NCBI RefSeq assembly: GCF_014838715.1
Contig: NZ_CP061947.1
Span: forward strand, 3,286,001 to 3,350,000
Length of the DNA: 64,000 nucleotides
Direction of reading: 5' to 3'
Source: Algoriphagus sp. Y33
Lineage (GTDB): Bacteria > Bacteroidota > Bacteroidia > Cytophagales > Cyclobacteriaceae
Shown: positions 1 to 64,000 of the stretch, piece after piece
Numbering within the stretch: position 1 is the first letter of the stretch
Layout of the letters: each line of letters opens with the position of its first letter
The notes under the pieces: generated by a model
Told to the model about the DNA's origin: nothing
The model's input: the letters and a program-made list of their open reading frames with translations, nothing else
Databases searched by the model: none
Translations under genes and position numbers: made by a program

Positions 1-100
1 GTGACGAAAGAAATGCGATAGCCTGTCCCGAACACCCGGGAAAATCTTTCACAGCTTAAAATAACCTCCCGTGTGTCGCTTTCGATTTGCTCGATTTCAT
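1..100 (-). repeat. copy of a dispersed ~90-130 bp intergenic repeat, cut by the window edge
   Basis: Read on the minus strand this stretch begins ATGAAATCGAGC, continues with a GCGACACAC block, then an AAAGATT-like block and a TCGGGACAGG block. The same blocks in the same order occur in the tandem copies at 19003-19357, and in weaker form at 47738-47826. The repeat continues past the window edge. A minus-strand reading frame from an ATG at 111-113 stays open to the edge, but it runs through the repeat and is not called as a gene. The rest of the gap to 208 is AT-rich and should hold the promoter of the following gene; no box was clear. Confidence 0.5.
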
Positions 101-208
101 AACTAAACTGCATTTTGAATTTTACCTAAAAACCATATACATTGTTTCTGTTATTTAAAATATCAGACAGCAGTTTATAATTTAGCATAAAATAAATAAA
201 AACTCCAT

Positions 209-1174
209 ATGCTCCATCAAAATCCAAACCCTTCCCTTTGGACAGGCAGAAAATCGGAAACAGTTGAATACTGGCACCAAGCTGCAATCTCTGTAAAGGA
301 CCTCAAATTGGATGAAAATCAAAATTCTCCAAAAGTAGGTATCCTAGGGTATGCAGGGGAAGAGGGTGTCAAAAGAAATCAAGGCAGATTGGGAACTGCT
401 GAAGGGCCAAATGCAATCCGGAAAAGTCTTGGAACGTTGGCTTTTCACTTACCCGATAAAAGCCGAATATTTGATTATGGGGATATATATACAGAAAACT
501 CTGACTTAGAATCAAGCCATGATTTGATTTCCAAAACTGTTCTTAACCTACTGAATAGTAAACATTTCCCAATCCTACTAGGCGGCGGACATGATCTGGC
601 ATTGGCACATGGGAGAGGGGTCTATCAGTATTTGGATGCTAAAAACCAGAAACTGGGAATCATCAATATGGATGCTCATTTTGACCTGCGACCGACTATT
701 GACGGAAAGGGTCATTCAGGATCTCCATTCCTTCAACTTGCAGAGGAAAACCCGGATACTTTCCAATATTTATGTCTAGGGGTGCAGCGATCTGTGAACC
801 CCAAATCACTTTTTGAGACTGCGGATAAAGTCGGTGCAAAATGGATGGTCATGGAGGATTTCAGGCTGAATAACTGGGAGGTTATCCAGGAAAAAATCCT
901 GTGGTTTCTGGATTCTGTGGACAAAATCTACCTGAGTGTAGATATGGATGGTTTTTCTTCCGCTTTTGCCCCGGGAGTCTCTGCACCCTCTCCGATGGGT
1001 TTCAGGCCGGAATTCGCATTTAAAGTTTTTGAGCTGCTTGCATCCAGCAAAAAGCTTATTTCTATGGATGTAGTAGAGCTCAATCCTGCTTTCGACCATG
1101 ATCATGCTACGGCAAGATTGGCTGCAAGATGTGCAGAATATGTAGCAAGGAAGGTTCTGGGAAAAACGGAATAA
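209..1174 (+). CDS. hutG: formimidoylglutamase (arginase/ureohydrolase family)
   Basis: Cytoplasmic Mn-dependent hydrolase of the ureohydrolase fold, 321 aa. It most likely splits N-formimidoyl-L-glutamate to glutamate and formamide in histidine breakdown. The metal-binding motifs are intact: GGGHD (H128, D129), NMDAHFDLR (D155, H157, D159) and SVDMDGFSS (D245, D247), followed by the family-typical run APGVSAPSP. The N-terminal extension of about 45 residues is usual for HutG-type members in Bacteroidota. No other hut gene lies in the window, so the substrate is inferred from family resemblance; agmatinase or another ureohydrolase activity cannot be excluded. The next gene starts about 40 bp downstream on the same strand. 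Confidence 0.85.
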   Translation: MLHQNPNPSLWTGRKSETVEYWHQAAISVKDLKLDENQNSPKVGILGYAGEEGVKRNQGRLGTAEGPNAIRKSLGTLAFHLPDKSRIFDYGDIYTENSDLESSHDLISKTVLNLLNSKHFPILLGGGHDLALAHGRGVYQYLDAKNQKLGIINMDAHFDLRPTIDGKGHSGSPFLQLAEENPDTFQYLCLGVQRSVNPKSLFETADKVGAKWMVMEDFRLNNWEVIQEKILWFLDSVDKIYLSVDMDGFSSAFAPGVSAPSPMGFRPEFAFKVFELLASSKKLISMDVVELNPAFDHDHATARLAARCAEYVARKVLGKTE

Positions 1175-1213
1175 TATAAGCTCACTATTACCTAACCATT
1201 GAAGATCAGCCCC

Positions 1214-2413
1214 ATGAATTTAAAAAACAGAAACCAAGTTCTTGTACTAGTTTCCATTTTAATTTTAAGCTGTTCTTCAAGTAAGGAAGAGGCAGTTTTG
1301 CCAATTATAGAAATTTCCGAAAGTGATATTGTGGATTTTGATAAGGCAATAGAAGCTGTCGAATTTATTCCACTTCTGAATCAAGTGAATTCACCCGTCA
1401 ACTTGAATTGCAGTGTTTGGGATCTTAAAGTCACAGATAATTACTTTGTCTATTCAACCATTTGTAACCCCGAAGCCAAAATTCATTTTTTCGATCTGGA
1501 AGGAAATTATGTTAAAACCTTCGCAAAAAACGGAGATGGTCCTGAAGAATATCAGACCATTCAGGGAATCAACATTGAACAAGACACGATCAATATTGCT
1601 GTAGGAGGAGGAATTATCAAGCAATACCATTTTGTTGATTTTGCATTTATCGGAATGGTTTCTTTGGATGAAGAGGCTACTTTCATCCCCTCTTTTACCA
1701 AGATCTCCAAAACTAAGTGGATGACCTCTCCTATGTTTGATGGAAATGTTGACCAAAATGGAGAATTCAGCATTTTCAAAATCATGGACAGTTCCAATAA
1801 GCAAATCACGGATTTGCCTCTCAAAACAACTCCATTGACTGCAGAAATCAGTGAAGGAGAGTTCGCAAGGCTGGGACATTCCTATTTGCTTAACTACGCA
1901 TTTTCGGACACTTTATATCTATTTGAAAATAACAAAACGTCTCCGTTTATAGGTCTGGATTTTGGAAAAAGAAAGCCAAGCTCAGAAGATCTGAAAATGA
2001 ATGCTGAGGGTTTTGAGACTGCTATTATGAACCAATCCCTAGCCTTCAATGTCGGCAAAATCTGGTATACGGATAACATCTCAAGATTAAAAACTTTTGC
2101 ACTAGCCAAAAACCCGAACATGGATATTTCCAATGTGCGAACATTCCCTGTTCATGAAGTTTTTATAGACCACGAAACAAACAACGTAATTGCGTTTCCC
2201 TCACTTGCTGGTTGGTCAAATGGAAAAGGCGATGCTACAAAAGGCTATTTCTATGATGTCCTAAGAGCTGACGATTGGATCAATGCCTTGGACAAAGGTA
2301 TCCTTGGGAAGTATGGAGAGAAACTAGAGAAGACTTTAGGCGAACTGAGGGACTTTGAAGATCCTGTTTTGATTAAATACAAGGTGAATACCAAAAATCA
2401 ACTAAATTTATAG
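1214..2413 (+). CDS. 6-bladed beta-propeller lipoprotein
   Basis: Secreted lipoprotein of about 399 aa. A hydrophobic N-terminal segment ends in the lipobox-like LILSC, so Cys lipidation is expected. The mature part has repeated strand motifs such as IHFFDLEGNYVKTFAKNGDGPEEY, shown here only as a pattern with the GDGPEEY signature, which is typical of the Bacteroidota 6-bladed beta-propeller family (DUF4934/NHL-like). The ATG at 1214 is preferred over an in-frame TTG at 1199 because it puts the signal peptide at the N-terminus. Function is unknown; relatives are often near polysaccharide or peptide uptake genes, but nothing here fixes a role. It faces the dehydrogenase gene and shares a terminator hairpin with it. 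Confidence 0.7.
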   Translation: MNLKNRNQVLVLVSILILSCSSSKEEAVLPIIEISESDIVDFDKAIEAVEFIPLLNQVNSPVNLNCSVWDLKVTDNYFVYSTICNPEAKIHFFDLEGNYVKTFAKNGDGPEEYQTIQGINIEQDTINIAVGGGIIKQYHFVDFAFIGMVSLDEEATFIPSFTKISKTKWMTSPMFDGNVDQNGEFSIFKIMDSSNKQITDLPLKTTPLTAEISEGEFARLGHSYLLNYAFSDTLYLFENNKTSPFIGLDFGKRKPSSEDLKMNAEGFETAIMNQSLAFNVGKIWYTDNISRLKTFALAKNPNMDISNVRTFPVHEVFIDHETNNVIAFPSLAGWSNGKGDATKGYFYDVLRADDWINALDKGILGKYGEKLEKTLGELRDFEDPVLIKYKVNTKNQLNL

Positions 2414-2425
2414 CTTAGTTTTGGC

Positions 2426-2458
2426 AAACCTTCGAGGTCTTAAAGACCTCAGAAGTTT
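2426..2458. terminator. bidirectional hairpin between converging genes
   Basis: A 7-bp stem GAGGTCT/AGACCTC with a TAA loop is extended by an outer stem AAACCTTC/GAAGTTT with one bulge. It lies between the stop codons of two converging genes and includes the stop codon of the minus-strand dehydrogenase. Long U-runs are missing, so efficiency is uncertain. Confidence 0.55.
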
Positions 2459-5400
2459 AGTGCCTCCCACAAAATCTCCACCGGATGCTTGGCTTTTCTC
2501 CCTGTACCATCCGCTATCTGATGCCTACATGATGTCCCCGGTGCTGCTATGATAGTTTCCGCATCAGCTTTTCTTACAGCAGGAAATAGCACCAGCTCCC
2601 CTACCTGCTGAGAAACTGCATAATGCTCTGCCTCATAGCCAAAACTTCCCGCCATACCACAGCATCCGCTTGGGATGGTTTCCACACTATAATTTGCAGG
2701 CAAAGACAATAACTTCTGTGTCCAAGTCATGGATGAAAGTGCCTTCTGGTGACAATGTCCATGGAGTTTGATCTTCTGGGTTTTGGAAGTAAACAAATCA
2801 GCTTTGATGTTTCCGGCAGCGATCTCCTGCGCCAAAAATTCATCAATCAGCTTCACATGAAATTTCAATTTCTTGGCAGTCTCTGCCAATTCCTTCTTGA
2901 CTATTCTTGGATATTCATCACGAAAACTCAAAATAGCGGAAGGTTCTAAGCCTATCAGCGGGGAATTTCCACTGATAAGCTTGTCAAAAATTTGCACATT
3001 CGCTTCAGCGTGTTTCCTGGCTTTTTCCAGCAAGCCCTTAGAAAGTGCAGACCTACCGCTCTCCTCATGATCCACGACTTTCACGTCATAGCCTAATCTC
3101 TTAAGCAAGGAAATCGCCTTGATTCCGATTTCAGTATCGTTGTGATTGGTAAACTCATCGACGAAGAAATAAATTGATTTAAGCTGCTTTGGCGCACCGG
3201 GAAGGGAGACATAGTTCTTTTTGTACCACTTACGAAGACTTATCTTGCTGATGGCGGGCAAATTCCGCTGAGGAGCAACTCCCAAAACAGACTTCATCAC
3301 TCCTCCTGTAAATCTATTGCTCAGCATAAAATTGGCCAAGCCACCTGTTTTGGCTCCTAACTCATTCAGCTCATTGATATGGGCGAATACTCTTGATCGT
3401 AGTGGGATACCGTTTGTCTTTTGGTATTGGTAAAGAAATTCAGCTTTCATACTTGCCATGTCCACATTGGATGGACACTCCGCTGTACAGCCTTTGCAGG
3501 AAAGACACAAATCCATGGCATCCTTGATCTCAGGATGGTTAAAGGCATTTTCCTTTTTGTCCATCGTGAGAAACTCACGGAGTGTATTGGCGCGGCCCCG
3601 GGTTGTATCCTTTTCATTTCGGGTAGCCATGTAGCTTGGACACATCGTACCTCCGGAGCCAGGCAGCTTTCGGCAATCACCTGATCCGTTACATTTTTCT
3701 GCAAGACGGAGAATTCCGCCCACATGAGAAAAATCAATCAACGTATCATGACTTGGGGTCTCCATATCCGGCTCGTAGCGCAGAAACTTATTCATCGGAG
3801 CTGCATCCACGATTTTGCCAGGATTGAAAATATTCTGGGGATCCCATGAAAATTTGATCCTGCGGAAAAGCCCGTAATTCTTCTCCCCTACCATCAACGG
3901 AATAAATGCTGCCCGGACTCTACCGTCTCCATGCTCACCACTCAGCGAGCCTTGGTACTTTTTCACCAACTCAGCAGAAGCTTTGGAGATCTGATAAAAC
4001 TCCTCCACATCCTTTGATTTTTTCAAATCCAAAATAGGTCTCAGATGTATCTCTCCGGCACCTGCATGGGCATAATGGACAGGCTTCTGATTAAAGCCTT
4101 TCATCATCTCATCTACCTCGTCAATGTAATCTGCCAAATCCTCTATATCCACTGCCGTATCTTCAATACATGCCACGGCTTTGGGATCACCTGGAATATT
4201 GGCGAGCAATCCCAGTCCAGCCGAGCGAAGAGCCCAGGCGGTAGAAACCATTGCCGGTTCAATGATAGGATACGCATATCCCAATCCGGTCCTTTTTAGG
4301 TCTTCTACCAACGTTTCACCTTTGGCCATGGCCTCATCGAGCGTGTGCCCCCGAAACTCCACCATCAAAATCGCTTCAGGATCACCCTCCACGAAATAGC
4401 GATTCTTGCTGTATTCTATGCTTTCTTTGGTACAGTCCAAAATTATTTTGTCCATCAGCTCCACAGCCGTTGCGGGATGCTTCATCGCTGTCTGGGCAGA
4501 TACCATACTTTGGTGGATTGTCTCGAAATGTGCCGCCACTACGATTTCTATGGGTTCGGGAAGCGGGTCAAGACTGATTTTGATCTCAGTAGTAAAGGCC
4601 AATGTCCCTTCCGAACCACTTAATAATTTACAGAAATTGAATTTTTCCTGTCCTTCAAAAATCTCAGCCTTCAGCAGTTCATCCACCGCATAGCCCGTGT
4701 TTCTCCGGTGAATTGTCTTTTTGGGAAATTGCGCATGAATCTCTTCCCGGGCTGCCGGATCACTTAACTCTTCAACTACCTTTCTATAGATATCTCCTTC
4801 AAGTGACTGAAGTTTGGTTTTTTGCTGAAACTCGTCTTTTGTAAGCGCTTCAAATTTAGCTGTATTTCCATCGCTCAAGATGGTATTCAATGAAATCACC
4901 TTATCTCTAGTCACTCCATAGACTATGGATGTGGTGCCGGAGGAGTTATTTCCCACCATACCGCCAATCATTGCCCGACTGGCAGTAGAAGTAATAGGAC
5001 TGAAGAAAAGTCCATGAGGTTTCAGGTACCGGTTGAGTTCATCACGCACCACACCCGGCTGCACCCTTACCCATCGCTCAGCCACATTCAATTCCAATAT
5101 TCCCGTAAAATGCTTGGACACATCCACCACTATCCCATTCCCTACACATTGACCTGATAGTGAAGTGCCTGCGGTACGGGGAATTAATGAAGTCCCATTT
5201 TTAGCCGCAAAATGTATCAGTTTCTTTATATCCGACTCGGACCTTGGGAAGGCTACGGCCAAAGGCATTTCCCTGTATACTGATGCATCCGTAGCATACA
5301 GTGTTTTGGTAAGCGTATCAAATTGCAATGTTCCTTCCAGCTGGGTGGAAAGTTCTTGAAGTAAGGGCAAAAGGTTAGGTAGGTTTGAACTCATGGTCAA
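2449..5400 (-). CDS. FAD-linked oxidase / Fe-S D-lactate (2-hydroxyacid) dehydrogenase
   Basis: A 983-aa protein combining an FAD-binding PCMH domain (about residues 10-250, with the PRTAGTSLSGQ segment), an FAD-oxidase C-terminal domain (about 260-540, with HAGAGEIHLRP and GEHGDGRVR), a ferredoxin-like Fe-S region (CNGSGDC and CLSCKGCTAECPS, about 570-680) and a C-terminal CCG-type domain (HGHCHQKAL and PSGCCGMAGSFGYE, about 880-960). This layout matches YdiJ/GlcD-GlcF fusions that oxidise D-lactate, D-2-hydroxyglutarate or glycolate and pass electrons to the respiratory chain at the inner face of the membrane. The exact hydroxyacid cannot be read from sequence. It is monocistronic and converges with the propeller lipoprotein gene. 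Confidence 0.85.
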   Translation of the reverse strand: MTMSSNLPNLLPLLQELSTQLEGTLQFDTLTKTLYATDASVYREMPLAVAFPRSESDIKKLIHFAAKNGTSLIPRTAGTSLSGQCVGNGIVVDVSKHFTGILELNVAERWVRVQPGVVRDELNRYLKPHGLFFSPITSTASRAMIGGMVGNNSSGTTSIVYGVTRDKVISLNTILSDGNTAKFEALTKDEFQQKTKLQSLEGDIYRKVVEELSDPAAREEIHAQFPKKTIHRRNTGYAVDELLKAEIFEGQEKFNFCKLLSGSEGTLAFTTEIKISLDPLPEPIEIVVAAHFETIHQSMVSAQTAMKHPATAVELMDKIILDCTKESIEYSKNRYFVEGDPEAILMVEFRGHTLDEAMAKGETLVEDLKRTGLGYAYPIIEPAMVSTAWALRSAGLGLLANIPGDPKAVACIEDTAVDIEDLADYIDEVDEMMKGFNQKPVHYAHAGAGEIHLRPILDLKKSKDVEEFYQISKASAELVKKYQGSLSGEHGDGRVRAAFIPLMVGEKNYGLFRRIKFSWDPQNIFNPGKIVDAAPMNKFLRYEPDMETPSHDTLIDFSHVGGILRLAEKCNGSGDCRKLPGSGGTMCPSYMATRNEKDTTRGRANTLREFLTMDKKENAFNHPEIKDAMDLCLSCKGCTAECPSNVDMASMKAEFLYQYQKTNGIPLRSRVFAHINELNELGAKTGGLANFMLSNRFTGGVMKSVLGVAPQRNLPAISKISLRKWYKKNYVSLPGAPKQLKSIYFFVDEFTNHNDTEIGIKAISLLKRLGYDVKVVDHEESGRSALSKGLLEKARKHAEANVQIFDKLISGNSPLIGLEPSAILSFRDEYPRIVKKELAETAKKLKFHVKLIDEFLAQEIAAGNIKADLFTSKTQKIKLHGHCHQKALSSMTWTQKLLSLPANYSVETIPSGCCGMAGSFGYEAEHYAVSQQVGELVLFPAVRKADAETIIAAPGTSCRHQIADGTGRKAKHPVEILWEALNF

Positions 5401-5468
5401 AAATAAGCCGATGTAGCGGATTTAAGGAAAACTAAGGCAAAAGAATTTGGAAATGATCAATAGACAAA

Positions 5469-5520
5469 TGATTATCCGCTATGATGCCAGTAGTCATATT
5501 TCCTTGTTTTACCGGCGGAA
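5469..5520 (+). repeat. partial copy of the 6440-6605 inverted-repeat element
   Basis: It begins with TGATTATCCGC and continues ATGATGCCAGTA, with a similar following stretch, in direct orientation to the element at 6440-6605. The two copies flank the YdcF gene. Only the left end is recognisable here. The rest of the 264-bp gap (to 5664) holds AT-rich sequence with several TTGATAATTG-like words and no gene. Confidence 0.5.
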
Positions 5521-5664
5521 AAGTAGATATACATAAGAGACAAAATTCAATTCTCAATTTTCAAAGCATACCCCACTTGATAATTGTACATTGAATTTGA
5601 CCATTGATAATTGGATAATTGATCATTTCCCAGCTTTCTTTACGGCAAATATCAAATCACCTTC

Positions 5665-6435
5665 ATGTTTTTCTATCTATCCCAATTCCTGAGCTTTCTT
5701 GCAATGCCACTGACGATTATATCGCTTTTATGGCTATTTGGACTGCTGTATATCAGGAAAAAATGGGGGAAAAGATGTCTCTGGATCGGATTGATACTAC
5801 TCTGGTTTTTCTCCAATCAGTTTATTGCAAATCAAGCGATGCTGGCTTGGGAACCTGAATTTAAGGGCTTCAATGAGGTGAAAAATCATGAAATCGGCAT
5901 CGTGCTTACCGGTGTAACCAACCTGAGCAAAACAGCATATGACCGTACTTTTTTCAATAAAGGTGCTGATCGGATCACACATGCATTGCAGCTATACCGG
6001 GAACGGAAAATCAAGAAAATTCTTATCACAGGCGGTCAGGGTCTAAATCCTGTCAATCCTCAATCAGAAGCTGAGCTTTTGGAGCGGTTTTTGTTGATGA
6101 CCGGTGTTCCTGCAGAAGACATTATGATCGAAGATAAATCGAAAAATACTGCTCAAAATGCAGCGTTTACGAAGGAGTTTTTAGATGCAAAAGGAATTGA
6201 TACAAATCAGGAATTTTTGCTGATCACTTCTGCTTTTCACATGTATAGAGCGAAAGGGTGCTTTGATAAGGCAGGTTTAAAAACCCAAACTTTCCCAACA
6301 GACTACTACAGTCATGACACAAAATATGACCTTCCTGCATTTTTATATCCTAACCCTTCATCAATCGAAAACTGGCACAAATTGTCAAAGGAATGGATCG
6401 GGATTTTAGTATATAAGTTAGTCGGGTATATTTGA
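5665..6435 (+). CDS. YdcF/SanA/ElyC family membrane-anchored protein (DUF218)
   Basis: A 256-aa protein with two N-terminal hydrophobic segments (about residues 1-30 and 38-58) and a soluble DUF218 domain behind them. Family signatures are visible: EIGIVLTGV near residue 76, ILITGGQG near 118, the SEAE segment, EDKSKNTAQNA near 157 and LLITSAFHMYRA near 187. Members act at the cell envelope (ElyC affects lipid carrier use and peptidoglycan, SanA affects vancomycin resistance), but the chemistry is not settled. The gene is single and is bracketed by two copies of a short dispersed repeat. Confidence 0.8.
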   Translation: MFFYLSQFLSFLAMPLTIISLLWLFGLLYIRKKWGKRCLWIGLILLWFFSNQFIANQAMLAWEPEFKGFNEVKNHEIGIVLTGVTNLSKTAYDRTFFNKGADRITHALQLYRERKIKKILITGGQGLNPVNPQSEAELLERFLLMTGVPAEDIMIEDKSKNTAQNAAFTKEFLDAKGIDTNQEFLLITSAFHMYRAKGCFDKAGLKTQTFPTDYYSHDTKYDLPAFLYPNPSSIENWHKLSKEWIGILVYKLVGYI

Positions 6436-6439
6436 TATG

Positions 6440-6605
6440 TGATTATCCGCAATGATGCCAGTAACCATATTCTCTTTGCTTTACTGGACAGAAGCCCCCT
6501 GCCCGACGGCAGGCGGGGATGACGGGTGACCTAAGTGGCCTTGACGACAGTGTTTTCCGAATCCTATGATGCTTTTGTCTTTTACTTGAAATAGGCGGAT
6601 AATCA
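6440..6605. mobile_element. MITE-like element with 11-bp terminal inverted repeats
   Basis: A 166-bp non-coding unit bounded by perfect inverted repeats TGATTATCCGC (6440-6450) and GCGGATAATCA (6595-6605). Inside is a GC-rich palindrome CCTGCC-CGA-CGGCAGG. The left half is repeated at 5469-5520, and the TGATTATCCGYAATG core recurs in reverse at about 19280-19300. It starts just behind the stop codon of the YdcF gene. No target-site duplication was clear. Confidence 0.5.
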
Positions 6606-6659
6606 TAAAGAATATTTATAATCTCTACGCTTTAACTCTAAATTAAAAATATACTGAAT

Positions 6660-7544
6660 ATGAAATTTGGCAGCACAGATCATCCTGAGAATATTGACTT
6701 CACTCTACCGCCTGATCACCCTGACACGGCTGAGACACTTAAGAAATATAAAAGTGACGCCCCTTTTGAAGTGTATGTGGGCTGCGCCAAGTGGAACAAA
6801 GCAGATCTCAAAGGCTTCTATCCCCGGGGCACCAAAGATGAGCTGACTTATTACTCAAGGCAGTTTAATTCTATTGAGCTCAATGCGACTTTTTACAACT
6901 CACCCGACAAAAATCAGGTTGTGCAATGGAAAGAGAAAACCCCGGAAGGCTTTAAGTTTTTCCCTAAAATCCGTCAATCCGTCAGCCACTACCGCAGGCT
7001 TAATGATGTCAAGAATCTGACTGATGAATTTGCTGATTCTGTAAGCATGTTTGAAGAAAAACTGGGAATGGTATTTCTACAGATGATTGACAATTTCAAA
7101 CCGAAGTTTATAGACCGGGTAGAAGGCTTTGCCCAAGACTTCCCCAAAGGAGTTCCACTGGCAATCGAGGTTCGCAATGAAGACTGGTTTAAAGGCGAAG
7201 TCTTTGATGCATACTATCAAATTTTAAAGAATAATGATATCACCAATATCATCGTGGATGCGGCTGCACGTAGAGACATGCTGCATATGCGGCTTTCCAA
7301 TAATGCCGCTTTCATCCGATACGTAGGTGCCAATCATGCGAGTGATTATACGCGACTTGAAGACTGGGTGGAGAGAATCAAGGTGTGGAGATCCCAAGGC
7401 CTGCAAAAGCTCTATTTCTTTATCCATCAGAATGTGGAAAAGGAATCACCGCTTCTTGCAGAACATTTCATCAAAATGCTAAACAAGGAGCTTAACCTTT
7501 CTCTGAAAATCCCCAATTCCCCTGACAATCCCCTTGGATTTTAA
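6660..7544 (+). CDS. DUF72 (YecE-like) protein
   Basis: A 294-aa TIM-barrel-like protein of the DUF72/YecE family. The signatures are an early VGCAKWNKADLKGFYP segment, the SIELNATFY segment, FKFFPKIRQSVSH, the AIEVRNEDW run and a late YFFIHQNVE. Family members are cytoplasmic with no proven activity; structural likeness to sugar-phosphate isomerases has been noted. Length is a little above the usual 240-280 aa because of an N-terminal extension of about 40 residues. No partner gene is evident; the gene stands alone between a short repeat element and the ATPase gene. Confidence 0.8.
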   Translation: MKFGSTDHPENIDFTLPPDHPDTAETLKKYKSDAPFEVYVGCAKWNKADLKGFYPRGTKDELTYYSRQFNSIELNATFYNSPDKNQVVQWKEKTPEGFKFFPKIRQSVSHYRRLNDVKNLTDEFADSVSMFEEKLGMVFLQMIDNFKPKFIDRVEGFAQDFPKGVPLAIEVRNEDWFKGEVFDAYYQILKNNDITNIIVDAAARRDMLHMRLSNNAAFIRYVGANHASDYTRLEDWVERIKVWRSQGLQKLYFFIHQNVEKESPLLAEHFIKMLNKELNLSLKIPNSPDNPLGF

Positions 7545-7589
7545 AAGGAGAATTAAATCAAGGCTGGTTTGATGATTTGAATATTTATG

Positions 7590-7630
7590 ACGTACTTTAC
7601 GTTACGTACTTTGCGTGACGTACTTTGCGT
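7590..7630. repeat. three tandem 14-bp repeats upstream of the ATPase gene
   Basis: Units are ACGTACTTTACGTT (7590-7603), ACGTACTTTGCGTG (7604-7617) and ACGTACTTTGCGT (7618-7630). Each contains the palindrome ACGT and a near-palindromic ACGTNNNNNACGT spacing. The array ends 20 bp before the ATPase start codon, so it could be an operator array or slipped-strand repeat affecting that promoter. Confidence 0.6.
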
Positions 7631-7650
7631 AATACTGAATAATCAGAATC

Positions 7651-8772
7651 ATGAAAGAGCCTTTCAATCCATTTGTAATCAACACATATCAGGGAAAAGA
7701 CTATTTTTTTGATCGTGAAAACGATCTAAAAATGCTCATTTCACATATAGAAAATGATAGAAATGTAGTGCTTTATGCCTGGAGAAGATTGGGGAAATCA
7801 GCACTTATTCATCGTCTTTTTGAAGAATTAGAAACTTCAAAGGACTACGAAACGATTTACATAGATTTGTTAGTTTCACAGAATATGGATGAAGCCATTC
7901 AATCCATCGCCTCAGCTATCTATGAAAAATACGGAAAAACCACGTCCGGACTAAGTGCCGCAATACAAAAATTATTCGGATCCATCGGTGCCACCATCCA
8001 TTTCAACGGGCTGACGGGACTGCCGGAAATCACCCTTGGAATCATCAAATCAGGACAACAAGACCAATCTCTCAAAGCACTGGGAGAGTTTCTGCTTGCC
8101 CGAAAAAAGAGGATAGTAATCGCCATCGATGAGTTTCAGCAGATTGCCGATTACGAAAATGTGAAGGCGGAGGCAGTGTTCCGCACTTGGGTGCAGCAGA
8201 TTCCGGCAGTGAGATTCATTTTCAGCGGCAGCCACAGGACATTGATGGAGGCAATGTTTACGGAGAAAAAGCGGCCGTTTTATCAAAGTTCCCAACTTGA
8301 ATCGCTCCAGCCGATTGCCTTGGCTGCGTACACTGAATTTATCCTGCACCATTTTCAAGCTGCAAAAAAGTCAATCAGCCCGGATTCAATTGAGAAGATT
8401 TACCGCTGGAGCCGCGGACAGACTTACACCGTCCAGCTAATCTGCAACCAGCTTTTCGCCAACTATAAAAAAATAACCGATTCTACTCTCGATGTGGTTT
8501 TTGATCAGATTCTGACGCAGCAGCAGTCCGTATTTGCCAACTTCCAAAAAATGCTCACCAAAGCCCAATGGAATGTATTCCGGGCTATTGCCAAAGAAGA
8601 ACCGCTGCAAAATCCGATGAGCAAGGATTTTCTGCAAAAGCACAACCTAGGTGCTGCAAGCACAGTCAGAACTGCACTGAAAGCATTGGAAAAATTAGAA
8701 TTAGTCATCAAAGACGAAGAATACTACCTGGTCCATGAAGTCCAGCTTGCCCGATGGATGGCCAGACTATAA
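7651..8772 (+). CDS. AAA/archaeal-type P-loop ATPase
   Basis: A 373-aa ATPase. It opens with NPFV and a short lead, then a Walker A variant YAWRRLGKSAL (residues 42-52), Walker B IVIAIDEFQQ (D160, E161), an arginine-rich sensor stretch IFSGSHR (about 190) and a C-terminal winged-helix-like region (about 285-373). This is the archaeal-ATPase/STAND-related group, often with a role in switching or toxin-like signalling, but no activity can be assigned. It ends 8 bp from the converging hipA stop codon. It lies beside hipBA and a large helicase, which suggests an accessory cluster. Confidence 0.65.
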   Translation: MKEPFNPFVINTYQGKDYFFDRENDLKMLISHIENDRNVVLYAWRRLGKSALIHRLFEELETSKDYETIYIDLLVSQNMDEAIQSIASAIYEKYGKTTSGLSAAIQKLFGSIGATIHFNGLTGLPEITLGIIKSGQQDQSLKALGEFLLARKKRIVIAIDEFQQIADYENVKAEAVFRTWVQQIPAVRFIFSGSHRTLMEAMFTEKKRPFYQSSQLESLQPIALAAYTEFILHHFQAAKKSISPDSIEKIYRWSRGQTYTVQLICNQLFANYKKITDSTLDVVFDQILTQQQSVFANFQKMLTKAQWNVFRAIAKEEPLQNPMSKDFLQKHNLGAASTVRTALKALEKLELVIKDEEYYLVHEVQLARWMARL

Positions 8773-8780
8773 GTTGCATA

Positions 8781-10082
8781 TCACACCAAAAGCGTAGAAG
8801 CGATACCATCCCGCAATTCCGAATCTACTTTTGCTTCCTCAGCAAACTCTTTCCATTTTTTGATCGCAGTGACGACAGCATCGATCTTTTCTTCGGGTTT
8901 TTTAATGTTCATTTTGTGGGCAACTTCCAAAAAATCAGCATGCTGTATTCCCTCCCTTTTTCCATTGACCAGTAAGGACTGGGCACTTACCCATACACTT
9001 CCAGGCCTATAGGCATAGCAAATATCATAAGCCGGCGAAAGCTTCCATTTACCGTCTTTATCCATCAAAAAAGCGAAGTTCTTCGTGTGATCGTCGCAAT
9101 TTCTGGCCAACACATTAAACACCATACGAATAAACATCTGCTCTGCCTCCGGATAGGAAAGCCTTAGCATCCTCATCGTCTCAAACACCTGTTCGTAGCT
9201 GTAATCCCCCACCTGATTAAAATCAAAGTGTCTTAATCCACATAAACTTTGCATGTGGATTTTCTGACCATCGTCATGTCTATCAAAACGCTTGGTCATA
9301 AAGTGCGCCCTGCCATTTTCTTCGAATAATCGGCATTCACTCATCTCGATTCCAGCGGATTGAGCCATAAGAAAATAGGCCATTTCTACCCGACCATAAC
9401 CCAGTGTGGAACCAAATTGAGAATCGTGAACCCCATCAAACTTAATGATCCAGTACGAAAATCCAGAAGGAGCTTTCACCTGTCCACTTTTTACTTTTCC
9501 TGTTTTGGGGTTGTACGCTATTACGGCTTTAGCGCGGGCTCCTCCCGCAGAAGTACCGATTTTAAGAATATCCGATAAGGCAGACCGCTCCTCTCCGGTC
9601 AGATTTGACTGAAAATCTTCTCTGGAATTGAGAATTTTGCCGGCGATATTGACCAAGCTGTCTATTTCGATCGAACTGGCTTTGATCGTTTCATCCCGAA
9701 GGGACGGTCTGATCTCCAAGGCCCCTACTCCCCGTTTTCCTATAAAACAGAGTTGCTCTACAGGATTGAGACTGTCCGCCACTCTGCCATTTTGGATCAA
9801 CCATGTATTGATCAGCTGATTGCCGTATTTATCCGGCAACATATCCGCCAGTAAGCCCGGAAGCCCCTTGAAGGTATCAAAAGCATCACCCCGGGCTCTT
9901 CGCAACTCAGGAAATGCATGCACTCTATTTCCTTGACTTAAGGGCATTTTTACAGGGGAAATATCCAGCCCGGAACGAAGAAAATCCTGATGAAATTCAA
10001 AACTCCCCAACTGCTCTGAATCATCCCAAAGAACCGCTCCGACAAGTTTATCCCAAATCCGGATTTCTGCTGCCACTACCAT
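8781..10082 (-). CDS. hipA: HipA-like serine/threonine kinase toxin
   Basis: A 433-aa full-length HipA. The N-terminal domain includes the PGLLADMLPDKYGNQL segment. The Ser-containing loop GTSAGGARAK is the region that is autophosphorylated in E. coli HipA. The kinase core shows the HFMTKRFDR segment, the catalytic-loop run NVLARNCDDHTKN and the metal-binding SPAYDI motif. HipA kinases inactivate glutamyl-tRNA synthetase or related targets and induce dormancy; the target here is unknown. It overlaps the upstream antitoxin gene by 7 bp, so the two are translationally coupled. Confidence 0.9.
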   Translation of the reverse strand: MVVAAEIRIWDKLVGAVLWDDSEQLGSFEFHQDFLRSGLDISPVKMPLSQGNRVHAFPELRRARGDAFDTFKGLPGLLADMLPDKYGNQLINTWLIQNGRVADSLNPVEQLCFIGKRGVGALEIRPSLRDETIKASSIEIDSLVNIAGKILNSREDFQSNLTGEERSALSDILKIGTSAGGARAKAVIAYNPKTGKVKSGQVKAPSGFSYWIIKFDGVHDSQFGSTLGYGRVEMAYFLMAQSAGIEMSECRLFEENGRAHFMTKRFDRHDDGQKIHMQSLCGLRHFDFNQVGDYSYEQVFETMRMLRLSYPEAEQMFIRMVFNVLARNCDDHTKNFAFLMDKDGKWKLSPAYDICYAYRPGSVWVSAQSLLVNGKREGIQHADFLEVAHKMNIKKPEEKIDAVVTAIKKWKEFAEEAKVDSELRDGIASTLLV

Positions 10083-10411
10083 TCTGAAGGAGGATTTTCT
10101 GCTGCCCTATCAGAATTACGAATCCGCTGTCTTTCGTGCTTCTTTTGAAGCTTGATGTAATCTATGGGGCTGATTGTCTTCTTCACCTCAAAGGATTCAA
10201 GCCACTGTAGCTTATCCAACACCCGAAGCACCTGAATCAAGGTGATTAGATTCACTTTTTCACCGCGCTCCAGAAGACTCAAAGTAGACCTACTAATCCC
10301 TGCAGCAGTAGCCAGCTGCTCTTGGGATTTATTTTGGTCCATCCGATGATGCTTCACAAAGCGTCCTAGCTGATGGAGAATTGCAGTATCACTTAGCTGA
10401 TTGTAATCCAT
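10076..10411 (-). CDS. hipB: HipB-like XRE antitoxin
   Basis: A 111-aa helix-turn-helix protein. The XRE domain covers about residues 12-72 with the recognition stretch SQEQLATAAGISRSTLS and LLERGEKVNL. The basic C-terminal tail is rich in Lys and Arg. HipB neutralises HipA and represses the operon by binding palindromes at the promoter. The 140 bp upstream carry several matching palindromes (see 10420-10543). It is the first gene of the pair, which is the usual order. Confidence 0.88.
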   Translation of the reverse strand: MDYNQLSDTAILHQLGRFVKHHRMDQNKSQEQLATAAGISRSTLSLLERGEKVNLITLIQVLRVLDKLQWLESFEVKKTISPIDYIKLQKKHERQRIRNSDRAAENPPSEW

Positions 10412-10419
10412 GACTTAAC

Positions 10420-10543
10420 TATCATTCATTATCCACAAATATACAAATTAACGACTGAATTATCATACATTATTTAATATTATTAAGGAATGATTAATCA
10501 GTCTTTAAGTCTAATATTACTTGTAATGACTGATTAATCATTC
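10420..10543. promoter_or_regulatory. probable HipB operator region
   Basis: Two direct copies of TATCATNCATTAT sit at 10420-10432 and 10461-10473, 41 bp (about four helical turns) apart. A perfect 16-bp inverted repeat GAATGATTAATCAGTC occupies 10488-10503 and 10528-10543, with a 24-bp spacer. All copies share an AATGATNA core on one strand or the other. The far inverted repeat could also act as a terminator for the helicase transcript that ends here. Confidence 0.55.
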
Positions 10544-10552
10544 AAAAATTTC

Positions 10553-13500
10553 TTAAGAATAGAGATTAGATCGACTCCATTTCCACTCATAGTTCCAGCC
10601 TTTTTGCTCAAGCAAAATAGGATGATATGCTAAAGCTGCTTTTGCTGTAGACGAATTAAAAAATCGCTGATCATCAGTGAGTACAGCCCTCTTTCCGCCA
10701 TCAGCATCTTTCATTATCAAGTCCATTAAAGTAGAGGGGACCTCTGCAGAATAAAAGAATTCAGATTTCAACAGTTTGTTTTTTAAGCTCCAATCAATCT
10801 CATAGCCCTCGTTTATAGATGCGGTAAAAGCACTGGAAGGATTTTCACTCTGTGTCTGCACAAAAGAAAGAAACTCCCGCAGTAAGGCCAATCCGGGATT
10901 ATTAAGTTGACCGGGGCGGAAATCAACAGGCTCAATACTGGAAATTACATGCATTCTCTTTCTGGCCCGGGTGATGGCCACATTCAGTCTATTTTCTGCA
11001 CCTGACTTACCTAGCAATCCAAAATTAGTGACCAATTTCCCTTCGGGGTTGGGAGCATAACCCAAGGACAAAATCACCTGATCAAACTCATCTCCCTGCA
11101 CATTTTCAATATTTCGCACTTTGATTCCCACGTCTATGAAACCCGCTTTCCAAAGATTTTCACGGATCAATTCCATTTGAAAATAATTCCCCGTCACGAT
11201 CCCGATGCTATCCAGAGGAGACGAATGATGAATAGCTTCGACTTTCAAAACAACTGCATCTGCTTCTATTTTATTTACCTGATTAAGCCAAATCCCCTCG
11301 ATCTTCTCCCATGTAAATGCCGGACCGGCAGTAATAAAAGTCGCATAATCAGGTAAAGTATCCAGCTGATTTTCATAGAAATGTGCATTGGAAAAATGAA
11401 TCAACGCAGGATCAGCTGAGCGGTAATGGCCTTTTAGTTGGTGTTTTTCAAAAAGATCCCCAGCCAACTCAAGTAGGGATTCCCTCTCATACTCCAGCCC
11501 CTCCTCATCAGATTCCCATTTTACCTGATAGAAATCCGAAGGGCGAAGTTGCTTGGAATCACCCGCAATTACCACCTGCTTGCCCCGTAGCATGGAGGGC
11601 AGTCCACGCTCTACCCGGCACTGTGATGCTTCATCAAAAATCACCAAATCAAAATTCTGCTCCAATGAAAACAATGCAGAAACTGTCTCAGGACTGGCAA
11701 ACCAACAGGGCAACAAGCGAAAGACCTCTTCTCCCATTTCTTCCAATAACTTCCTGATCGACCAACGCTGCCTCTTTTTACTCACCTGATGAAGCAAATC
11801 CCGATAAGTCAGTCGATTTCCCAGACGGTTAAATTCCAGTCCGCCTGTGATCTGCTCCCGAAGCCTAAGCAAAGCAATATGCCTAGCTATCTTCCTTTTT
11901 TCAAGAATCGCTTCTTTCAATTCTGCCAACTCATGTTGCATCGCGAGACTTCCCGCTTCTGCCAAAACAGGATTTTTGACCTCCAAGTAAACTATCCATG
12001 CCAAATACCATGAATTCCAAAATGCTCCCAGCTGATCCTTACTACCCGATTGCGGATATTCCTTTTCCAGTTTCTCAGCAAGTGAAATCGTAATCGGACA
12101 GGAATTTTCCAGAAATCTATCGAAAGATACAAGCTCCGAAAAAATCCGGTTTAAGTTCGATTCAGGACCAATCGCAACAGCTCTATTATGAAAAACATGC
12201 AAAATCTGCTCATCACTCAGGTAAGCTTTCCAGTTGATCGATGAGTTCTGAAATGATTCCGAAAACTCGCAAACCTTGTCAAGCCAGGCTTTAAAACCGT
12301 CTGCTGTCCGGCAAGCCAATGAATGCAGTTCCTTTCGACTCTCCCATAAATCAACCCACTCAAGAATTTGTAATAATAATCCAAGCCGATCTCCTAACCC
12401 TTCAACAGAAAGTTCAGCAAACTCTACCTCTTTCATTTTTGAAAACTCCGCAGATTCAGCACTTAATCCTTTGAAAGTCTCAAGTTCAGTGCGAATACCC
12501 GATATGGTTTTTGAGTCAAGTTTCAGATTCGATTTGTCCAAAATATCAAAAGTCAACGGGAATTTGCTCTTATTCAATTGTATCCGGATTCTCCCAAACC
12601 ATGAGCTTGATTTTGCTTCCAATATATCAAGTTCAGTTTCAAGAGTGGAAAGATTTTCGGGATTGGACGATATTCCAAATGAAAGCTGCTGAAGCTTTTC
12701 GACTGAGGATAACATCCAATTGTGACCCTTGATCAGTGCTAATCGAACCTTCGAATCAAAAATCGCCGAAATGGCTAATTCAGGTTTCTCCAATCGATTC
12801 AACTTATCATTGAGCAAATTTACAACTGATGCAAAATCATTAGTTGCCAAAATCTGACCAGCTAGCTTTTCGAAGTGAAGATCAGAATCTTCTGCTACCC
12901 ATTTCGCTCTAAAAGACTCAATTTCATTCAAACCCTGGATAATTCTCGGAAAAACCACATGCTCGAAATGGGCAAATGAGACTCTCTTTTCCCAAAAAGA
13001 TCCTTTGAACTGTAACTGATACGAATGGTAGATTTTATAGGATTTTTCAAAATCCTGCGCTTTCTGATAATCCAGCTTCGTTAAATCCTGATCTTCAAAA
13101 AACGGCTTTTTCAAATCTGCCTTCAGATACATAGCTTTAATAGGCATCCCCCCTTCTTTCGCATCGAACAATGCCGTGCGAAAAACCTCGAATTTCTCCG
13201 AAAGTCTTGAAATCACCTTGGAGTATTGAGAAATCTCCCGCTCCAACTGAATAGAATCAATGCCTCTATTATGCTCCTGATAAGACTCAATAGCTTCGAT
13301 TTGAGCTTTTACCTTGCGGAAAAGCACTTTTTGATCTACCCGAAAATCATGCACCAAACCTAGAAAATCACCAAAACCGGCCAATGTCATCCGCTCAACG
13401 ACCACATCCAAAGCTGCTCTCTTTTGAGAAACCACCAGCACTTTTTTGCCTCTTGAGCAATAGTCAGAAACTAAATTTGCGATCAACTGAGACTTACCCG

Positions 13501-14434
13501 TTCCAGGAGGTCCTTCCACCACTAAACTTCTTCCCTGCCGGACTTTCATCAAGACATTTTCCTGGGAAGCATCCAAAGGAAACGCCGGAAAAAGCTGTTC
13601 TTCTCTAAGTAAGGGCTGGTTTTCATCAGCCGCAAAGTGCTTGGTGAACAACTCCTCCAAGCCTATTTCACCAAACCCGCTTTCCAGTTTTTCATAGTCC
13701 GCAAAGAGATAATTACCCTTTTGGGCAAATTGGCCTAACAGGGCATAGTTTTTCAACGCCAGCTTTCCATCTTGAAATTTGCCTGAATCCACACTCACTT
13801 GCGAAACAGGGAAGGTTATCAACTGATCTTCAAATAGCGAAGAACTTAGCTGAATGGAAAAATTGTCATGGAGAATCTTGGAAAACTCAGTTCTAAACGT
13901 TGTGGCGTCAGTCGACAGCCCCCGCACTGACTCATTCAAAAAATCCGTATCCAAGGATTTCCCATAGCCATGACTGTAAGCCAAGAGAAAAGCCGGATTC
14001 CATTGCCATTCATCCAGTTTCACAAGAATCCATTGCCCATTATCGAGCTGAACATCAACACTCAAAAGTAACAATGGGGCTCTAAGAACATACCCGTTGA
14101 TTAATTTCCCTTCCACGAAGGGCCATCCCAGAAATAAAGATCGCTCGCCCGTTTCCTCCTTTGTCAGTTGATCCCGAAAAGAAAGTCTTGAAAATATCTT
14201 TGAATATGTATTAACGCCGGCAAGCCTAGGATCAGATTCGGGAATTAAAGGAAATGCTTTTTTTGAGGAAATAACCTTTCTTATGATCTCAAAGCTATTT
14301 TCTCCATTCAAAAAATCCAACTCTTTCAGATCTACAACCCCAAATCCCTCAGTATTAGGCAAATAAAGTGACCTGTTTTTGGAAGACAGGTCTACCAATC
14401 GATTCCGGTAAGTCTGAAAAATCGATTCAGGCAT
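10553..14434 (-). CDS. DUF4011 superfamily I helicase with degenerate Vsr-like tail
   Basis: A 1293-aa protein. The N-terminus (about 1-250) is a DUF4011-type domain (LVDLSSKNRSL). The Upf1-like helicase has Walker A GPPGTGKSQLIANL (about 310), Walker B IFDEASQ (about 925), GDSKQL (about 950), EGDEFDQVILSLG and the motif VI run NVAITRARKR (about 1175). Between the helicase halves is a long alpha-helical insert. The last 55 residues (TDDQRFFN, then a GWNYEWKWSR stretch) look like the remainder of a Vsr/DUF559 nuclease domain with no clear catalytic set. Large DUF4011-helicase-nuclease proteins are common in anti-phage contexts, so a defence role is possible but not shown. The SDR stop codon abuts its start codon. 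Confidence 0.75.
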   Translation of the reverse strand: MPESIFQTYRNRLVDLSSKNRSLYLPNTEGFGVVDLKELDFLNGENSFEIIRKVISSKKAFPLIPESDPRLAGVNTYSKIFSRLSFRDQLTKEETGERSLFLGWPFVEGKLINGYVLRAPLLLLSVDVQLDNGQWILVKLDEWQWNPAFLLAYSHGYGKSLDTDFLNESVRGLSTDATTFRTEFSKILHDNFSIQLSSSLFEDQLITFPVSQVSVDSGKFQDGKLALKNYALLGQFAQKGNYLFADYEKLESGFGEIGLEELFTKHFAADENQPLLREEQLFPAFPLDASQENVLMKVRQGRSLVVEGPPGTGKSQLIANLVSDYCSRGKKVLVVSQKRAALDVVVERMTLAGFGDFLGLVHDFRVDQKVLFRKVKAQIEAIESYQEHNRGIDSIQLEREISQYSKVISRLSEKFEVFRTALFDAKEGGMPIKAMYLKADLKKPFFEDQDLTKLDYQKAQDFEKSYKIYHSYQLQFKGSFWEKRVSFAHFEHVVFPRIIQGLNEIESFRAKWVAEDSDLHFEKLAGQILATNDFASVVNLLNDKLNRLEKPELAISAIFDSKVRLALIKGHNWMLSSVEKLQQLSFGISSNPENLSTLETELDILEAKSSSWFGRIRIQLNKSKFPLTFDILDKSNLKLDSKTISGIRTELETFKGLSAESAEFSKMKEVEFAELSVEGLGDRLGLLLQILEWVDLWESRKELHSLACRTADGFKAWLDKVCEFSESFQNSSINWKAYLSDEQILHVFHNRAVAIGPESNLNRIFSELVSFDRFLENSCPITISLAEKLEKEYPQSGSKDQLGAFWNSWYLAWIVYLEVKNPVLAEAGSLAMQHELAELKEAILEKRKIARHIALLRLREQITGGLEFNRLGNRLTYRDLLHQVSKKRQRWSIRKLLEEMGEEVFRLLPCWFASPETVSALFSLEQNFDLVIFDEASQCRVERGLPSMLRGKQVVIAGDSKQLRPSDFYQVKWESDEEGLEYERESLLELAGDLFEKHQLKGHYRSADPALIHFSNAHFYENQLDTLPDYATFITAGPAFTWEKIEGIWLNQVNKIEADAVVLKVEAIHHSSPLDSIGIVTGNYFQMELIRENLWKAGFIDVGIKVRNIENVQGDEFDQVILSLGYAPNPEGKLVTNFGLLGKSGAENRLNVAITRARKRMHVISSIEPVDFRPGQLNNPGLALLREFLSFVQTQSENPSSAFTASINEGYEIDWSLKNKLLKSEFFYSAEVPSTLMDLIMKDADGGKRAVLTDDQRFFNSSTAKAALAYHPILLEQKGWNYEWKWSRSNLYS

Positions 14435-15256
14435 TTAATGGAAAGGTGAGTCTTTTTCCTTAGCCATCTGATTATAGACAATATGGTCCAACCTACCCGG
14501 CATCCATTTATTCAAAAACACCAGTAATTTACCTTGGGTAGTCAGCACCAAATCACGTTTTCTTTTTAAAGTTGCCATCAAAATCTCTTCGGCAACTTCA
14601 TCCGAGCTCATCATTTTTGATTCATCCCGGGGAGATTCTCCCTGAGAAGAACCATGTGCAGTAAGTGCATTCTTTCGAATATTTGAGGCTGTAAATCCGG
14701 GACAAGCCACCAATACATGTACTCCTTTTTTCATCACCTCAGTCCGTAATGATTCAAAAAATCCGTTCATGGCATATTTACTGGCCGTATAGGCCGTTCT
14801 GGCGGGTGTCCCACGAAAACCGTTGATGGAAGAAATCCCTATTACCGTACCTTTATTTTCAACAATTGAGGGAAGACAAAACTTAGTGGCATAGACTGTG
14901 CCCCAGAAGTTTGTATCCATCACCTTATGAAAGACTTCGAAATCAAGATTTTCAAACAGTGCACGCATCGAAATCCCCGCATTGTTTATTAAGATATCTA
15001 TTTTGCCGAATTCCGCAATAACCGTTTCAGCCATTCGCTTATTGTCATCCACCACACTTGCATCGGCCAAAACCGCAAAAACAGCTATCCCCTCCGCTTC
15101 CAATTTTGCCTTGCTGGCATCCAATTTCTCCTGATTTCTACCTGTAATAACGATTCTAGCGCCTGTTTTTCCAAAAACTCTGGCACAGGACTCTCCTATT
15201 CCCGAGGTGGCTCCTGTGACAATAACTACTTTATCTTTAAGACTATCTTGTTTCAT
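14435..15256 (-). CDS. short-chain dehydrogenase/reductase
   Basis: Rossmann-fold oxidoreductase of about 273 aa. It shows the cofactor motif TGATSGIGES, the NNAGIS motif, the catalytic Ser of GISSING and the YTASKYAMNGF motif with Tyr and Lys four apart. The C-terminal part is close to the DHRS7/YohF-like group of NAD(P)H dehydrogenases; the substrate is unknown. An in-frame ATG 14 codons upstream (15298) is possible, but residues before MKQDSLKDK look like translated leader. It ends exactly where the helicase begins (0-bp spacing), so the two probably share a transcript. Confidence 0.8.
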   Translation of the reverse strand: MKQDSLKDKVVIVTGATSGIGESCARVFGKTGARIVITGRNQEKLDASKAKLEAEGIAVFAVLADASVVDDNKRMAETVIAEFGKIDILINNAGISMRALFENLDFEVFHKVMDTNFWGTVYATKFCLPSIVENKGTVIGISSINGFRGTPARTAYTASKYAMNGFFESLRTEVMKKGVHVLVACPGFTASNIRKNALTAHGSSQGESPRDESKMMSSDEVAEEILMATLKRKRDLVLTTQGKLLVFLNKWMPGRLDHIVYNQMAKEKDSPFH

Positions 15257-15638
15257 TGATGATTCAAAGATACTGAATTTGTGATTTTTAAATTTCAAGT
15301 TCGGGTTTAGAAGAGCATCTAAATTGATTCATCCAATATCCCAATCAATTAGTAACATCCCTACTGGACCAACTTTTAACCAAAATTTCAATTTTTAAGT
15401 TTTCCTATTCAGAACTTTTTATAAGGTATAGCTCATTGTACGAGGGATATAAAGACCAAGTTGGACAAGGATTTCCACATAAAGAGTTTTTCTCCCGTTT
15501 GTGTATATATCGCTGAAAACCCTCTAAATGAGATTAGCTGTCATAATAGAAAGGACAGCTATTCATCCAACTAACAGAATAACCGCTCCATTTTTCTCCC
15601 TAATTCTCCTTCTAGTAAACCTCCTCGTCTTTTTTTTC

Positions 15639-15646
15639 TAATTTTG
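15639..15646 (+). promoter_or_regulatory. TAnnTTTG -7 box upstream of rlmD
   Basis: TAATTTTG is a perfect match to the Bacteroidota -7 box and lies only 5 nt before the first ATG of rlmD, so transcription would begin at or just after that ATG. The message would then be leaderless, or translation would start at the second Met codon (15664). The rest of the 353-bp gap from 15299 shows only AT-rich sequence and no gene, RNA or repeat that I can support. Confidence 0.5.
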
Positions 15647-15651
15647 CGCCC

Positions 15652-17058
15652 ATGTCGCGAAAAATGAAGAACAAGGTGATCACCAACCTACTTATCGAGC
15701 GGATTGCCTCGGAGGGTAAATGTCTGGGACATCATGAGGAAAAAGTGGTTTTTGTAACGGGAGTTGCTCCGGGAGATGTGGTAGATGTACGGATTACGAA
15801 AGGAAAAAACTCTTTCATGGAAGGGGAACCCGTCAATTTCCACGAGTATTCCAAAGAAAGAATCGATCCATTTTGCTCGCATTTCGGCACATGTGGCGGT
15901 TGTAAGTGGCAGCACATCAATTACGACCTGCAGAAAACCTACAAACGCCAGCAGGTTGTAGACCAGTTTCAGCGGATTGCGAAAGTGGACATTCCCGAAG
16001 TATGGCCGACGCTGGGTTCAGAAAAAACCCGCTATTACAGAAACAAACTTGACTTCACTTTTTCCAATAAAAAATGGCTGACTCTTGATCAAATCCGCTC
16101 GGGAGAGGATTTTGACAGAAACGCCCTGGGATTTCATATTCCGAAGATGTTTGACAAAATCATCGATGTGGATCATTGCTATCTGCAGGGAAGCATATCA
16201 AATGAGGTCAGAAATGAACTTAGAGCATTTGCCTTGACTAGGCAACTAAGCTTTTATGACATTAGAAATCAAACAGGCCTGCTTCGGAATCTGATTATCC
16301 GCACCACCAGCACCGGTCAAGCTATGGTGATTGTACAGTTTGGAGAAAATGATCCTGAGGGAATTCAGATGGTGATGCGGCATTTGAATGCAAAATTCCC
16401 TGAAATCACCTCTCTTCTCTATGTCATCAATACCAAAGGAAATGAAACTTTCCATGACCTAGAACTGGTCACTTTCTCGGGACAGTCCTATATAGAAGAG
16501 GAAATGGAAGGATTGAAATTCCGGATCGGCCCAAAATCCTTCTATCAGACCAATTCGGAGCAGGCTTACGAGCTATATAAAGTTGCCCGTGACTTTGCCG
16601 ATCTGCAAGGCAATGAGGTCGTATACGATCTCTATACCGGCACCGGCACAATCGCCAACTTCGTAGCCAAACAGGCCAAGCAAGTAATCGGAATTGAGTA
16701 CGTAGCGGCTGCCATAGAAGATGCAAAGCTTAATTCGGAAATCAACGGATTGGACAATACGCTCTTCTACGCGGGGGATATGAAAGACATGCTAAACGAT
16801 GAGTTCATCGCAAATCATGCCGCACCGGATTTGATTATTACCGACCCTCCGCGTGCCGGAATGGATGAAAAAGTAGTACAGATGCTTCTAAGACTGAATG
16901 CGCCAAAAATAGTGTATGTATCCTGCAATCCCGCCACTCAGGCCCGGGATGTGGCACTTCTAAGCGAAAAATATAAAGTGGAAAAAGTGCAGCCCGTGGA
17001 TATGTTTCCACAAACCTACCATGTAGAAAATGTCGTACTCTTAACTTTAAAATCATGA
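15652..17058 (+). CDS. rlmD: 23S rRNA (uracil-5-)-methyltransferase RlmD-like
   Basis: A 468-aa SAM-dependent RNA m5U methyltransferase of the TrmA/RlmD/RlmCD family. It has an N-terminal TRAM domain (about 8-65), an Fe-S cluster set C75, C81, C84 in FCSHFGTCGGCKWQH with a later Cys in DHCYLQ, the SAM motif VVYDLYTGTGTIANF, the DPPRAGM motif, and the catalytic SCNPATQARD with the nucleophilic Cys. It methylates uridines in 23S rRNA; which site is not decidable here. Start may be the second Met (15664) if the promoter box at 15639 is real. The next gene overlaps its end by 4 bp. Confidence 0.9.
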   Translation: MSRKMKNKVITNLLIERIASEGKCLGHHEEKVVFVTGVAPGDVVDVRITKGKNSFMEGEPVNFHEYSKERIDPFCSHFGTCGGCKWQHINYDLQKTYKRQQVVDQFQRIAKVDIPEVWPTLGSEKTRYYRNKLDFTFSNKKWLTLDQIRSGEDFDRNALGFHIPKMFDKIIDVDHCYLQGSISNEVRNELRAFALTRQLSFYDIRNQTGLLRNLIIRTTSTGQAMVIVQFGENDPEGIQMVMRHLNAKFPEITSLLYVINTKGNETFHDLELVTFSGQSYIEEEMEGLKFRIGPKSFYQTNSEQAYELYKVARDFADLQGNEVVYDLYTGTGTIANFVAKQAKQVIGIEYVAAAIEDAKLNSEINGLDNTLFYAGDMKDMLNDEFIANHAAPDLIITDPPRAGMDEKVVQMLLRLNAPKIVYVSCNPATQARDVALLSEKYKVEKVQPVDMFPQTYHVENVVLLTLKS

Positions 17059-17432
17059 TTTCAGATTTCAACGATCCCGAACTGAGTGGAAAATACCTGG
17101 GTACAATTACCAGTGATTTTATAAAGATCTCAGATGCGCTTAAAGAAGCTTCCTATCAGATCAGAACACGGAAATTCTCAGATTACCCGATTTTCCCTAT
17201 CTCGAAAGAAATGCAGCCTATAGGTAAAATCTTTGTCGGAAAAGAGGAGAAAGGACTGGACTGGAATTACTTCATGACCTATGTAGATGAGTTTGTGCAG
17301 CGAAAATTAATCGCTGAGGAAGCGTTGCCTGAATTCGAAAAATCCTACAAAGACCCTGATGAATTTTGCTGCCTTTTTGTGATGGACGGAGCATTTACCA
17401 GCTTTGTGTATATCCCTTATCCCAATGATTAA
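17055..17432 (+). CDS. conserved hypothetical protein coupled to rlmD
   Basis: A 125-aa soluble acidic protein without signal peptide or membrane segments. It starts in an ATGA overlap with the rlmD stop codon, which points to translational coupling. Visible features are an amphipathic N-terminal helix region, the QPIGKIFVGKEEKGLDWNYF stretch and a C-terminal strand-rich end with FCCLFVMDGAFTSF. I do not recognise a family with a known role. A rho-independent terminator follows directly, so rlmD and this gene form a complete unit. Confidence 0.6.
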   Translation: MISDFNDPELSGKYLGTITSDFIKISDALKEASYQIRTRKFSDYPIFPISKEMQPIGKIFVGKEEKGLDWNYFMTYVDEFVQRKLIAEEALPEFEKSYKDPDEFCCLFVMDGAFTSFVYIPYPND

Positions 17433-17448
17433 TTCATGTACGGACATC

Positions 17449-17487
17449 AAAAAAAGCTTTACCCTTAACTTGGGTAAAGCTTTTTTT
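17449..17487 (+). terminator. rho-independent terminator after the rlmD operon
   Basis: Stem AGCTTTACCC/GGGTAAAGCT with a 7-nt loop TTAACTT, flanked by an A-run and followed by seven T. It is close to symmetrical, so it could serve both strands. The 220 bp from here to 17709 hold no gene or motif that I can support. Confidence 0.9.
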
Positions 17488-17709
17488 GATTAAGGTAGTA
17501 CGCTTTATAAAGCTGAAAGCTTCTGTGAGTTTCTTCGCTCAAAGAAGAGAGATCTTAAGCATTCGCAATTATTGCCAAGCCGCCGTTCGTGTCATCACGG
17601 GCTACCCTCAGCCACCTTTTTCCAGTGAGTGAGATCCACCTATTGATAGGTAGGTACCCGCACTTTCAATGGGAAATCTACTTTCTTCCTGAAAGCAGCA
17701 GGAACTCAA

Positions 17710-19002
17710 TCAACTATTCATCAATTCCTCGATCTCCTCAGCTTCAACAGGGATATTTCGCATCAGATCAAAATAGCCTTTCCCTTCCTGAATCACAATA
17801 TTATTTTCCAATCTGACTCCCAGACCCTCTTCTGGAATATAGATCCCCGGCTCCACGGTAAATACCATCCCCGGCTTGATCGGTCCATGCATCGTGCCTA
17901 CATCATGTACATCCAATCCCAGATGATGGGAAGTACCGTGCATAAAGTACTTTTTGTATGCGGGCCAAGCCGGATCCTGATTTTTGATATCTGTCTGGTC
18001 TATCAATCCCAACCCAACCAATTCACTTTGCATGATCAATCCCACTTCCTTGTGATAGTCTTGAATAGTTGTTCCAATGATCAAAATGCGTGAAGCCTCC
18101 TTTTGCACCCGCAATACAGCATCATAAACGGCCCGCTGTCTCTCCGTAAACCTACCGCTCACCGGAATGGTACGGGTCATATCCGCATTGTAATTTCCAT
18201 ACTCTGCCCCCACATCCATCAGAAGCATTTCACCTGCCAGACATTCCTTATGATTTTCGATGTAATGGAGAACACAGGCAGATGCACCGGAAGCGATAAT
18301 GGGCTCATAGGCAAATCCTTTGCTACGGTTTCTTACAAACTCGTGCAGGTATTCAGCTTCGATTTCATATTCGGTGACCCCGGGTTTTACAAAAGAAAGA
18401 ATTCTTCTAAACCCTTTCTCTGTAATATTACATGCAGTCTGCAACTGATCAATTTCCTCCTTTTCCTTTACTCCTCTTAACTTATGCATGATAGGAGCTG
18501 AACGGTGGTAAGTATGTAGCGGAAAGCGCTTTTTGCACTCTTTGATAAATCGTGCATCCTTGGTTTCTACTACTACACCGGCACGCAAATGCTCATTGGT
18601 ATTCAGGTAGATATTGCAGCAAAGTGCCATTACTGTATTGAAGACCTGGTCAAAATTCGCCAGCCACTGAATATTTTTGATGCCGGAAGTGGCCTCGGCT
18701 TCTTCCTTGGTGTATTTATGCCCTTCCCAAATTGCAATATGCTCGTTGGTTTCCCTGAGAAAAAGAATTTCCCGCATGTGTGGATTAGGGCAGTCAGGGG
18801 CTACCAACAGGATGGTTTCTTCCTGATCTATTCCTGTCAGGTAAAATAAATCATTGTTCTGACGAAAACGCATCGTCCCGTCAGCATTGGTAGGCATGAT
18901 GTCATTGGAATGGAAAACTGCCACACTTCCTTCGGCAAGCTTGTAGCAAAATTTCTCGCGATTCTTGATATAAAGTGAACTGGAAAGAGGTTGATATTTC
19001 AT
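17710..19002 (-). CDS. pepP: Xaa-Pro aminopeptidase
   Basis: A 430-aa M24B metallopeptidase that removes N-terminal residues before proline in the cytoplasm. The aminopeptidase P N-terminal domain covers about residues 1-150. The catalytic part shows the metal-ligand segments LLMDVGAEYGNYNADMTR (two Asp), GTSHHLGLDVHD (His), TVEPGIYIP (Glu) and GVRLENNIVI (Glu). The start at 19002 (MKYQPLSS) is preferred: 14 extra codons upstream are translated repeat sequence and resemble the pseudo-N-terminus of an unrelated gene at 47737. Two to three tandem copies of that repeat lie directly upstream and must contain or displace its promoter. Confidence 0.9.
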   Translation of the reverse strand: MKYQPLSSSLYIKNREKFCYKLAEGSVAVFHSNDIMPTNADGTMRFRQNNDLFYLTGIDQEETILLVAPDCPNPHMREILFLRETNEHIAIWEGHKYTKEEAEATSGIKNIQWLANFDQVFNTVMALCCNIYLNTNEHLRAGVVVETKDARFIKECKKRFPLHTYHRSAPIMHKLRGVKEKEEIDQLQTACNITEKGFRRILSFVKPGVTEYEIEAEYLHEFVRNRSKGFAYEPIIASGASACVLHYIENHKECLAGEMLLMDVGAEYGNYNADMTRTIPVSGRFTERQRAVYDAVLRVQKEASRILIIGTTIQDYHKEVGLIMQSELVGLGLIDQTDIKNQDPAWPAYKKYFMHGTSHHLGLDVHDVGTMHGPIKPGMVFTVEPGIYIPEEGLGVRLENNIVIQEGKGYFDLMRNIPVEAEEIEELMNS

Positions 19003-19357
19003 GTGTTTATAATTGTTTTCTATTGGCCACATGGAATCTCGCACGGTTTATAATCATCCCACTGTGTGTCGTCTTCGACATGCTCGATTTCATCTGTTTA
19101 TAATTGATTTCAATGGTCATTACCTGTCCCGATATGTCGGGGTGGAATCTTTAACGATTAACCCGCCAACCGGCGGAACCCTGTGTGTTTCAATGATGAT
19201 TTTAATCGTGTCGATTTCATACGTTTATAATTTACTTTTTAGCGGCCATAATCTGTCCCGTCCGCAGCGGCGGATCGGGAGAATCCCGCATTACGGATAA
19301 TCATCCTTCCATGTAACGCATTTGACATGTCTGTCTGCCGCCAAACAGGCTCGATTT
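19003..19357 (-). repeat. tandem array of a dispersed repeat directly upstream of pepP
   Basis: Read on the minus strand, three units follow each other: 19357-19221, 19220-19094 and 19093-19003. Each begins (ATG)AAATCGA, includes an ACACA or GGCGGCAGACA block, a GATTC block, often a GGGACAG palindrome (CCCGACATATCGGG; CCGCCGGTTGGCGG) and ends TTATAAAC plus 2 nt before the next ATG. The last unit ends exactly at the pepP start codon. Units differ mainly in the palindrome block. A related unit precedes czcB at 47738-47826 and another is cut off at 1-100. Confidence 0.7.
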
Positions 19358-19481
19358 GCCCCTTTTTTTTCTGATTCTGAAACGGAAAGTTACTAATTCT
19401 ATGGTGAAAATTAGGTTAGAAATTCACCAAGAACCAATTTCCTGCGTTACTTTGTATATTACCGAAAGGGTAAATTATAGC

Positions 19482-20711
19482 ATGGAATTAAACATCAAAG
19501 AACTAAGTAACGGCATTCGGATTGTCCATCAGGAAGTTACCCATACCAGACTAGTTCACTGTGGATTTATATTAGATATAGGGAGTAGAGACGAGACCAA
19601 AGAACAAGAAGGGTTGGCTCACTTTTGGGAGCATATGGCCTTCAAAGGTACTAGAAAGCGCAAAACATTCCATATACTCAATCGACTGGAATCACTCGGT
19701 GGTGAACTCAATGCCTACACCACCAAAGAGAAGGTTTGCTTCTATGCCTCCACCCTTAAGGAACATTACGGCAAAGCCTCCGAATTACTGTTTGACATCA
19801 CCTTCAATAGTACTTTCCCTGAAAAACAGATCGAAAAGGAGCGTCAAGTTATTTTAGAGGAGATGGCCATGTATCGGGATTCGCCCGATGATGCGATACA
19901 GGATGAACTGGATGAGCTGGTTTTTGAGAATCATGCGCTGGGGAGAAATATTTTGGGTACAGAACAAACAGTCGGAAGCTTTACACAGCAGGACTTCTTC
20001 GATTTTATATCCACCCGATTGGACACTTCCAGACTGGTATTTTCAGTTGTGGGAAATATTTCTTTTCAGAAAGTGTTGCGCGGAATAGAAGGCTCTTTGT
20101 CCCAGATCCAGACAAAAAGAAGTCTATATATCCGAAATAACTTCACTAATTATACACCTAAGGTAAAAATCCAGGAACGGGACGTCAGTCAGTCACTCTG
20201 TGCTATTGGCCGACCGGCATTCTCCCTTTACAATCCCAATCGATTTAAGCTTTATCTTCTCAACAACATCCTGGGAGGCCCCAGTATGAACAGCCGTCTA
20301 AACCTCATGCTCCGTGAGAAACATGGTTATGTCTACAGTATCGAATCCAGCTATCAGCCTTTTTCAGATGTAGGTTTCTTTGGGATTTACTTTGGCACAG
20401 AGGGCAAAACGCTGAAAAAAGCCCAATCACTTGTTCTCAAAGAAATGAGCAAGTTGGCCAACGGGACTTTGGGAACACTTCAGCTTCATATGGCCAAAGA
20501 GCAAGCTATAGGACAAATGGCAATAGCTGAGGAAAACTACTCCGCTTTGATGCTGGTCTATGGCAAAAGCTTACTTGATCACGATAAAGTAGATCCTTTG
20601 GAAAACATCTTCAATCAAATCAGAAAAACTACAGGAAAAGATATACAGGAAATCGCGAGTGAAATCTTCAATCCGGACATGCTGACCTTTCTCACCTATA
20701 CCCCTCAATAA
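19482..20711 (+). CDS. M16 family zinc metallopeptidase
   Basis: A 409-aa processing-peptidase-like protein. The inverted zinc motif HxxEH is present as HFWEH (H47, E50, H51), and the third ligand Glu lies in the EKERQVILEEMAMYRD stretch. The second half has the catalytically inactive M16C-like domain with the LREKHGYVYSIESSY signature and a GIYFGTEG strand. Cytoplasmic or peripheral; substrates are unknown. The ATG at 19482 is chosen because 42 upstream codons in the same frame show no M16 similarity. A TTACTTTG box about 30 bp upstream may be the promoter. The methyltransferase gene follows after 2 bp. Confidence 0.88.
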   Translation: MELNIKELSNGIRIVHQEVTHTRLVHCGFILDIGSRDETKEQEGLAHFWEHMAFKGTRKRKTFHILNRLESLGGELNAYTTKEKVCFYASTLKEHYGKASELLFDITFNSTFPEKQIEKERQVILEEMAMYRDSPDDAIQDELDELVFENHALGRNILGTEQTVGSFTQQDFFDFISTRLDTSRLVFSVVGNISFQKVLRGIEGSLSQIQTKRSLYIRNNFTNYTPKVKIQERDVSQSLCAIGRPAFSLYNPNRFKLYLLNNILGGPSMNSRLNLMLREKHGYVYSIESSYQPFSDVGFFGIYFGTEGKTLKKAQSLVLKEMSKLANGTLGTLQLHMAKEQAIGQMAIAEENYSALMLVYGKSLLDHDKVDPLENIFNQIRKTTGKDIQEIASEIFNPDMLTFLTYTPQ

Positions 20712-20713
20712 TC

Positions 20714-21358
20714 ATGGAATTCATCGACCCAGCTCTTTTAACATATTGCGAAACTCACAGCAGTGAAGAGGATTATTTGCTAAAAAAGATCGCCAGAGAA
20801 ACTCAGGCGAAAGTAATGATGCCCCGCATGATCTCCGGTCATTTGCAGGGAAAAATGCTGGAACTTTTCACCAAAATGAAAAATCCAAAAACAATTTTGG
20901 AAATCGGTACATACACAGGGTATTCGGGAATCTGCATGGCAAGAGGACTCGATAAAGACGGGAAGTTGATCACCCTGGACATCAATGATGAGTTGGAAGT
21001 GATGGTACGTGGATTTTTTGAAGAAAGCGGTATTAATGACAAAATCGATTACAGATTAGGAAATGCCATGGAAATCATCCCTACACTACCGGGGCCTTTC
21101 GACATGGTATTTATAGATGCAGACAAAATAAACTACATCAACTATTATGAGCTGATAATCGACAAGATGAATCCAGGGGGGATTATTTTAGCCGACAATG
21201 TGCTGTGGTCCGGGAAAATTTTGGCAGACGAAAGCCGACAAATAGACAAGAATACACAGGCAATTTTAGACTTTAATGCCCTAATCCAGAATGATCCCAG
21301 GGTAGAAAACGCCTTGCTTCCCATACGCGACGGAGTGATGATGGCAAGAAAAATCTAA
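20714..21358 (+). CDS. class I SAM-dependent O-methyltransferase
   Basis: A 214-aa methyltransferase of the caffeoyl-CoA/catechol O-methyltransferase family (methyltransf_3). Motif I is ILEIGTYTGYSG (about 55-66); the metal-binding Asp is in FDMVFIDADK (about 131-140); ILADNVLWSG follows. Such enzymes methylate small hydroxylated aromatics using a divalent metal. Only 2 bp separate it from the M16 peptidase gene, so they are co-transcribed, an arrangement I recall from other Bacteroidota but cannot verify here. Confidence 0.85.
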   Translation: MEFIDPALLTYCETHSSEEDYLLKKIARETQAKVMMPRMISGHLQGKMLELFTKMKNPKTILEIGTYTGYSGICMARGLDKDGKLITLDINDELEVMVRGFFEESGINDKIDYRLGNAMEIIPTLPGPFDMVFIDADKINYINYYELIIDKMNPGGIILADNVLWSGKILADESRQIDKNTQAILDFNALIQNDPRVENALLPIRDGVMMARKI

Positions 21359-21424
21359 GGTAAACGAAAAGGGGAATCATTTTTGCTAAAATGAGCCCGA
21401 AACGACGATGAAAGCCTTTTTCGA

Positions 21425-22999
21425 ATGAAAAAAACACAAATCACCTATTTAATTTTCATCCTGCTAGTACTTTTTGGCCGAGAGTCCATGGCTCAAATCC
21501 CACAAGTCCCTGCTGAACTGGAATTTGCAGACCTTATCGTAAGAATCAATTCTCAGGCACGTCGTGAAATCCAATTAGATGTGGACGCACAATATCGCAA
21601 CCCCTCCTATTTCAAAATCAAGCAGGAACGGGTCAATCTGTATATGCCCATCATCGAACGGGAGCTTAGAAATGCAGGAGTACCTGTGGATCTAAAATAC
21701 CTGGTAATTCAGGAAAGTGGGCTGATCGGAGATGCAGTGTCCACCTCAAATGCAGTTGGCTTTTGGCAGTTTAAGCAAGGAACCGCCGAAGAGGTCTTTC
21801 TTAGAGTAGACAATCAAATCGATGAGCGAAAAAACATCGTTTCTTCTACTAAGGGCGCAGCACTGTACCTGCAAAAACACAACAATTCATTCGACAACTG
21901 GATGTGCGCCTTGGTATCCTATCAGATGGGCTTGGGTGGAGCCAAAGCTTACTTTGGATCTCAATACAATGGGAAGCGCATAGTAGATGTGGACCGCAAT
22001 AGCCACTGGTATTTCAAGAAATTCCTAGCCCATAAAATCGCATTTGGAAGCCCAACGGTAATGCTTACCAATAGCGGACGCTATATGGTAGAAGAGCGTG
22101 TTCAAGGCCCTACAACACTCACAGCCCTTGCTAAAAAATACGGGGTAACCGAGAAGCATTTACAAGAATACAACCTGTGGACCCGCAACGGGAAAATCCC
22201 CGGAGACAGGGCTTACACAGTGGTCTATGTGAAAGATGGGTCAGCACCTATCCAGCAGGCAGTCATCGCTGCCGCACAGCCGCAAACCGGAGGACAGGCA
22301 GTAGTTACAAGCTCTTCTCCTGTTTATAAGCAAGCCGATTCTTATCCTAGAATAGCAGGAAACACCACCAAAGCTTCACTGCCTGATCAGATCAAAGTAA
22401 ACAACCTCGACGGTGTACAAGCTGCTCAAGCTACAACCCTGGGTACATTTTCTGATCGCATAGGGGTCAAAGAAAACAAACTCAGAAGACTGAATGACCT
22501 TGACAAAGGGGAGCGTGTCGAAGCCGGAGAATATTATTATACGGAGAAAAAGAAAGCCAGTGCAGAAGTCGCTACCCATATTGTAAGACCCGGTGAAACG
22601 CTCTGGAGCATCTCCCAAAAATACGGCATTAAACTAGCTGCTCTTAAGTCCAAAAATAGAATTAGAAAAGACAGGGATTTAAAAGCCGGGATGGTACTCA
22701 ACCTACAGGAGCATAGAAAACGTGGTGAGGAAATACCAAGGGTAAAGCTGAATACCCCGGCACCGGCCAGACAGGCAGTCGCCACCACTACTTCCGTTGC
22801 TTCACCTAGCCCTGCTGCCCAAGATAACACTTCAGTAGCACAGCCCTCCAGAATTACGCATACTGTGAGCAGTGGGGAAACATTATTTGCCATTAGTAAA
22901 AAATACGGAGTGACTGTCAATCAATTGAAAGACTGGAACAATATTGGAACTCAAAATATCATATCCATTGGGCAGAAATTGGTTATCTTTCGCCCCTAA
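21425..22999 (+). CDS. MltD-like lytic transglycosylase with LysM repeats
   Basis: A 524-aa secreted or envelope enzyme. Signal peptide is about 1-23 (cut after SMA). The SLT domain (about 60-200) has the catalytic Glu97 in IQESGL and the GFWQFKQGTA and SYQMGLGGAKAY motifs. Further on are a LysM-like segment (about 215-265) and two clear LysM domains (about 389-432 starting HIVRPGETLWSISQKYG, and 478-523 starting HTVSSGETLFAISKKYG). Linkers are Ala/Pro/Gln rich. It cleaves peptidoglycan glycan strands to 1,6-anhydro products in the periplasm. The DUF3078 gene begins 23 bp later. Confidence 0.88.
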   Translation: MKKTQITYLIFILLVLFGRESMAQIPQVPAELEFADLIVRINSQARREIQLDVDAQYRNPSYFKIKQERVNLYMPIIERELRNAGVPVDLKYLVIQESGLIGDAVSTSNAVGFWQFKQGTAEEVFLRVDNQIDERKNIVSSTKGAALYLQKHNNSFDNWMCALVSYQMGLGGAKAYFGSQYNGKRIVDVDRNSHWYFKKFLAHKIAFGSPTVMLTNSGRYMVEERVQGPTTLTALAKKYGVTEKHLQEYNLWTRNGKIPGDRAYTVVYVKDGSAPIQQAVIAAAQPQTGGQAVVTSSSPVYKQADSYPRIAGNTTKASLPDQIKVNNLDGVQAAQATTLGTFSDRIGVKENKLRRLNDLDKGERVEAGEYYYTEKKKASAEVATHIVRPGETLWSISQKYGIKLAALKSKNRIRKDRDLKAGMVLNLQEHRKRGEEIPRVKLNTPAPARQAVATTTSVASPSPAAQDNTSVAQPSRITHTVSSGETLFAISKKYGVTVNQLKDWNNIGTQNIISIGQKLVIFRP

Positions 23000-23022
23000 T
23001 CTGCAATCCCTAAGCTTTTTAA

Positions 23023-24015
23023 ATGTCAAAGTATCTCCCGGTTTTTGGATTATTCCTACTGTGCCTCAGCCATACCATTCAGGCTCAGGATAGGCAATTC
23101 ATTCCTGACACTGTACTGATCAACGGCGACACCTTGCTGATGCTTGGAGATTCCTTACTGATAGAAGAACCTAAAAAAGAAATCTTCTGGAAGACGGGGG
23201 GAAATTACAATCTCAATATACAACAGGTTACCTTGTCAAACTGGGCTGCAGGCGGATCGAGTACATTTGCACTAAATTCAGGTTTGACTCTTTTTGCAAA
23301 TTACAAGAAAGACAATAAAGTCTGGGATACCCAACTTACGGTAAGTTTGGGCTTCAACAGACAGGATGACAGATCTTACAGAACTCGAAAAACCAACGAC
23401 AACTTTACCTTTGTCACTAACTATGGTAGAGAACTATCAAAATTCTTCTATTTATCCACCCAGTTAGACGCAAGGGCCCAACTCCTTGCAGGATATAAAT
23501 ACACTAGACCTTCTGGAAGTGATCGGGATGAGCGAACCAAAATATCAGACCTACTTTCCCCTGGCTATATACAATCTTCTACGGGTCTTAATTACAGAAA
23601 AACCTACAACGATAAAAGTAAATTTTCTGTAATCCTATCCCCTTTCACGGGTAGATTTACTATTGTTTTAGACGATTCGTTAAGCAGAGCCGGTGCATTC
23701 GGGATAGTTCCCGGAGAAAATGTACGGGCTGAGGCTGGGGTTTCCATTGCTGCTTCTGTGGTGGACGTTCAGTTGATGAAAAATATCACATGGAAATCCG
23801 ACCTTAATTTATTCTCCAATTACGAGGTATTTGGAAACATGGTAGTCAACTTCAATTCCGTGATTAGAATGAAAGTAAATAAATTCATTTCAACCCGGAT
23901 AGAAACGGTGCTTATTTATGATGAAGAGGTATTTATCAACCAAGATGATGGCACTTCCAAGCAAGCTGTGCAGCTGCAAAACCTCATCAACTTTGGGATA
24001 TCCCTGGATTTTTAG
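23023..24015 (+). CDS. DUF3078 outer-membrane beta-barrel protein
   Basis: A 330-aa secreted protein with a signal peptide (about 1-21, HTIQAQ). The DUF3078 signature NLNIQQVTLSNWAAGGSSTF starts near residue 62. The rest alternates strands with aromatic ends and closes with LINFGISLDF, a typical outer-membrane barrel end with a final Phe. Function in Bacteroidota is unknown. It follows the transglycosylase gene and its stop codon overlaps the stop codon of the converging dnaX tail. Confidence 0.8.
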   Translation: MSKYLPVFGLFLLCLSHTIQAQDRQFIPDTVLINGDTLLMLGDSLLIEEPKKEIFWKTGGNYNLNIQQVTLSNWAAGGSSTFALNSGLTLFANYKKDNKVWDTQLTVSLGFNRQDDRSYRTRKTNDNFTFVTNYGRELSKFFYLSTQLDARAQLLAGYKYTRPSGSDRDERTKISDLLSPGYIQSSTGLNYRKTYNDKSKFSVILSPFTGRFTIVLDDSLSRAGAFGIVPGENVRAEAGVSIAASVVDVQLMKNITWKSDLNLFSNYEVFGNMVVNFNSVIRMKVNKFISTRIETVLIYDEEVFINQDDGTSKQAVQLQNLINFGISLDF

Positions 24016-25735
24016 AAATCTGTCTCCAATCCAAATCTGCGCTGAAACTCCCCCAGTGCCGCATGCTTGTCCTTCAAAAAATTGAATTTATCAGTACTTG
24101 TATAGAGTTTATTACGCTCAGATTCCAATTCCTCCTTCAGTTCCAATTCCACTTTAAACTGATTGACCTTACCCAGTTCTCTGACAATCCGAACAAGCTC
24201 CGGTTTCATCTTCAACGCAAGCTCTTCCTGCACATGCCCCATTACTTCCAGAACTACCTTCCCCTCCCCGTTCATTCTCATAGCTTGCCCGAGAATGGCC
24301 AGTTCCATACTTTTCCCAAGCTTCTGGAAGTGTTCTCTTACGTTTGGAAACACCTCATCCAAAATCCCCTGCGTGAGATCTCTTCCCTTCTGTATTACTT
24401 CGACTACCTCTTCGCTAACCTTTGCTTTGGCATTCTCAAGCTCAACCTTGGCCTTTTGATCAGCCAATTGTTTGGTATGCCCAAGGTTTTTTGGAATAGA
24501 AATAGTCTTCAGTAGACCAGACTTAGAAGTGCCGGAAGAAGTAGGAAGGGAAATAGGCTCTTTAAGTGGCTCAGGAGCTACTTCTGTCAGACTTTTTTTT
24601 TTGCGTCTTCAGCCGCAATCATAGAGAGGCGGAACGCCTGCGGAAGCTTAGCCATTTTCATCAATGCCAATTCCACATGCAACCGCTGATTTTTAGAAGT
24701 TTTGTAATTGATATCGCAGTAGTTGGCGATGTTCAGAGCCGAAAGCAAAAAGGAGGCAGAAGTTGCTTCTGTCTGCTGCAAATAGCGTTCTTTAGCCGAT
24801 TCAGAAACTTCTATCAATTCCACAGTCTCGGGATCCTTGGCAACCAAAAGGTCTCTGAAATGTTCACAAAGTCCAACTATGAAATTATGACCATCAAACC
24901 CTTTCTTTAAAATCTCATCAAAAATCAACAAGACCCTGGAAAGATCTTCCGAGACCAATGCATCCACGACTTTGAAATAATAATCATAATCTAAAATATG
25001 GAGATTGCCGATGGTTTCTTGATAAGTGACCTTTTTCCCGGCGGAATACGTCACTATCAAATCAAACATAGACAAGGCATCCCTTAGCGCCCCATCAGCT
25101 TTGGTGGCAATTAATCGAAGTGCTTCATCTTCATAATCTACCGTTTCCTTCTCTGCGATGTACTTGAGGTGTACCGCGATGTCTTTGATCTGAATTCTAT
25201 TGAAATCAAAAATCTGGCACCGCGAAAGAATAGTAGGTATGATTTTATGCTTTTCGGTTGTAGCCAAAATAAAAATAGCATACTTCGGAGGTTCTTCCAA
25301 GGTCTTCAAAAAGGCATTAAAGGCCTGGTTGGACAGCATGTGAACCTCATCAATGATGTAGACTTTGTACTGCCCTTTTTGGGGGGCATATCGTACTTGG
25401 TCTACCAGATTACGAATGTCATCTACCGAGTTGTTCGAAGCAGCATCGAGTTCGTAGATATTGAAAGAGCTATTGTTCTGAAAAGAGACACAGGACTCAC
25501 ATTCACCGCAGGCTTCAAAATCTGCCTGAAGATTTTCACAGTTAATCGTCTTCGCTAGGATACGGGCACAGGTAGTTTTACCCACCCCACGTGGACCACA
25601 AAACAAAAAAGCCTGGGCTAAGTGATTGTTTTTTATGGCATTCTGAAGCGTGGTAGTAATATGCTGCTGCCCAACTACGCTTTTGAAATCTGCCGGTCTG
25701 TATTTTCTTGCCGAAACGACGAAATTTTCCATCAC
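24012..25735 (-). CDS. dnaX: DNA polymerase III gamma/tau subunit, -1 frameshift needed for tau
   Basis: Clamp-loader ATPase of the replisome. The first frame (25735-24587) encodes 382 aa with Walker A GPRGVGKT (47-54), zinc ligands C66, C76, C79 and C82, Walker B IIDEVHML (D129, E130) and the SRC sensor motif. It stops at TGA two codons after a run of ten A. A -1 shift at this run opens a second frame to 24012, adding about 193 residues: a Ser/Pro/Lys linker and a helical C-terminal domain with KDKHAALGEFQRRFGLETDF. The full product would be 574 aa. This fits gamma made in frame 0 and tau made by frameshift, as in E. coli dnaX but with the reverse roles of slip strength unknown. A sequencing or real homopolymer indel is the alternative. 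Confidence 0.85.
24565..24602 (-). promoter_or_regulatory. candidate -1 frameshift site in dnaX
   Basis: On the minus strand ten A (24602-24593) are read as AAA AAA AAA in frame 0, allowing tandem slippage by -1 or transcript slippage. The frame-0 stop TGA comes after one more codon. Ten nt past the A-run there is a hairpin AGTAGCT-CCTG-AGCCACT (24582-24565; six of seven pairs), at a distance typical for a stimulatory structure. Confidence 0.65.
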
Positions 25736-25991
25736 CGCAAGATATAAAAAACTCTATACTCGGGAAGCCTGAAAAATCGCAATTTGAGACAATTTTCGCT
25801 AATTATTTGAGCACTAGGAAGATGAAATATAAGAGAATTAGAAGATTGATTTTGGTGGGTTGAAAGTAGGAAGGAAATAAAGTTGTAGAGTATGTCAAAG
25901 TCGCAGAGACATCAGCACCACCAAAAAGCGGATTATGGCATTTTGGAATTTATGTTTAAAATTTCCCACACGAAATTCTTAACAGCTCCAC

Positions 25992-26018
25992 TTTGGAACG
26001 AAAATACAATTAACTTTG
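25992..26018 (+). promoter_or_regulatory. ssrA promoter
   Basis: A perfect TAnnTTTG box, TAACTTTG, lies at 26011-26018 with a TTTG at 25992-25995 as possible -33 element (spacer 15 nt, shorter than usual). It is 16 nt before the mature tmRNA 5' end, leaving room for a short 5' leader cut off by RNase P. The rest of the gap 25736-25991 has nothing else I can support. Confidence 0.55.
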
Positions 26019-26034
26019 TAATCCAAATTCAAAT

Positions 26035-26433
26035 GGGGCTGACCGGTTTTGACAGTAAGTGTAAAGATCGGGCTCGCATGCAGGCTGGAGTATGTATGGC
26101 CTTAAAAAATTCATACGCACTATAAATGGCGAAGAATCTTACGCTATGGCTGCCTAATCTTACCTTAACAGGAAAGAAAGCTTAAAGGGTTGAGTTACGA
26201 GAGTAATTCCCCGGCCACATCTCACCGCCCGTTGTCTGATCCGGGTGGATCTGAGGTGTCGACTTGACCGGACTGCGGCCTGTGATGCTATTAAGCAGGT
26301 CTAAGACAAATAGCTAAGCCGGATTCAGGTGTGTCACCCAGCATAATCCGGTCGAAAATCCAACAGGTGACTAAGCATGTAGACGGTACGTTGTTTCCTT
26401 ATCTGGACGCGAGTTCGAATCTCGCCAGCTCCA
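26035..26433 (+). ncRNA. ssrA: tmRNA (transfer-messenger RNA)
   Basis: It rescues stalled ribosomes and tags the nascent peptide. The 5' end GGGGCTG pairs with CAGCTCC near the 3' end (26427-26433 region, discriminator A at 26433; CCA is not encoded). The T-arm GAGTTCGAATCTC is intact. The tag reading frame at about 26125-26154 encodes GEESYAMAA followed by TAA, a Bacteroidota-style tag. Length is 399 nt. The 3' end is a classic site for tyrosine-integrase insertion, and an integrase gene follows. Confidence 0.95.
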
Positions 26434-26567
26434 CGGAAAAAGCTAAAAAAAAGTTGAAGAAATTATACAAAATGACTTCAATAAATTGATTAAAAGGAAT
26501 TAAATAGCTGATTAACAGTCTTTTAATTTTAGATTATCAGATTTTAGCTTTTCAGAATTGTAAAATT

Positions 26568-26603
26568 AAAGCCTGCAAAAAGACTCTTTGCAGGCTTTTT
26601 TTT
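26568..26603 (+). terminator. rho-independent terminator downstream of ssrA
   Basis: Stem AAAGCCTGCAAA/TTTGCAGGCTTT with a 7-nt loop, followed by a run of T. It lies 134 bp beyond the tmRNA 3' end. If the island inserted at the tmRNA end, this terminator belongs to the island side. Confidence 0.9.
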
Positions 26604-26714
26604 GTGGCTAAAACCACCAAAATCTTCACAATTACTCAAAATTCAGTTGCGTCATTCGTGTAGTTCGGCTTCTCCCAAAAAAAAGACGCTGGCTGGAAGT
26701 CATAGTTAACTGAT

Positions 26715-26730
26715 TATGAACATGTTCATA
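26715..26730. promoter_or_regulatory. 16-bp perfect palindrome upstream of the integrase
   Basis: TATGAACATGTTCATA is a perfect palindrome about 65 bp before the integrase start codon. It could be an operator for an integrase regulator or an accessory site for excision proteins. No binding protein can be named. The rest of the gap 26604-26794 shows no gene. Confidence 0.45.
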
Positions 26731-26794
26731 TATTGAGCTTCTTGTTATTTAGAGCCTGATTTTCGAGTTTTATTTAACTTTAAACTAATTTGTC

Positions 26795-28009
26795 ATGTTA
26801 GAAAAAAGCTTCGGATTGCATTTCTTCTTGAAACAATCCAAAAAAGAAACCGGATCAGCGAGGTATGTCTACCTCAGGATTACCGTGGATGGTCAATCAA
26901 AAGAACTGTCTACCAAAAGATTGTGGGCAGTTTCACGATGGAATACAGCTTTTGGTAGAGCAGAGGGGACAAAAGAAGATGCCAGAGAATTAAATGCCTA
27001 TTTGGACACCATCCATCACAAAGTACTTCAGGCGAAAAAACAATTACTTGAATCAGACAAGGAAATTTCCGCCGAATCCTTGAAAAATATTATCCTTGGT
27101 ATTGGAGAAAAAAGAAAAATGATCCTAGAAATCTTCCAAGAACACAATGATAATTTAGAATCATTGGTAGGAAAGGATTTCGCAGAAGGGACCCTGCTAC
27201 GCTACAAAACCTCGCTGGACCACACCCGCTCATTTATTAACTGGAAGTACAAGAAAAAGGATATGGACATAAAGCAGTTAGATTACGAGTTTATCTCATC
27301 CTACGCTTTCTGGCTTAAGAGTATTAGAAATTGCAATCACAATACCACTGTAAAATATCTCAACAACTTTAAAAAAGTAGTTCTAATCTGCATCAATAAT
27401 GGATGGCTTGACAGAAACCCATTCATCCGTTTCAAGATGGCGACCAAAGTCAACAACAGGGTTTTTCTTACTTGGCATGAAATAGAAAATTTAATAGAGA
27501 AAAAATTCTCTATACAACGTCTTAGCCAGGTTAGGGATATTTTCCTTTTTAGCTGCTTTACTGGACTAGCCTATATTGATGTCAAAAATCTAAAAAGGAA
27601 TCAGATTTCTACGGGAATAGATGGGGAAAAATGGATTTATACCCATCGACAAAAAACAGATTCTCCTACCCGTTTACCCTTATTACCAAAAGCTTTGGAA
27701 CTTATTGAAAAGTATAAGAACCATCCTCAATGCCAGGACGAGGCTCATGTCCTACCAGTATTGAGCAACCAAAAGATGAATTCGTATCTTAAGGAAATCG
27801 CAGATGTCTGCGAGATCAATAAACCACTAACTTTTCATATAGCAAGGCACACATTTGCGACAACAATCACGCTTGCCAACGGAGTCCCTATCGAAACCGT
27901 ATCAAAAATGCTCGGACACAAATCCCTTAAGCAGACACAGCACTATGCCAAAATCCTAGATACGAAGATAAGTTTTGACATGAAGGCACTCCGAGATAAG
28001 TTAAAATAA
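26795..28009 (+). CDS. int: tyrosine recombinase / integrase of the island
   Basis: A 404-aa site-specific recombinase. An Arm-binding N-terminal domain (about 5-95) is followed by a SAM-like core-binding domain (about 110-215) and the catalytic domain. Visible catalytic residues are K287 (RQKT), H348 and R351 (HIARH), H375 (GHKSLKQTQHY) and the nucleophile Y384. The place of the first catalytic Arg reads TGLAYID with Ala259; CTnDOT integrase also lacks this Arg, so this is a known property of part of the family. It probably catalyses integration into and excision from the tmRNA 3' end. Confidence 0.92.
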   Translation: MLEKSFGLHFFLKQSKKETGSARYVYLRITVDGQSKELSTKRLWAVSRWNTAFGRAEGTKEDARELNAYLDTIHHKVLQAKKQLLESDKEISAESLKNIILGIGEKRKMILEIFQEHNDNLESLVGKDFAEGTLLRYKTSLDHTRSFINWKYKKKDMDIKQLDYEFISSYAFWLKSIRNCNHNTTVKYLNNFKKVVLICINNGWLDRNPFIRFKMATKVNNRVFLTWHEIENLIEKKFSIQRLSQVRDIFLFSCFTGLAYIDVKNLKRNQISTGIDGEKWIYTHRQKTDSPTRLPLLPKALELIEKYKNHPQCQDEAHVLPVLSNQKMNSYLKEIADVCEINKPLTFHIARHTFATTITLANGVPIETVSKMLGHKSLKQTQHYAKILDTKISFDMKALRDKLK

Positions 28010-28030
28010 ATTAAGAATACAGCTTATTTT

Positions 28031-28147
28031 ATGGAGAGTCCAAAACTCAAAAATGAATCTTACATTGAACAAGAACAACGGAAAATCAAAATATGCCAGG
28101 GAATTGATGGGGAGGGGGAAACTCTAATTGAGGTCAAGTTTAAATAG
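28031..28147 (+). CDS. possible short ORF of unknown role
   Basis: A 38-codon ATG frame 21 bp after the integrase stop, ending IEVKFK. It is charged and has no signal or known motif. It may be a real small protein or the left-over end of a lost gene, since the next 450 bp are gene remnants. Low confidence. Confidence 0.2.
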   Translation: MESPKLKNESYIEQEQRKIKICQGIDGEGETLIEVKFK

Positions 28148-28201
28148 GAAACTATCTAGTAAACAAACCATATTTTTCAAAATTAATTTACCCAAATAGA
28201 A

Positions 28202-28444
28202 ATGGACCTATTCATAGCCGAAAAATCGAACATTGAAACAACTGAAACCAAAATCAACGGAATGACTTGTGTGAGTTGCTAAGTCCACTTAAGTCACGAA
28301 TTAAATAAATTCAACGGAATCGTATACTCAAAAACGTCCTTTGAAAATGGAAATGTAATTATTGAATTTGAAAAAACAGAAATCGAGAAAGCAATTAATT
28401 CAACAGTCTATAGCGTAACCGACAAAGATGAAAACAAATGGTAG
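28202..28444 (+). pseudogene. MerP-like heavy-metal-binding (HMA) protein, internal stop
   Basis: The frame reads about 80 codons of an HMA domain: metal site GMTCVSC, then a stop TAA at 28280-28282 in the position after the second Cys, where a Glu or similar is usual. It resumes as VHLSHELNKFNGI, ends TVYSVTDKDENKW, and stops. Only this one in-frame stop breaks it. Intact relatives are periplasmic or cytoplasmic Hg/Cu chaperones beside MerT. The location just before a copper operon suggests a dying part of an older mercury or copper module. Confidence 0.75.
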
Positions 28445-28580
28445 TTCAATTAAAACCAGAAATAAATTGTCCAAACTGCAGACATAATAAATCAGAGGAT
28501 CTGCCAAAAAATGCATGGCAGTTTTTCTATATGGAACAGTACCTTGTTCACTAATTCAAGAAAACGAAAGTTGTTGTTAA
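28438..28580 (+). pseudogene. GDCCVxC-type Cys-rich protein remnant
   Basis: It starts with ATG overlapping the HMA stop and reads EINCPNCRHNKSEDLPKNAWQFFY, matching the N-terminal half of the small GDCCVxC proteins of mercury operons. The central part with the second CxxC and GDCC is missing. After a frame change the typical end YGTVPCSLIQ appears at about 28530-28560, followed by ENESCC and a stop at 28580. So there is an internal deletion of roughly 40 bp that also shifts the frame. From 28581 to 28763 no gene is recognised. Confidence 0.65.
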
Positions 28581-28763
28581 AAACCATTGCAATAAGCCAA
28601 ATACACTTCCAATTCTCACATGCTTTCAGATAAGTCAGAAGTTGCAAAAAATATTTCTTTGCAAAGTTTAAAGGAAATCTTAAACCCAATTAAGAAAATT
28701 GCGTAGATTAAGATTCAGCTAAATTATTTCAAAGCCTCAGGAATTTATCCTATAATTGTATTA

Positions 28764-29177
28764 GTGAAAAAATCATTTTCCATAGTTTTAGCATTTTTAC
28801 TTCTTTTCACAAACATCGGTTTGGCGAAAAGCAGTCATATATGCATGGGATCTGAAATGTTAAATGCAATAGGTCTTTCTGCCAAAAATTTGGATTGTGG
28901 TATGAAACACCAAAAGTCTTCTTCTTCTGAAGAAGGGGGCTTAAGTGAAGCAAACCCATGTTGTCAAAATAGTTTTGAACTTGTTCATAACGATGGGGAT
29001 CAACAATTAAAAGTTCTTCAATTAGATTCAGCCCAACTAATTTTTGTTGCGGCATTTACCCAATCCTTTATCTTTGGTATTGAATTAACAAGTACTGAAG
29101 CTTATATAAATCCATTTATTTCCCCCCCTTCGATTGAAAAAAACTACACAGTTCTTTTTCAATCATTCCTGATTTAA
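28764..29177 (+). CDS. small secreted Cys-rich protein (HYC_CC_PP-like), first gene of the copper operon
   Basis: A 137-aa protein beginning with GTG. The signal peptide covers about 1-21. It has the spaced pattern HIC (residues 26-28), a later PCC pair (about 65-67) and an FISPPS end, which matches the small Bacteroidota family named after HYC, CC and PP motifs. Such genes precede metal-efflux operons. It may bind or report metal in the periplasm; no function has been shown. The CusA gene starts 97 bp later. Confidence 0.65.
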   Translation: MKKSFSIVLAFLLLFTNIGLAKSSHICMGSEMLNAIGLSAKNLDCGMKHQKSSSSEEGGLSEANPCCQNSFELVHNDGDQQLKVLQLDSAQLIFVAAFTQSFIFGIELTSTEAYINPFISPPSIEKNYTVLFQSFLI

Positions 29178-29274
29178 TACTTCCTGGTAATCGGTCATCC
29201 GACCTCTTTTTTCCTAGTAGCTTTCAACTACCTGGCCTCTTTATTCTAGTTTCCCCTTTTACCAGGATTAAATC

Positions 29275-32200
29275 ATGCTTAACTCAATTATCAAGTATTT
29301 TCTTGAGAATAAACTCGTTACCGTACTCTTACTGATTGCTCTGATTGCATGGGGCATAGTGACTGCTCCATTTGGTTGGAAAGTCGGTGCTCTACCTTCC
29401 GATCCTGTTCCAGTGGATGCCATTCCAGATATTGGCGAAAATCAACAGATCGTATTCACACAATGGCCAGGAAGATCTCCCCAGGATATTGAAGACCAGA
29501 TTTCCTACCCACTTACGACTTACTTATTAGGAATTCCAGGTGTCAAGTCCATCCGCAGTTCCTCTATTTTTGGCTTTTCAAGCATCTACATCATCTTTGA
29601 TGAAGACACAGAATTTTATTGGTCAAGATCCAGAATTCTGGAAAAACTCAGTTCATTACCGGCAGGGCTACTTCCAGAAGCTGTTCAACCAGGATTGGGA
29701 CCCGATGCCACAGCACTGGGGCAAGTCTATTGGTACACACTCGAAGGTAGAGATGAACAAGGAAATCCTACTGGGGGCTGGGATCTCCATGAGATCAGAA
29801 CTGTCCAAGACTTCTTTGTGAAATATGGATTAAATGCAGTCGAAGGCGTTTCTGAAGTAGCTTCTATTGGTGGATTTGTACAGGAATATCAAGTGGATGT
29901 TAACCCTGACGCACTTAAAGCCTACAATATTCCCTTAATGAAAGTCATGGAGGCGGTAAAGCAATCCAACCGGGATGTAGGTGCTAAAACTATAGAAATC
30001 AATCAAGCTGAGTATTTAGTCCGCGGCTTAGGTTACATCAAAAAGGTAGAAGATCTGGAAGAAGCTGTAGTTGCTGTCGAGCAAAACGTTCCGGTCCGAA
30101 TAAAGGATATCGGCGTAGTGAGCCTAGGACCTGCAAACAGAAGAGGGCTTCTCGATAAAGATGGGGCTGAAGTAGTAGGCGGAGTTGTAGTCGCTCGATA
30201 CGGTTCCAACCCCCTTCAGGTCATCAATAACCTCAAAGAGAAAATCAACGAAATAGCTCCGGGTCTTCCCAAAAAGACTTTGGCAGATGGCCGTATAAGT
30301 CAGTTGACTATAGTGCCATTTTACGATAGGTCAACCCTGATCCAGGAAACTTTAGGAACGTTGGAAGAGGCTCTTTCGCTAGAGATCCTGATTACTATTT
30401 TGGTGGTAATCGTGATGGTTTATAATCTCAGAGCTTCCATCTTGATTTCCAGTTTATTACCGATCGCCATTCTCATGGTTTTTATAGCCATGCGCTACTT
30501 CGGAGTAGATGCAAACATCGTAGCTCTTTCAGGTATAGCCATCGCTATCGGAACTATGGTGGATCTTGGAATTATACTTTCTGAAAATATCATCAAACAC
30601 ATTGACGAAGCTCCACCTGAGCAAAAATTAATCACCACCATATACAAGGGATCTTCCGAAGTAGCTACTGCAATTCTAACTGCAGTGTCTACAACTATTG
30701 TGAGCTTTATTCCTGTTTTTACCATGGAAGCTGCAGAGGGAAAACTATTTGGTCCTCTAGCCTATACCAAGACTTTTGCTCTTATAGCAGCTTTGATAGT
30801 TTCATTATTAATTCTACCCATGTTGGCTCATATATTTTTTGGTTTCAAAGTCAAAAATCAGCGGTACAAGCTAATAGGTAATGGTTTATTACTTATGCTC
30901 GGTATTGGAGTTCTGATTTACGGTTATACTTGGGCAGGGATAATGTTGGTATTCTTTAGTATCATTTCTTTTGCAAAATTCTATGTAGAAAAAGAAGCGA
31001 TAACAATTCCAACTCGCATTCTACCAGTATACAATCAACTTGAAATTATTCTGGCAATCGTAGGAGTGGTATGGCTCTTAGCTACTTATTGGCTACCACT
31101 AGGAGCTTCTCATTCTATTATTGCCAATGTGTTATTTGTCGCCATTTTGGTCAGCCTGATCTTAGGTGCATTCTCCATATTGGAATACAATTACAAACGT
31201 GTATTAACCTGGTGCCTAGACCACAAAACTGCCTTCCTCAGTATTCCTGCAGCCTTAATTTTGTTAGGAGCAACCGTTTGGCTTGGCTTTAATGCCGCCT
31301 TTGGACTAATTCCCAAAGCCACCAATCTCATAGGTTGGGATATTCAATCCAGTAAACCATGGTCTAGCTTATCACATACTTTCCCGGGGATGCAAAAGGA
31401 ATTTATGCCTTCTCTGAATGAAGGAAGCTTCCTACTCATGCCAACTGCGATGCCTCACTCTGGCATTGCTTACAATAGAAAAATTATTGGTCAATTGGAT
31501 ATGCTGTTGACTAACATTCCGGAGGTTGATCTGACAGTTGGGAAATTGGGAAGAGTAGAATCTGCACTGGATCCAGCTCCGATTTCCATGTACGAGAATA
31601 TCATTAATTACAAGTCAGAATATCTTCTCAACTCCAAAGGGCATAAACAGCGTTTCAAAATTGATAAAGAAGGTAGGTTCATATTTGCCTCTGGTGACAC
31701 CCTATCGAATCAGGACGCTCTTGCACAAAATAAGTCTACAAAAAATTTGATCCCTGATGAGAATGGGATGTATTACAGAAACTGGCGCGATCATATAGAA
31801 TCCCCAGATGATATCTGGAATGAAATTATTGCAGTCACAAAAATCCCAGGAATCACATCCGCACCTAAGCTCCAACCCATTGAAACCCGACTGGTTATGC
31901 TCCAAACTGGCATGCGGGCACCTATGGGAATCAAAGTCTATGGGCCTGATTTGCAGACCATCGAGAACTTTGGTATTCAACTGGAAACTATATTAAAGCA
32001 GGTTCCCTCAGTCAAAGAAGAAGCAGTATTCGCTGATAGAATTGTCGGGAAGCCCTATCTACAGCTGAATATAAACCGAGAGAAAATCGCCCGATTTGGG
32101 TTAACAATAGAAAATGTACAGCAAACAATAGAAACGGCTATTGGAGGCATGAATATCAGTACCACCGTAGAAGGACGGCAGCGATTCCCTGTCCGTGTTC

Positions 32201-33093
32201 GCTATCCACGGGAATTACGAGATGATCCTGAGAGCTTGTCCAAAATCTATGTTTCTACCCCTACAGGAGCTCAAATCCCTTTAGGGCAACTTGTTGACTT
32301 CGACTATGTCCGAGGACCTCAGGCAATCAAAAGTGAGGAGACTTTTTTGGTGGGTTATGTGCTATTCGATAAGCGGGATGGGAATTCTGAAGTGACCACA
32401 GTCGAGGATGCCAAACGGCTGATCCAAAGCAAAATTGATTCAGGCGAGCTGGAAGTCCCAACTGGAGTGACTTACAAATTCTCCGGTAGCTACGAAAATC
32501 AGGTTCGTGCAGAAAAACGCCTGAGCATCATCGTCCCGGCAGTATTGGTCATTATCTTTTTGATTCTTTATTTCCAGTTCAAATCCGTAAGCACCACTTT
32601 CATGGTCTTCACTGGAATTGCTATGGCGTTCTCCGGGGCTTTTATTACGCTATGGTTCTACGGCCAGCCTTGGTTTGCTGATTTTAACCTCTTTGGCACA
32701 AATATGCGGGACCTGTTCCAAGTACACCAAATAAATCTGAGCGTAGCGGTTTGGGTTGGGTTCATTGCGCTTTTTGGTATTGCTACCGATGATGGGGTGC
32801 TGATGGCTACTTATCTGGACCAGAGTTTTGAACGCAACAAAACTGACAATTTTAAAGGAATACGAAAGGCAATTGTGGAAGCTGGACAGCGTCGAATAAA
32901 ACCGGCAGTCATGACTTCGGCTACTACCATTATAGCCTTACTTCCGATTTTAACCTCCTCGGGACGAGGGTCAGATATCATGATTCCGATGGCTATTCCG
33001 GCTTTTGGAGGAATGATCGTGGCTGCTATCACCTACTTTATTGTACCTGTCTTATACTCCATCCGGGAAGAACGAAAACTTAAAAAAAGCTGA
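29275..33093 (+). CDS. cusA: CusA/CzcA-type heavy-metal RND efflux pump
   Basis: A 1272-aa inner-membrane proton-driven pump, longer than the usual 1040. N-terminal signature: DAIPDIGENQQIVFTQWPGRSPQDIEDQISYPL region. Transmembrane helices cluster at 10-35, 345-545 and 1000-1265, with two periplasmic loops between. Between TM helix 6 and the second loop there is an extra hydrophobic insert (about residues 525-680) that adds several helices. The likely substrate is Cu(I)/Ag(I) from the neighbouring copper genes. It is followed by a TolC gene after 2 bp; the matching adaptor lies 7 kb further on. Confidence 0.9.
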   Translation: MLNSIIKYFLENKLVTVLLLIALIAWGIVTAPFGWKVGALPSDPVPVDAIPDIGENQQIVFTQWPGRSPQDIEDQISYPLTTYLLGIPGVKSIRSSSIFGFSSIYIIFDEDTEFYWSRSRILEKLSSLPAGLLPEAVQPGLGPDATALGQVYWYTLEGRDEQGNPTGGWDLHEIRTVQDFFVKYGLNAVEGVSEVASIGGFVQEYQVDVNPDALKAYNIPLMKVMEAVKQSNRDVGAKTIEINQAEYLVRGLGYIKKVEDLEEAVVAVEQNVPVRIKDIGVVSLGPANRRGLLDKDGAEVVGGVVVARYGSNPLQVINNLKEKINEIAPGLPKKTLADGRISQLTIVPFYDRSTLIQETLGTLEEALSLEILITILVVIVMVYNLRASILISSLLPIAILMVFIAMRYFGVDANIVALSGIAIAIGTMVDLGIILSENIIKHIDEAPPEQKLITTIYKGSSEVATAILTAVSTTIVSFIPVFTMEAAEGKLFGPLAYTKTFALIAALIVSLLILPMLAHIFFGFKVKNQRYKLIGNGLLLMLGIGVLIYGYTWAGIMLVFFSIISFAKFYVEKEAITIPTRILPVYNQLEIILAIVGVVWLLATYWLPLGASHSIIANVLFVAILVSLILGAFSILEYNYKRVLTWCLDHKTAFLSIPAALILLGATVWLGFNAAFGLIPKATNLIGWDIQSSKPWSSLSHTFPGMQKEFMPSLNEGSFLLMPTAMPHSGIAYNRKIIGQLDMLLTNIPEVDLTVGKLGRVESALDPAPISMYENIINYKSEYLLNSKGHKQRFKIDKEGRFIFASGDTLSNQDALAQNKSTKNLIPDENGMYYRNWRDHIESPDDIWNEIIAVTKIPGITSAPKLQPIETRLVMLQTGMRAPMGIKVYGPDLQTIENFGIQLETILKQVPSVKEEAVFADRIVGKPYLQLNINREKIARFGLTIENVQQTIETAIGGMNISTTVEGRQRFPVRVRYPRELRDDPESLSKIYVSTPTGAQIPLGQLVDFDYVRGPQAIKSEETFLVGYVLFDKRDGNSEVTTVEDAKRLIQSKIDSGELEVPTGVTYKFSGSYENQVRAEKRLSIIVPAVLVIIFLILYFQFKSVSTTFMVFTGIAMAFSGAFITLWFYGQPWFADFNLFGTNMRDLFQVHQINLSVAVWVGFIALFGIATDDGVLMATYLDQSFERNKTDNFKGIRKAIVEAGQRRIKPAVMTSATTIIALLPILTSSGRGSDIMIPMAIPAFGGMIVAAITYFIVPVLYSIREERKLKKS

Positions 33094-33095
33094 AA

Positions 33096-34325
33096 ATGAA
33101 AACTATCACACTTTCCATTCTTTTGCTTCTGGGTATGAGTTTCTCAGCTAGTTCGCAAAGTTTAGAAGACTATTTTCGAATAGGCGCTGAAAACAATCCA
33201 GGTCTTCAAGCTAAATACAAGGCATTTGAAGCTGCCATGGAAAAAATCCCGCAGGTAGGATCCTTACAAGATCCAAACCTGTCTTTTGGATATTTCATAT
33301 CTCCGGTTGAAACCAGAGTTGGTCCTCAGAATGCCCGCTTTTCTTTGACGCAGATGTTCCCTTGGTTCGGTACGCTAAGAGCTCAGGAAGATGTAGCTTC
33401 CTTCATGGCTGAAGCAAAATATCAGGAATTTCTGGATGCTAAGAACCAACTATACAGCCAATTGGCCACTGTTTATTATCCTTTGGTAGAAACGCACGAA
33501 TTGATAAACCTAGAACGGGAGAATCTGAAAATCCTGGAAACTTATTACTCATTAGCTACTTCAAAATTCGAAAACGGTCAAGGTTCTCTTGCAGATGCAC
33601 TACGAGTAGAAATTATGATTCAGGCAACCAAAACTAACATCGAAGTGCTACAGATGAAAATCAAAGGAAGCAATTCATGGTTCAATTCCCTGCTTTCCAG
33701 ATCTCATGATTCCCCCGTTGAGATCTCTGAGATGCTCCAAATCACGGATGCTGACCGGCAGATTTCAACTGATTCAATCCAGGCAAACCCCATGTTGGGG
33801 AGTATAGATTTGAAAATTCAGGCCAGTGAAGCAAGCGTGCGTGTTGCCCAAAAGCAAGGAATGCCAAAGCTAGGTGCAGGTGTCGATTATGTACTTGTCG
33901 GCGAAAGAACAGATATGGACATCCCAGATAACGGGAAAAATGTCTTGATGCCTATGGTCACGATGAGCCTACCGATTTTCAGAGGGAAATATAAGGGTGC
34001 ACAGAAGGAAGCCAAACTTATGCAGGAATCTTATCAACTGGAGAAGGACGAACTCAACAATAAACTATTTGGCTCCTATTACCGCTTCTCCACCGACATG
34101 GAGATTCAGGAGAATCTGATCTCGCTGTATAGCAAACAAGTGCAAACGTCCGAGCAAACTCTGGAATTACTTTATTCTGCCTATAGCAATTCAGGAAACG
34201 ACTTTGAAGAGGTCTTGAGGGTACAGCAACAACTGTTGGAATATCAAAAAATGAAACTCAAAGCCACGGTAGCTTATCAAACTTCCTTGGCTCAAATCAA
34301 TTATATAACCGCTAAAACCTACTGA
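33096..34325 (+). CDS. TolC/CusC-type outer-membrane efflux protein
   Basis: A 409-aa protein with a signal peptide (about 1-20, cut at SASSQ). Two OEP repeats make coiled-coil helices (about 40-220 and 240-405); LQDPNLSFGY and ATSKFENGQGSLADALR are typical of the family. It should trimerise in the outer membrane and accept metal from the CusA-CusB pair. Only 2 bp separate it from cusA and from the next gene, so it is in the copper operon. Confidence 0.85.
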   Translation: MKTITLSILLLLGMSFSASSQSLEDYFRIGAENNPGLQAKYKAFEAAMEKIPQVGSLQDPNLSFGYFISPVETRVGPQNARFSLTQMFPWFGTLRAQEDVASFMAEAKYQEFLDAKNQLYSQLATVYYPLVETHELINLERENLKILETYYSLATSKFENGQGSLADALRVEIMIQATKTNIEVLQMKIKGSNSWFNSLLSRSHDSPVEISEMLQITDADRQISTDSIQANPMLGSIDLKIQASEASVRVAQKQGMPKLGAGVDYVLVGERTDMDIPDNGKNVLMPMVTMSLPIFRGKYKGAQKEAKLMQESYQLEKDELNNKLFGSYYRFSTDMEIQENLISLYSKQVQTSEQTLELLYSAYSNSGNDFEEVLRVQQQLLEYQKMKLKATVAYQTSLAQINYITAKTY

Positions 34326-34327
34326 TT

Positions 34328-34786
34328 ATGAAAAGTAAGAACTATTTAAAATTCGCAGCAATGATGGCAGTTTCCTTTGTCATTATGTATGGAGTAATGT
34401 TTCTAAATGCAGATTTATTCGAGCATGTCATGCTAAGCACTACCAGGACCTATATGACCATCTTGATGGTTGCCCCTATGGCCATTTCCATGCTTCTATT
34501 TATGTGGGGAATGTATGAGAATAAAAAGACCAATTACATTATTCTAGCCTCTTCCCTAATCGTTTTCATAGGTACGCTGACTATGCTGAGAAATCAAACC
34601 TTAATTGCAGATGTGCAATGGATGAAAGCCATGATTCCACATCACTCTTCAGCCATCATGGTAAGCCAAAAAGCTCATCTCCAAGATCCAGAAGCACAGA
34701 AATTGGCGCAGGATATCATAGAAGCACAGCAGCGGGAGATCGCTCAGATGCAGGCAATGATTGAGCGACTGGAGGCGACAAAATAA
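34328..34786 (+). CDS. DUF305 membrane protein
   Basis: A 152-aa protein with three N-terminal hydrophobic helices (about 10-85) and a C-terminal helical DUF305 domain carrying the MIPHHSSAIMVSQKA motif. The paired His and Met residues could bind copper. DUF305 proteins are common in copper islands but their role is unknown. It sits between the TolC and multicopper oxidase genes with gaps of 2 and 3 bp. Confidence 0.8.
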   Translation: MKSKNYLKFAAMMAVSFVIMYGVMFLNADLFEHVMLSTTRTYMTILMVAPMAISMLLFMWGMYENKKTNYIILASSLIVFIGTLTMLRNQTLIADVQWMKAMIPHHSSAIMVSQKAHLQDPEAQKLAQDIIEAQQREIAQMQAMIERLEATK

Positions 34787-34789
34787 GCG

Positions 34790-37213
34790 ATGAGACTTAT
34801 GCTAAAATATCTCATTGGTTCCATTCTGTTTCTTCTTTGCATGGGCGAGAACAGCAGTTTGGCAAAAGCAGATCAGACACCAGCTGACACTGCCACTTAT
34901 ACTTTATCTATAAAAAAAGATATGGTAACCAAAGCTGGAAAACCTGTGCCCGCTATGACTGTTAATGGTGGAATTCCAGGCCCTACACTGACTTTTCATG
35001 AAGGTGGATATGCTGTCATCTATGTCAAAAATGAAATGGATGTGGAAACTTCCGTGCACTGGCATGGAATATTATTGCCAAATTTCTTTGATGGAGTCCC
35101 CTATCTGACCACACCTCCGATACTGCCTGGAGAAACCCAAAAATATGAGTTCCCTCTGAAGCAGGCTGGAACCTATTGGTACCATTCGCATACAATGCTT
35201 CAGGAGCAAAGTGGTGTTTACGGCTCTATAGTTATTGAGCCGAAGGAAAAAACACTGGAATATGATACAGATTTGGTCATTCTCCTGTCTGATTGGACTA
35301 ATCAGAAAGCCATGAATGTAATGCGAAACCTAAAGCGAGGAAATGAATGGTATAACATCAAAAAAGGCACTGCAACACCTCTAAATCAAGTGATAGCAAG
35401 AGGAGGCTTCGGTGCTCAGATGAATTTTTGGAAACAACGAATGGAAGGTGCTGACATTGCAGACATTTACTACAATGCTTTCCTTACAAATGGCCAGTCT
35501 ACCTCAGAGTACCCCGATTTGAAACCTGGGGAGAAAGTGCGTGTACGGTTTATCAACGGATCTGCATCATCACAGTTTTGGTTGACTTTCGGAGGAGCGG
35601 ATCCCCTGCTTGTGTCTGCTGACGGTCTGGACGTGGAGCCAATAGTCCACAATAAGACTTTTATCGCCATCGCCGAGACCTACGACTTCATTGTCACTAT
35701 TCCAGATTCTGGAAAGATAGAAATCAGAGCAACTGCACAAGACGGCTCAGGGCAAACGTCTGCTTTCTTAGGAAATGGAAATATCCTCAGTGCTCCAGAT
35801 GTCCCCCGCCCCGACAAAATAGGAATGATGATGAAAATGGCAAAGATGGACATGAAAATGGGAGCCCCAGCCATGAAGTTTAAACCTTCCGAAGAGAATC
35901 CAATAGAAATGATGGATAAGTGGGGAATGCAAATGGATGATAAGTTGAACATGGACGACATGAATCCTAATGAAATGAATAAGGATCACTCGAAGATGGA
36001 GAAGACTGAAATGACAATGGATCATTCCAAGATGAATATGGAGGAGAAAAGCTCAAGTGATTCTTCTAAAAAAGTTACTATGCAAGGCATGGATCATTCC
36101 AAAATGGACCACAATCAACCAATGGCTAAACCTATGGAAACGGATGGTAAAATGGACATGGGTGCGTCTATGGACAAAATGCCTGGTATGGATATGTTCG
36201 CCGAATACAATTACGACTACCTAAAATCACCCGAAAAAACCAGCTTCCCAGCCAATGAAGCTGTAAATGAAGTTCTGCTGAATCTTACAGGAAATATGTG
36301 GCGCTACATCTGGAGCATGAATGGAGTACCACTAGCTGAAGCTGATAAGATAAAAATCGAAGGCGGAAAAGTGACCCGAATTACCTTGAACAACCTCACG
36401 ATGATGCATCACCCGATGCACCTTCATGGCCATTTCTTCAGAGTAATCAACGATAAAGGCGAATATTCACCTCTCAAGCATACGGTGAATGTGCCTCCAA
36501 TGCAAAAGATCACTATTGAATTTGAAGGTAGCGAAGAGGGAGATTGGTTTTTCCACTGTCATGTGCTTTATCATATGATGGGTGGAATGGCCAGGATATT
36601 CTCTTACGAAAACCCACGAGATCCAAGATTAAAAGGCTTTCCGCTAAAAAAACTTATTAAAGAAAGTGATGAATATTTTAACTGGGGAACTGCGAATGTA
36701 GCCTCTCAAATGGTAGGTCTAAACCTAATGTCTTCAAATATTCGCAATCAGTTCAACCTGAATATGGAATATGGATATAACCAGAATTTTGAAGCAGAGG
36801 TAAGCTACGAACGATATCTCTATGATTATTTCAGAGTATTCGCTGGAGTGAACCTGGAAAATGAGGTGGCCGAAAGTCTTGATGAGATCAATGCTACGGC
36901 AGTGGTCGGGATTCGATTCCTCACACCTTACTTATTCAATCTCGATGTAAGGCTTGATAGCAAACTCAGACCAGAATTCAGAATCAACAGAGAAATCATG
37001 ATTTTCCCACGAACTACCATTTTCGCTAATTATGAATATCAAATGGATTTTGGATGGACAAATACCCTTCCCGAATCAGGCGAAAACTCCAACTACAAAG
37101 GGGAGACTACCTGGTCAGCGGGTGCTAGTTATATTTTCTCCAGAAACTTCTCTGTCATGGGAAGTTACGACAATCGTTTTGGCGCCGGTGGTGGATTGAC
37201 AGTTAGATTTTAA
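34790..37213 (+). CDS. multicopper oxidase with Met/His-rich insert and fused CopB-like tail
   Basis: An 807-aa periplasmic or outer-membrane-linked copper oxidase (CopA/PcoA type) that oxidises Cu(I). Signal peptide is about 1-26. Copper sites are all present: HWHG (90-93), YHSHT (131-135), HPMHLHGH (541-548) and HCHVLYHMM (589-597). Residues 345-470 are rich in Met, His and Asp (MDHSK repeats), a copper-binding loop. After about residue 650 an extra 155-residue part follows that is rich in beta strands and ends GGLTVRF, like a CopB/outer-membrane barrel. In most bacteria copA and copB are separate; here they are one reading frame. Confidence 0.88.
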   Translation: MRLMLKYLIGSILFLLCMGENSSLAKADQTPADTATYTLSIKKDMVTKAGKPVPAMTVNGGIPGPTLTFHEGGYAVIYVKNEMDVETSVHWHGILLPNFFDGVPYLTTPPILPGETQKYEFPLKQAGTYWYHSHTMLQEQSGVYGSIVIEPKEKTLEYDTDLVILLSDWTNQKAMNVMRNLKRGNEWYNIKKGTATPLNQVIARGGFGAQMNFWKQRMEGADIADIYYNAFLTNGQSTSEYPDLKPGEKVRVRFINGSASSQFWLTFGGADPLLVSADGLDVEPIVHNKTFIAIAETYDFIVTIPDSGKIEIRATAQDGSGQTSAFLGNGNILSAPDVPRPDKIGMMMKMAKMDMKMGAPAMKFKPSEENPIEMMDKWGMQMDDKLNMDDMNPNEMNKDHSKMEKTEMTMDHSKMNMEEKSSSDSSKKVTMQGMDHSKMDHNQPMAKPMETDGKMDMGASMDKMPGMDMFAEYNYDYLKSPEKTSFPANEAVNEVLLNLTGNMWRYIWSMNGVPLAEADKIKIEGGKVTRITLNNLTMMHHPMHLHGHFFRVINDKGEYSPLKHTVNVPPMQKITIEFEGSEEGDWFFHCHVLYHMMGGMARIFSYENPRDPRLKGFPLKKLIKESDEYFNWGTANVASQMVGLNLMSSNIRNQFNLNMEYGYNQNFEAEVSYERYLYDYFRVFAGVNLENEVAESLDEINATAVVGIRFLTPYLFNLDVRLDSKLRPEFRINREIMIFPRTTIFANYEYQMDFGWTNTLPESGENSNYKGETTWSAGASYIFSRNFSVMGSYDNRFGAGGGLTVRF

Positions 37214-37246
37214 AATCTTTTAGACAGCTATTTAAACAAAGATAAA

Positions 37247-39277
37247 ATGGAACATTCAGACCATAAACGTAAGGAACATGAATCCCATCAAAAGGGAAAG
37301 CATGGAATGAAAGGTCATGACCATAGCATGCATCATATGCATATGATCCAAGATTTCAAAAAGCGATTCTGGATTTCTCTGGTGATCACCTTGCCAATAG
37401 TAGTCTTGGCACCAATGATCCAAGGGCTTTTGGGCTATGAATTCAGATTTGAAGGAGACCGATACTTGCAATTCGCCCTTTCCTCGGTGGTCTTCTTTTA
37501 TGGAGGCTGGCCATTCTTAAAGGGCATGGTAGAGGAACTGAAAAAGAAAAAACCAGGCATGATGACATTGATTGCACTGGCGATTTCAGTAGCCTATTTC
37601 TATAGCTCAGCTGTAGTCTTTGGCCTTTCTGGAAAAATATTCTTTTGGGAATTGGTTAGTTTGATTGATATCATGCTGCTAGGACATTGGATAGAAATGA
37701 AATCAGTGATGGGAGCTTCTAATGCTCTTCAGGAACTGGCTAAAATGATGCCTTCAGAAGCTAGGAGAATAAAGGAAAATGGTGAATCCGAAGATGTTCC
37801 TATTGCAGAGCTAAAATCTGGAGACACAATTTTAGTGAGACCAGGTGAAAAAATTCCAGCTGATGGTGAAATCCTGGAAGGGAGCAGTCATGTAAATGAA
37901 TCCATGCTTACAGGTGAGTCCAAACCAGTGGCAAAACAGAAAGACGATGAAGTGATCGGTGGATCAGTGAATGATAATGGTGCCCTAAAAATCAAAGTGA
38001 AGCACACTGGAGAAGAGTCGTACTTGTCCAAAGTAATAGGATTAGTTACAGAGGCACAAAAAACGAAGTCCAATACTCAAAATTTGGCTGACAAAGCTGC
38101 AGGCTGGTTGTTCTACATCGCTTTGGCAGCAGGAATTATCACCTTGGTAGTATGGCTAAGCCTTGGCAAAGAATTCAATTACGCCCTGGAGAGAATGGTC
38201 ACGGTCATGATAATATCCTGTCCCCATGCATTAGGTCTGGCAGTGCCATTGGTTGTTGCTATTTCCACTTCCGTTTCTGCTAAGCACGGCTTGTTGATTC
38301 GCAACAGGACTGCATTCGAAAATTCAAGGAACCTGACCACCATCATTTTTGACAAGACAGGAACCTTGACCAAAGGTGAATTCGGAGTGACTCGATTCAA
38401 AAGTGTAGCAGAGGGAATGGATGATAAAGAGTTACTCGCCATTGCAGCAGCACTTGAAAATAGTTCTGAACATCCAATTGCAGCTGGAATTGTAAGAAAA
38501 TCAAAGGAGCTAGAATTAAAACTAGGCAAGCCAGAAAACTTCCAAAACATCACTGGAATGGGCATAAAAGCCAATCTTGACGGGAAAGAGATTAGTATTT
38601 TAAGCCCGGGCGGGTTAAAACAAAAAGAAATAGAACAACCTGAAGGTGCTTTCAAAACAGAAGATGAAACAGTAGTCTTTGTACTTTCGGATGAAAAGCT
38701 TATTGGTTACATCGCATTAGCGGATGAAATCCGTGATGAGTCTCAAGAAGCTATCAATACACTTAAAAAGCACGGAATTAAGATCTTAATGGCTACCGGC
38801 GACAATGAAATAGTTGCCAAAGCAGTAAGTGAGACACTCGGGCTGGACGGCTATTATTCAGAAGTATTGCCGGAAGACAAGCAAAAGATCATCAAAGACC
38901 TACAAGCTAAAGGTGAATTCGTGGCTATGACCGGAGATGGTGTCAACGATGCCCCAGCTTTAGCTCAGGCAGATGTAGGAATCGCTGTTGGATCAGGTAC
39001 TGACGTTGCTGCTGAAACTGCCGATATCATTTTGGTCAATAGCAACCCAATAGACATCGCCAACCTGATCCTATTCGGAACTGCTACTTACAAAAAAATG
39101 ATGCAGAATATCTGGTGGGCAGCAGGATATAATATCGTAGCCGTTCCCTTGGCTGCAGGAGTATTGGCTGGCGCCGGAATTATTCTAAGCCCAGCAATTG
39201 GTGCAGCTCTGATGAGTTTAAGTACAGTCATCGTGGCCTTCAACGCACAATTATTAAAACGGCAGATCAAATCTTAA
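37247..39277 (+). CDS. copB: CPH-type copper-translocating P-type ATPase (CopB class)
   Basis: A 676-aa P1B-3-type ATPase. The cytoplasmic N-terminus is rich in His and Met and has no HMA domain. Eight transmembrane helices are expected; the sixth carries ISCPHALG (CPH instead of CPC), which marks Cu(II)/Ag(I) exporters. The phosphorylation motif DKTGTLTKG, a TGES loop and the hinge [11 protein letters not shown] are intact. It moves copper out of the cytoplasm. It starts 33 bp after the oxidase gene and belongs to the copper operon. Confidence 0.9.
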
Positions 39278-39421
39278 CTGACATTATCTAAAAAAGAAAT
39301 ACATAAACCACCCATTGGCACATAAGATTTCTGGCTGCTAGGCGCTTAGATAAGAAACTTAAAGCATAGGTAAACATCAATAAATAAAACTAAGTATCCG
39401 TAAAATTCAAAATGAAGTAAA

Positions 39422-40024
39422 ATGAAAACTCAAAAAACAATTCTATCGCTGGCATTAATTGCTGGACTTTCTTTTTCACTAATTGCATGTGGAGAAAAGA
39501 AACAAGAGGATCATACCATGGGATCAGAAGACCATAATGCAATGTCTGAATCTATGGACAACATGGATAAAGGAATGGACATGAGTGGACCGGCCACTAA
39601 GACTGATCTAATAGATGAGTACTTGGAAATCAAAACAGCTCTTGGAAACAACAGTAAGGAAGAAGCTGCAAAAGCAGCAACTAAACTGGCTGAGAATGCA
39701 AAAACCATTTCATTCGATCAGTTAACCGATGAAAAGAAATCCGAAGTAAGTAGCATATTGGAAGTTATCCAAGAACACAGCGAGCACATCGCCAAAAGTG
39801 AAATGGATCATCAGATTGAGCATTTTGAGGCAATGGGAAAAGACTTCACAGATCTATTGGCAATTGTAGGCTCGGACAGAAAGCTATATCAGCAGCAGTG
39901 TCCAATGTATAACAAGAATGAAGGTGGCATATGGCTGAGTGATTCAGAAGAAATAAAGAATCCCCTGTTTGCTGGTAAAATGAAAACCTGTGGAGCTGTA
40001 AAGCAAGTGATAGAAATCGGATGA
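39422..40024 (+). CDS. DUF3347 lipoprotein
   Basis: A 200-aa lipoprotein with lipobox SLIAC near residue 23 and a Met/His/Asp-rich spacer (about 30-58). The DUF3347 domain follows (about 62-198), with the closing signature QQCPMYNKNEGGIWLS and NPLFAGKMKTCG. The two Cys could bind copper. The same domain is fused to the CusB adaptor 700 bp further, which suggests a shared job in presenting copper to the pump. It overlaps the next gene by 4 bp. Confidence 0.82.
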   Translation: MKTQKTILSLALIAGLSFSLIACGEKKQEDHTMGSEDHNAMSESMDNMDKGMDMSGPATKTDLIDEYLEIKTALGNNSKEEAAKAATKLAENAKTISFDQLTDEKKSEVSSILEVIQEHSEHIAKSEMDHQIEHFEAMGKDFTDLLAIVGSDRKLYQQQCPMYNKNEGGIWLSDSEEIKNPLFAGKMKTCGAVKQVIEIG

Positions 40025-40467
40025 AAAAAGTAGTCGGGGTTTTTACAACCTTACTCCTTATTGTCTTGGTGGGAATTCAATTCATTCCCACCAATCAAAA
40101 TCCTTACCTGCCTAAAGATTCCAATGATTTCATAATTCTTAATAATCCACCTGTGAATATTGGAAAGATGCTTAAAACTTCATGCTACAACTGCCATAGT
40201 GATCAGATCAACTACCCATGGTATAGCAAACTTCAGCCTGCTGCTTGGTTACTTGAAAAACATATCCGGGAGGGTAAGGAAGAATTAAATCTTTCTCAAT
40301 ATGGATCACTATCCGAGAGAATGGAAAAAATGAAATTAGAGAGTATGATTAAACAAATTGAGCAAAAAAAAATGCCTATTTCCTCATACACTCTCATACA
40401 TCGGGATGCAATATTATCTGACTCAGACCGAAAGGAACTCGTTGCTTACCTGCAAAACTTACAGTGA
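40021..40467 (+). CDS. haem-binding domain protein (cytochrome-like)
   Basis: A 148-aa protein with one N-terminal membrane segment (about 5-22) and a haem_bd domain with the CxxCH motif CYNCH (about 58-62) and YPWYSKLQP. The family is thought to be periplasmic c-type haem protein anchored in the membrane. It may link copper oxidation to electron flow, an inference from context. ATGA overlap with the upstream DUF3347 gene. Confidence 0.8.
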   Translation: MKKVVGVFTTLLLIVLVGIQFIPTNQNPYLPKDSNDFIILNNPPVNIGKMLKTSCYNCHSDQINYPWYSKLQPAAWLLEKHIREGKEELNLSQYGSLSERMEKMKLESMIKQIEQKKMPISSYTLIHRDAILSDSDRKELVAYLQNLQ

Positions 40468-40555
40468 ATGGAATTTAACAAATTCATGATTTTAGTTTAA
40501 AAATTGAATTTGACATAGTAAACATTAGGATTAAAAATTCTAAGTAATACACAAA

Positions 40556-42343
40556 ATGAAAAATATATTCAATAACAAATTTGTCCTGATTGCTGTCACT
40601 TTGCTGATCGGACTGACCATAGGTTGGCTACTTAAGCCTGCTCCTTCTCCAAAACTAGAAGCCGATGAACATGAGCATGTCGAGTCGATCGCTGGAATCC
40701 CTATTACCTACACTTGCTCCATGCACCCTCAAATCCGACAGAATGAGCCAGGTGATTGTCCAATCTGCGGAATGGACCTAATCCCATTGGAGAATGATAA
40801 TGCTGATGCTGATCCTATGGCTGTAACCATGTCTCCTACTGCAATGCAACTTGCAGGGGTACAATCAATCCTAGTTGGTAATGCTGATGCTGGAAAGTCA
40901 ATTCGTCTGAACGGAAAAATTCAAGCTGATGAACGTCAGAATTATACACAATCAGCGCATATACCGGGAAGGATTGAAGAATTGTCCGTAAACTTCACGG
41001 GTGAATATGTAAAAAAAGGCCAGGTATTAGGCCAAATTTATTCACCGGAATTGGCTACCGCCCAAGAAGAACTTTTTCAGGCACAGAAGATCAAGGATTC
41101 CCAACCTGCGCTTTTCAATGCAGCCAAAGAAAAACTTAAAAATTGGAAACTGACTGATTCCCAGATAGCACAAATTCTTGCTACAGGAAAAGTAACCGAG
41201 CAACTACCAATTTTAGCGAATGTATCAGGATATGTCACTGATAAAATGGTGAATCTGGGCGACTATGTGAGCAAAGGGGAACCTATATATCAAATTGCTG
41301 ATCTCAGCAAAGTCTGGGTATTATTTGACGTCTATGAATCAGAATTGCAATGGGTGAAAAAAGGTGATCAAATCGAATTTACTGTTCAGTCCCTTCCTGG
41401 TGAGACTTTCACCGGAAAACTCAGCTACATCGACCCGATGATCAACCCTCAGACAAGAGTAGCAAAAGCAAGGCTGGAAGTGAGTAATTCTAACCTGAAA
41501 TTCAAGCCTGAAATGTTTGTATCCGGGAAAGTGGAAAGTAACGGTAAGTCTATAGATAACAGCATCATAGTTCCAAAAACGGCTGTGATGTGGACAGGAA
41601 CGAGATCTGTGGTTTATGTGAAGAATGTTTCAGATCAAGCAGTAAGTTTTAAGCTTCGGGAAGTAACTCTTGGCGCATCTTTGGGCTCAGAATATGTCAT
41701 TACTTCAGGTTTAGAATCAGGAGAAGAAATCGCAGTAAATGGCACATTCAGCATTGATGCTGCCGCTCAACTTGCGGGGAAACCGAGTATGATGTCTCCT
41801 GATGGAGGAGCTGCAATGACTGGACACAATCATGGTGGAATGCCTGGAATGAAAATGGAAACTACTAATCACTCATCGCCAAGAGCGGTAGTGTTAACGC
41901 CCCAAGCTAAAGATGAGCTGAAGCTGATTTTTGACAGCTATTTCGAATTAAAAAATGCTTTGACCAAAGATGATCTGTCCATTGCCAAAGCTAGCGCTGC
42001 TACAATGCTTGCTTCAGTGGAAAAAGTAAATATGTCCGAGTTCAAAGGAGATGCCCATGTGGAATGGATGAAATACGAAAAAAACATTAAAGTCGATTTG
42101 GTTAGAATTAAGAGTGCCAAATCTCTGGAAGAGATCCGAAATTCATTTCTTTCTATCTCAGACGAAATGGTTGATTTGGCCGAAAATTTCACGCCTTTGG
42201 CTTCCAAAATTTATGTGCAGCATTGTCCAATGGCAGATTCCAACAAAGGTGCTGATTGGCTGAGTCTGGAGGAAAAAGTTATGAACCCATACTTTGGAAA
42301 AGCTATGCTCTCCTGTGGAGAAGTCACCAAAACAATTCAATAA
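40556..42343 (+). CDS. cusB: CusB-type periplasmic adaptor with metal-binding head and DUF3347 tail
   Basis: A 595-aa RND adaptor. A membrane anchor (about 7-25) is followed by a heavy-metal-binding motif TCSMHPQIRQNEPGDCPICG (start about residue 53), then lipoyl/coiled-coil/beta-barrel parts (about 110-400) and a C-terminal DUF3347 domain (about 440-590). It should link CusA and the TolC channel and hand over Cu/Ag. In this operon it is separated from cusA by five genes, unlike the classic cusCFBA order. Confidence 0.88.
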   Translation: MKNIFNNKFVLIAVTLLIGLTIGWLLKPAPSPKLEADEHEHVESIAGIPITYTCSMHPQIRQNEPGDCPICGMDLIPLENDNADADPMAVTMSPTAMQLAGVQSILVGNADAGKSIRLNGKIQADERQNYTQSAHIPGRIEELSVNFTGEYVKKGQVLGQIYSPELATAQEELFQAQKIKDSQPALFNAAKEKLKNWKLTDSQIAQILATGKVTEQLPILANVSGYVTDKMVNLGDYVSKGEPIYQIADLSKVWVLFDVYESELQWVKKGDQIEFTVQSLPGETFTGKLSYIDPMINPQTRVAKARLEVSNSNLKFKPEMFVSGKVESNGKSIDNSIIVPKTAVMWTGTRSVVYVKNVSDQAVSFKLREVTLGASLGSEYVITSGLESGEEIAVNGTFSIDAAAQLAGKPSMMSPDGGAAMTGHNHGGMPGMKMETTNHSSPRAVVLTPQAKDELKLIFDSYFELKNALTKDDLSIAKASAATMLASVEKVNMSEFKGDAHVEWMKYEKNIKVDLVRIKSAKSLEEIRNSFLSISDEMVDLAENFTPLASKIYVQHCPMADSNKGADWLSLEEKVMNPYFGKAMLSCGEVTKTIQ

Positions 42344-42360
42344 TAAAACCGCCCAACTAC

Positions 42361-42960
42361 ATGAAAATCAAACTAATATTACTAGCCTTATTTGCGACTG
42401 CAGCCTGCAATCCAAAAAATAAAGAAAACCATGAAATGGATCACATGGAACATCAAATGGAATCAGAATCTCATGAAATTCATGAGGCGAAGCCCGCGGA
42501 AGTACCCAAAAGCCCCCGAACTTCAGCTATGGCCATGACAGGTGGTAATCATATTTATATTGATTACAGTGCTCCAAGTGTAAGAGGGAGACAGATTTTT
42601 GGCGGGCTTGTGGCTTATAATGAAGTCTGGGTGACAGGTGCCCACAAAGCTACCAATATCAAATTTGACAAAGATGTGATCATAAACGGCGAAACGATAA
42701 AGGCTGGCCAATATGGGTTTTTTACCATCCCAGGAAAAGAGGAATGGACAATATTACTGAATCAGGATTGGGACATGCATTTGGCAGATGACTATAATGC
42801 TTCCAATGATCTGATCAGGATCAATGTAAAACCGGAAAAATTAAATGAAACTGTGGAAGCGCTGACTTTCGAAGTCAAAGAAAAAGATGCCAAAACAACT
42901 ACAGTCGCAATTTCATGGGACAAGACTAAGGTCTCGTTTGAAGCAGTGAACGCTGAATAA
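42361..42960 (+). CDS. DUF2911 lipoprotein
   Basis: A 199-aa lipoprotein (lipobox TAAC at about residue 16). A His/Met/Glu-rich linker (about 20-45) is followed by the DUF2911 domain, with YSAPSVRGRQIFGGLV, WVTGAHKAT and GQYGFFTIPG. Function is unknown; copper binding is suggested by the His-rich linker and context. The start at 42361 is chosen because upstream codons overlap the cusB gene and lack a signal peptide. The next gene starts on its stop codon (TAATG). Confidence 0.8.
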   Translation: MKIKLILLALFATAACNPKNKENHEMDHMEHQMESESHEIHEAKPAEVPKSPRTSAMAMTGGNHIYIDYSAPSVRGRQIFGGLVAYNEVWVTGAHKATNIKFDKDVIINGETIKAGQYGFFTIPGKEEWTILLNQDWDMHLADDYNASNDLIRINVKPEKLNETVEALTFEVKEKDAKTTTVAISWDKTKVSFEAVNAE

Positions 42961-43655
42961 TGAGAAAAAACAATCAATATTATGCACGGAGAATCCATAG
43001 ATTTCTAGGTGTATTTATAGGAATCCAATTTATCTTTTGGACTATTTCCGGGCTATACTTCAGTTGGACAGATATCGATGAAATACATGGAGATCATTTT
43101 CGTAATGATCATATGATGCATGAAAATGCTAGCGAACTAATCGACATCAATCAGCTCGATTCCACCCTAAAGATCTCAACCCTAGAACTTAGATTTGTAA
43201 ATCATGAACCCTACTATTGGGTGAATGAAAGCAAGCTATTTGATGCCAAATCAGGAAAGCTTCATTCAGAGATTTCTGAGGCTGAAGCACGAGAAATCGC
43301 TCAAATTTATATCAAAGAAAATCTCCAAATCAGGGAAGTTAATTACCTGACTGATGCTGGGGCTCATCACGAATACCGAGGTACATCGCTTCCTGCATGG
43401 GCAATACATTTCGATACCTCTGAAAATCTGGTAGCATATGTAGATGCTAAGAGTGGCCAGTTTACCAAAGTCAGGCACCGAGCTTGGCGTTGGTTTGACT
43501 TTCTTTGGATGTTCCACACTATGGACTATGCGGGGAGAGACAACTTCAACAACCTCCTCTTAAGGATATTTTCTCTTGCTGGGTTAGCGGCTGTAGGGTC
43601 AGGTTTCACTTTATTCATCATGACTCTTAAGAAAAAAAGGCAATCTAAAAAATAG
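42960..43655 (+). CDS. PepSY-domain membrane protein
   Basis: A 231-aa protein with a TM helix near residues 14-36, a periplasmic PepSY-like part (about 60-170, with His-rich HGDHFRNDHMMHE) and a second TM helix (about 195-225). PepSY membrane proteins near copper and iron genes often act as reductases or inhibitors; no redox motif is clear here. It is the last gene of the copper operon and converges on the zinc operon with a 43-bp gap. Confidence 0.75.
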   Translation: MRKNNQYYARRIHRFLGVFIGIQFIFWTISGLYFSWTDIDEIHGDHFRNDHMMHENASELIDINQLDSTLKISTLELRFVNHEPYYWVNESKLFDAKSGKLHSEISEAEAREIAQIYIKENLQIREVNYLTDAGAHHEYRGTSLPAWAIHFDTSENLVAYVDAKSGQFTKVRHRAWRWFDFLWMFHTMDYAGRDNFNNLLLRIFSLAGLAAVGSGFTLFIMTLKKKRQSKK

Positions 43656-43698
43656 AATTCTCCATGTTGAGTAAAGTTTATTAAAATTATATAACTCC

Positions 43699-44493
43699 CT
43701 ATTTGCTCAATTTCAAAATTCTGAATGCACCCTGGACCACCAAAACAAAAACTACTCCTCCAATGATCAAATCTGGAAGACTGGAATTCAACCAGTTGAC
43801 CAAAAGAGCAGCTACTATAACGCCTAAGTTTATGATTACATCATTGGAGGTGAAAATCATACTTGCCTTCATGTGAGCATCTTCTTTACTTTTTGACCTT
43901 TGTAAAAGGTAAAGACAAAGAGCATTAGCGAGTAGTGCAAAAATTGAAACTATAAGCATCGTTGAAAAGTTGGGGACTTCTTCCATCCCGAAAAACCTAC
44001 TTAACACTTCTGAAAAACCTATTAGAGCAAGTACAATTTGAAAATACCCCGCAAGTTTTGAAATTCGTTTTTTCTTCCGAATAGTCCCTCCCACCGCAAA
44101 TATACTAATGCCATACACTAAGCTATCTGCAAGCATATCTAAACTGTCCGCAACCAACCCCATGGATTTGGAAAATATTCCTGTAGCCATTTCGATAAGA
44201 AAAAAAACGAAGTTGATTGCAAGTACATACCAGAGGAGCCTTTTCTGGTTGGAATCCTCAAGGAAATCAGTCTGGTTAGTAAGTTCTGTGGATAGTTTCC
44301 TACTTCCCAAATTCAATTCATAAATTGACTTTTCAATCTGTTCTATTTCCCCCATATGAAAGACAATCAATCTTCTGTTGGGTATATCAAACTCCAGGTT
44401 TTTAACAGAAGTAATTCCATCCAACTTTATCCGAATCAGATTTTCCTCGGAAGGACAATCCATCTGTTTTATTTCAAATAGTGACTTCTCCAT
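43699..44493 (-). CDS. cation diffusion facilitator (CDF) with HMA-like N-terminus
   Basis: A 264-aa membrane transporter. The first 80 residues resemble an HMA-like fold with only one Cys (QMDCPSEE). Then come four to six TM helices with the transport-site pattern DSLDMLADSL and a later NDVIINLGV. It probably moves Zn or Co into the periplasm by proton exchange. No C-terminal cytoplasmic domain is present, so it is shorter than CzcD. Last gene of the zinc operon. Confidence 0.8.
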   Translation of the reverse strand: MEKSLFEIKQMDCPSEENLIRIKLDGITSVKNLEFDIPNRRLIVFHMGEIEQIEKSIYELNLGSRKLSTELTNQTDFLEDSNQKRLLWYVLAINFVFFLIEMATGIFSKSMGLVADSLDMLADSLVYGISIFAVGGTIRKKKRISKLAGYFQIVLALIGFSEVLSRFFGMEEVPNFSTMLIVSIFALLANALCLYLLQRSKSKEDAHMKASMIFTSNDVIINLGVIVAALLVNWLNSSLPDLIIGGVVFVLVVQGAFRILKLSK

Positions 44494-44534
44494 TTAGTAA
44501 AATAATTAAACTGCTGCTCATTCATTCAATATTA

Positions 44535-46499
44535 TCAATTCCTTTCGTAGCCAAGCAGTCTCAATGCATTTACTACAACTACAATGGTAGAACCTTCATG
44601 AATCAATACAGCAACTCCAATAGATGCGAATCCAAAAATTGTAGCAGGTATTAAAAGTCCCACTACACCTAAACTGATCCACAGATTTTGTTTGATAATC
44701 CCTTTAGCCTTTCTACTCAGTCCAATTGCAAAAGGTAATATTTCCAACTTATCAGCCATTAAAGCTATATCGGCAGTCTCCAGAGCTACATCAGACCCTG
44801 CTGCCCCCATTGCAATACCAACAGTACTAGCTGCCATAGCCGGAGCATCATTCACCCCATCACCTACCATAGCTATCTTGGATTCTGACTGCTTTAATTG
44901 CTTGATAGCCTCAACCTTTTCTTCAGGCAACAGACTTCCTTTTGCCCCCGTCAGTCCAACCTCTTGGGCTATTGCATCTGCTACTTTCTGATTGTCCCCG
45001 CTGAGCATAATCATCTTTTTAATCCCAATTTCCTTGAGCGCCGCAAGGGTGGACTTTGCCGCAGCTCTTGGAGTATCCATTAACCCGATGATACCAATAT
45101 AAGTATCGTTTTTCCTCACCAGTATGGTTGTGTTCCCATTGGATTCCAAAGATTCTATTTTCTCGATAATTTCTTGTGAGGGTTTGTTATCATCCAGCGC
45201 TTCGTACAAATCCAGATTGCCAATATAAATTTTATCTGCTCCCACATTTGCCTTTATGCCCTTGCCAAGAACGGCTTCCAATGAATCCGCCTCTGGGATT
45301 TTCTTTCCTTCCATCCTTTCTTTACCGTCTCTCACCACGGCTTTCGCCAAGGGGTGATCACTTAGCCCTTCCACCGCAACTGCGGTTCCCAGCAACTCGT
45401 CTTCTGAAATACTATTCCATGCGATTACCACTGTGATTTTTGGTTTTCCCTCTGTCAAAGTTCCCGTTTTATCAAATGCAATTGCGGTTAGAACTCCCAA
45501 ATCTTCCAGTGGTCTTCCTCCCTTAATCAAAACTCCTTTTTTTGCTGCCCGGGCAACGCCACTCAATACCGCACTAGGTGTTGCAATTGCTAGCGCACAC
45601 GGACTTGCTGCCACCAAAACTGCCATTGCGCGATAAAAACTATCACTAAAAGGCTCATCCAACACCAAAAAGGCAAAGCACAGTAGTACTACCAATACCA
45701 GAACCGATGGGACAAAATACTTCTCAAATTTATCGGTCAGCAGCTGAGTGGGTGATTTCTGCGCTTTGGCTTCATTGACTAAGGTAATTAACCTGGAAAC
45801 AGTAGAGTCTTCTGCAATTTTCAACACCTTAATTTCCAAGGTGCCGTTTCCGTTGATCGTTCCTGAATATGCCCTGTTTTCCTGAGGCACATTATCTAGG
45901 GAAATATGCTGTTCATCCTGTTCTTTTATAGCTTCCTTGTCCACAGGTATACTTTCACCAGTAATAGGAGATTGGTCCACAGCACTACTTCCCTTTACAA
46001 TAACCCCATCTGCCGCAATTCTGGAATTAGGCTTAACAATGATGATATCATCGACCTCCAACTCTTCAATTCCCACTTCCACCGAACTGCCTTCAGTTTT
46101 CTTTAAGGCGGTTTTTGGTGCAAGAGCTGCAAGTGATTCAATGGACTTATGCGCTTTTCCCATAGCGTAATGTTCCAATGAATGCCCAAGACTAAATAGA
46201 AACAGCAACAATGCACCTTCTGCCCATTCTCCCAGGATCGCAGCACCTATGGCTGCGACCAACATGAGAAAATCAATTTCAAAACCTCCCTTTAATATGG
46301 TTTCTATCGCCTCTTTCGCGGTATAGAAGCCCCCAAAAAAATAGGCTCCTATATACATGGCAAGACTTACCCATTGAGGCACATCTTCTAAAAAACTCAG
46401 GCCAAACCCAATTCCCAAAAGAGCTCCACAGCAAATGGAGAAAATCAATTCACTATTCTTTCCGAATATCCCAGAGTGTTCCACTTTTTCCTGTTCCAT
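44535..46499 (-). CDS. Zn/Cd/Pb-exporting P-type ATPase (ZntA/CadA-like)
   Basis: A 654-aa P1B-type ATPase with the metal-site motif SPCALAIATPSA in TM6. DKTGTLTEG, TGES and [13 protein letters not shown] are intact. There is no N-terminal HMA domain; the first helices start near residue 20. The membrane Cys-Pro-Cys type with the CadA-like context predicts Zn(II)/Cd(II)/Pb(II) export from the cytoplasm. It lies between the adaptor and CDF genes in the same direction. Confidence 0.88.
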   Translation of the reverse strand: MEQEKVEHSGIFGKNSELIFSICCGALLGIGFGLSFLEDVPQWVSLAMYIGAYFFGGFYTAKEAIETILKGGFEIDFLMLVAAIGAAILGEWAEGALLLFLFSLGHSLEHYAMGKAHKSIESLAALAPKTALKKTEGSSVEVGIEELEVDDIIIVKPNSRIAADGVIVKGSSAVDQSPITGESIPVDKEAIKEQDEQHISLDNVPQENRAYSGTINGNGTLEIKVLKIAEDSTVSRLITLVNEAKAQKSPTQLLTDKFEKYFVPSVLVLVVLLCFAFLVLDEPFSDSFYRAMAVLVAASPCALAIATPSAVLSGVARAAKKGVLIKGGRPLEDLGVLTAIAFDKTGTLTEGKPKITVVIAWNSISEDELLGTAVAVEGLSDHPLAKAVVRDGKERMEGKKIPEADSLEAVLGKGIKANVGADKIYIGNLDLYEALDDNKPSQEIIEKIESLESNGNTTILVRKNDTYIGIIGLMDTPRAAAKSTLAALKEIGIKKMIMLSGDNQKVADAIAQEVGLTGAKGSLLPEEKVEAIKQLKQSESKIAMVGDGVNDAPAMAASTVGIAMGAAGSDVALETADIALMADKLEILPFAIGLSRKAKGIIKQNLWISLGVVGLLIPATIFGFASIGVAVLIHEGSTIVVVVNALRLLGYERN

Positions 46500-46546
46500 A
46501 GGTTTTCTATTTAAGTTTCATGTTAGTAGTGTTTTTCACAAAATGA

Positions 46547-47737
46547 TTAATGGTGCCCGCCTTCTTCTTCACTATTCTTTGCCTTTGAAAGTAAGGTAAA
46601 TGCTCCCTTTGTCACCAGTTTAATATCCTGATAGACAAGACTGGAATCCAAAAGGGTCACCTGCGTAAATCCGTCCTCCTTATTACCCATTTCTACTTCT
46701 ATCATTTCATAGTCATATGCGGGCTCTCCATTCTCGTCCCGTTGCCCCAAGTAAGAAAAAATGAAATGCTTCTCCCCAAATCTTACCACCGCATCATCTG
46801 GTGCTACCAAGACTTCTTCGCTTGCAGTTTCTATTTTTGCTGTCACATACATCCCTGGGAGCAAATCGGTGTTTTTACTGTCAAAATGCCCATGAACAGT
46901 CACCGACCTATCTTTTCGAACTCCCTTACCAACCAAAAACACATGGGCTTCTCTCCATTCATCATTCGTATTGGCGAGATTGAATTTGATGCGCTGATCT
47001 TTCTTGATTTTGGGGATGTCATTTTCATAGACAGAAAGCTCCACATGGAGATCATCTGAATTCGTTAAATCCATGATTACATCCTGTGGGTTTACATATT
47101 TGCCAATATTGGTATATACATCCAGCACAGCTCCAGCCACAGGAGAGTAAATATTCACGACAGATTTGATTTCCCCGGACTCCACTTTCTCCGGATCAAA
47201 GCCAATCATGGTCAACTTGGCTTTGGAGGTTCTGATTCTAGCTTCATTGGCCAGAAAATTACTTTTGGATTCTTCAAATGTCTTTCCGGATGCCACTTGC
47301 TCACTGTACAATTTCTCCTGGCGTTCATATTCAGACTTCAGATAAGAACTGTTTGCCAGGCTTTCCAAATAATCCTGTTGAAACTGAATGAATTCAGGAT
47401 TTTCTATTGTCACGAGTAGTTGGCCTTTTTTCACTTCATCCCCAGGAAGGAGTGTAGTATTCTTCACAAATCCCCCATAAGGCATTGTGATGGAAATATT
47501 ATTTTGAGGCGGAACGTCTATCACCCCGTTGACCATCAGTTCGCTGCCAATTTCCCTAAATTCCAGCTTGCCTAGCTCAATCCCGGTGACATCAAATTGT
47601 GCCTGACTCAGTTCGACCCTAGATTCATTTTCCTCATGATCCCCCTGAATTTCAATGCTGTCAACCTTAGACCCACAGGACGTGGCAATTCCAAGAACAA
47701 GTAATGTGAAGAGACTATTTATGATATATTTTTTCAT
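46547..47737 (-). CDS. czcB: CzcB-type periplasmic adaptor lipoprotein
   Basis: A 396-aa RND adaptor lipoprotein (lipobox ATSC at about residue 20). The barrel-sandwich hybrid part (LLPGDEVKKGQLLVTIENPE) is followed by coiled-coil helices and a beta-barrel. It lacks the metal-binding head and DUF3347 tail of the copper adaptor. The start at 47737 (MKKYIINS) is preferred: 14 upstream codons are translated repeat sequence, as at pepP. It follows the CzcA-CzcC fusion gene after about 110 bp. Confidence 0.88.
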   Translation of the reverse strand: MKKYIINSLFTLLVLGIATSCGSKVDSIEIQGDHEENESRVELSQAQFDVTGIELGKLEFREIGSELMVNGVIDVPPQNNISITMPYGGFVKNTTLLPGDEVKKGQLLVTIENPEFIQFQQDYLESLANSSYLKSEYERQEKLYSEQVASGKTFEESKSNFLANEARIRTSKAKLTMIGFDPEKVESGEIKSVVNIYSPVAGAVLDVYTNIGKYVNPQDVIMDLTNSDDLHVELSVYENDIPKIKKDQRIKFNLANTNDEWREAHVFLVGKGVRKDRSVTVHGHFDSKNTDLLPGMYVTAKIETASEEVLVAPDDAVVRFGEKHFIFSYLGQRDENGEPAYDYEMIEVEMGNKEDGFTQVTLLDSSLVYQDIKLVTKGAFTLLSKAKNSEEEGGHH

Positions 47738-47826
47738 CTGTTTATAGTTTGATTTGCTATGGTTATATGAATCTCGCATTCCTTAATCACCTTAGAATCT
47801 GACTTTTTATTCATGCTTGATTTCAT
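47738..47826 (-). repeat. single copy of the pepP-type repeat directly before czcB
   Basis: On the minus strand the 89-bp unit begins ATGAAATCAAGCATG, contains TGCGAGATTC and ends CTATAAACAG directly at the czcB ATG. The unit at 19093-19003 has ATGAAATCGAGCATG, TGCGAGATTC and TTATAAACAC directly at the pepP ATG. Both are therefore start-codon-to-start-codon units. This copy is inside the mobile island. Confidence 0.6.
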
Positions 47827-47847
47827 ATTATTTCCGTTTGATCGGTT

Positions 47848-50800
47848 TTAGTTGATACCCGATAAGAATTCGATTTGAATAAGTGTTTGATTGGATTTGT
47901 CCAGTAAATCCAGATAGTTGAAGTACACATTCAAGCTTCTATTGAGTCCTTGTGTGTATTCCACATAGCCAATTTCACCACTTTGGAAACCTCTCTGGGA
48001 TTGTTTTAGGATAAGCTCTGCTTGAGGAAGAGCACTATCTTCATAAAAATCCAAACTGGTCTGGAATTTTTGGTACTCGAGAAGTAAAGAGGTGAATCGG
48101 TTTTCGAGCTCAATGGTGAATGCTGTTTCTTGTTCCTCTGCTTCAGCAATTCGAATTGATTTTGATTTAATAATCGCTGATTGTGATTTCAAACTGAAAA
48201 TAGGAATGGCTAAACCCACCTGAAATCCATCAAAACGGTCTTTTGAGCTGTAAACTACGGGATCTCCAGACATCGTTTGACCTGGCCCATTGAAGGACTG
48301 ATTAAAATACCCTAGTTTGATGTCCGGCATCAACCGAGATTTTTCGACTGACTTTTCCTTTTCTGTAATGGCAATTTGCTGCTGAACCCAGGCTAATGTA
48401 GGGTTGTCGGCGATACTATTCTGGTCCAGAGAAAGCTGAGGTGAATTTTCCTTCAATTCTCCCATTTCAGGCTCAATCGTAACTTCTGCATTGATAAGCA
48501 TTGTCAACCGTTTGGTATTGATCTCCACATCGGCATTGTTCTGAGCTATCATAGCCTGGATCTCAGCCACCTGGGTCTCTGCGGTTGCCTTTTCCAAGAG
48601 ATTGGTTTCACCAGACTCAAACCTCAAGGAAGCTGCAGATGCAAACCGGTCATAAATACTGTCTTGCCTGGCAAGTAATTTCCCTTTTTCCCTTGCAGTC
48701 CACAACGCATACCAAGTGGATTTCACGGATCTGATCAATTCATTTTTACTCATCTCCACTGCCAACTCACCAGAAACTATTTTAGATTCAGCCAATCCAT
48801 TTTGTCGGCTATAGGTGGTCGGAAACTCAAAAGTCTGGGAAACCGAAAACCGGCTGTCGTTGGTGAAGGCACTGTTTGTTTGGCCATATTCCATGTCCAC
48901 AGCTGTTTTCCCAATATTCCAGCTTGCCCCTTTTAATGCCCGCTGTTGTTCCAATCTAAGTCCTTCAGCTTTGACACTTGGATTGTTTTCCAAAGCCAGT
49001 TCTATTGCCTGATCCAGGGAAGTAACATGCATTGGAGTTTGTGCATAGGAAGATAAATTTCCTAAGGCCAAGAATCCAATCACCAGTAACCCTACGGTGC
49101 CTTTGGGTCTTCTCAAACCTCTTTCGAAATAATAGTATAATATAGGTAATACAACCAAAGTCAGGATGGTGGCCGTGATCAGTCCACCAATCACTACGGT
49201 AGCCAGTGGTTTTTGAACTTCCGCTCCACTTGAAGATGAAAGCGCCATTGGCAAAAAGCCCAAAGATGCTACGGAAGCAGTCATAATTACGGGTCTTAAC
49301 CGGGTTCTAGTTCCCGAATAGATCCGTTCAAATATGTCCGTGACCCCTTCCTTTTTCAGATTGTTAAATTCAGCAATCAGAACTATACCATTAAGTACAG
49401 CTACGCCAAACAGTGCAATAAACCCAATTCCTGCAGATATACTAAAAGGCATTCCACGTAAGGTCAAAGCGAAAATCCCTCCGATGGCGGAAAGAGGGAT
49501 AGCCGTAAAGATCAAAATACTCTGTTTGATAGAACCGAATGTGAAGAACAGCAAGACAAAAATCAATAACAAAGCCAACGGAACTGCAATCCCCAGTCTG
49601 GCTTTTGCTTCAACCAAATTTTCGAATTGGCCTCCGAATGTCACAAAATAACCCGTTTCAAATGTTACAGCATTTTCAATTTTGGACTCTATTTCATTAA
49701 CTATGCTTTCTACATCCCGATTTCTCACATTGAATGCGACTACAATTCTCCGCTGGGTATCATCCCGCTGGATTTGATAGGGGCCTTCTTTTACTGAAAC
49801 TTCAGCTACTTGGTATAGCGGGATCTGCTCTCCGTTAGCCCGGGCGATAAAAAGATTCTGAACATCCTCAATATCATTTCTTTTAGTCTGATCGAGTCTT
49901 ATTACCAGATCAAACCGTTTTTCCCCCTCATAAACCTTCCCGGCTGAAGCACCTGCAAATGCTGCCTGTATAGACCGATTCACTTCTTTTATACTTAGTC
50001 CATATTTAGCCAGTTGAGCCCTTTTGTAATCAATGACTATCTGTGGCACTCCCGTCACTTCCTCTATATAAATATCTTCCGCTCCTTCTACACCTCGTGC
50101 TATCTGTCCTATCTGGTTGGCGTATTCAGATAGTTTTTCAAGGTCTTCTCCATAAATTTTGACAGCCACATCCTGACGCACCCCAGACATTAATTCATTG
50201 AAGCGCATTTGTATGGGTTGTTGAAATCCAAAGTTGACCCCTGGCAAAACTTCCAAAGCTTCAGACATCTTATTTGCCAAATCTTCCCTGTTGGTAGCTG
50301 AAGTCCACTCACTTTTATCCTTTAAGACAATCATCATATCCGCAGCTTCAACTGGCATGGGATCCGTTGGAATTTCACCTGCCCCGATTTTAGATACAAC
50401 TTCAACTACCTCTGGAAATTGGTCCAAAAGAATCTTCTCTGCCTGGGTTGTAGCCTTCATGGTATTCTGAAGGGAAGAACCAGTGACCACCCGCGTTTCC
50501 ACAGCAAAATCCCCCTCTTCCAGAGTAGGTATAAATTCTCCACCCATACGGGAAAAAACCCAACCTGAAACAATCAATAAAACCAAGGCTACACTAATGA
50601 CTATTCCCCTATGATGCATAGCCCATCGAATGGAAGGGTCGTAGAAGCGATGGAAAAATCCCATGATTTTATCAGAAATATTAGGCTTGTCACTGATCTT
50701 CTTGCTTAGAAAAAGTGCAGAGATCATGGGCACGTAAGTAAGCGAGAGTATAAATGCACCAAGAATAGCAAAAGCCACGGTCTGTGCCATTGGTCTGAAC

Positions 50801-52218
50801 ATCTTACCCTCAGTTCCAACCAATGCTAAAATTGGTAGATATACGATAAGAATTATAATCTCACCAAACGCAGCTGAATTTCGGATTTTACTTGCAGAAA
50901 GAAACACCTCTTCGTCCATCTCCAGCTGTGTCAGCTTTGTTTTCCTTTTCACCAAACCTAAATGATGCATGGTTGCCTCAACTATAATGACGGCTCCATC
51001 TACAATTAATCCAAAATCAATTGCCCCTAAACTCATCAGGTTACCAGACACCCCGAATAGATTCATGAGTGAGAAAGCAAAAAGCAGGGCAAGTGGAATT
51101 ACCGAAGCCACTATCAGCCCTGCTCTCAAATTGCCAAGCAAAAGCAGCAAAACAAAAATGACAATCAAGGCGCCCTCAATCAGATTTTTACTAACTGTGC
51201 CAATGGCATTGTCCACAAGTTTGGATCGATCCAAAAAAGGCTCTAAAGTCACCCCTTCGGGCAATGTTTCTTTAATTTCTTCGATTTTTGATTTGACGTT
51301 ATCAATAACCTCTGCCGAATTTTCACCTTTCAGCATCATTACAATCGCACTGACTACTTCACCTTCACCATTCCTGGTGGTAGACCCATAGCGCACAGCA
51401 TTACCAAGCTGTACTTTTGCGACATCTTTAATGAGAACTGGAATCCCATTTTCATTTACCCGTACGGGGATATTATTGATATCCTCAAAAGAACCTACCA
51501 AGCCTTCACTTCGAATAAATAAAGCAGTTAGATCCTTCTCAATATAGGCTCCACCGGTATTTTCATTATTATCTTCAAGCGCCTGGAAAATATCAGCAAT
51601 TGATACATTCAAAGATTTGAGCCGATCAGGCTCTATGGCGATTTCATATTGTTTGAGATACCCTCCAAAGCTGCTCACATCAGCTACCCCTGGCGTACCA
51701 AGTAGCTGCCTTCTGACTATCCAATCCTGAATAGTTCTAAGTTCACGTGCATCATATTTGTCTTCATAGCCAGGTTCTACACCAACTACATATTGGTAAA
51801 TTTCCCCTAACCCTGTGGTAATCGGAGCCATCCCCGGAGCTCCTATCCCCGGAGGTATTTGTTCTTTGACTTCGGACATGCGTTCATTTACCTGTTGTCT
51901 GGCCCAATAGACATCCACATTCTCCTTAAACACAATGGTAACAACTGACAACCCGAAACGCGAAAAGCTTCTGATTTCTTCAATGTCAGGAATAGTGGCC
52001 ATCGTGATTTCGATGGGAAATGTGATTAAACGCTCTACTTCTTCAGCCGCCAATGACGGGGAAGTAGTGATTACTTGTACTTGATTATTGGTAATATCAG
52101 GAACTGCATCAATGGGAAGTTGGGTAAGTGAATACCCGCCCACAATGACTAATCCTATGGTAAGTAGCCCGATTATCAGTTTATTTTTAACTGAGAACCG
52201 GATTATATTATCCAGCAT
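47848..52218 (-). CDS. czcA: CzcA RND pump fused to CzcC outer-membrane channel
   Basis: A 1456-aa protein. Residues 1 to about 1035 are a full CzcA-type pump: start PIDAVPDITNNQVQV, charged relay in TM4 (GAIDFGLIVDGAVI), and a second membrane block ending LPILYYYFERG. After a short basic stretch comes a hydrophobic segment (about 1042-1060) ending SSYAQ, like a signal peptide, then a TolC/CzcC-type OEP region (about 1065-1456). The pump must be in the inner membrane and the channel in the outer membrane, so cleavage at the internal signal peptide is likely. Substrates are probably Co/Zn/Cd. Confidence 0.9.
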   Translation of the reverse strand: MLDNIIRFSVKNKLIIGLLTIGLVIVGGYSLTQLPIDAVPDITNNQVQVITTSPSLAAEEVERLITFPIEITMATIPDIEEIRSFSRFGLSVVTIVFKENVDVYWARQQVNERMSEVKEQIPPGIGAPGMAPITTGLGEIYQYVVGVEPGYEDKYDARELRTIQDWIVRRQLLGTPGVADVSSFGGYLKQYEIAIEPDRLKSLNVSIADIFQALEDNNENTGGAYIEKDLTALFIRSEGLVGSFEDINNIPVRVNENGIPVLIKDVAKVQLGNAVRYGSTTRNGEGEVVSAIVMMLKGENSAEVIDNVKSKIEEIKETLPEGVTLEPFLDRSKLVDNAIGTVSKNLIEGALIVIFVLLLLLGNLRAGLIVASVIPLALLFAFSLMNLFGVSGNLMSLGAIDFGLIVDGAVIIVEATMHHLGLVKRKTKLTQLEMDEEVFLSASKIRNSAAFGEIIILIVYLPILALVGTEGKMFRPMAQTVAFAILGAFILSLTYVPMISALFLSKKISDKPNISDKIMGFFHRFYDPSIRWAMHHRGIVISVALVLLIVSGWVFSRMGGEFIPTLEEGDFAVETRVVTGSSLQNTMKATTQAEKILLDQFPEVVEVVSKIGAGEIPTDPMPVEAADMMIVLKDKSEWTSATNREDLANKMSEALEVLPGVNFGFQQPIQMRFNELMSGVRQDVAVKIYGEDLEKLSEYANQIGQIARGVEGAEDIYIEEVTGVPQIVIDYKRAQLAKYGLSIKEVNRSIQAAFAGASAGKVYEGEKRFDLVIRLDQTKRNDIEDVQNLFIARANGEQIPLYQVAEVSVKEGPYQIQRDDTQRRIVVAFNVRNRDVESIVNEIESKIENAVTFETGYFVTFGGQFENLVEAKARLGIAVPLALLLIFVLLFFTFGSIKQSILIFTAIPLSAIGGIFALTLRGMPFSISAGIGFIALFGVAVLNGIVLIAEFNNLKKEGVTDIFERIYSGTRTRLRPVIMTASVASLGFLPMALSSSSGAEVQKPLATVVIGGLITATILTLVVLPILYYYFERGLRRPKGTVGLLVIGFLALGNLSSYAQTPMHVTSLDQAIELALENNPSVKAEGLRLEQQRALKGASWNIGKTAVDMEYGQTNSAFTNDSRFSVSQTFEFPTTYSRQNGLAESKIVSGELAVEMSKNELIRSVKSTWYALWTAREKGKLLARQDSIYDRFASAASLRFESGETNLLEKATAETQVAEIQAMIAQNNADVEINTKRLTMLINAEVTIEPEMGELKENSPQLSLDQNSIADNPTLAWVQQQIAITEKEKSVEKSRLMPDIKLGYFNQSFNGPGQTMSGDPVVYSSKDRFDGFQVGLAIPIFSLKSQSAIIKSKSIRIAEAEEQETAFTIELENRFTSLLLEYQKFQTSLDFYEDSALPQAELILKQSQRGFQSGEIGYVEYTQGLNRSLNVYFNYLDLLDKSNQTLIQIEFLSGIN

Positions 52219-52350
52219 AAGGAATTAAGTTTTATGAATTAAAATGGAAGTGGGCAGATTTGCCCAAAGAAAAAAGCACTCACAGCAATCCTAAACAGGA
52301 ATATCAAGTATTCTGATCAGGATAAATTGCTACGAAATGAAATGAGGGAA

Positions 52351-52743
52351 TTAGCCCCGAGGAGGCTGAAAAAGTTCACCTAAAACCGGTGAGGTAAAAA
52401 GGAAATTATAATAGCTTTCTGCTTGTACCTTCTCAGTAAAAGACTGAGGTACTACAAATTCAGCAATGGAGGAGAAATAGATTGAAGGGTGGGAACAGGT
52501 ATGATTTCCGTGAAATGGTAAATTCTCATGATTTTCTTCGTCATGACCTGTATTATCATTCCCGTGATCTATGTAATCTTCAACGACGAAGTCTAATACT
52601 GAATCACCATGCTCCTTCTGATGCTCTCCAAAATGTAAAAACAAGAAGGGAAGCTTTTGTATCTGACAGCATAAATCCAAATTCATCGACAACATCCCCA
52701 AAAGGAGTAGCGCAATAAATGATTTATTTCCAAGCCGTTTCAT
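52351..52743 (-). CDS. small secreted His-rich protein, first gene of the zinc operon
   Basis: A 130-aa protein with a signal peptide (about 1-20). It holds a CC pair (about 25-26), a His/Asp/Glu-rich stretch (HGNDNTGHDEENHENLPFHG) and NHTCSHP, and ends PPRG. It holds the same place before a metal pump as the Cys-rich protein at 28764 does before cusA. A periplasmic zinc-binding role is inferred from composition. Family and function are not known to me. Confidence 0.6.
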   Translation of the reverse strand: MKRLGNKSFIALLLLGMLSMNLDLCCQIQKLPFLFLHFGEHQKEHGDSVLDFVVEDYIDHGNDNTGHDEENHENLPFHGNHTCSHPSIYFSSIAEFVVPQSFTEKVQAESYYNFLFTSPVLGELFQPPRG

Positions 52744-52748
52744 ATTTG

Positions 52749-52756
52749 CAAAGCTA
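52749..52756 (-). promoter_or_regulatory. TAnnTTTG -7 box 5 nt before the zinc operon start codon
   Basis: On the minus strand TAGCTTTG is a perfect match to the Bacteroidota -7 box, with a TTG 15 nt further upstream. It ends 5 nt before the ATG at 52743, the same spacing as at rlmD, so the message would be leaderless. The rest of the 229-bp gap to 52972 has no gene. Confidence 0.5.
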
Positions 52757-52972
52757 CAAAATAAAGTAGTGCAAGGCTATTGCAGAAAATTCTATAGTAA
52801 AATCCAAGTATCCTTTTGGGATGTTTTAATAAGCAGATGAGCATGAATTTCTGATTTGTTGTAAACTGGCTCCAATAGTTAGAAAAAGGGTGTTTCTGGA
52901 TTAAATCAACTGTCTATCTTTAGAGTTTTACTCCCACTTCTTCGAGGTAAAAAAAGCATAAGAATAGCCTAT

Positions 52973-53485
52973 TCAGTTATCACATACTTCACAGTCAGAT
53001 TTTCCGACAAGCTGATTTTTTTCATTGACCTGATATTTACAACAGATCCTGAATCTTTCCTTTAATATCTCCTTTGCCCTCCTAATCCTACCTTTGGTGG
53101 ATGCCAAACTGATCCCTAGAAGATTTGCAGTTTCCTGTTGGGACTTTCCTTCCAAATAGACCAGCTGGACAGGAGTTTGGTAAAGTTTAGGGAGCTCATC
53201 AATAAACCGGTCCAGACAACAGGGAGTTTCCACATTAGTCTCGGAAATTGGTTCCTCTACAGGCTGGGAATCACGTGAATTGAAATAGTTGGCTATTTCA
53301 TTTCTGGTAATCTGGAATAGCCAGCCCTTGAGTTTACTCCTGTCCTTTAGCTGATACTTTTTTTCATGGATTTTCAGGAAAGTAGTCTGTAGAATATCCT
53401 TTGTTGCCACCTCATCTTTCACCCTTTTTAGGATAAAGAAGAATAGGGTTGAATAATATTTCTGATAAATTTCTTCGGAATCCAT
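52973..53485 (-). CDS. ECF sigma factor (SigZ-like) with Cys-rich C-terminal tail
   Basis: A 170-aa sigma-70 family protein with region 2 (about 5-70, KDILQTTFLKIHEKKY and LKGWLFQITRNEIANYF) and region 4 (about 100-150, PVQLVYLEGKSQQETANLLGIS and TKGRIRRAKEIL). The tail after region 4 has CC, then CEVC (four Cys in about 20 residues), as in Zn- or redox-sensing SigZ-type sigma factors that need no anti-sigma. It is 38 bp downstream of a metallothionein-like gene and 230 bp from the zinc operon, so metal control of either is plausible. Confidence 0.82.
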   Translation of the reverse strand: MDSEEIYQKYYSTLFFFILKRVKDEVATKDILQTTFLKIHEKKYQLKDRSKLKGWLFQITRNEIANYFNSRDSQPVEEPISETNVETPCCLDRFIDELPKLYQTPVQLVYLEGKSQQETANLLGISLASTKGRIRRAKEILKERFRICCKYQVNEKNQLVGKSDCEVCDN

Positions 53486-53523
53486 AGATAGTAAATTAGA
53501 AATTAATCCTGAGATTGTTCCTT

Positions 53524-53640
53524 TTAATTACAGCAGGAGCAGGTTTCACAATTACATTTTTCACAGGGACAATTGCTCTTTGAGCAATCCACACAATTGC
53601 ATTGATCACAGGAACAGGATGTACAGGTACAAGAATTCAT
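53524..53640 (-). CDS. metallothionein-like 38-aa Cys-rich peptide
   Basis: This small gene starts ATG at 53640 and ends TAA at 53524. The 38 residues include 14 Cys in CxC and CxxC spacing (MNSCTCTSCSC opening, ETCSCCN end), and there are no hydrophobic or aromatic residues except one Val. Composition fits a metal-thiolate cluster protein that sequesters Zn, Cd or Cu in the cytoplasm. It shares strand and probably transcript with the sigma factor gene 38 bp downstream. I cannot place it in a named metallothionein class. Confidence 0.75.
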   Translation of the reverse strand: MNSCTCTSCSCDQCNCVDCSKSNCPCEKCNCETCSCCN

Positions 53641-53665
53641 ATTTTAATTGTTTTGGTTCACTTAG

Positions 53666-53693
53666 TAGACCAGAAAGTGGGGAAAAGGATACA
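53666..53693 (-). promoter_or_regulatory. possible ECF-type promoter of the metallothionein-sigma operon
   Basis: On the minus strand TGTATCC (53693-53687), a 16-nt spacer and GTCTA (53670-53666) lie 25 bp before the metallothionein ATG. GTCTA is a usual -10 core of ECF promoters, so the sigma factor may drive its own operon. The rest of the gap to 54060 is AT-rich; I see only a short TTCGTA-CAGTC-like repeat near 53820 and no gene. Confidence 0.4.
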
Positions 53694-54060
53694 TTTTTTA
53701 TAAATAATTTTTGGAAACCTTTTTCTCTCAAGGGTTGCGTCCTTCAAATTCAGTGACGCATACATCATTCAGGAATGTGTTCGAATGAAGACTGCCAAAA
53801 AATGATATTTCAGAATTCGTATGGTTCGTACAGTCCGTACCCCTGGAAATGTACGAGAAATACGAGGCAGAAATTCGAATCAATTCCAATGTATTTAATG
53901 AGGTTAAATATCACTCGAATTAAAAAGCGAAGACCGACATAATGGAAATAATAATATGATTCCATTTACGCTCAAAAAATTCTTTACTTTAGTCTATTAA
54001 GCCATTGAATGTAAACATTACTATTGCCCTATTCCCACATCGAATAATTAAGAGTGATTT

Positions 54061-56052
54061 TTAATTACCCTTCCTAATCACCAAATGCTTCTTCCCTGGA
54101 TCATTCAATAACTTTCCCATTTCAGCCTGAATAATATCCTGCACATCCTGCTTGATCTGCAAATAATTTCGCTGCACGATAGCATTGTCCCGCTTTCGGA
54201 TTTCAGGAATGGGCTGGTAGTTATCCTGCTCCTTTTTCAATACCTTATGATCGTTAATAATTTCAGAATGAAATGCTTTTAGGCTCAGTTTACAATCTGG
54301 ATTATCTGCTACCATCCCTACAAATTCCCCTGATGAAAGAGATGATATGGTAGAAGGTGGAACAGCAGACTCCAACTGTTTTGATCGACTGACAGAAGTA
54401 TCTGCACTGTTTATGGAAAGGCTCTGCCTGTCTTGCATGATCTTCCCTATCCTATCTGATAATTGTTTGGCAGAATCCCCATTCACCTGCCCTGAAATGA
54501 TATTTCCAACTATGCCCATAATCACATCGGCAAGTTCTCGTCCATAGTCTTTTCTAAGCTGGCTAAGATCCTGAACTCCCAATGTAGTAGCAACTTTATT
54601 ACTCCTTGCCGTAGCAATCAGACTGTCCATTCCGTTCAAATAGATGGTCGGAAACTCATCGAAAATCAGACTGCTTTTTAGCTTTCCCTTTTGGTTTACC
54701 AGCTTCACTAGACGGTTTACATACAGTGAAAGTACTGCTCCATAAATCTGAATTTTCTGGGGATTGTTTCCCATGCAAACCAACTTTGGCTCCTCCGGAT
54801 TATTGATATCCAGCGTAAAATCATTGCCTGAAAGCACGTAATATAACTGAGCTGAAGATAGTCTTGCCATGGATATTTTAGCCGATGCTATCTGTCCTTC
54901 CAGCTGCTCCATCACATCGTTGAGGTAGGCATTTACAAAAGGATTGATGAGCACATCAATGTCCTTTTCGGTTCGCAATACTGTGAACAACTCATCGTAA
55001 TCAACCTGCATCAACTCGATGACATGCGGCAGCGTGCAGAATTCTCCACCGTTGTATTTTCTCAAAAACCAGATGATAGCAGTCAGGAAATTGATCGGTG
55101 ATTCCACAAAAAAGTCTCCTTGCTTTTTGATCCATTCCCTGTTCAAACCCATCAATATCGTCCGGGCTGATTCTGCTGCATCAGTAATATCCAACATGGT
55201 CTCCGGTGCCAATGGGTTGCAGCGATGGCTCCGTGTAAGATCATCAAAATTGATAACATAGAATGCTGGAACTACATTATAACTAGCCTTATTTTTAAGC
55301 CAGGTATTGTAAACAATGGATGACAGATCATCGAATTTAAAGTCATACACAAACATGGAAAAGCCCTTTTTGATGTGCTGGGTGATCACATGTCGGATGA
55401 CAAAATAGCTCTTTCCCGAACCCGGTGTTCCCAAAACCATCAGTCCACGAAATGGATTGATGACATTGATCCAGCTGTCTCTAACCTTTCCTTTCAGTTT
55501 ATATTTTGCAGGTAGATTAACTGAGAATTCATTTTCTAGCAGCCGTTCTTCTTGAGGGAATGTTTCATTCTCTGAATTGAAAACATCACTACTGAGTTTG
55601 TCATAAATAATTCTAGAAAGCTTAGTTCCACCCGAAAGGATAAGCAAAAAACCTAAGGAGGTAACTGTCATGTAGGTAATCGAAATCCATTCTATTGGCG
55701 CTTCCCACAGCATCAAGACGTAACTGCCTGAATAAAATACCAGGCCCAAAACGCCATAAACCGATGCTGTTTTGGCATTCATCTTTTCATTCTTCCTACC
55801 CTTGATTCCCAAAAGTGAGATCGCAAGCAAGGCAATCGCAATAAGCTTGGAGGTATAAAAATTCTCAAAGAGACCGGTACTTATAACATTCTCTAATACT
55901 CCATCAGTCAGATCTGAAACCAGTCCCCAATCTTTGAAAGTAGCATAGCAATAGTAATAAAAATGCAGTCCCAAAACCCCAACTCCCATTAAGCGGGTCA
56001 TGTCCAAAATCTTGCGTAATCCCTGTTCGTTTTCTCCAGTTTGCATCCCCAT
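54061..56052 (-). CDS. mobC: VirD4/TraG-type coupling protein (MobC of Bacteroidetes elements)
   Basis: A 663-aa membrane ATPase that brings relaxosome DNA to the transfer pore. Several N-terminal TM helices (about 15-140, with the aromatic HFYYYCYATF run like the YWFCY domain) are followed by Walker A GTPGSGKS (208-215) and Walker B SLIFDEFPTI. It is the last gene of the mobilisation unit, 20 bp after the relaxase gene. Confidence 0.9.
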   Translation of the reverse strand: MGMQTGENEQGLRKILDMTRLMGVGVLGLHFYYYCYATFKDWGLVSDLTDGVLENVISTGLFENFYTSKLIAIALLAISLLGIKGRKNEKMNAKTASVYGVLGLVFYSGSYVLMLWEAPIEWISITYMTVTSLGFLLILSGGTKLSRIIYDKLSSDVFNSENETFPQEERLLENEFSVNLPAKYKLKGKVRDSWINVINPFRGLMVLGTPGSGKSYFVIRHVITQHIKKGFSMFVYDFKFDDLSSIVYNTWLKNKASYNVVPAFYVINFDDLTRSHRCNPLAPETMLDITDAAESARTILMGLNREWIKKQGDFFVESPINFLTAIIWFLRKYNGGEFCTLPHVIELMQVDYDELFTVLRTEKDIDVLINPFVNAYLNDVMEQLEGQIASAKISMARLSSAQLYYVLSGNDFTLDINNPEEPKLVCMGNNPQKIQIYGAVLSLYVNRLVKLVNQKGKLKSSLIFDEFPTIYLNGMDSLIATARSNKVATTLGVQDLSQLRKDYGRELADVIMGIVGNIISGQVNGDSAKQLSDRIGKIMQDRQSLSINSADTSVSRSKQLESAVPPSTISSLSSGEFVGMVADNPDCKLSLKAFHSEIINDHKVLKKEQDNYQPIPEIRKRDNAIVQRNYLQIKQDVQDIIQAEMGKLLNDPGKKHLVIRKGN

Positions 56053-56072
56053 CCCCTCCTAGTTTAATCCTG

Positions 56073-57356
56073 TTATTTTACCTGCTTTCTCTTTTTCCGT
56101 TTCTTCTTCCGCCATTCAAATGGCAGGTAACTATACGTCTCCATCGGTGTAATCACTTCATCAAACAAACCACTTGAAGAGCCATTGGAAGTTCTGGTTT
56201 CCTTATCAGAATTCAGTATGATAGATCGCTGAGCGTGTGAAATTTTCTGCTGGAGACTTGGTGATTTGAGGAACGATTCGGTAGAACCCGTTTCATTTTT
56301 CTGAATACTTTTTAATCGATTTAACAATCCATTCACACTGTATTTTTTACCCAGTGCACTTCCGTTAAACACACATTTGGTTCGGTGGTCAACATAAGTA
56401 ATCCCATACAGCCGACCTTCTTGATTCTCCCGTTTGACCGTGACAATGCCCTGCTTCTCCAGGCATTTTATTACCTCATCCAAACTGCTTTTATGCATCT
56501 TCAATACAGTCAGATCAATTGCTGAGCGAATGGAATTGATATATTTCTTACGTTCTGTTTTATTGAATTCAAACTTTGATTCTATGGCATTAAGTGTAGC
56601 AGGAAAATGAAAACTGCTTGCCTTTACAGGTACCCCAACTTTATTTCCTTGACCATCCAACACCCGGTAAACCAGTCCTCTATTTTTGAAAATTCGTGAT
56701 TCTTCAGTCCCACGGTCAGCCAAAATCCGATAGCCTTTCAATAACGCATTTAGTTCAGGCAAGGAAGTGTAACTGTAGTTTCTTAACACATGTTGCAATA
56801 CATTTCCAATAGCTCTCTTAGTCTCAGATTTACCATAGTCCAGTTTGGAAATCGACACAGGCTTTGCTATAAAAAGGCCCTGTTTCTGAGACTCGGCTGG
56901 CACCAAACCAAACTGTTTTTCGATGGCTTTTCGGGTCGGTTCAGACTTGAGTTTTCCGATATTATGCAAGGGAATCCGCTTGCCGTCGAGCTCAATATTG
57001 GTTGTCACAATATGCAGGTGTGGGTGGCCTGCATCGGTATGTTTATACACCAGATAAGGTTGGTTTTCAAACCCAATCCCATGCATGTATTCCTTGGCAA
57101 TCTTTTGTAATTTTTCTTTTTCAAAATCCTCTCCAGGAGCAAAATTGAGAGAAATATGCACTGAATTCACTGAAGTTTTGGAGTTCAATTCAGTCAGTTT
57201 AAGCATGTATTTCAAACGAATATCTGCTGACTTGATCCCTTCCTCAACCGGATAGTTCTGGATCAAAAGCAATTCAGCCATTCCTTGTTCTACCTTATTT
57301 TCATTGTAGTGGAATGGTCGTCTTAAAGAAGCGCTGGTCTTTATGATTGCAACCAT
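56073..57356 (-). CDS. mobB: relaxase (MobB-like mobilisation nuclease)
   Basis: A 427-aa relaxase of the PF03432 type. The three-His metal motif is HPHLH (111-115), preceded by YKHTDAGH and by the NSVHISLNFAPGE strand (about 64-76). It should nick oriT and stay on the DNA 5' end. The C-terminal half (about 240-427) is basic with no known fold. It overlaps the accessory protein gene by 16 bp. A candidate oriT hairpin lies 64 bp upstream of that gene. Confidence 0.9.
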   Translation of the reverse strand: MVAIIKTSASLRRPFHYNENKVEQGMAELLLIQNYPVEEGIKSADIRLKYMLKLTELNSKTSVNSVHISLNFAPGEDFEKEKLQKIAKEYMHGIGFENQPYLVYKHTDAGHPHLHIVTTNIELDGKRIPLHNIGKLKSEPTRKAIEKQFGLVPAESQKQGLFIAKPVSISKLDYGKSETKRAIGNVLQHVLRNYSYTSLPELNALLKGYRILADRGTEESRIFKNRGLVYRVLDGQGNKVGVPVKASSFHFPATLNAIESKFEFNKTERKKYINSIRSAIDLTVLKMHKSSLDEVIKCLEKQGIVTVKRENQEGRLYGITYVDHRTKCVFNGSALGKKYSVNGLLNRLKSIQKNETGSTESFLKSPSLQQKISHAQRSIILNSDKETRTSNGSSSGLFDEVITPMETYSYLPFEWRKKKRKKRKQVK

Positions 57357-57730
57357 TTCGCTGCTGATTGATTGATAAAAAGGGTAACCGATTTCAGTGA
57401 ATCTTCAATCACCCGCTGTAATATGTTTCCCTCAGAAAGGTGAATTTTTAGTTCATTTCCAGTAGTTGAATTTATCTTTTTCACCAACTGATTATAGTTG
57501 GTAGCAATACCATGCAAGTCTCTCCTCAGCGATGCTAACTCGGCCAAAAGTTCCTGCATTCCGGTATCCTTATACCTCCCGATAACAGGCTTTTTCAAAA
57601 GCAATTTTCTGGTATAATCACTTAGATTATCCTGAACTGTCTGCTCAAATGCCACTTGGATTTTCTCATATTCTTGAAGTGTCAGCCTAACATGCAACCA
57701 TTTGCTTCTTTTGTTCTTTTCCTTCATCAC
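57341..57730 (-). CDS. ribbon-helix-helix mobilisation accessory protein (MobA/MobC-like)
   Basis: A 129-aa basic protein. An N-terminal RHH-like part (WLHVRLTLQEYEKIQVAF, about 10-30) is followed by a helical region with the NYNQLVKKINS signature usual in relaxosome accessory proteins. It would bind oriT next to the relaxase. Its start codon is the upstream end of the mobilisation unit. Confidence 0.85.
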   Translation of the reverse strand: MMKEKNKRSKWLHVRLTLQEYEKIQVAFEQTVQDNLSDYTRKLLLKKPVIGRYKDTGMQELLAELASLRRDLHGIATNYNQLVKKINSTTGNELKIHLSEGNILQRVIEDSLKSVTLFINQSAAKWLQS

Positions 57731-57793
57731 GATCCTTATTCACTGTTCAACATCTTTACAAATTCCAACCCCACGACTTCGGAGTAAGGGGTT

Positions 57794-57827
57794 CAAGATC
57801 CCGGTTGTGATACAACCGTACATCTTG
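57794..57827. other. candidate oriT hairpin
   Basis: Nested inverted repeats: outer CAAGAT/ATCTTG (57794-57799, 57822-57827) and inner CGGTTGT/ACAACCG with loop GAT (57802-57818). Just left of it a CCCC...GGGG pair brackets 57760-57790. It lies 64 bp before the accessory mobilisation gene, where Bacteroidota elements keep oriT. The nick site is not identified. The rest of the 316-bp gap (57731-58046) has no gene. Confidence 0.5.
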
Positions 57828-58046
57828 CCGATTTCAGAGGACACAGGAAATCCCGTTAGCTTATTGAAGGTTTTTCAAGCTTTGGAAAAATCGCTGATCC
57901 ATTTTATAATCCCAGTCGGTAGGTGATACAAGTATAAAAAGTGCTTGGATCATTTACCTATCCTGATCAATTTCTAAATAGGCTCATTTCATTGATAGAC
58001 AGTAGTTTTAGGAAAACATTATTTCCAACTCAAAACCAAAGAAGCC

Positions 58047-58328
58047 ATGGCTATCTCATCTCTTGAAACAATTTACGATACCCTACTTGCCGTTCCAGGC
58101 ATGAATGACACAGTAAAAATCGATCTGAAAATTCCCCGCAAAACCGTGTTATTACTAAGTGAAGTAATCACACGTGGAATGGAACAAAAATCTGAACCCG
58201 GTAAAAACCCTATTCGTATTTCAAAAGAATCAGAAGAAGAGCTGAATGCTATTATCTCCGATAGCTTGGAGAAAGCGGGACTAACTACCCTAAGTTCCAA
58301 ACTTAAAAGGCTGACAAGTCAAGGCTAG
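58047..58328 (+). CDS. hypothetical small protein of the mobile element
   Basis: A 93-aa soluble protein with no signal peptide. The central PRKTVLLLSEVITRGMEQ helix and the late EEELNAIISDSLEKAGL helix suggest an all-alpha fold. I do not recognise it; short genes like it sit beside mobilisation genes in Bacteroidota elements. It is transcribed away from mobilisation genes and toward the RteC operon end. Confidence 0.5.
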   Translation: MAISSLETIYDTLLAVPGMNDTVKIDLKIPRKTVLLLSEVITRGMEQKSEPGKNPIRISKESEEELNAIISDSLEKAGLTTLSSKLKRLTSQG

Positions 58329-58396
58329 GAGAAACAGGCTACTTATTGCTAAAAAATACAGAAAGCTTAGGTATCATTACAATGATCAAACCTACC

Positions 58397-58801
58397 TTAT
58401 ACAAATCGATTCATTGACGGAGGGAATGAATCGGTTTGTAAAGGGTAGATCAATCTTTTGCCAAAGCCCTGTTCCGCCGGAACAAGGAAGTGGGCTGTGG
58501 GATCTTCTTGACTTTTTTCTGTTTTATCAGAGTCTTGAATTTTATACTTACCTCTGTCAATCAGATAAATGCTCCATAAAAATATAATCAGCATTCCCAA
58601 GATCATCATTGGAATACTCACAAACATCATAAAACCTTCAACCATAGAACTTAAAACTGCTTTGCTATATCTGGAATAATATTGCAAGCCTCCAGGTCCT
58701 CGCCGGTAAAACCTCCTACGATTCACCCATACCCTCAACGCAAAGCCTCCTCCCAAAAGACAAATTCCTACCGATACAATAAATAAATTTTCCCAAAACA
58801 T
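58397..58801 (-). CDS. small membrane protein, last gene of the terpene synthase-RteC operon
   Basis: A 134-aa protein with two TM helices (about 5-22 and 56-82). A basic loop (about 26-40, VNRRRFYRRGPGG) lies between them and a polar C-terminus follows. No known family was recognised. It starts 8 bp after the second RteC gene stops, so it is co-transcribed. Confidence 0.6.
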   Translation of the reverse strand: MFWENLFIVSVGICLLGGGFALRVWVNRRRFYRRGPGGLQYYSRYSKAVLSSMVEGFMMFVSIPMMILGMLIIFLWSIYLIDRGKYKIQDSDKTEKSQEDPTAHFLVPAEQGFGKRLIYPLQTDSFPPSMNRFV

Positions 58802-58809
58802 AATTTGTC

Positions 58810-59649
58810 CTATTGATATCCCATATCCGTATCATCCATCCGCTTCACCAAGCTTTCCTTCAGACCATCCAAAAAGATTGTTCTCCCTTTTTTTCTGCCC
58901 CTCATGCTCTGGAATGTGCGGTAGAAATTCCCAACTTTCACATGAAAGATTTTCTCCAGAATCGATATGATCATCTTCACATCACTCTTTCCGTGATTTA
59001 CAGAGCCTCTTGAATGCAGCGCATAAGCCAATTCAATCAATGCAGACTTTGAGTCCGTCCATTCATGGTTTGAATTTTTGTCCCCACTTTTACCTAGCCC
59101 CAATTCTAATTTTATTAACTGTTCTTGCATATATTCAATCAGACTTTCATAAGCCATTATTTTGGCCAACTTACTGCTGTTCACTGTAGAAAACTCCGGG
59201 TCAAAATCAAAGGAATAATCTGGGATAAATGAAACAGGGAGAGAATTTCTTAAAAACAGCTGTTCGTCCTGGTCACTCCTATCCAACTGATGGTAGATAT
59301 AGAGCTGATGGTTTCTAGCAAAAAAATCCTGAATCTGATCCATTACATGATGATAATACGACTTGATAAGCTCTTTCTTTCCTATAGGTCTTCTTGATTC
59401 AATGTAGGTAAGCTCAGAATAAAATATTAGTTCTTTATAAAATAGAGGTTTGTACTCCTTAAAGAACTTTATCTCCTCGGTACTATCAGCAAATTGATAT
59501 CCCCCCATAAACAATTTAAGTTTGAGTAAAATAGCATGGACAGCTCTTCCACTTTTCTCAGCTTTTTGTATTTCGCTTGAAGTTTCTTTCGCCACCTCTT
59601 TCAGTGACAACTCCATCTCCTCAAAAAGCTTTTCTACAAATGCTTTCAT
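58810..59649 (-). CDS. RteC-domain regulator, copy 2
   Basis: A 279-aa protein. It shows the RteC features EEIKFFKEYKPLFYKELIFYSEL (about 59-80), NHQLYIYH, SDQDEQLFLR, a WTDSKSALIELAYALHSRG segment and a closing RTFQSMRGRKKGRTIFLDGLKESL. RteC in CTnDOT is a winged-helix activator of excision genes. It is a clear paralogue of the upstream copy in domain order and spacing, but well diverged. Confidence 0.82.
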   Translation of the reverse strand: MKAFVEKLFEEMELSLKEVAKETSSEIQKAEKSGRAVHAILLKLKLFMGGYQFADSTEEIKFFKEYKPLFYKELIFYSELTYIESRRPIGKKELIKSYYHHVMDQIQDFFARNHQLYIYHQLDRSDQDEQLFLRNSLPVSFIPDYSFDFDPEFSTVNSSKLAKIMAYESLIEYMQEQLIKLELGLGKSGDKNSNHEWTDSKSALIELAYALHSRGSVNHGKSDVKMIISILEKIFHVKVGNFYRTFQSMRGRKKGRTIFLDGLKESLVKRMDDTDMGYQ

Positions 59650-59734
59650 ATCCTCCTTATTTATTTCCAGAACTCTGATTGCCTCTCAACTCATTCAGTG
59701 CCTTTTTTTAATCCTAATACGTAGGGAATGATTA

Positions 59735-60583
59735 CTACTTCGCAGCTTCAAAACTACTCATATAAGCCTCCAGACTTTCTTTGCACTTGTCGAGAAATAC
59801 AGTCCTATTTTTCTTACGCGTCTTAATTTCCAGGAAGGTTCTATAATACCCTTGCAGTTCCCTACCGAATACTTCTGCCAGAATGGTTGCCAATTCCGTA
59901 ACACTGGCATTTCCGTAATTTATTGCATTTGAAGTTTTCAGGGCATATACCAATTCCACCAAGTCCGCCTTTTTCCCAGTCCAAAGCAATTGGGGATTTT
60001 TACCTTCATTAACTGGGCTCTTGGCGTCATGTAAGAACAATAGTTGATCATGGATATAGCCTGCCAATGAAAGAGTGCCCATGATCCTGGCACAATACAA
60101 AGTATAGACAGTACAATATCTGGTATCCAGGGTATGCCAGAATAAATTCGGCTTATATACTGGCGCCTGAGCACTTCTTAAGAAAAAAACCTTGTCCTGG
60201 TTCTCTTTTCTCATTAGGAGATAATTGTAAAGGTTCTGGTTGCTTTGTAAGAACTCCTGTACACTCAGCAATTCCTTTTCGTAGAATTTTCTGATTTCAT
60301 GTTCCGACCCAGCCGGTTTGACAGACTCCATATTGAAAAGCTCGGAGAAATAGACAGACTCCCTTAGGAGGTAGGTCATATGGTGTTTGAAGAATTCTAT
60401 CTCCTCAGTATCAGACGCAAATTCGTATTTATCCATGAACAGTTTGATCTTATCCAAAGCCCTATCCACTAGGTGAAAGGCAGATTCAAATTGGATGAGC
60501 TTGTTTTCTCCATCCATTTTCAAAACCTCCAGATCATTTTTCAGTCTGGAGATTATCTGGTCCGAAAACGCGAGAATGCTCAT
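59735..60583 (-). CDS. RteC-domain regulator, copy 1
   Basis: A 282-aa protein with the same layout as copy 2: EEIEFFKHHMTYLLRESVYFSEL, NQNLYNYLLMR, KENQDKVFFLR, LLWTGKKADLVELVYALKTS, and at the end RTFLEIKTRKKNRTVFLDKCKESL. The start is 23 bp after the Crp-terpene synthase gene stops, so the transcript is shared. By analogy with CTnDOT it may switch on excision or transfer genes; its DNA target is not known. Confidence 0.82.
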   Translation of the reverse strand: MSILAFSDQIISRLKNDLEVLKMDGENKLIQFESAFHLVDRALDKIKLFMDKYEFASDTEEIEFFKHHMTYLLRESVYFSELFNMESVKPAGSEHEIRKFYEKELLSVQEFLQSNQNLYNYLLMRKENQDKVFFLRSAQAPVYKPNLFWHTLDTRYCTVYTLYCARIMGTLSLAGYIHDQLLFLHDAKSPVNEGKNPQLLWTGKKADLVELVYALKTSNAINYGNASVTELATILAEVFGRELQGYYRTFLEIKTRKKNRTVFLDKCKESLEAYMSSFEAAK

Positions 60584-60606
60584 AAATTAGAATTTTAAGT
60601 GAAGAA

Positions 60607-62160
60607 TCAACTCTTCCTGTAGCGTGGAGAAATCGAAAGTGACCAATGCACTGAACCTGCAATCTTGTATTTGATCTGCTTGAGGTATTTCAGTATACCA
60701 CTGTTTTCAGGCTTGTATTCCTCTCTCCATCTTCTTTCCAGCACCATAAATTCCTCCAGTGTTTCCGCATGCAGGTTCAAAATTTCCTGCTGGGCCTCTT
60801 TGAAACTCATTCCTTTATGTTGCATCAATAACGCCACGGCATTCATAAAATCACCTCTATCAGTTTCTTTTTGGTAAGATATCAAGTCGTTGGTTAAGTA
60901 GATCAGCTTGGCAGCCTGCACACGGAGATCGGATGTTTCTTTCCAATCAAAAGAATCACTTGAAAAATTCTCACTTGATTCAAAGGCACAAAGGGCCAAG
61001 GCTAGATTTCCTCCTGAAAAAGCTGGCCTGATAACCTGGTATTCTTCCCAACTAGGCAGAGTCTTTTTGTCCTTAAATTCCGCTTCAATTTTATTCTTTT
61101 GCATATAATTCAGAACCTCGGAAAATATCAGTCCCTTCAGTTCCTTATGGCCAGAAACCAGCGCATCGAATTCTGTAGCCAGATCACTAAAAGCATTTAG
61201 GAAAACTGTTATACGATCAGGATTAAATCCCAATGGCTTACCCCCCATGATGTTATCAACCCCAGTCAGTAGATAATCCCAAAAACCTGCTTTCTGCCCG
61301 AAATGCAAATCATCTGTCAAATCATCCAGATAAAACAGCCAGAGGTAGAGCTTGGAAATCCAAACCCCTTTTTCAATATCAATTTCCGGATACAGGCAGG
61401 AGGACAGGTAACTGAATTTTTGTTCTTTGTAATAGGCGATCTCAACGTTGTTCCTAAGGATTGAATGGAAGTGAAAAGCCCAGGAGACAGTCTGTTCCTC
61501 GATTTCAGCTGCATCAGTGTGGACATAGGCAGGAAATGGATAGTGTAGCAATTTTCCAAGTTTTCCACTTTTATCAGCAGGTTTTTTACCAGTGGACTCT
61601 TTCTTAATACGTGCTGCTGTAGCGTAGCTTACCCCCAGAAGGCTCGCCTTTTCATTATTGGTCAGATCATAGGTGAACTTGGGGAACTTCTCTTCAATCA
61701 CCTTGAGTTTGTCCCGGTAGTTCATCTGGGTAAATGCATGCCATTCCACATCAGAATGTCGGACTTTTGCAATCTGGGATTTTGAAAAGTCTGTGAACTC
61801 AGGTATTTCCTTCAGCAATAGCGTTTCATTTGGGTAGGAAAGGCTTATATAAAAAGATTCTCCCAAAGACCTAAAGCGAAATTTACTGGGCATCTGTGTT
61901 TGATAGGATTCAAAATCCATAAAGACATCACCCGGAAAGTAGAGTCTGGACAACTTACCCATATAGTACATCCCGATCATTCCTTCCACCAGAAACCTGG
62001 ATTCGGTTTCCACAGTACCGGCATGACGGATGGTAGCTTTTCGTTTAGCAATCCTTATTTCCAGAAATTCACCTACTTTTTCAAAAGCATTATCACTCAC
62101 TTTACCTCCCAGTCCGAAAAGTTTCTTTAAAAACGTTGGATCCAAATCATACCCATTCAT
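60607..62160 (-). CDS. Crp/Fnr-like sensor fused to class I terpene synthase
   Basis: A 517-aa two-part protein. Residues about 10-135 form a cyclic-nucleotide-binding-like beta roll (LVEGMIGMYYMGKLSRLYFPGDVF pattern, short PGD turn) and 145-190 a Crp-type winged HTH (TNNEKASLLGVSYATAARIKKE pattern). Residues about 205-517 are a terpene synthase: aspartate motif DDLTD (279-283), pyrophosphate-sensor Arg378, NSE motif NDLISYQKE (424-432) and the C-terminal RY pair (513-514). All residues for Mg and diphosphate handling are present, so the cyclase is likely active on FPP or GPP. No methyltransferase or prenyltransferase lies nearby. It is the first gene of an operon with two RteC genes. Confidence 0.85.
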   Translation of the reverse strand: MNGYDLDPTFLKKLFGLGGKVSDNAFEKVGEFLEIRIAKRKATIRHAGTVETESRFLVEGMIGMYYMGKLSRLYFPGDVFMDFESYQTQMPSKFRFRSLGESFYISLSYPNETLLLKEIPEFTDFSKSQIAKVRHSDVEWHAFTQMNYRDKLKVIEEKFPKFTYDLTNNEKASLLGVSYATAARIKKESTGKKPADKSGKLGKLLHYPFPAYVHTDAAEIEEQTVSWAFHFHSILRNNVEIAYYKEQKFSYLSSCLYPEIDIEKGVWISKLYLWLFYLDDLTDDLHFGQKAGFWDYLLTGVDNIMGGKPLGFNPDRITVFLNAFSDLATEFDALVSGHKELKGLIFSEVLNYMQKNKIEAEFKDKKTLPSWEEYQVIRPAFSGGNLALALCAFESSENFSSDSFDWKETSDLRVQAAKLIYLTNDLISYQKETDRGDFMNAVALLMQHKGMSFKEAQQEILNLHAETLEEFMVLERRWREEYKPENSGILKYLKQIKYKIAGSVHWSLSISPRYRKS

Positions 62161-62363
62161 GATGATGACTGTTTAGATTACACAGTACTTCCGATAACAA
62201 AACTCCTTGCCAGAGCTTACATTTAAATTGCCTTTGCAGTTGAAGACCCAACTGCCGAACTTGCTTAGTTCTATTATTCACTAAAAAAACAGTAGTCCAG
62301 TTTAAAATCCCGACACCTAAAAACCAAGTAATCAATCACTTATTTTTCAAAACCATCTAAAAT

Positions 62364-62378
62364 TGTATAATTGATACA
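62364..62378. promoter_or_regulatory. inverted repeat between the terpene synthase and MauE genes
   Basis: TGTAT-N5-ATACA is a perfect inverted repeat in the 293-bp divergent gap, about 205 bp before the Crp-terpene synthase start and 76 bp before the MauE gene. Crp/Fnr proteins bind such two-fold sites (classic half site TGTGA), so it might be an operator for the N-terminal domain. The link is inference only. Confidence 0.3.
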
Positions 62379-62453
62379 CTTTTTAAGTTTATCACCCACC
62401 TTGTGAATTCTGGATTTTTATAATACCCAACTTTCCATCGAACATTAAAATGA

Positions 62454-62870
62454 ATGGAAAACACAGAAAAATCAGCTATCCCAAGCATCCTGCTGATCCT
62501 CTTATGGACCTATACTGGAATTGACAAAATCCTACACTGGCAGGACAGCAGAAAAGCATTCCATAACCAGACCTTTCCTGCAGAGCTGGCAGAAGTACTG
62601 GCCTATGCAGTACCGACTATTGAGTTGCTGATTGCCTTACTCCTACTCTTTTCAGTCAGTAGATGGTGGGGATACCTCTCAAGTATCCTCCTCCTCACCG
62701 TCTTCACCACCTATGTGGGATTGATCTGGGTAGGAGCTTTTCCCAGAGTTCCCTGCAACTGTGCGGGAGTTTTAGAAAGCTTAGGTTGGAAAGCACATTT
62801 CTGGCTTAACAGTGGAATGATTGGAATAAGTATCATCGGACTATACTTCACAAAAAAGCGGAATCCTTAG
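62454..62870 (+). CDS. MauE/DoxX-like membrane protein
   Basis: A 138-aa protein with four TM helices (about 8-25, 48-66, 70-92, 112-132). The PCNCAGV motif after the third helix (about 100-106) matches the Cys pair of MauE-type redox membrane proteins. MauE helps disulphide formation in amine dehydrogenase; here the partner is unknown. It stands divergent from the terpene synthase operon. Confidence 0.75.
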   Translation: MENTEKSAIPSILLILLWTYTGIDKILHWQDSRKAFHNQTFPAELAEVLAYAVPTIELLIALLLLFSVSRWWGYLSSILLLTVFTTYVGLIWVGAFPRVPCNCAGVLESLGWKAHFWLNSGMIGISIIGLYFTKKRNP

Positions 62871-63274
62871 ATCCCGCCTTGAGGCGTTAAGTTTTTAGTA
62901 GGTGATAGCAACTATTTCCTTAAACAATATAAACTAAATATTAATTACATCAGCATCTAAAGAGTAAATAATTAAACACTATCGCTCTGAAGAATAAAGA
63001 CTTGTCACTAGGCATTTGAAAAAACGGGGCAGGAAAAGGCATTATCCCACCCCAAAAAATAGCTTAATGAAAATCAACTCAATTCACCGCATTACCTGTC
63101 TCCGAATCTGGAAGTGGAGACTCCAGACTATACTGGGTGATGCAAGAGGGAGATGCCGAAAACCCTTTAAACAGAGTAGGTATTTTAACCACTTCCGGTA
63201 AACAGCATGTAGCTCAATCCGGGAATCCTAAACGTTTTCCCTGTTTTTGATTTGTTAAAAAACAGGACACAACG
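62871..63274. other. 404-bp gap with possible gene remnant
   Basis: In the plus strand a frame of about 59 codons (about 63070-63249) without an upstream ATG reads like protein, with GDSRLYWVMQEGDAENPLN and TTSGKQHVAQSGNP, and ends at a TGA. It has no recognised family and may be a decayed 3' end of a gene. A different 61-codon ATG frame over the same bases looks like noise. Nothing else is seen in the gap. Confidence 0.25.
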
Positions 63275-63559
63275 ATGAATACTTTAATTAAAAGATTACC
63301 TGCTTTTGCATTTGTAATAGCAGCCTTTGCTGCATTTGCATTCAATGCTCCTGTCATAGGCAGCGAACCTACGGCAACTAAAATCTGGACCCCAGACACT
63401 TCCCAACCTAATGGCTACCGGGATGTCACTATTCAGGTTCAATCCGAGGACTATGAGTGTAATGCCAGTGGAATGGATTGTTTGGTAGAATTCTCCAACG
63501 ATAACCCTGCGACTGGCATCCCTAACGTCCTGAGCGAAGGAGAATTCGTAGAATTATAA
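63275..63559 (+). CDS. small secreted protein (DUF6520-like)
   Basis: A 94-aa protein with a signal peptide (about 1-24, ends FAFNA). The mature part has a YECNASGMDCLVEF pair of Cys six residues apart and ends acidic. It resembles the short secreted DUF6520 proteins found in clusters in Bacteroidota. Function is unknown. A strong terminator follows 19 bp after the stop. Confidence 0.6.
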   Translation: MNTLIKRLPAFAFVIAAFAAFAFNAPVIGSEPTATKIWTPDTSQPNGYRDVTIQVQSEDYECNASGMDCLVEFSNDNPATGIPNVLSEGEFVEL

Positions 63560-63578
63560 TTTAAAACTTATAGGCACT

Positions 63579-63609
63579 AACCCAAGGCTCTGCTGAGCCT
63601 TGGGTTTTT
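63579..63609. terminator. bidirectional rho-independent terminator
   Basis: Stem AACCCAAGGCTC/GAGCCTTGGGTT with loop TGCT, followed by TTT on the plus strand and preceded by AA on the minus strand. It separates the small secreted protein gene from the converging SusD-like gene. Confidence 0.85.
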
Positions 63610-63614
63610 GTGGA

Positions 63615-64000
63615 TCAAGGATTCTGGATTATTCCACTTCTGCTGATTTCATCCAATGGAATAGGAAATGCATATCTAGGAGAATTAGGAGCCAATTCAT
63701 ATCGAATCCCATTCACTTCTCTCACCAAAGTTTCTGTTTCACCTTCCTGATTCAATCTCCTCAAATCCATCCAGCGCAACCCTCTCCCTATCAACTCTTT
63801 TCTTCGTTCTTGCAGAATTCTTTCCAATACCTCTTCTAAGTTCAATTCGGCTAATGGCACCCAAGAATCTGATTGATACCTTAAGGAAAGCAAGTCATTG
63901 AGCATACTTAATGCCTGGTCATCCTCGCCTGTTCTGACCAATGCTTCCGCAGCATTCAGGTACAGTTCCCCTACACTGATCCCACCAAAATTCTGTGTAG
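63615..64000 (-). CDS. RagB/SusD family lipoprotein, C-terminal part (5' end outside window)
   Basis: The frame is open from the window edge to a stop at 63615 (about 128 codons). It reads GELYLNAAEALVRTG, then ILQERRKELIGRGLRWMDLRRL and YAFPIPLDEI, ending NP; all are SusD C-terminal signatures. SusD-type proteins are outer-membrane lipoproteins that cap a SusC/TonB channel for oligosaccharide or peptide uptake. A SusC gene would be expected beyond the right edge, upstream of it. Confidence 0.85.
   Translation of the reverse strand, partial: TQNFGGISVGELYLNAAEALVRTGEDDQALSMLNDLLSLRYQSDSWVPLAELNLEEVLERILQERRKELIGRGLRWMDLRRLNQEGETETLVREVNGIRYELAPNSPRYAFPIPLDEISRSGIIQNP

Follow-up and report, generated by a model that had tools for sequence, protein, structure and literature searches.

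A Crp/Fnr-type regulator joined to a class I terpene synthase on one chain in Algoriphagus and related Cyclobacteriaceae

The window, by which we mean the whole stretch of 64,000 nucleotides of Algoriphagus sp. Y33 analysed here, carries near its right end a gene for a Crp/Fnr-type regulator joined to a terpene synthase. The features of this gene are as follows.

60607..62160, minus strand: Crp-type regulator/terpene synthase fusion, 517 aa (open frame, Pfam, homologues, structure model)
61597..62160, minus strand: Crp/Fnr-type half, residues 1-188, with beta-roll, long helix and winged helix-turn-helix (profile matches, secondary structure of the model)
61597..61683, minus strand: helix-turn-helix (HTH) region, residues 160-188 (aligned to the HTH of CAP)
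61549..61596, minus strand: fast-evolving linker, residues 189-204 (dN/dS, low pLDDT)
60619..61548, minus strand: class I terpene synthase half, residues 205-514
61312..61326, minus strand: Asp-rich metal motif (DDxxD), residues 279-283
61027..61029, minus strand: pyrophosphate-sensor Arg378, 46 residues ahead of the NSE Asn (alignment)
60865..60891, minus strand: NSE motif, residues 424-432
60619..60624, minus strand: RY pair, residues 513-514

The first-pass annotation had read this gene as a Crp/Fnr-type regulator fused to a complete class I terpene synthase, and our results agree. The 517 codons form a single intact frame, and 19 further full-length fusions were found, which rules out two genes or a frameshift. 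Residues 1-190 had been taken as Crp-like. A profile built from 17 Crp parts matched Cytophaga hutchinsonii 3dn7 (6e-12) and E. coli CAP (3e-9) from the roll through the HTH, in support of that assignment. In the structure model (mean pLDDT 87.4), the strands and helices of the Crp half followed in order, residues 189-198 of the linker had a pLDDT below 50, and the fold matches listed were terpene synthases only. The synthase half has the alpha-helical class I terpenoid fold, with the DDxxD, the NSE, the sensor Arg378 and the RY pair all present. D279, D280 and D283 of the DDxxD, N424, D425, S428, K431 and E432 of the NSE, and the RY pair were invariant across all 20 rows from the first search. 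The catalytic motifs were intact in 25 of 25 fused rows when a motif-less genus and one further locus, L099, both described below, were left out. The sensor position was Lys in four of these 25.

Both halves are under constraint while the linker drifts. With some dS values near saturation, dN/dS was 0.05 and 0.15 in the Crp half (defined in two of six pairs) and 0.11-0.18 in the synthase half (defined in four of six pairs). The linker, of 16 codons only, gave 0.68-1.02 in three of four defined pairs and 0.26 in the fourth.

The first protein search returned 20 proteins, namely the window's own cluster (99%) and the 19 other fusions, of 515-522 aa and 39-90% identical to the window protein. Among 11 named fused records, nine were from Algoriphagus, one was from Litoribacter populi and one from a metagenome bin labelled Flavobacteriales. 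One fused protein was labelled 'CRP-like cAMP-binding protein' in one source and 'terpene synthase' in another, each label naming one half. Later protein searches with alignments added one more protein, then two more. All these counts are lower bounds, since the protein searches missed fusions of other genera that were found by genome search. The fusion had been called unusual. It is not a one-off: the fusions make up a conserved family, with a single fused clade. No Crp-synthase fusion was named in the titles and abstract openings of the literature matches listed, a partial set with subscription papers and preprints outside it.

We searched 295 genomes of the window's family, Cyclobacteriaceae judging by the named records, with PF19086 and read the locus of every match with profiles of both halves. 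There were 51 matches in 36 genomes. A Crp link was seen in 48 of them: 22 were fused, and 26 had a same-strand Crp-type gene upstream. This rules out a chance juxtaposition. Of the fused loci, 19 belonged to the main kind, including G232, where a frame change breaks the gene, and three were motif-less. For 23 of the 26 unfused pairs the frames lay less than 200 bp apart. Twelve of these overlapped, nine of them even when frames were counted from the first start codon. For the remaining three pairs, the Crp gene was about 1.4 kb off with other frames between. The three matches without a Crp-type gene were G201, G002 and G090. The synthase of G002 is broken and lies close to a contig end, but there is room upstream and a long frame occupies it; G090 is a weak PF19086 match unconfirmed by the family synthase profile.

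The window genome itself had four matches: the fusion, two overlapping pairs and one pair with a broken synthase. One of the overlapping pairs (L189, C1 at about 2570290) has an unfused synthase in which NSE residues have been lost, so that motif loss is seen a second time besides that of the motif-less fusions. A remote second Crp-like gene (18.7-41.6 bits) was seen upstream of the fused gene at L146, L150, L151, L153, L154, L155, L158 and L159.

Outside the family, the family-built profile found a Crp-type frame at none of 42 synthase loci (L016-L057, mostly Actinomycetota); this profile was built on Cyclobacteriaceae Crp proteins and could miss remote Crp genes. As a further control, we took two overlapping samples of 395 genomes each, one across the phylum and one across the class. 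Terpene synthases occurred in three of the sampled genomes outside the family, and none of the six matches in these other Bacteroidota had a same-strand Crp-type gene upstream. At one of these matches (L194 in G498, 5728-6330), however, a Crp-type gene lies divergent from two tandem terpene synthases at about 290 bp.

The distances in the Crp halves followed those in the synthase halves (r 0.87, 55 pairs). For 25 unfused pairs r was 0.80, and the largest value in 1000 permutations was 0.23. Since the Crp-linked synthases fall into a single clade (56 rows, support 99), the pair counts are not independent; what matters is that the Crp-synthase link has outlasted great divergence.

In a synthase tree built by a quick method with Actinomycetota as outgroup, all 31 fused rows formed one clade with support 99. 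Its nearest relatives were two unfused pairs (support 89), with the other 23 unfused ones beside them. This arrangement suggests that the fusion arose from an older gene pair in which Crp preceded synthase. The very divergent fused proteins of one genus, the motif-less one, had raised the possibility of two independent fusions, which the single fused clade rules out. In AU tests, the 25 other fused proteins as a clade of their own were not rejected (p-AU 0.264), and the motif-less clade outside all fused and unfused Crp-linked synthases was disfavoured (p 0.013).

The neighbours of the fused gene in the window are as follows.

62361..62383, no strand: candidate operator in the divergent promoter region, core 62364-62378 palindromic
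62454..62870, plus strand: small membrane protein of the MauE type, divergent from the fusion (PF07291, E 4e-31)
63275..63559, plus strand: small secreted-type peptide of the DUF6520 family (the orthologue at L005 matches PF20130 with 27.8 bits, cut-off 25.4)
63615..63998, minus strand: SusD/RagB-type lipoprotein, cut by the window end (the full-length orthologue at L005:5167-6546 matches PF14322)
59735..60583, minus strand: first RteC-type protein, its frame beginning 23 bp after that of the fusion ends (PF09357, E 5.7e-55)
58810..59649, minus strand: second RteC-type protein (PF09357, E 2.7e-68)
54061..57730, minus strand: mobilisation genes for a MobC coupling protein, a MobA/VirD2-type relaxase and a NikA/MobC-like protein

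A gap of 293 bp separates the fusion from the MauE-type gene, which is the divergent neighbour in most of the loci drawn. Beyond it come the DUF6520 peptide and then SusD and SusC, oriented towards MauE-DUF6520; past SusC, L005 has a thioredoxin-like gene that is below its cut-offs. In loose single-linkage clusters of the neighbours, counted by genomes or records, MauE-like proteins numbered 41, SusD-like proteins 41 and DUF6520 peptides 26. The SusC-SusD/DUF6520/MauE unit (62454-64000 in the window) is recurrent, also without Crp or synthase. MauE-DUF6520 occurs with a Crp gene and no synthase at L106, and several of 30 MauE loci had no Crp frame within the 1.5 kb examined. The synthase therefore seems to have been added to a MauE-DUF6520 locus that had a Crp link. 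An Rfam match to the DUF805b cis-regulatory RNA (63146-63182, plus strand; 42.7 bits, cut-off 35.6) lies upstream of the DUF6520 gene. We found no mention of DUF6520 in the literature searched, which had subscription papers and preprints outside it. None of the recurrent neighbour clusters that were identified, a subset of the clusters, was an isoprenoid or tailoring gene, so that a pathway is not apparent.

In three clades an RteC gene follows the fused gene after 5-106 bp, often with transfer or mobilisation genes next. RteC followed the synthase at none of the 25 unfused loci drawn. RteC does, however, also follow a Crp gene at L229, a MauE locus with no known synthase. The fusion may ride on mobilisable elements.

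The candidate operator (23 bp) is the longest invariant block of the gap among seven close orthologues, three of them near-identical. At less closely related fused loci, palindromes with different sequences occupy the aligned position. Over eight rows, 40 of 48 arm positions were paired, which ranks first among 417 choices of centre and gap (mean 13.1, sd 5.2); the independent weight is below eight rows because four rows share one sequence. The arms of the palindrome have thus changed together between lineages. The gap (62161-62453) had been proposed as the DNA target, and the proposal gains support from this conserved palindrome.

A palindrome of the form CA-NN-TG was present in 11 of 22 gaps of unfused pairs, compared with 0.77 in shuffles (largest shuffle 4), and nine of the 11 sat 165-221 bp ahead of the Crp frame; the forms of palindrome were picked after viewing the regions or a palindrome list. 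At fused loci this form was not enriched (one of 24, shuffled mean 0.67). A distance-binned test over 11 fused loci gave no clear peak and lent no support to an operator that keeps a constant distance to the start. In the genome, the 13-bp core had three exact copies. The two besides the promoter one lie inside coding frames, so that the exact copies speak against a genome-wide regulon. With one mismatch allowed, the core occurred at 18 places, 15 of them inexact, and the reversed pattern at six.

We consider it, on balance, probable that the fusion is a synthase covalently linked to a Crp-type regulator dedicated to the same locus, forming a terpene 'trigger enzyme' that links terpene supply with transcription. 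Trigger enzymes, such as PutA, BirA and NadR, are enzymes with a DNA-binding domain of their own. The computations showed both halves, their intact motifs, selection on each of them, the gene pairs of relatives, one fused clade and the conserved promoter palindrome; catalysis and its substrate, DNA binding by the window protein, the regulatory target and a coupling of the halves are inferred, in the following way. The Crp half would bind the palindrome in the promoter region common to the fusion and the divergent MauE-DUF6520 unit. The synthase half would turn a prenyl diphosphate, most likely FPP, into a cyclic terpene. Its state, with substrate, diphosphate or product bound, would probably alter the action of the Crp half. 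In this simplest model the synthase half would report the prenyl-diphosphate state to a Crp half that occupies the divergent promoter region, and transcription of the locus would thereby be tied to the supply of terpene. The first-pass annotation had offered two alternatives, a terpene synthase regulated by a bound ligand and a transcription factor with the cyclase fold as its sensor. These remain the right ones.

A further clue comes from a motif-less clade of six fused proteins, from six genomes of one genus. The genus is Echinicola, according to two matching records (E. rosea, E. marina) named as a cyclic nucleotide-binding protein and a terpene synthase family protein. In all six, two of the three Asp of the DDxxD, the Ser and Lys of the NSE and the RY pair were replaced; the NSE Glu was replaced in five, and R378 was retained. 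One of these proteins, when modelled (mean pLDDT 85.3), gave terpene synthases in all of its best ten rows against that fold, with a target TM of 0.70-0.78, and also matched Crp proteins. For three of the six, dN/dS was 0.21-0.32 in the synthase-like half and 0.16-0.23 in the Crp half. In L199 the Crp half is above the Pfam cNMP cut-off and the other half has no Pfam match. A 472-aa fused frame elsewhere (L099 in G045, C40, 5060-6478), whose synthase half is partly recognised (61 bits) and has no motifs, is possibly another degenerate fusion.

For the Echinicola clade, the strongest indication that the fold works for the regulator is a half that selection keeps although its catalytic residues are gone; there the enzyme fold looks as if it had been turned into part of the switch. 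One might extend this to the whole family: the synthase fold would have been recruited as a Crp-type sensor, catalytic in most fusions and dead yet regulatory in Echinicola, and would connect isoprenoid flux directly with transcription of a surface locus, MauE-DUF6520-SusCD. We regard this wider reading as possible, somewhat short of probable.

The motif-less proteins also bear on the idea that the synthase half is mainly a sensor: the protein would be a transcription factor using the synthase fold to detect prenyl diphosphates (or a terpene), with any catalysis incidental. Their retained sensor Arg and fold, the constraint on their synthase-like half and the state of L199 would all suit it. 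We nevertheless consider it unlikely for the window protein, because a pure sensor needs no catalytic residues and the window's clade has kept them in all 25 rows. Moreover, three of the six motif-less proteins are still above the PF19086 cut-off, so that their divergence is partial, and motif loss is not special to the fusion, as L189 demonstrates.

The two halves may act independently. Two ordinary functions could have been joined on one chain for equal dosage only, with no signal between them, as a flexible, fast-evolving linker would allow. The overlap of the frames in 12 of the 26 unfused pairs fits this idea and suggests that translational coupling probably came first. Equal dosage leaves the constraint on the synthase-like half after motif loss unexplained, and we hold it to be quite improbable.

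The Crp half could also serve the enzyme only, for allostery or dimerisation, with an HTH that no longer binds DNA; this seems very improbable. In its favour, the Crp half of the window protein is below every Pfam cut-off, and cNMP domains without an HTH are joined to terpene-cyclase systems in family 2B encapsulins (PMC8346489). Against it, the HTH pattern is kept, with T181 and R184 nearly invariant in 36 fused rows, and the promoter-region palindrome has paired changes.

If a biosynthetic fold has indeed become a transcriptional sensor here, the fusion could be used directly as a biosensor component that responds to prenyl diphosphates or terpenes. It would also open a first way into the MauE-DUF6520-SusCD loci of Bacteroidota, which are uncharacterised. 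To our knowledge, bacterial terpene synthases have been studied as enzymes, and their ties to gene control are mostly unknown. The one-chain fusion, the gene pairs of its relatives and the motif-less descendant would form a natural series on the recruitment of a fold as a sensor.

The fusion can be compared with several known systems. With bacterial class I synthases (PF19086; T-muurolol, 1-epi-cubenol and 10-epi-cubebol synthases) it has in common the fold and the metal- and diphosphate-binding motifs; unlike them, it carries a Crp-type regulator at its N-terminus. Its best match to an NCBIfam equivalog was 74.7 bits against a cut-off of 500, too far off for the terpene product to be named. 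With Crp/Fnr regulators such as CAP and 3dn7 it has in common the order of beta-roll, long helix and winged HTH, but in the window protein an enzyme domain follows the HTH. Arg82 of CAP, which binds the phosphate of cAMP, aligns without a gap to Ser92, a residue that does not vary among the fused rows (36 of 36). A classical cAMP pocket is therefore not expected, and both cAMP binding by the fusion and classical cAMP control are unlikely.

The fusion would work like a trigger enzyme, with an enzyme and a DNA-binding domain on one chain. We know of no trigger enzyme that uses a terpene synthase, and none was named in the titles and abstract openings of the literature matches listed, a partial set.

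The precedent first suggested for the fusion was separate Crp/Fnr-like genes next to the cyclase in 2-methylisoborneol (2-MIB) operons. This precedent calls for a correction. In PMC8346489, cNMP domains lie inside family 2B encapsulin shell proteins, in 904 operons with terpene cyclases, and many of these operons include the type of methyltransferase that is characteristic of 2-MIB synthases. In PMC5009524, genes next to a terpene synthase are annotated simply as cyclic nucleotide-binding. The cyclic-nucleotide-binding genes associated with 2-MIB are probably encapsulin shell genes.

A special kinship of the Crp parts to encapsulin 2B was considered and is no more than a weak lead. Against the NCBIfam 2B shell model, five of the 17 Crp parts gave weak matches (best 1.8e-7, 30.6 bits, cut-off 400). 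The match was in part common to Crp proteins without a synthase (L103, L105), and L172, a Crp partner of a synthase, matched the CRP model only. The Crp partners L161, L166, L169 and L178 had the 2B shell model ahead of CRP models, far below the cut-off. There was no NCBIfam shell match for the window protein or its Crp part, and no shell gene among the recurrent neighbours identified in the neighbour clusters. The synthase half matched two family 2 cargo models far below their cut-offs (47.1 bits against 1200 and 34.1 against 400).

The closer precedent for the fusion is the tandem, separate Crp and synthase genes of its own family. As described in PMC8346489, the family 2B encapsulin operons resemble the fusion in that a cNMP-type domain is tied to a terpene cyclase. 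Their cNMP domain sits in an HK97-type capsid protein, whereas that of the window protein is followed by an HTH, and the window chain is filled by the Crp part and the synthase. On this comparison, a cNMP-type domain appears as the partner of terpene cyclases in two settings, the 2B encapsulins and the Crp-linked synthases.
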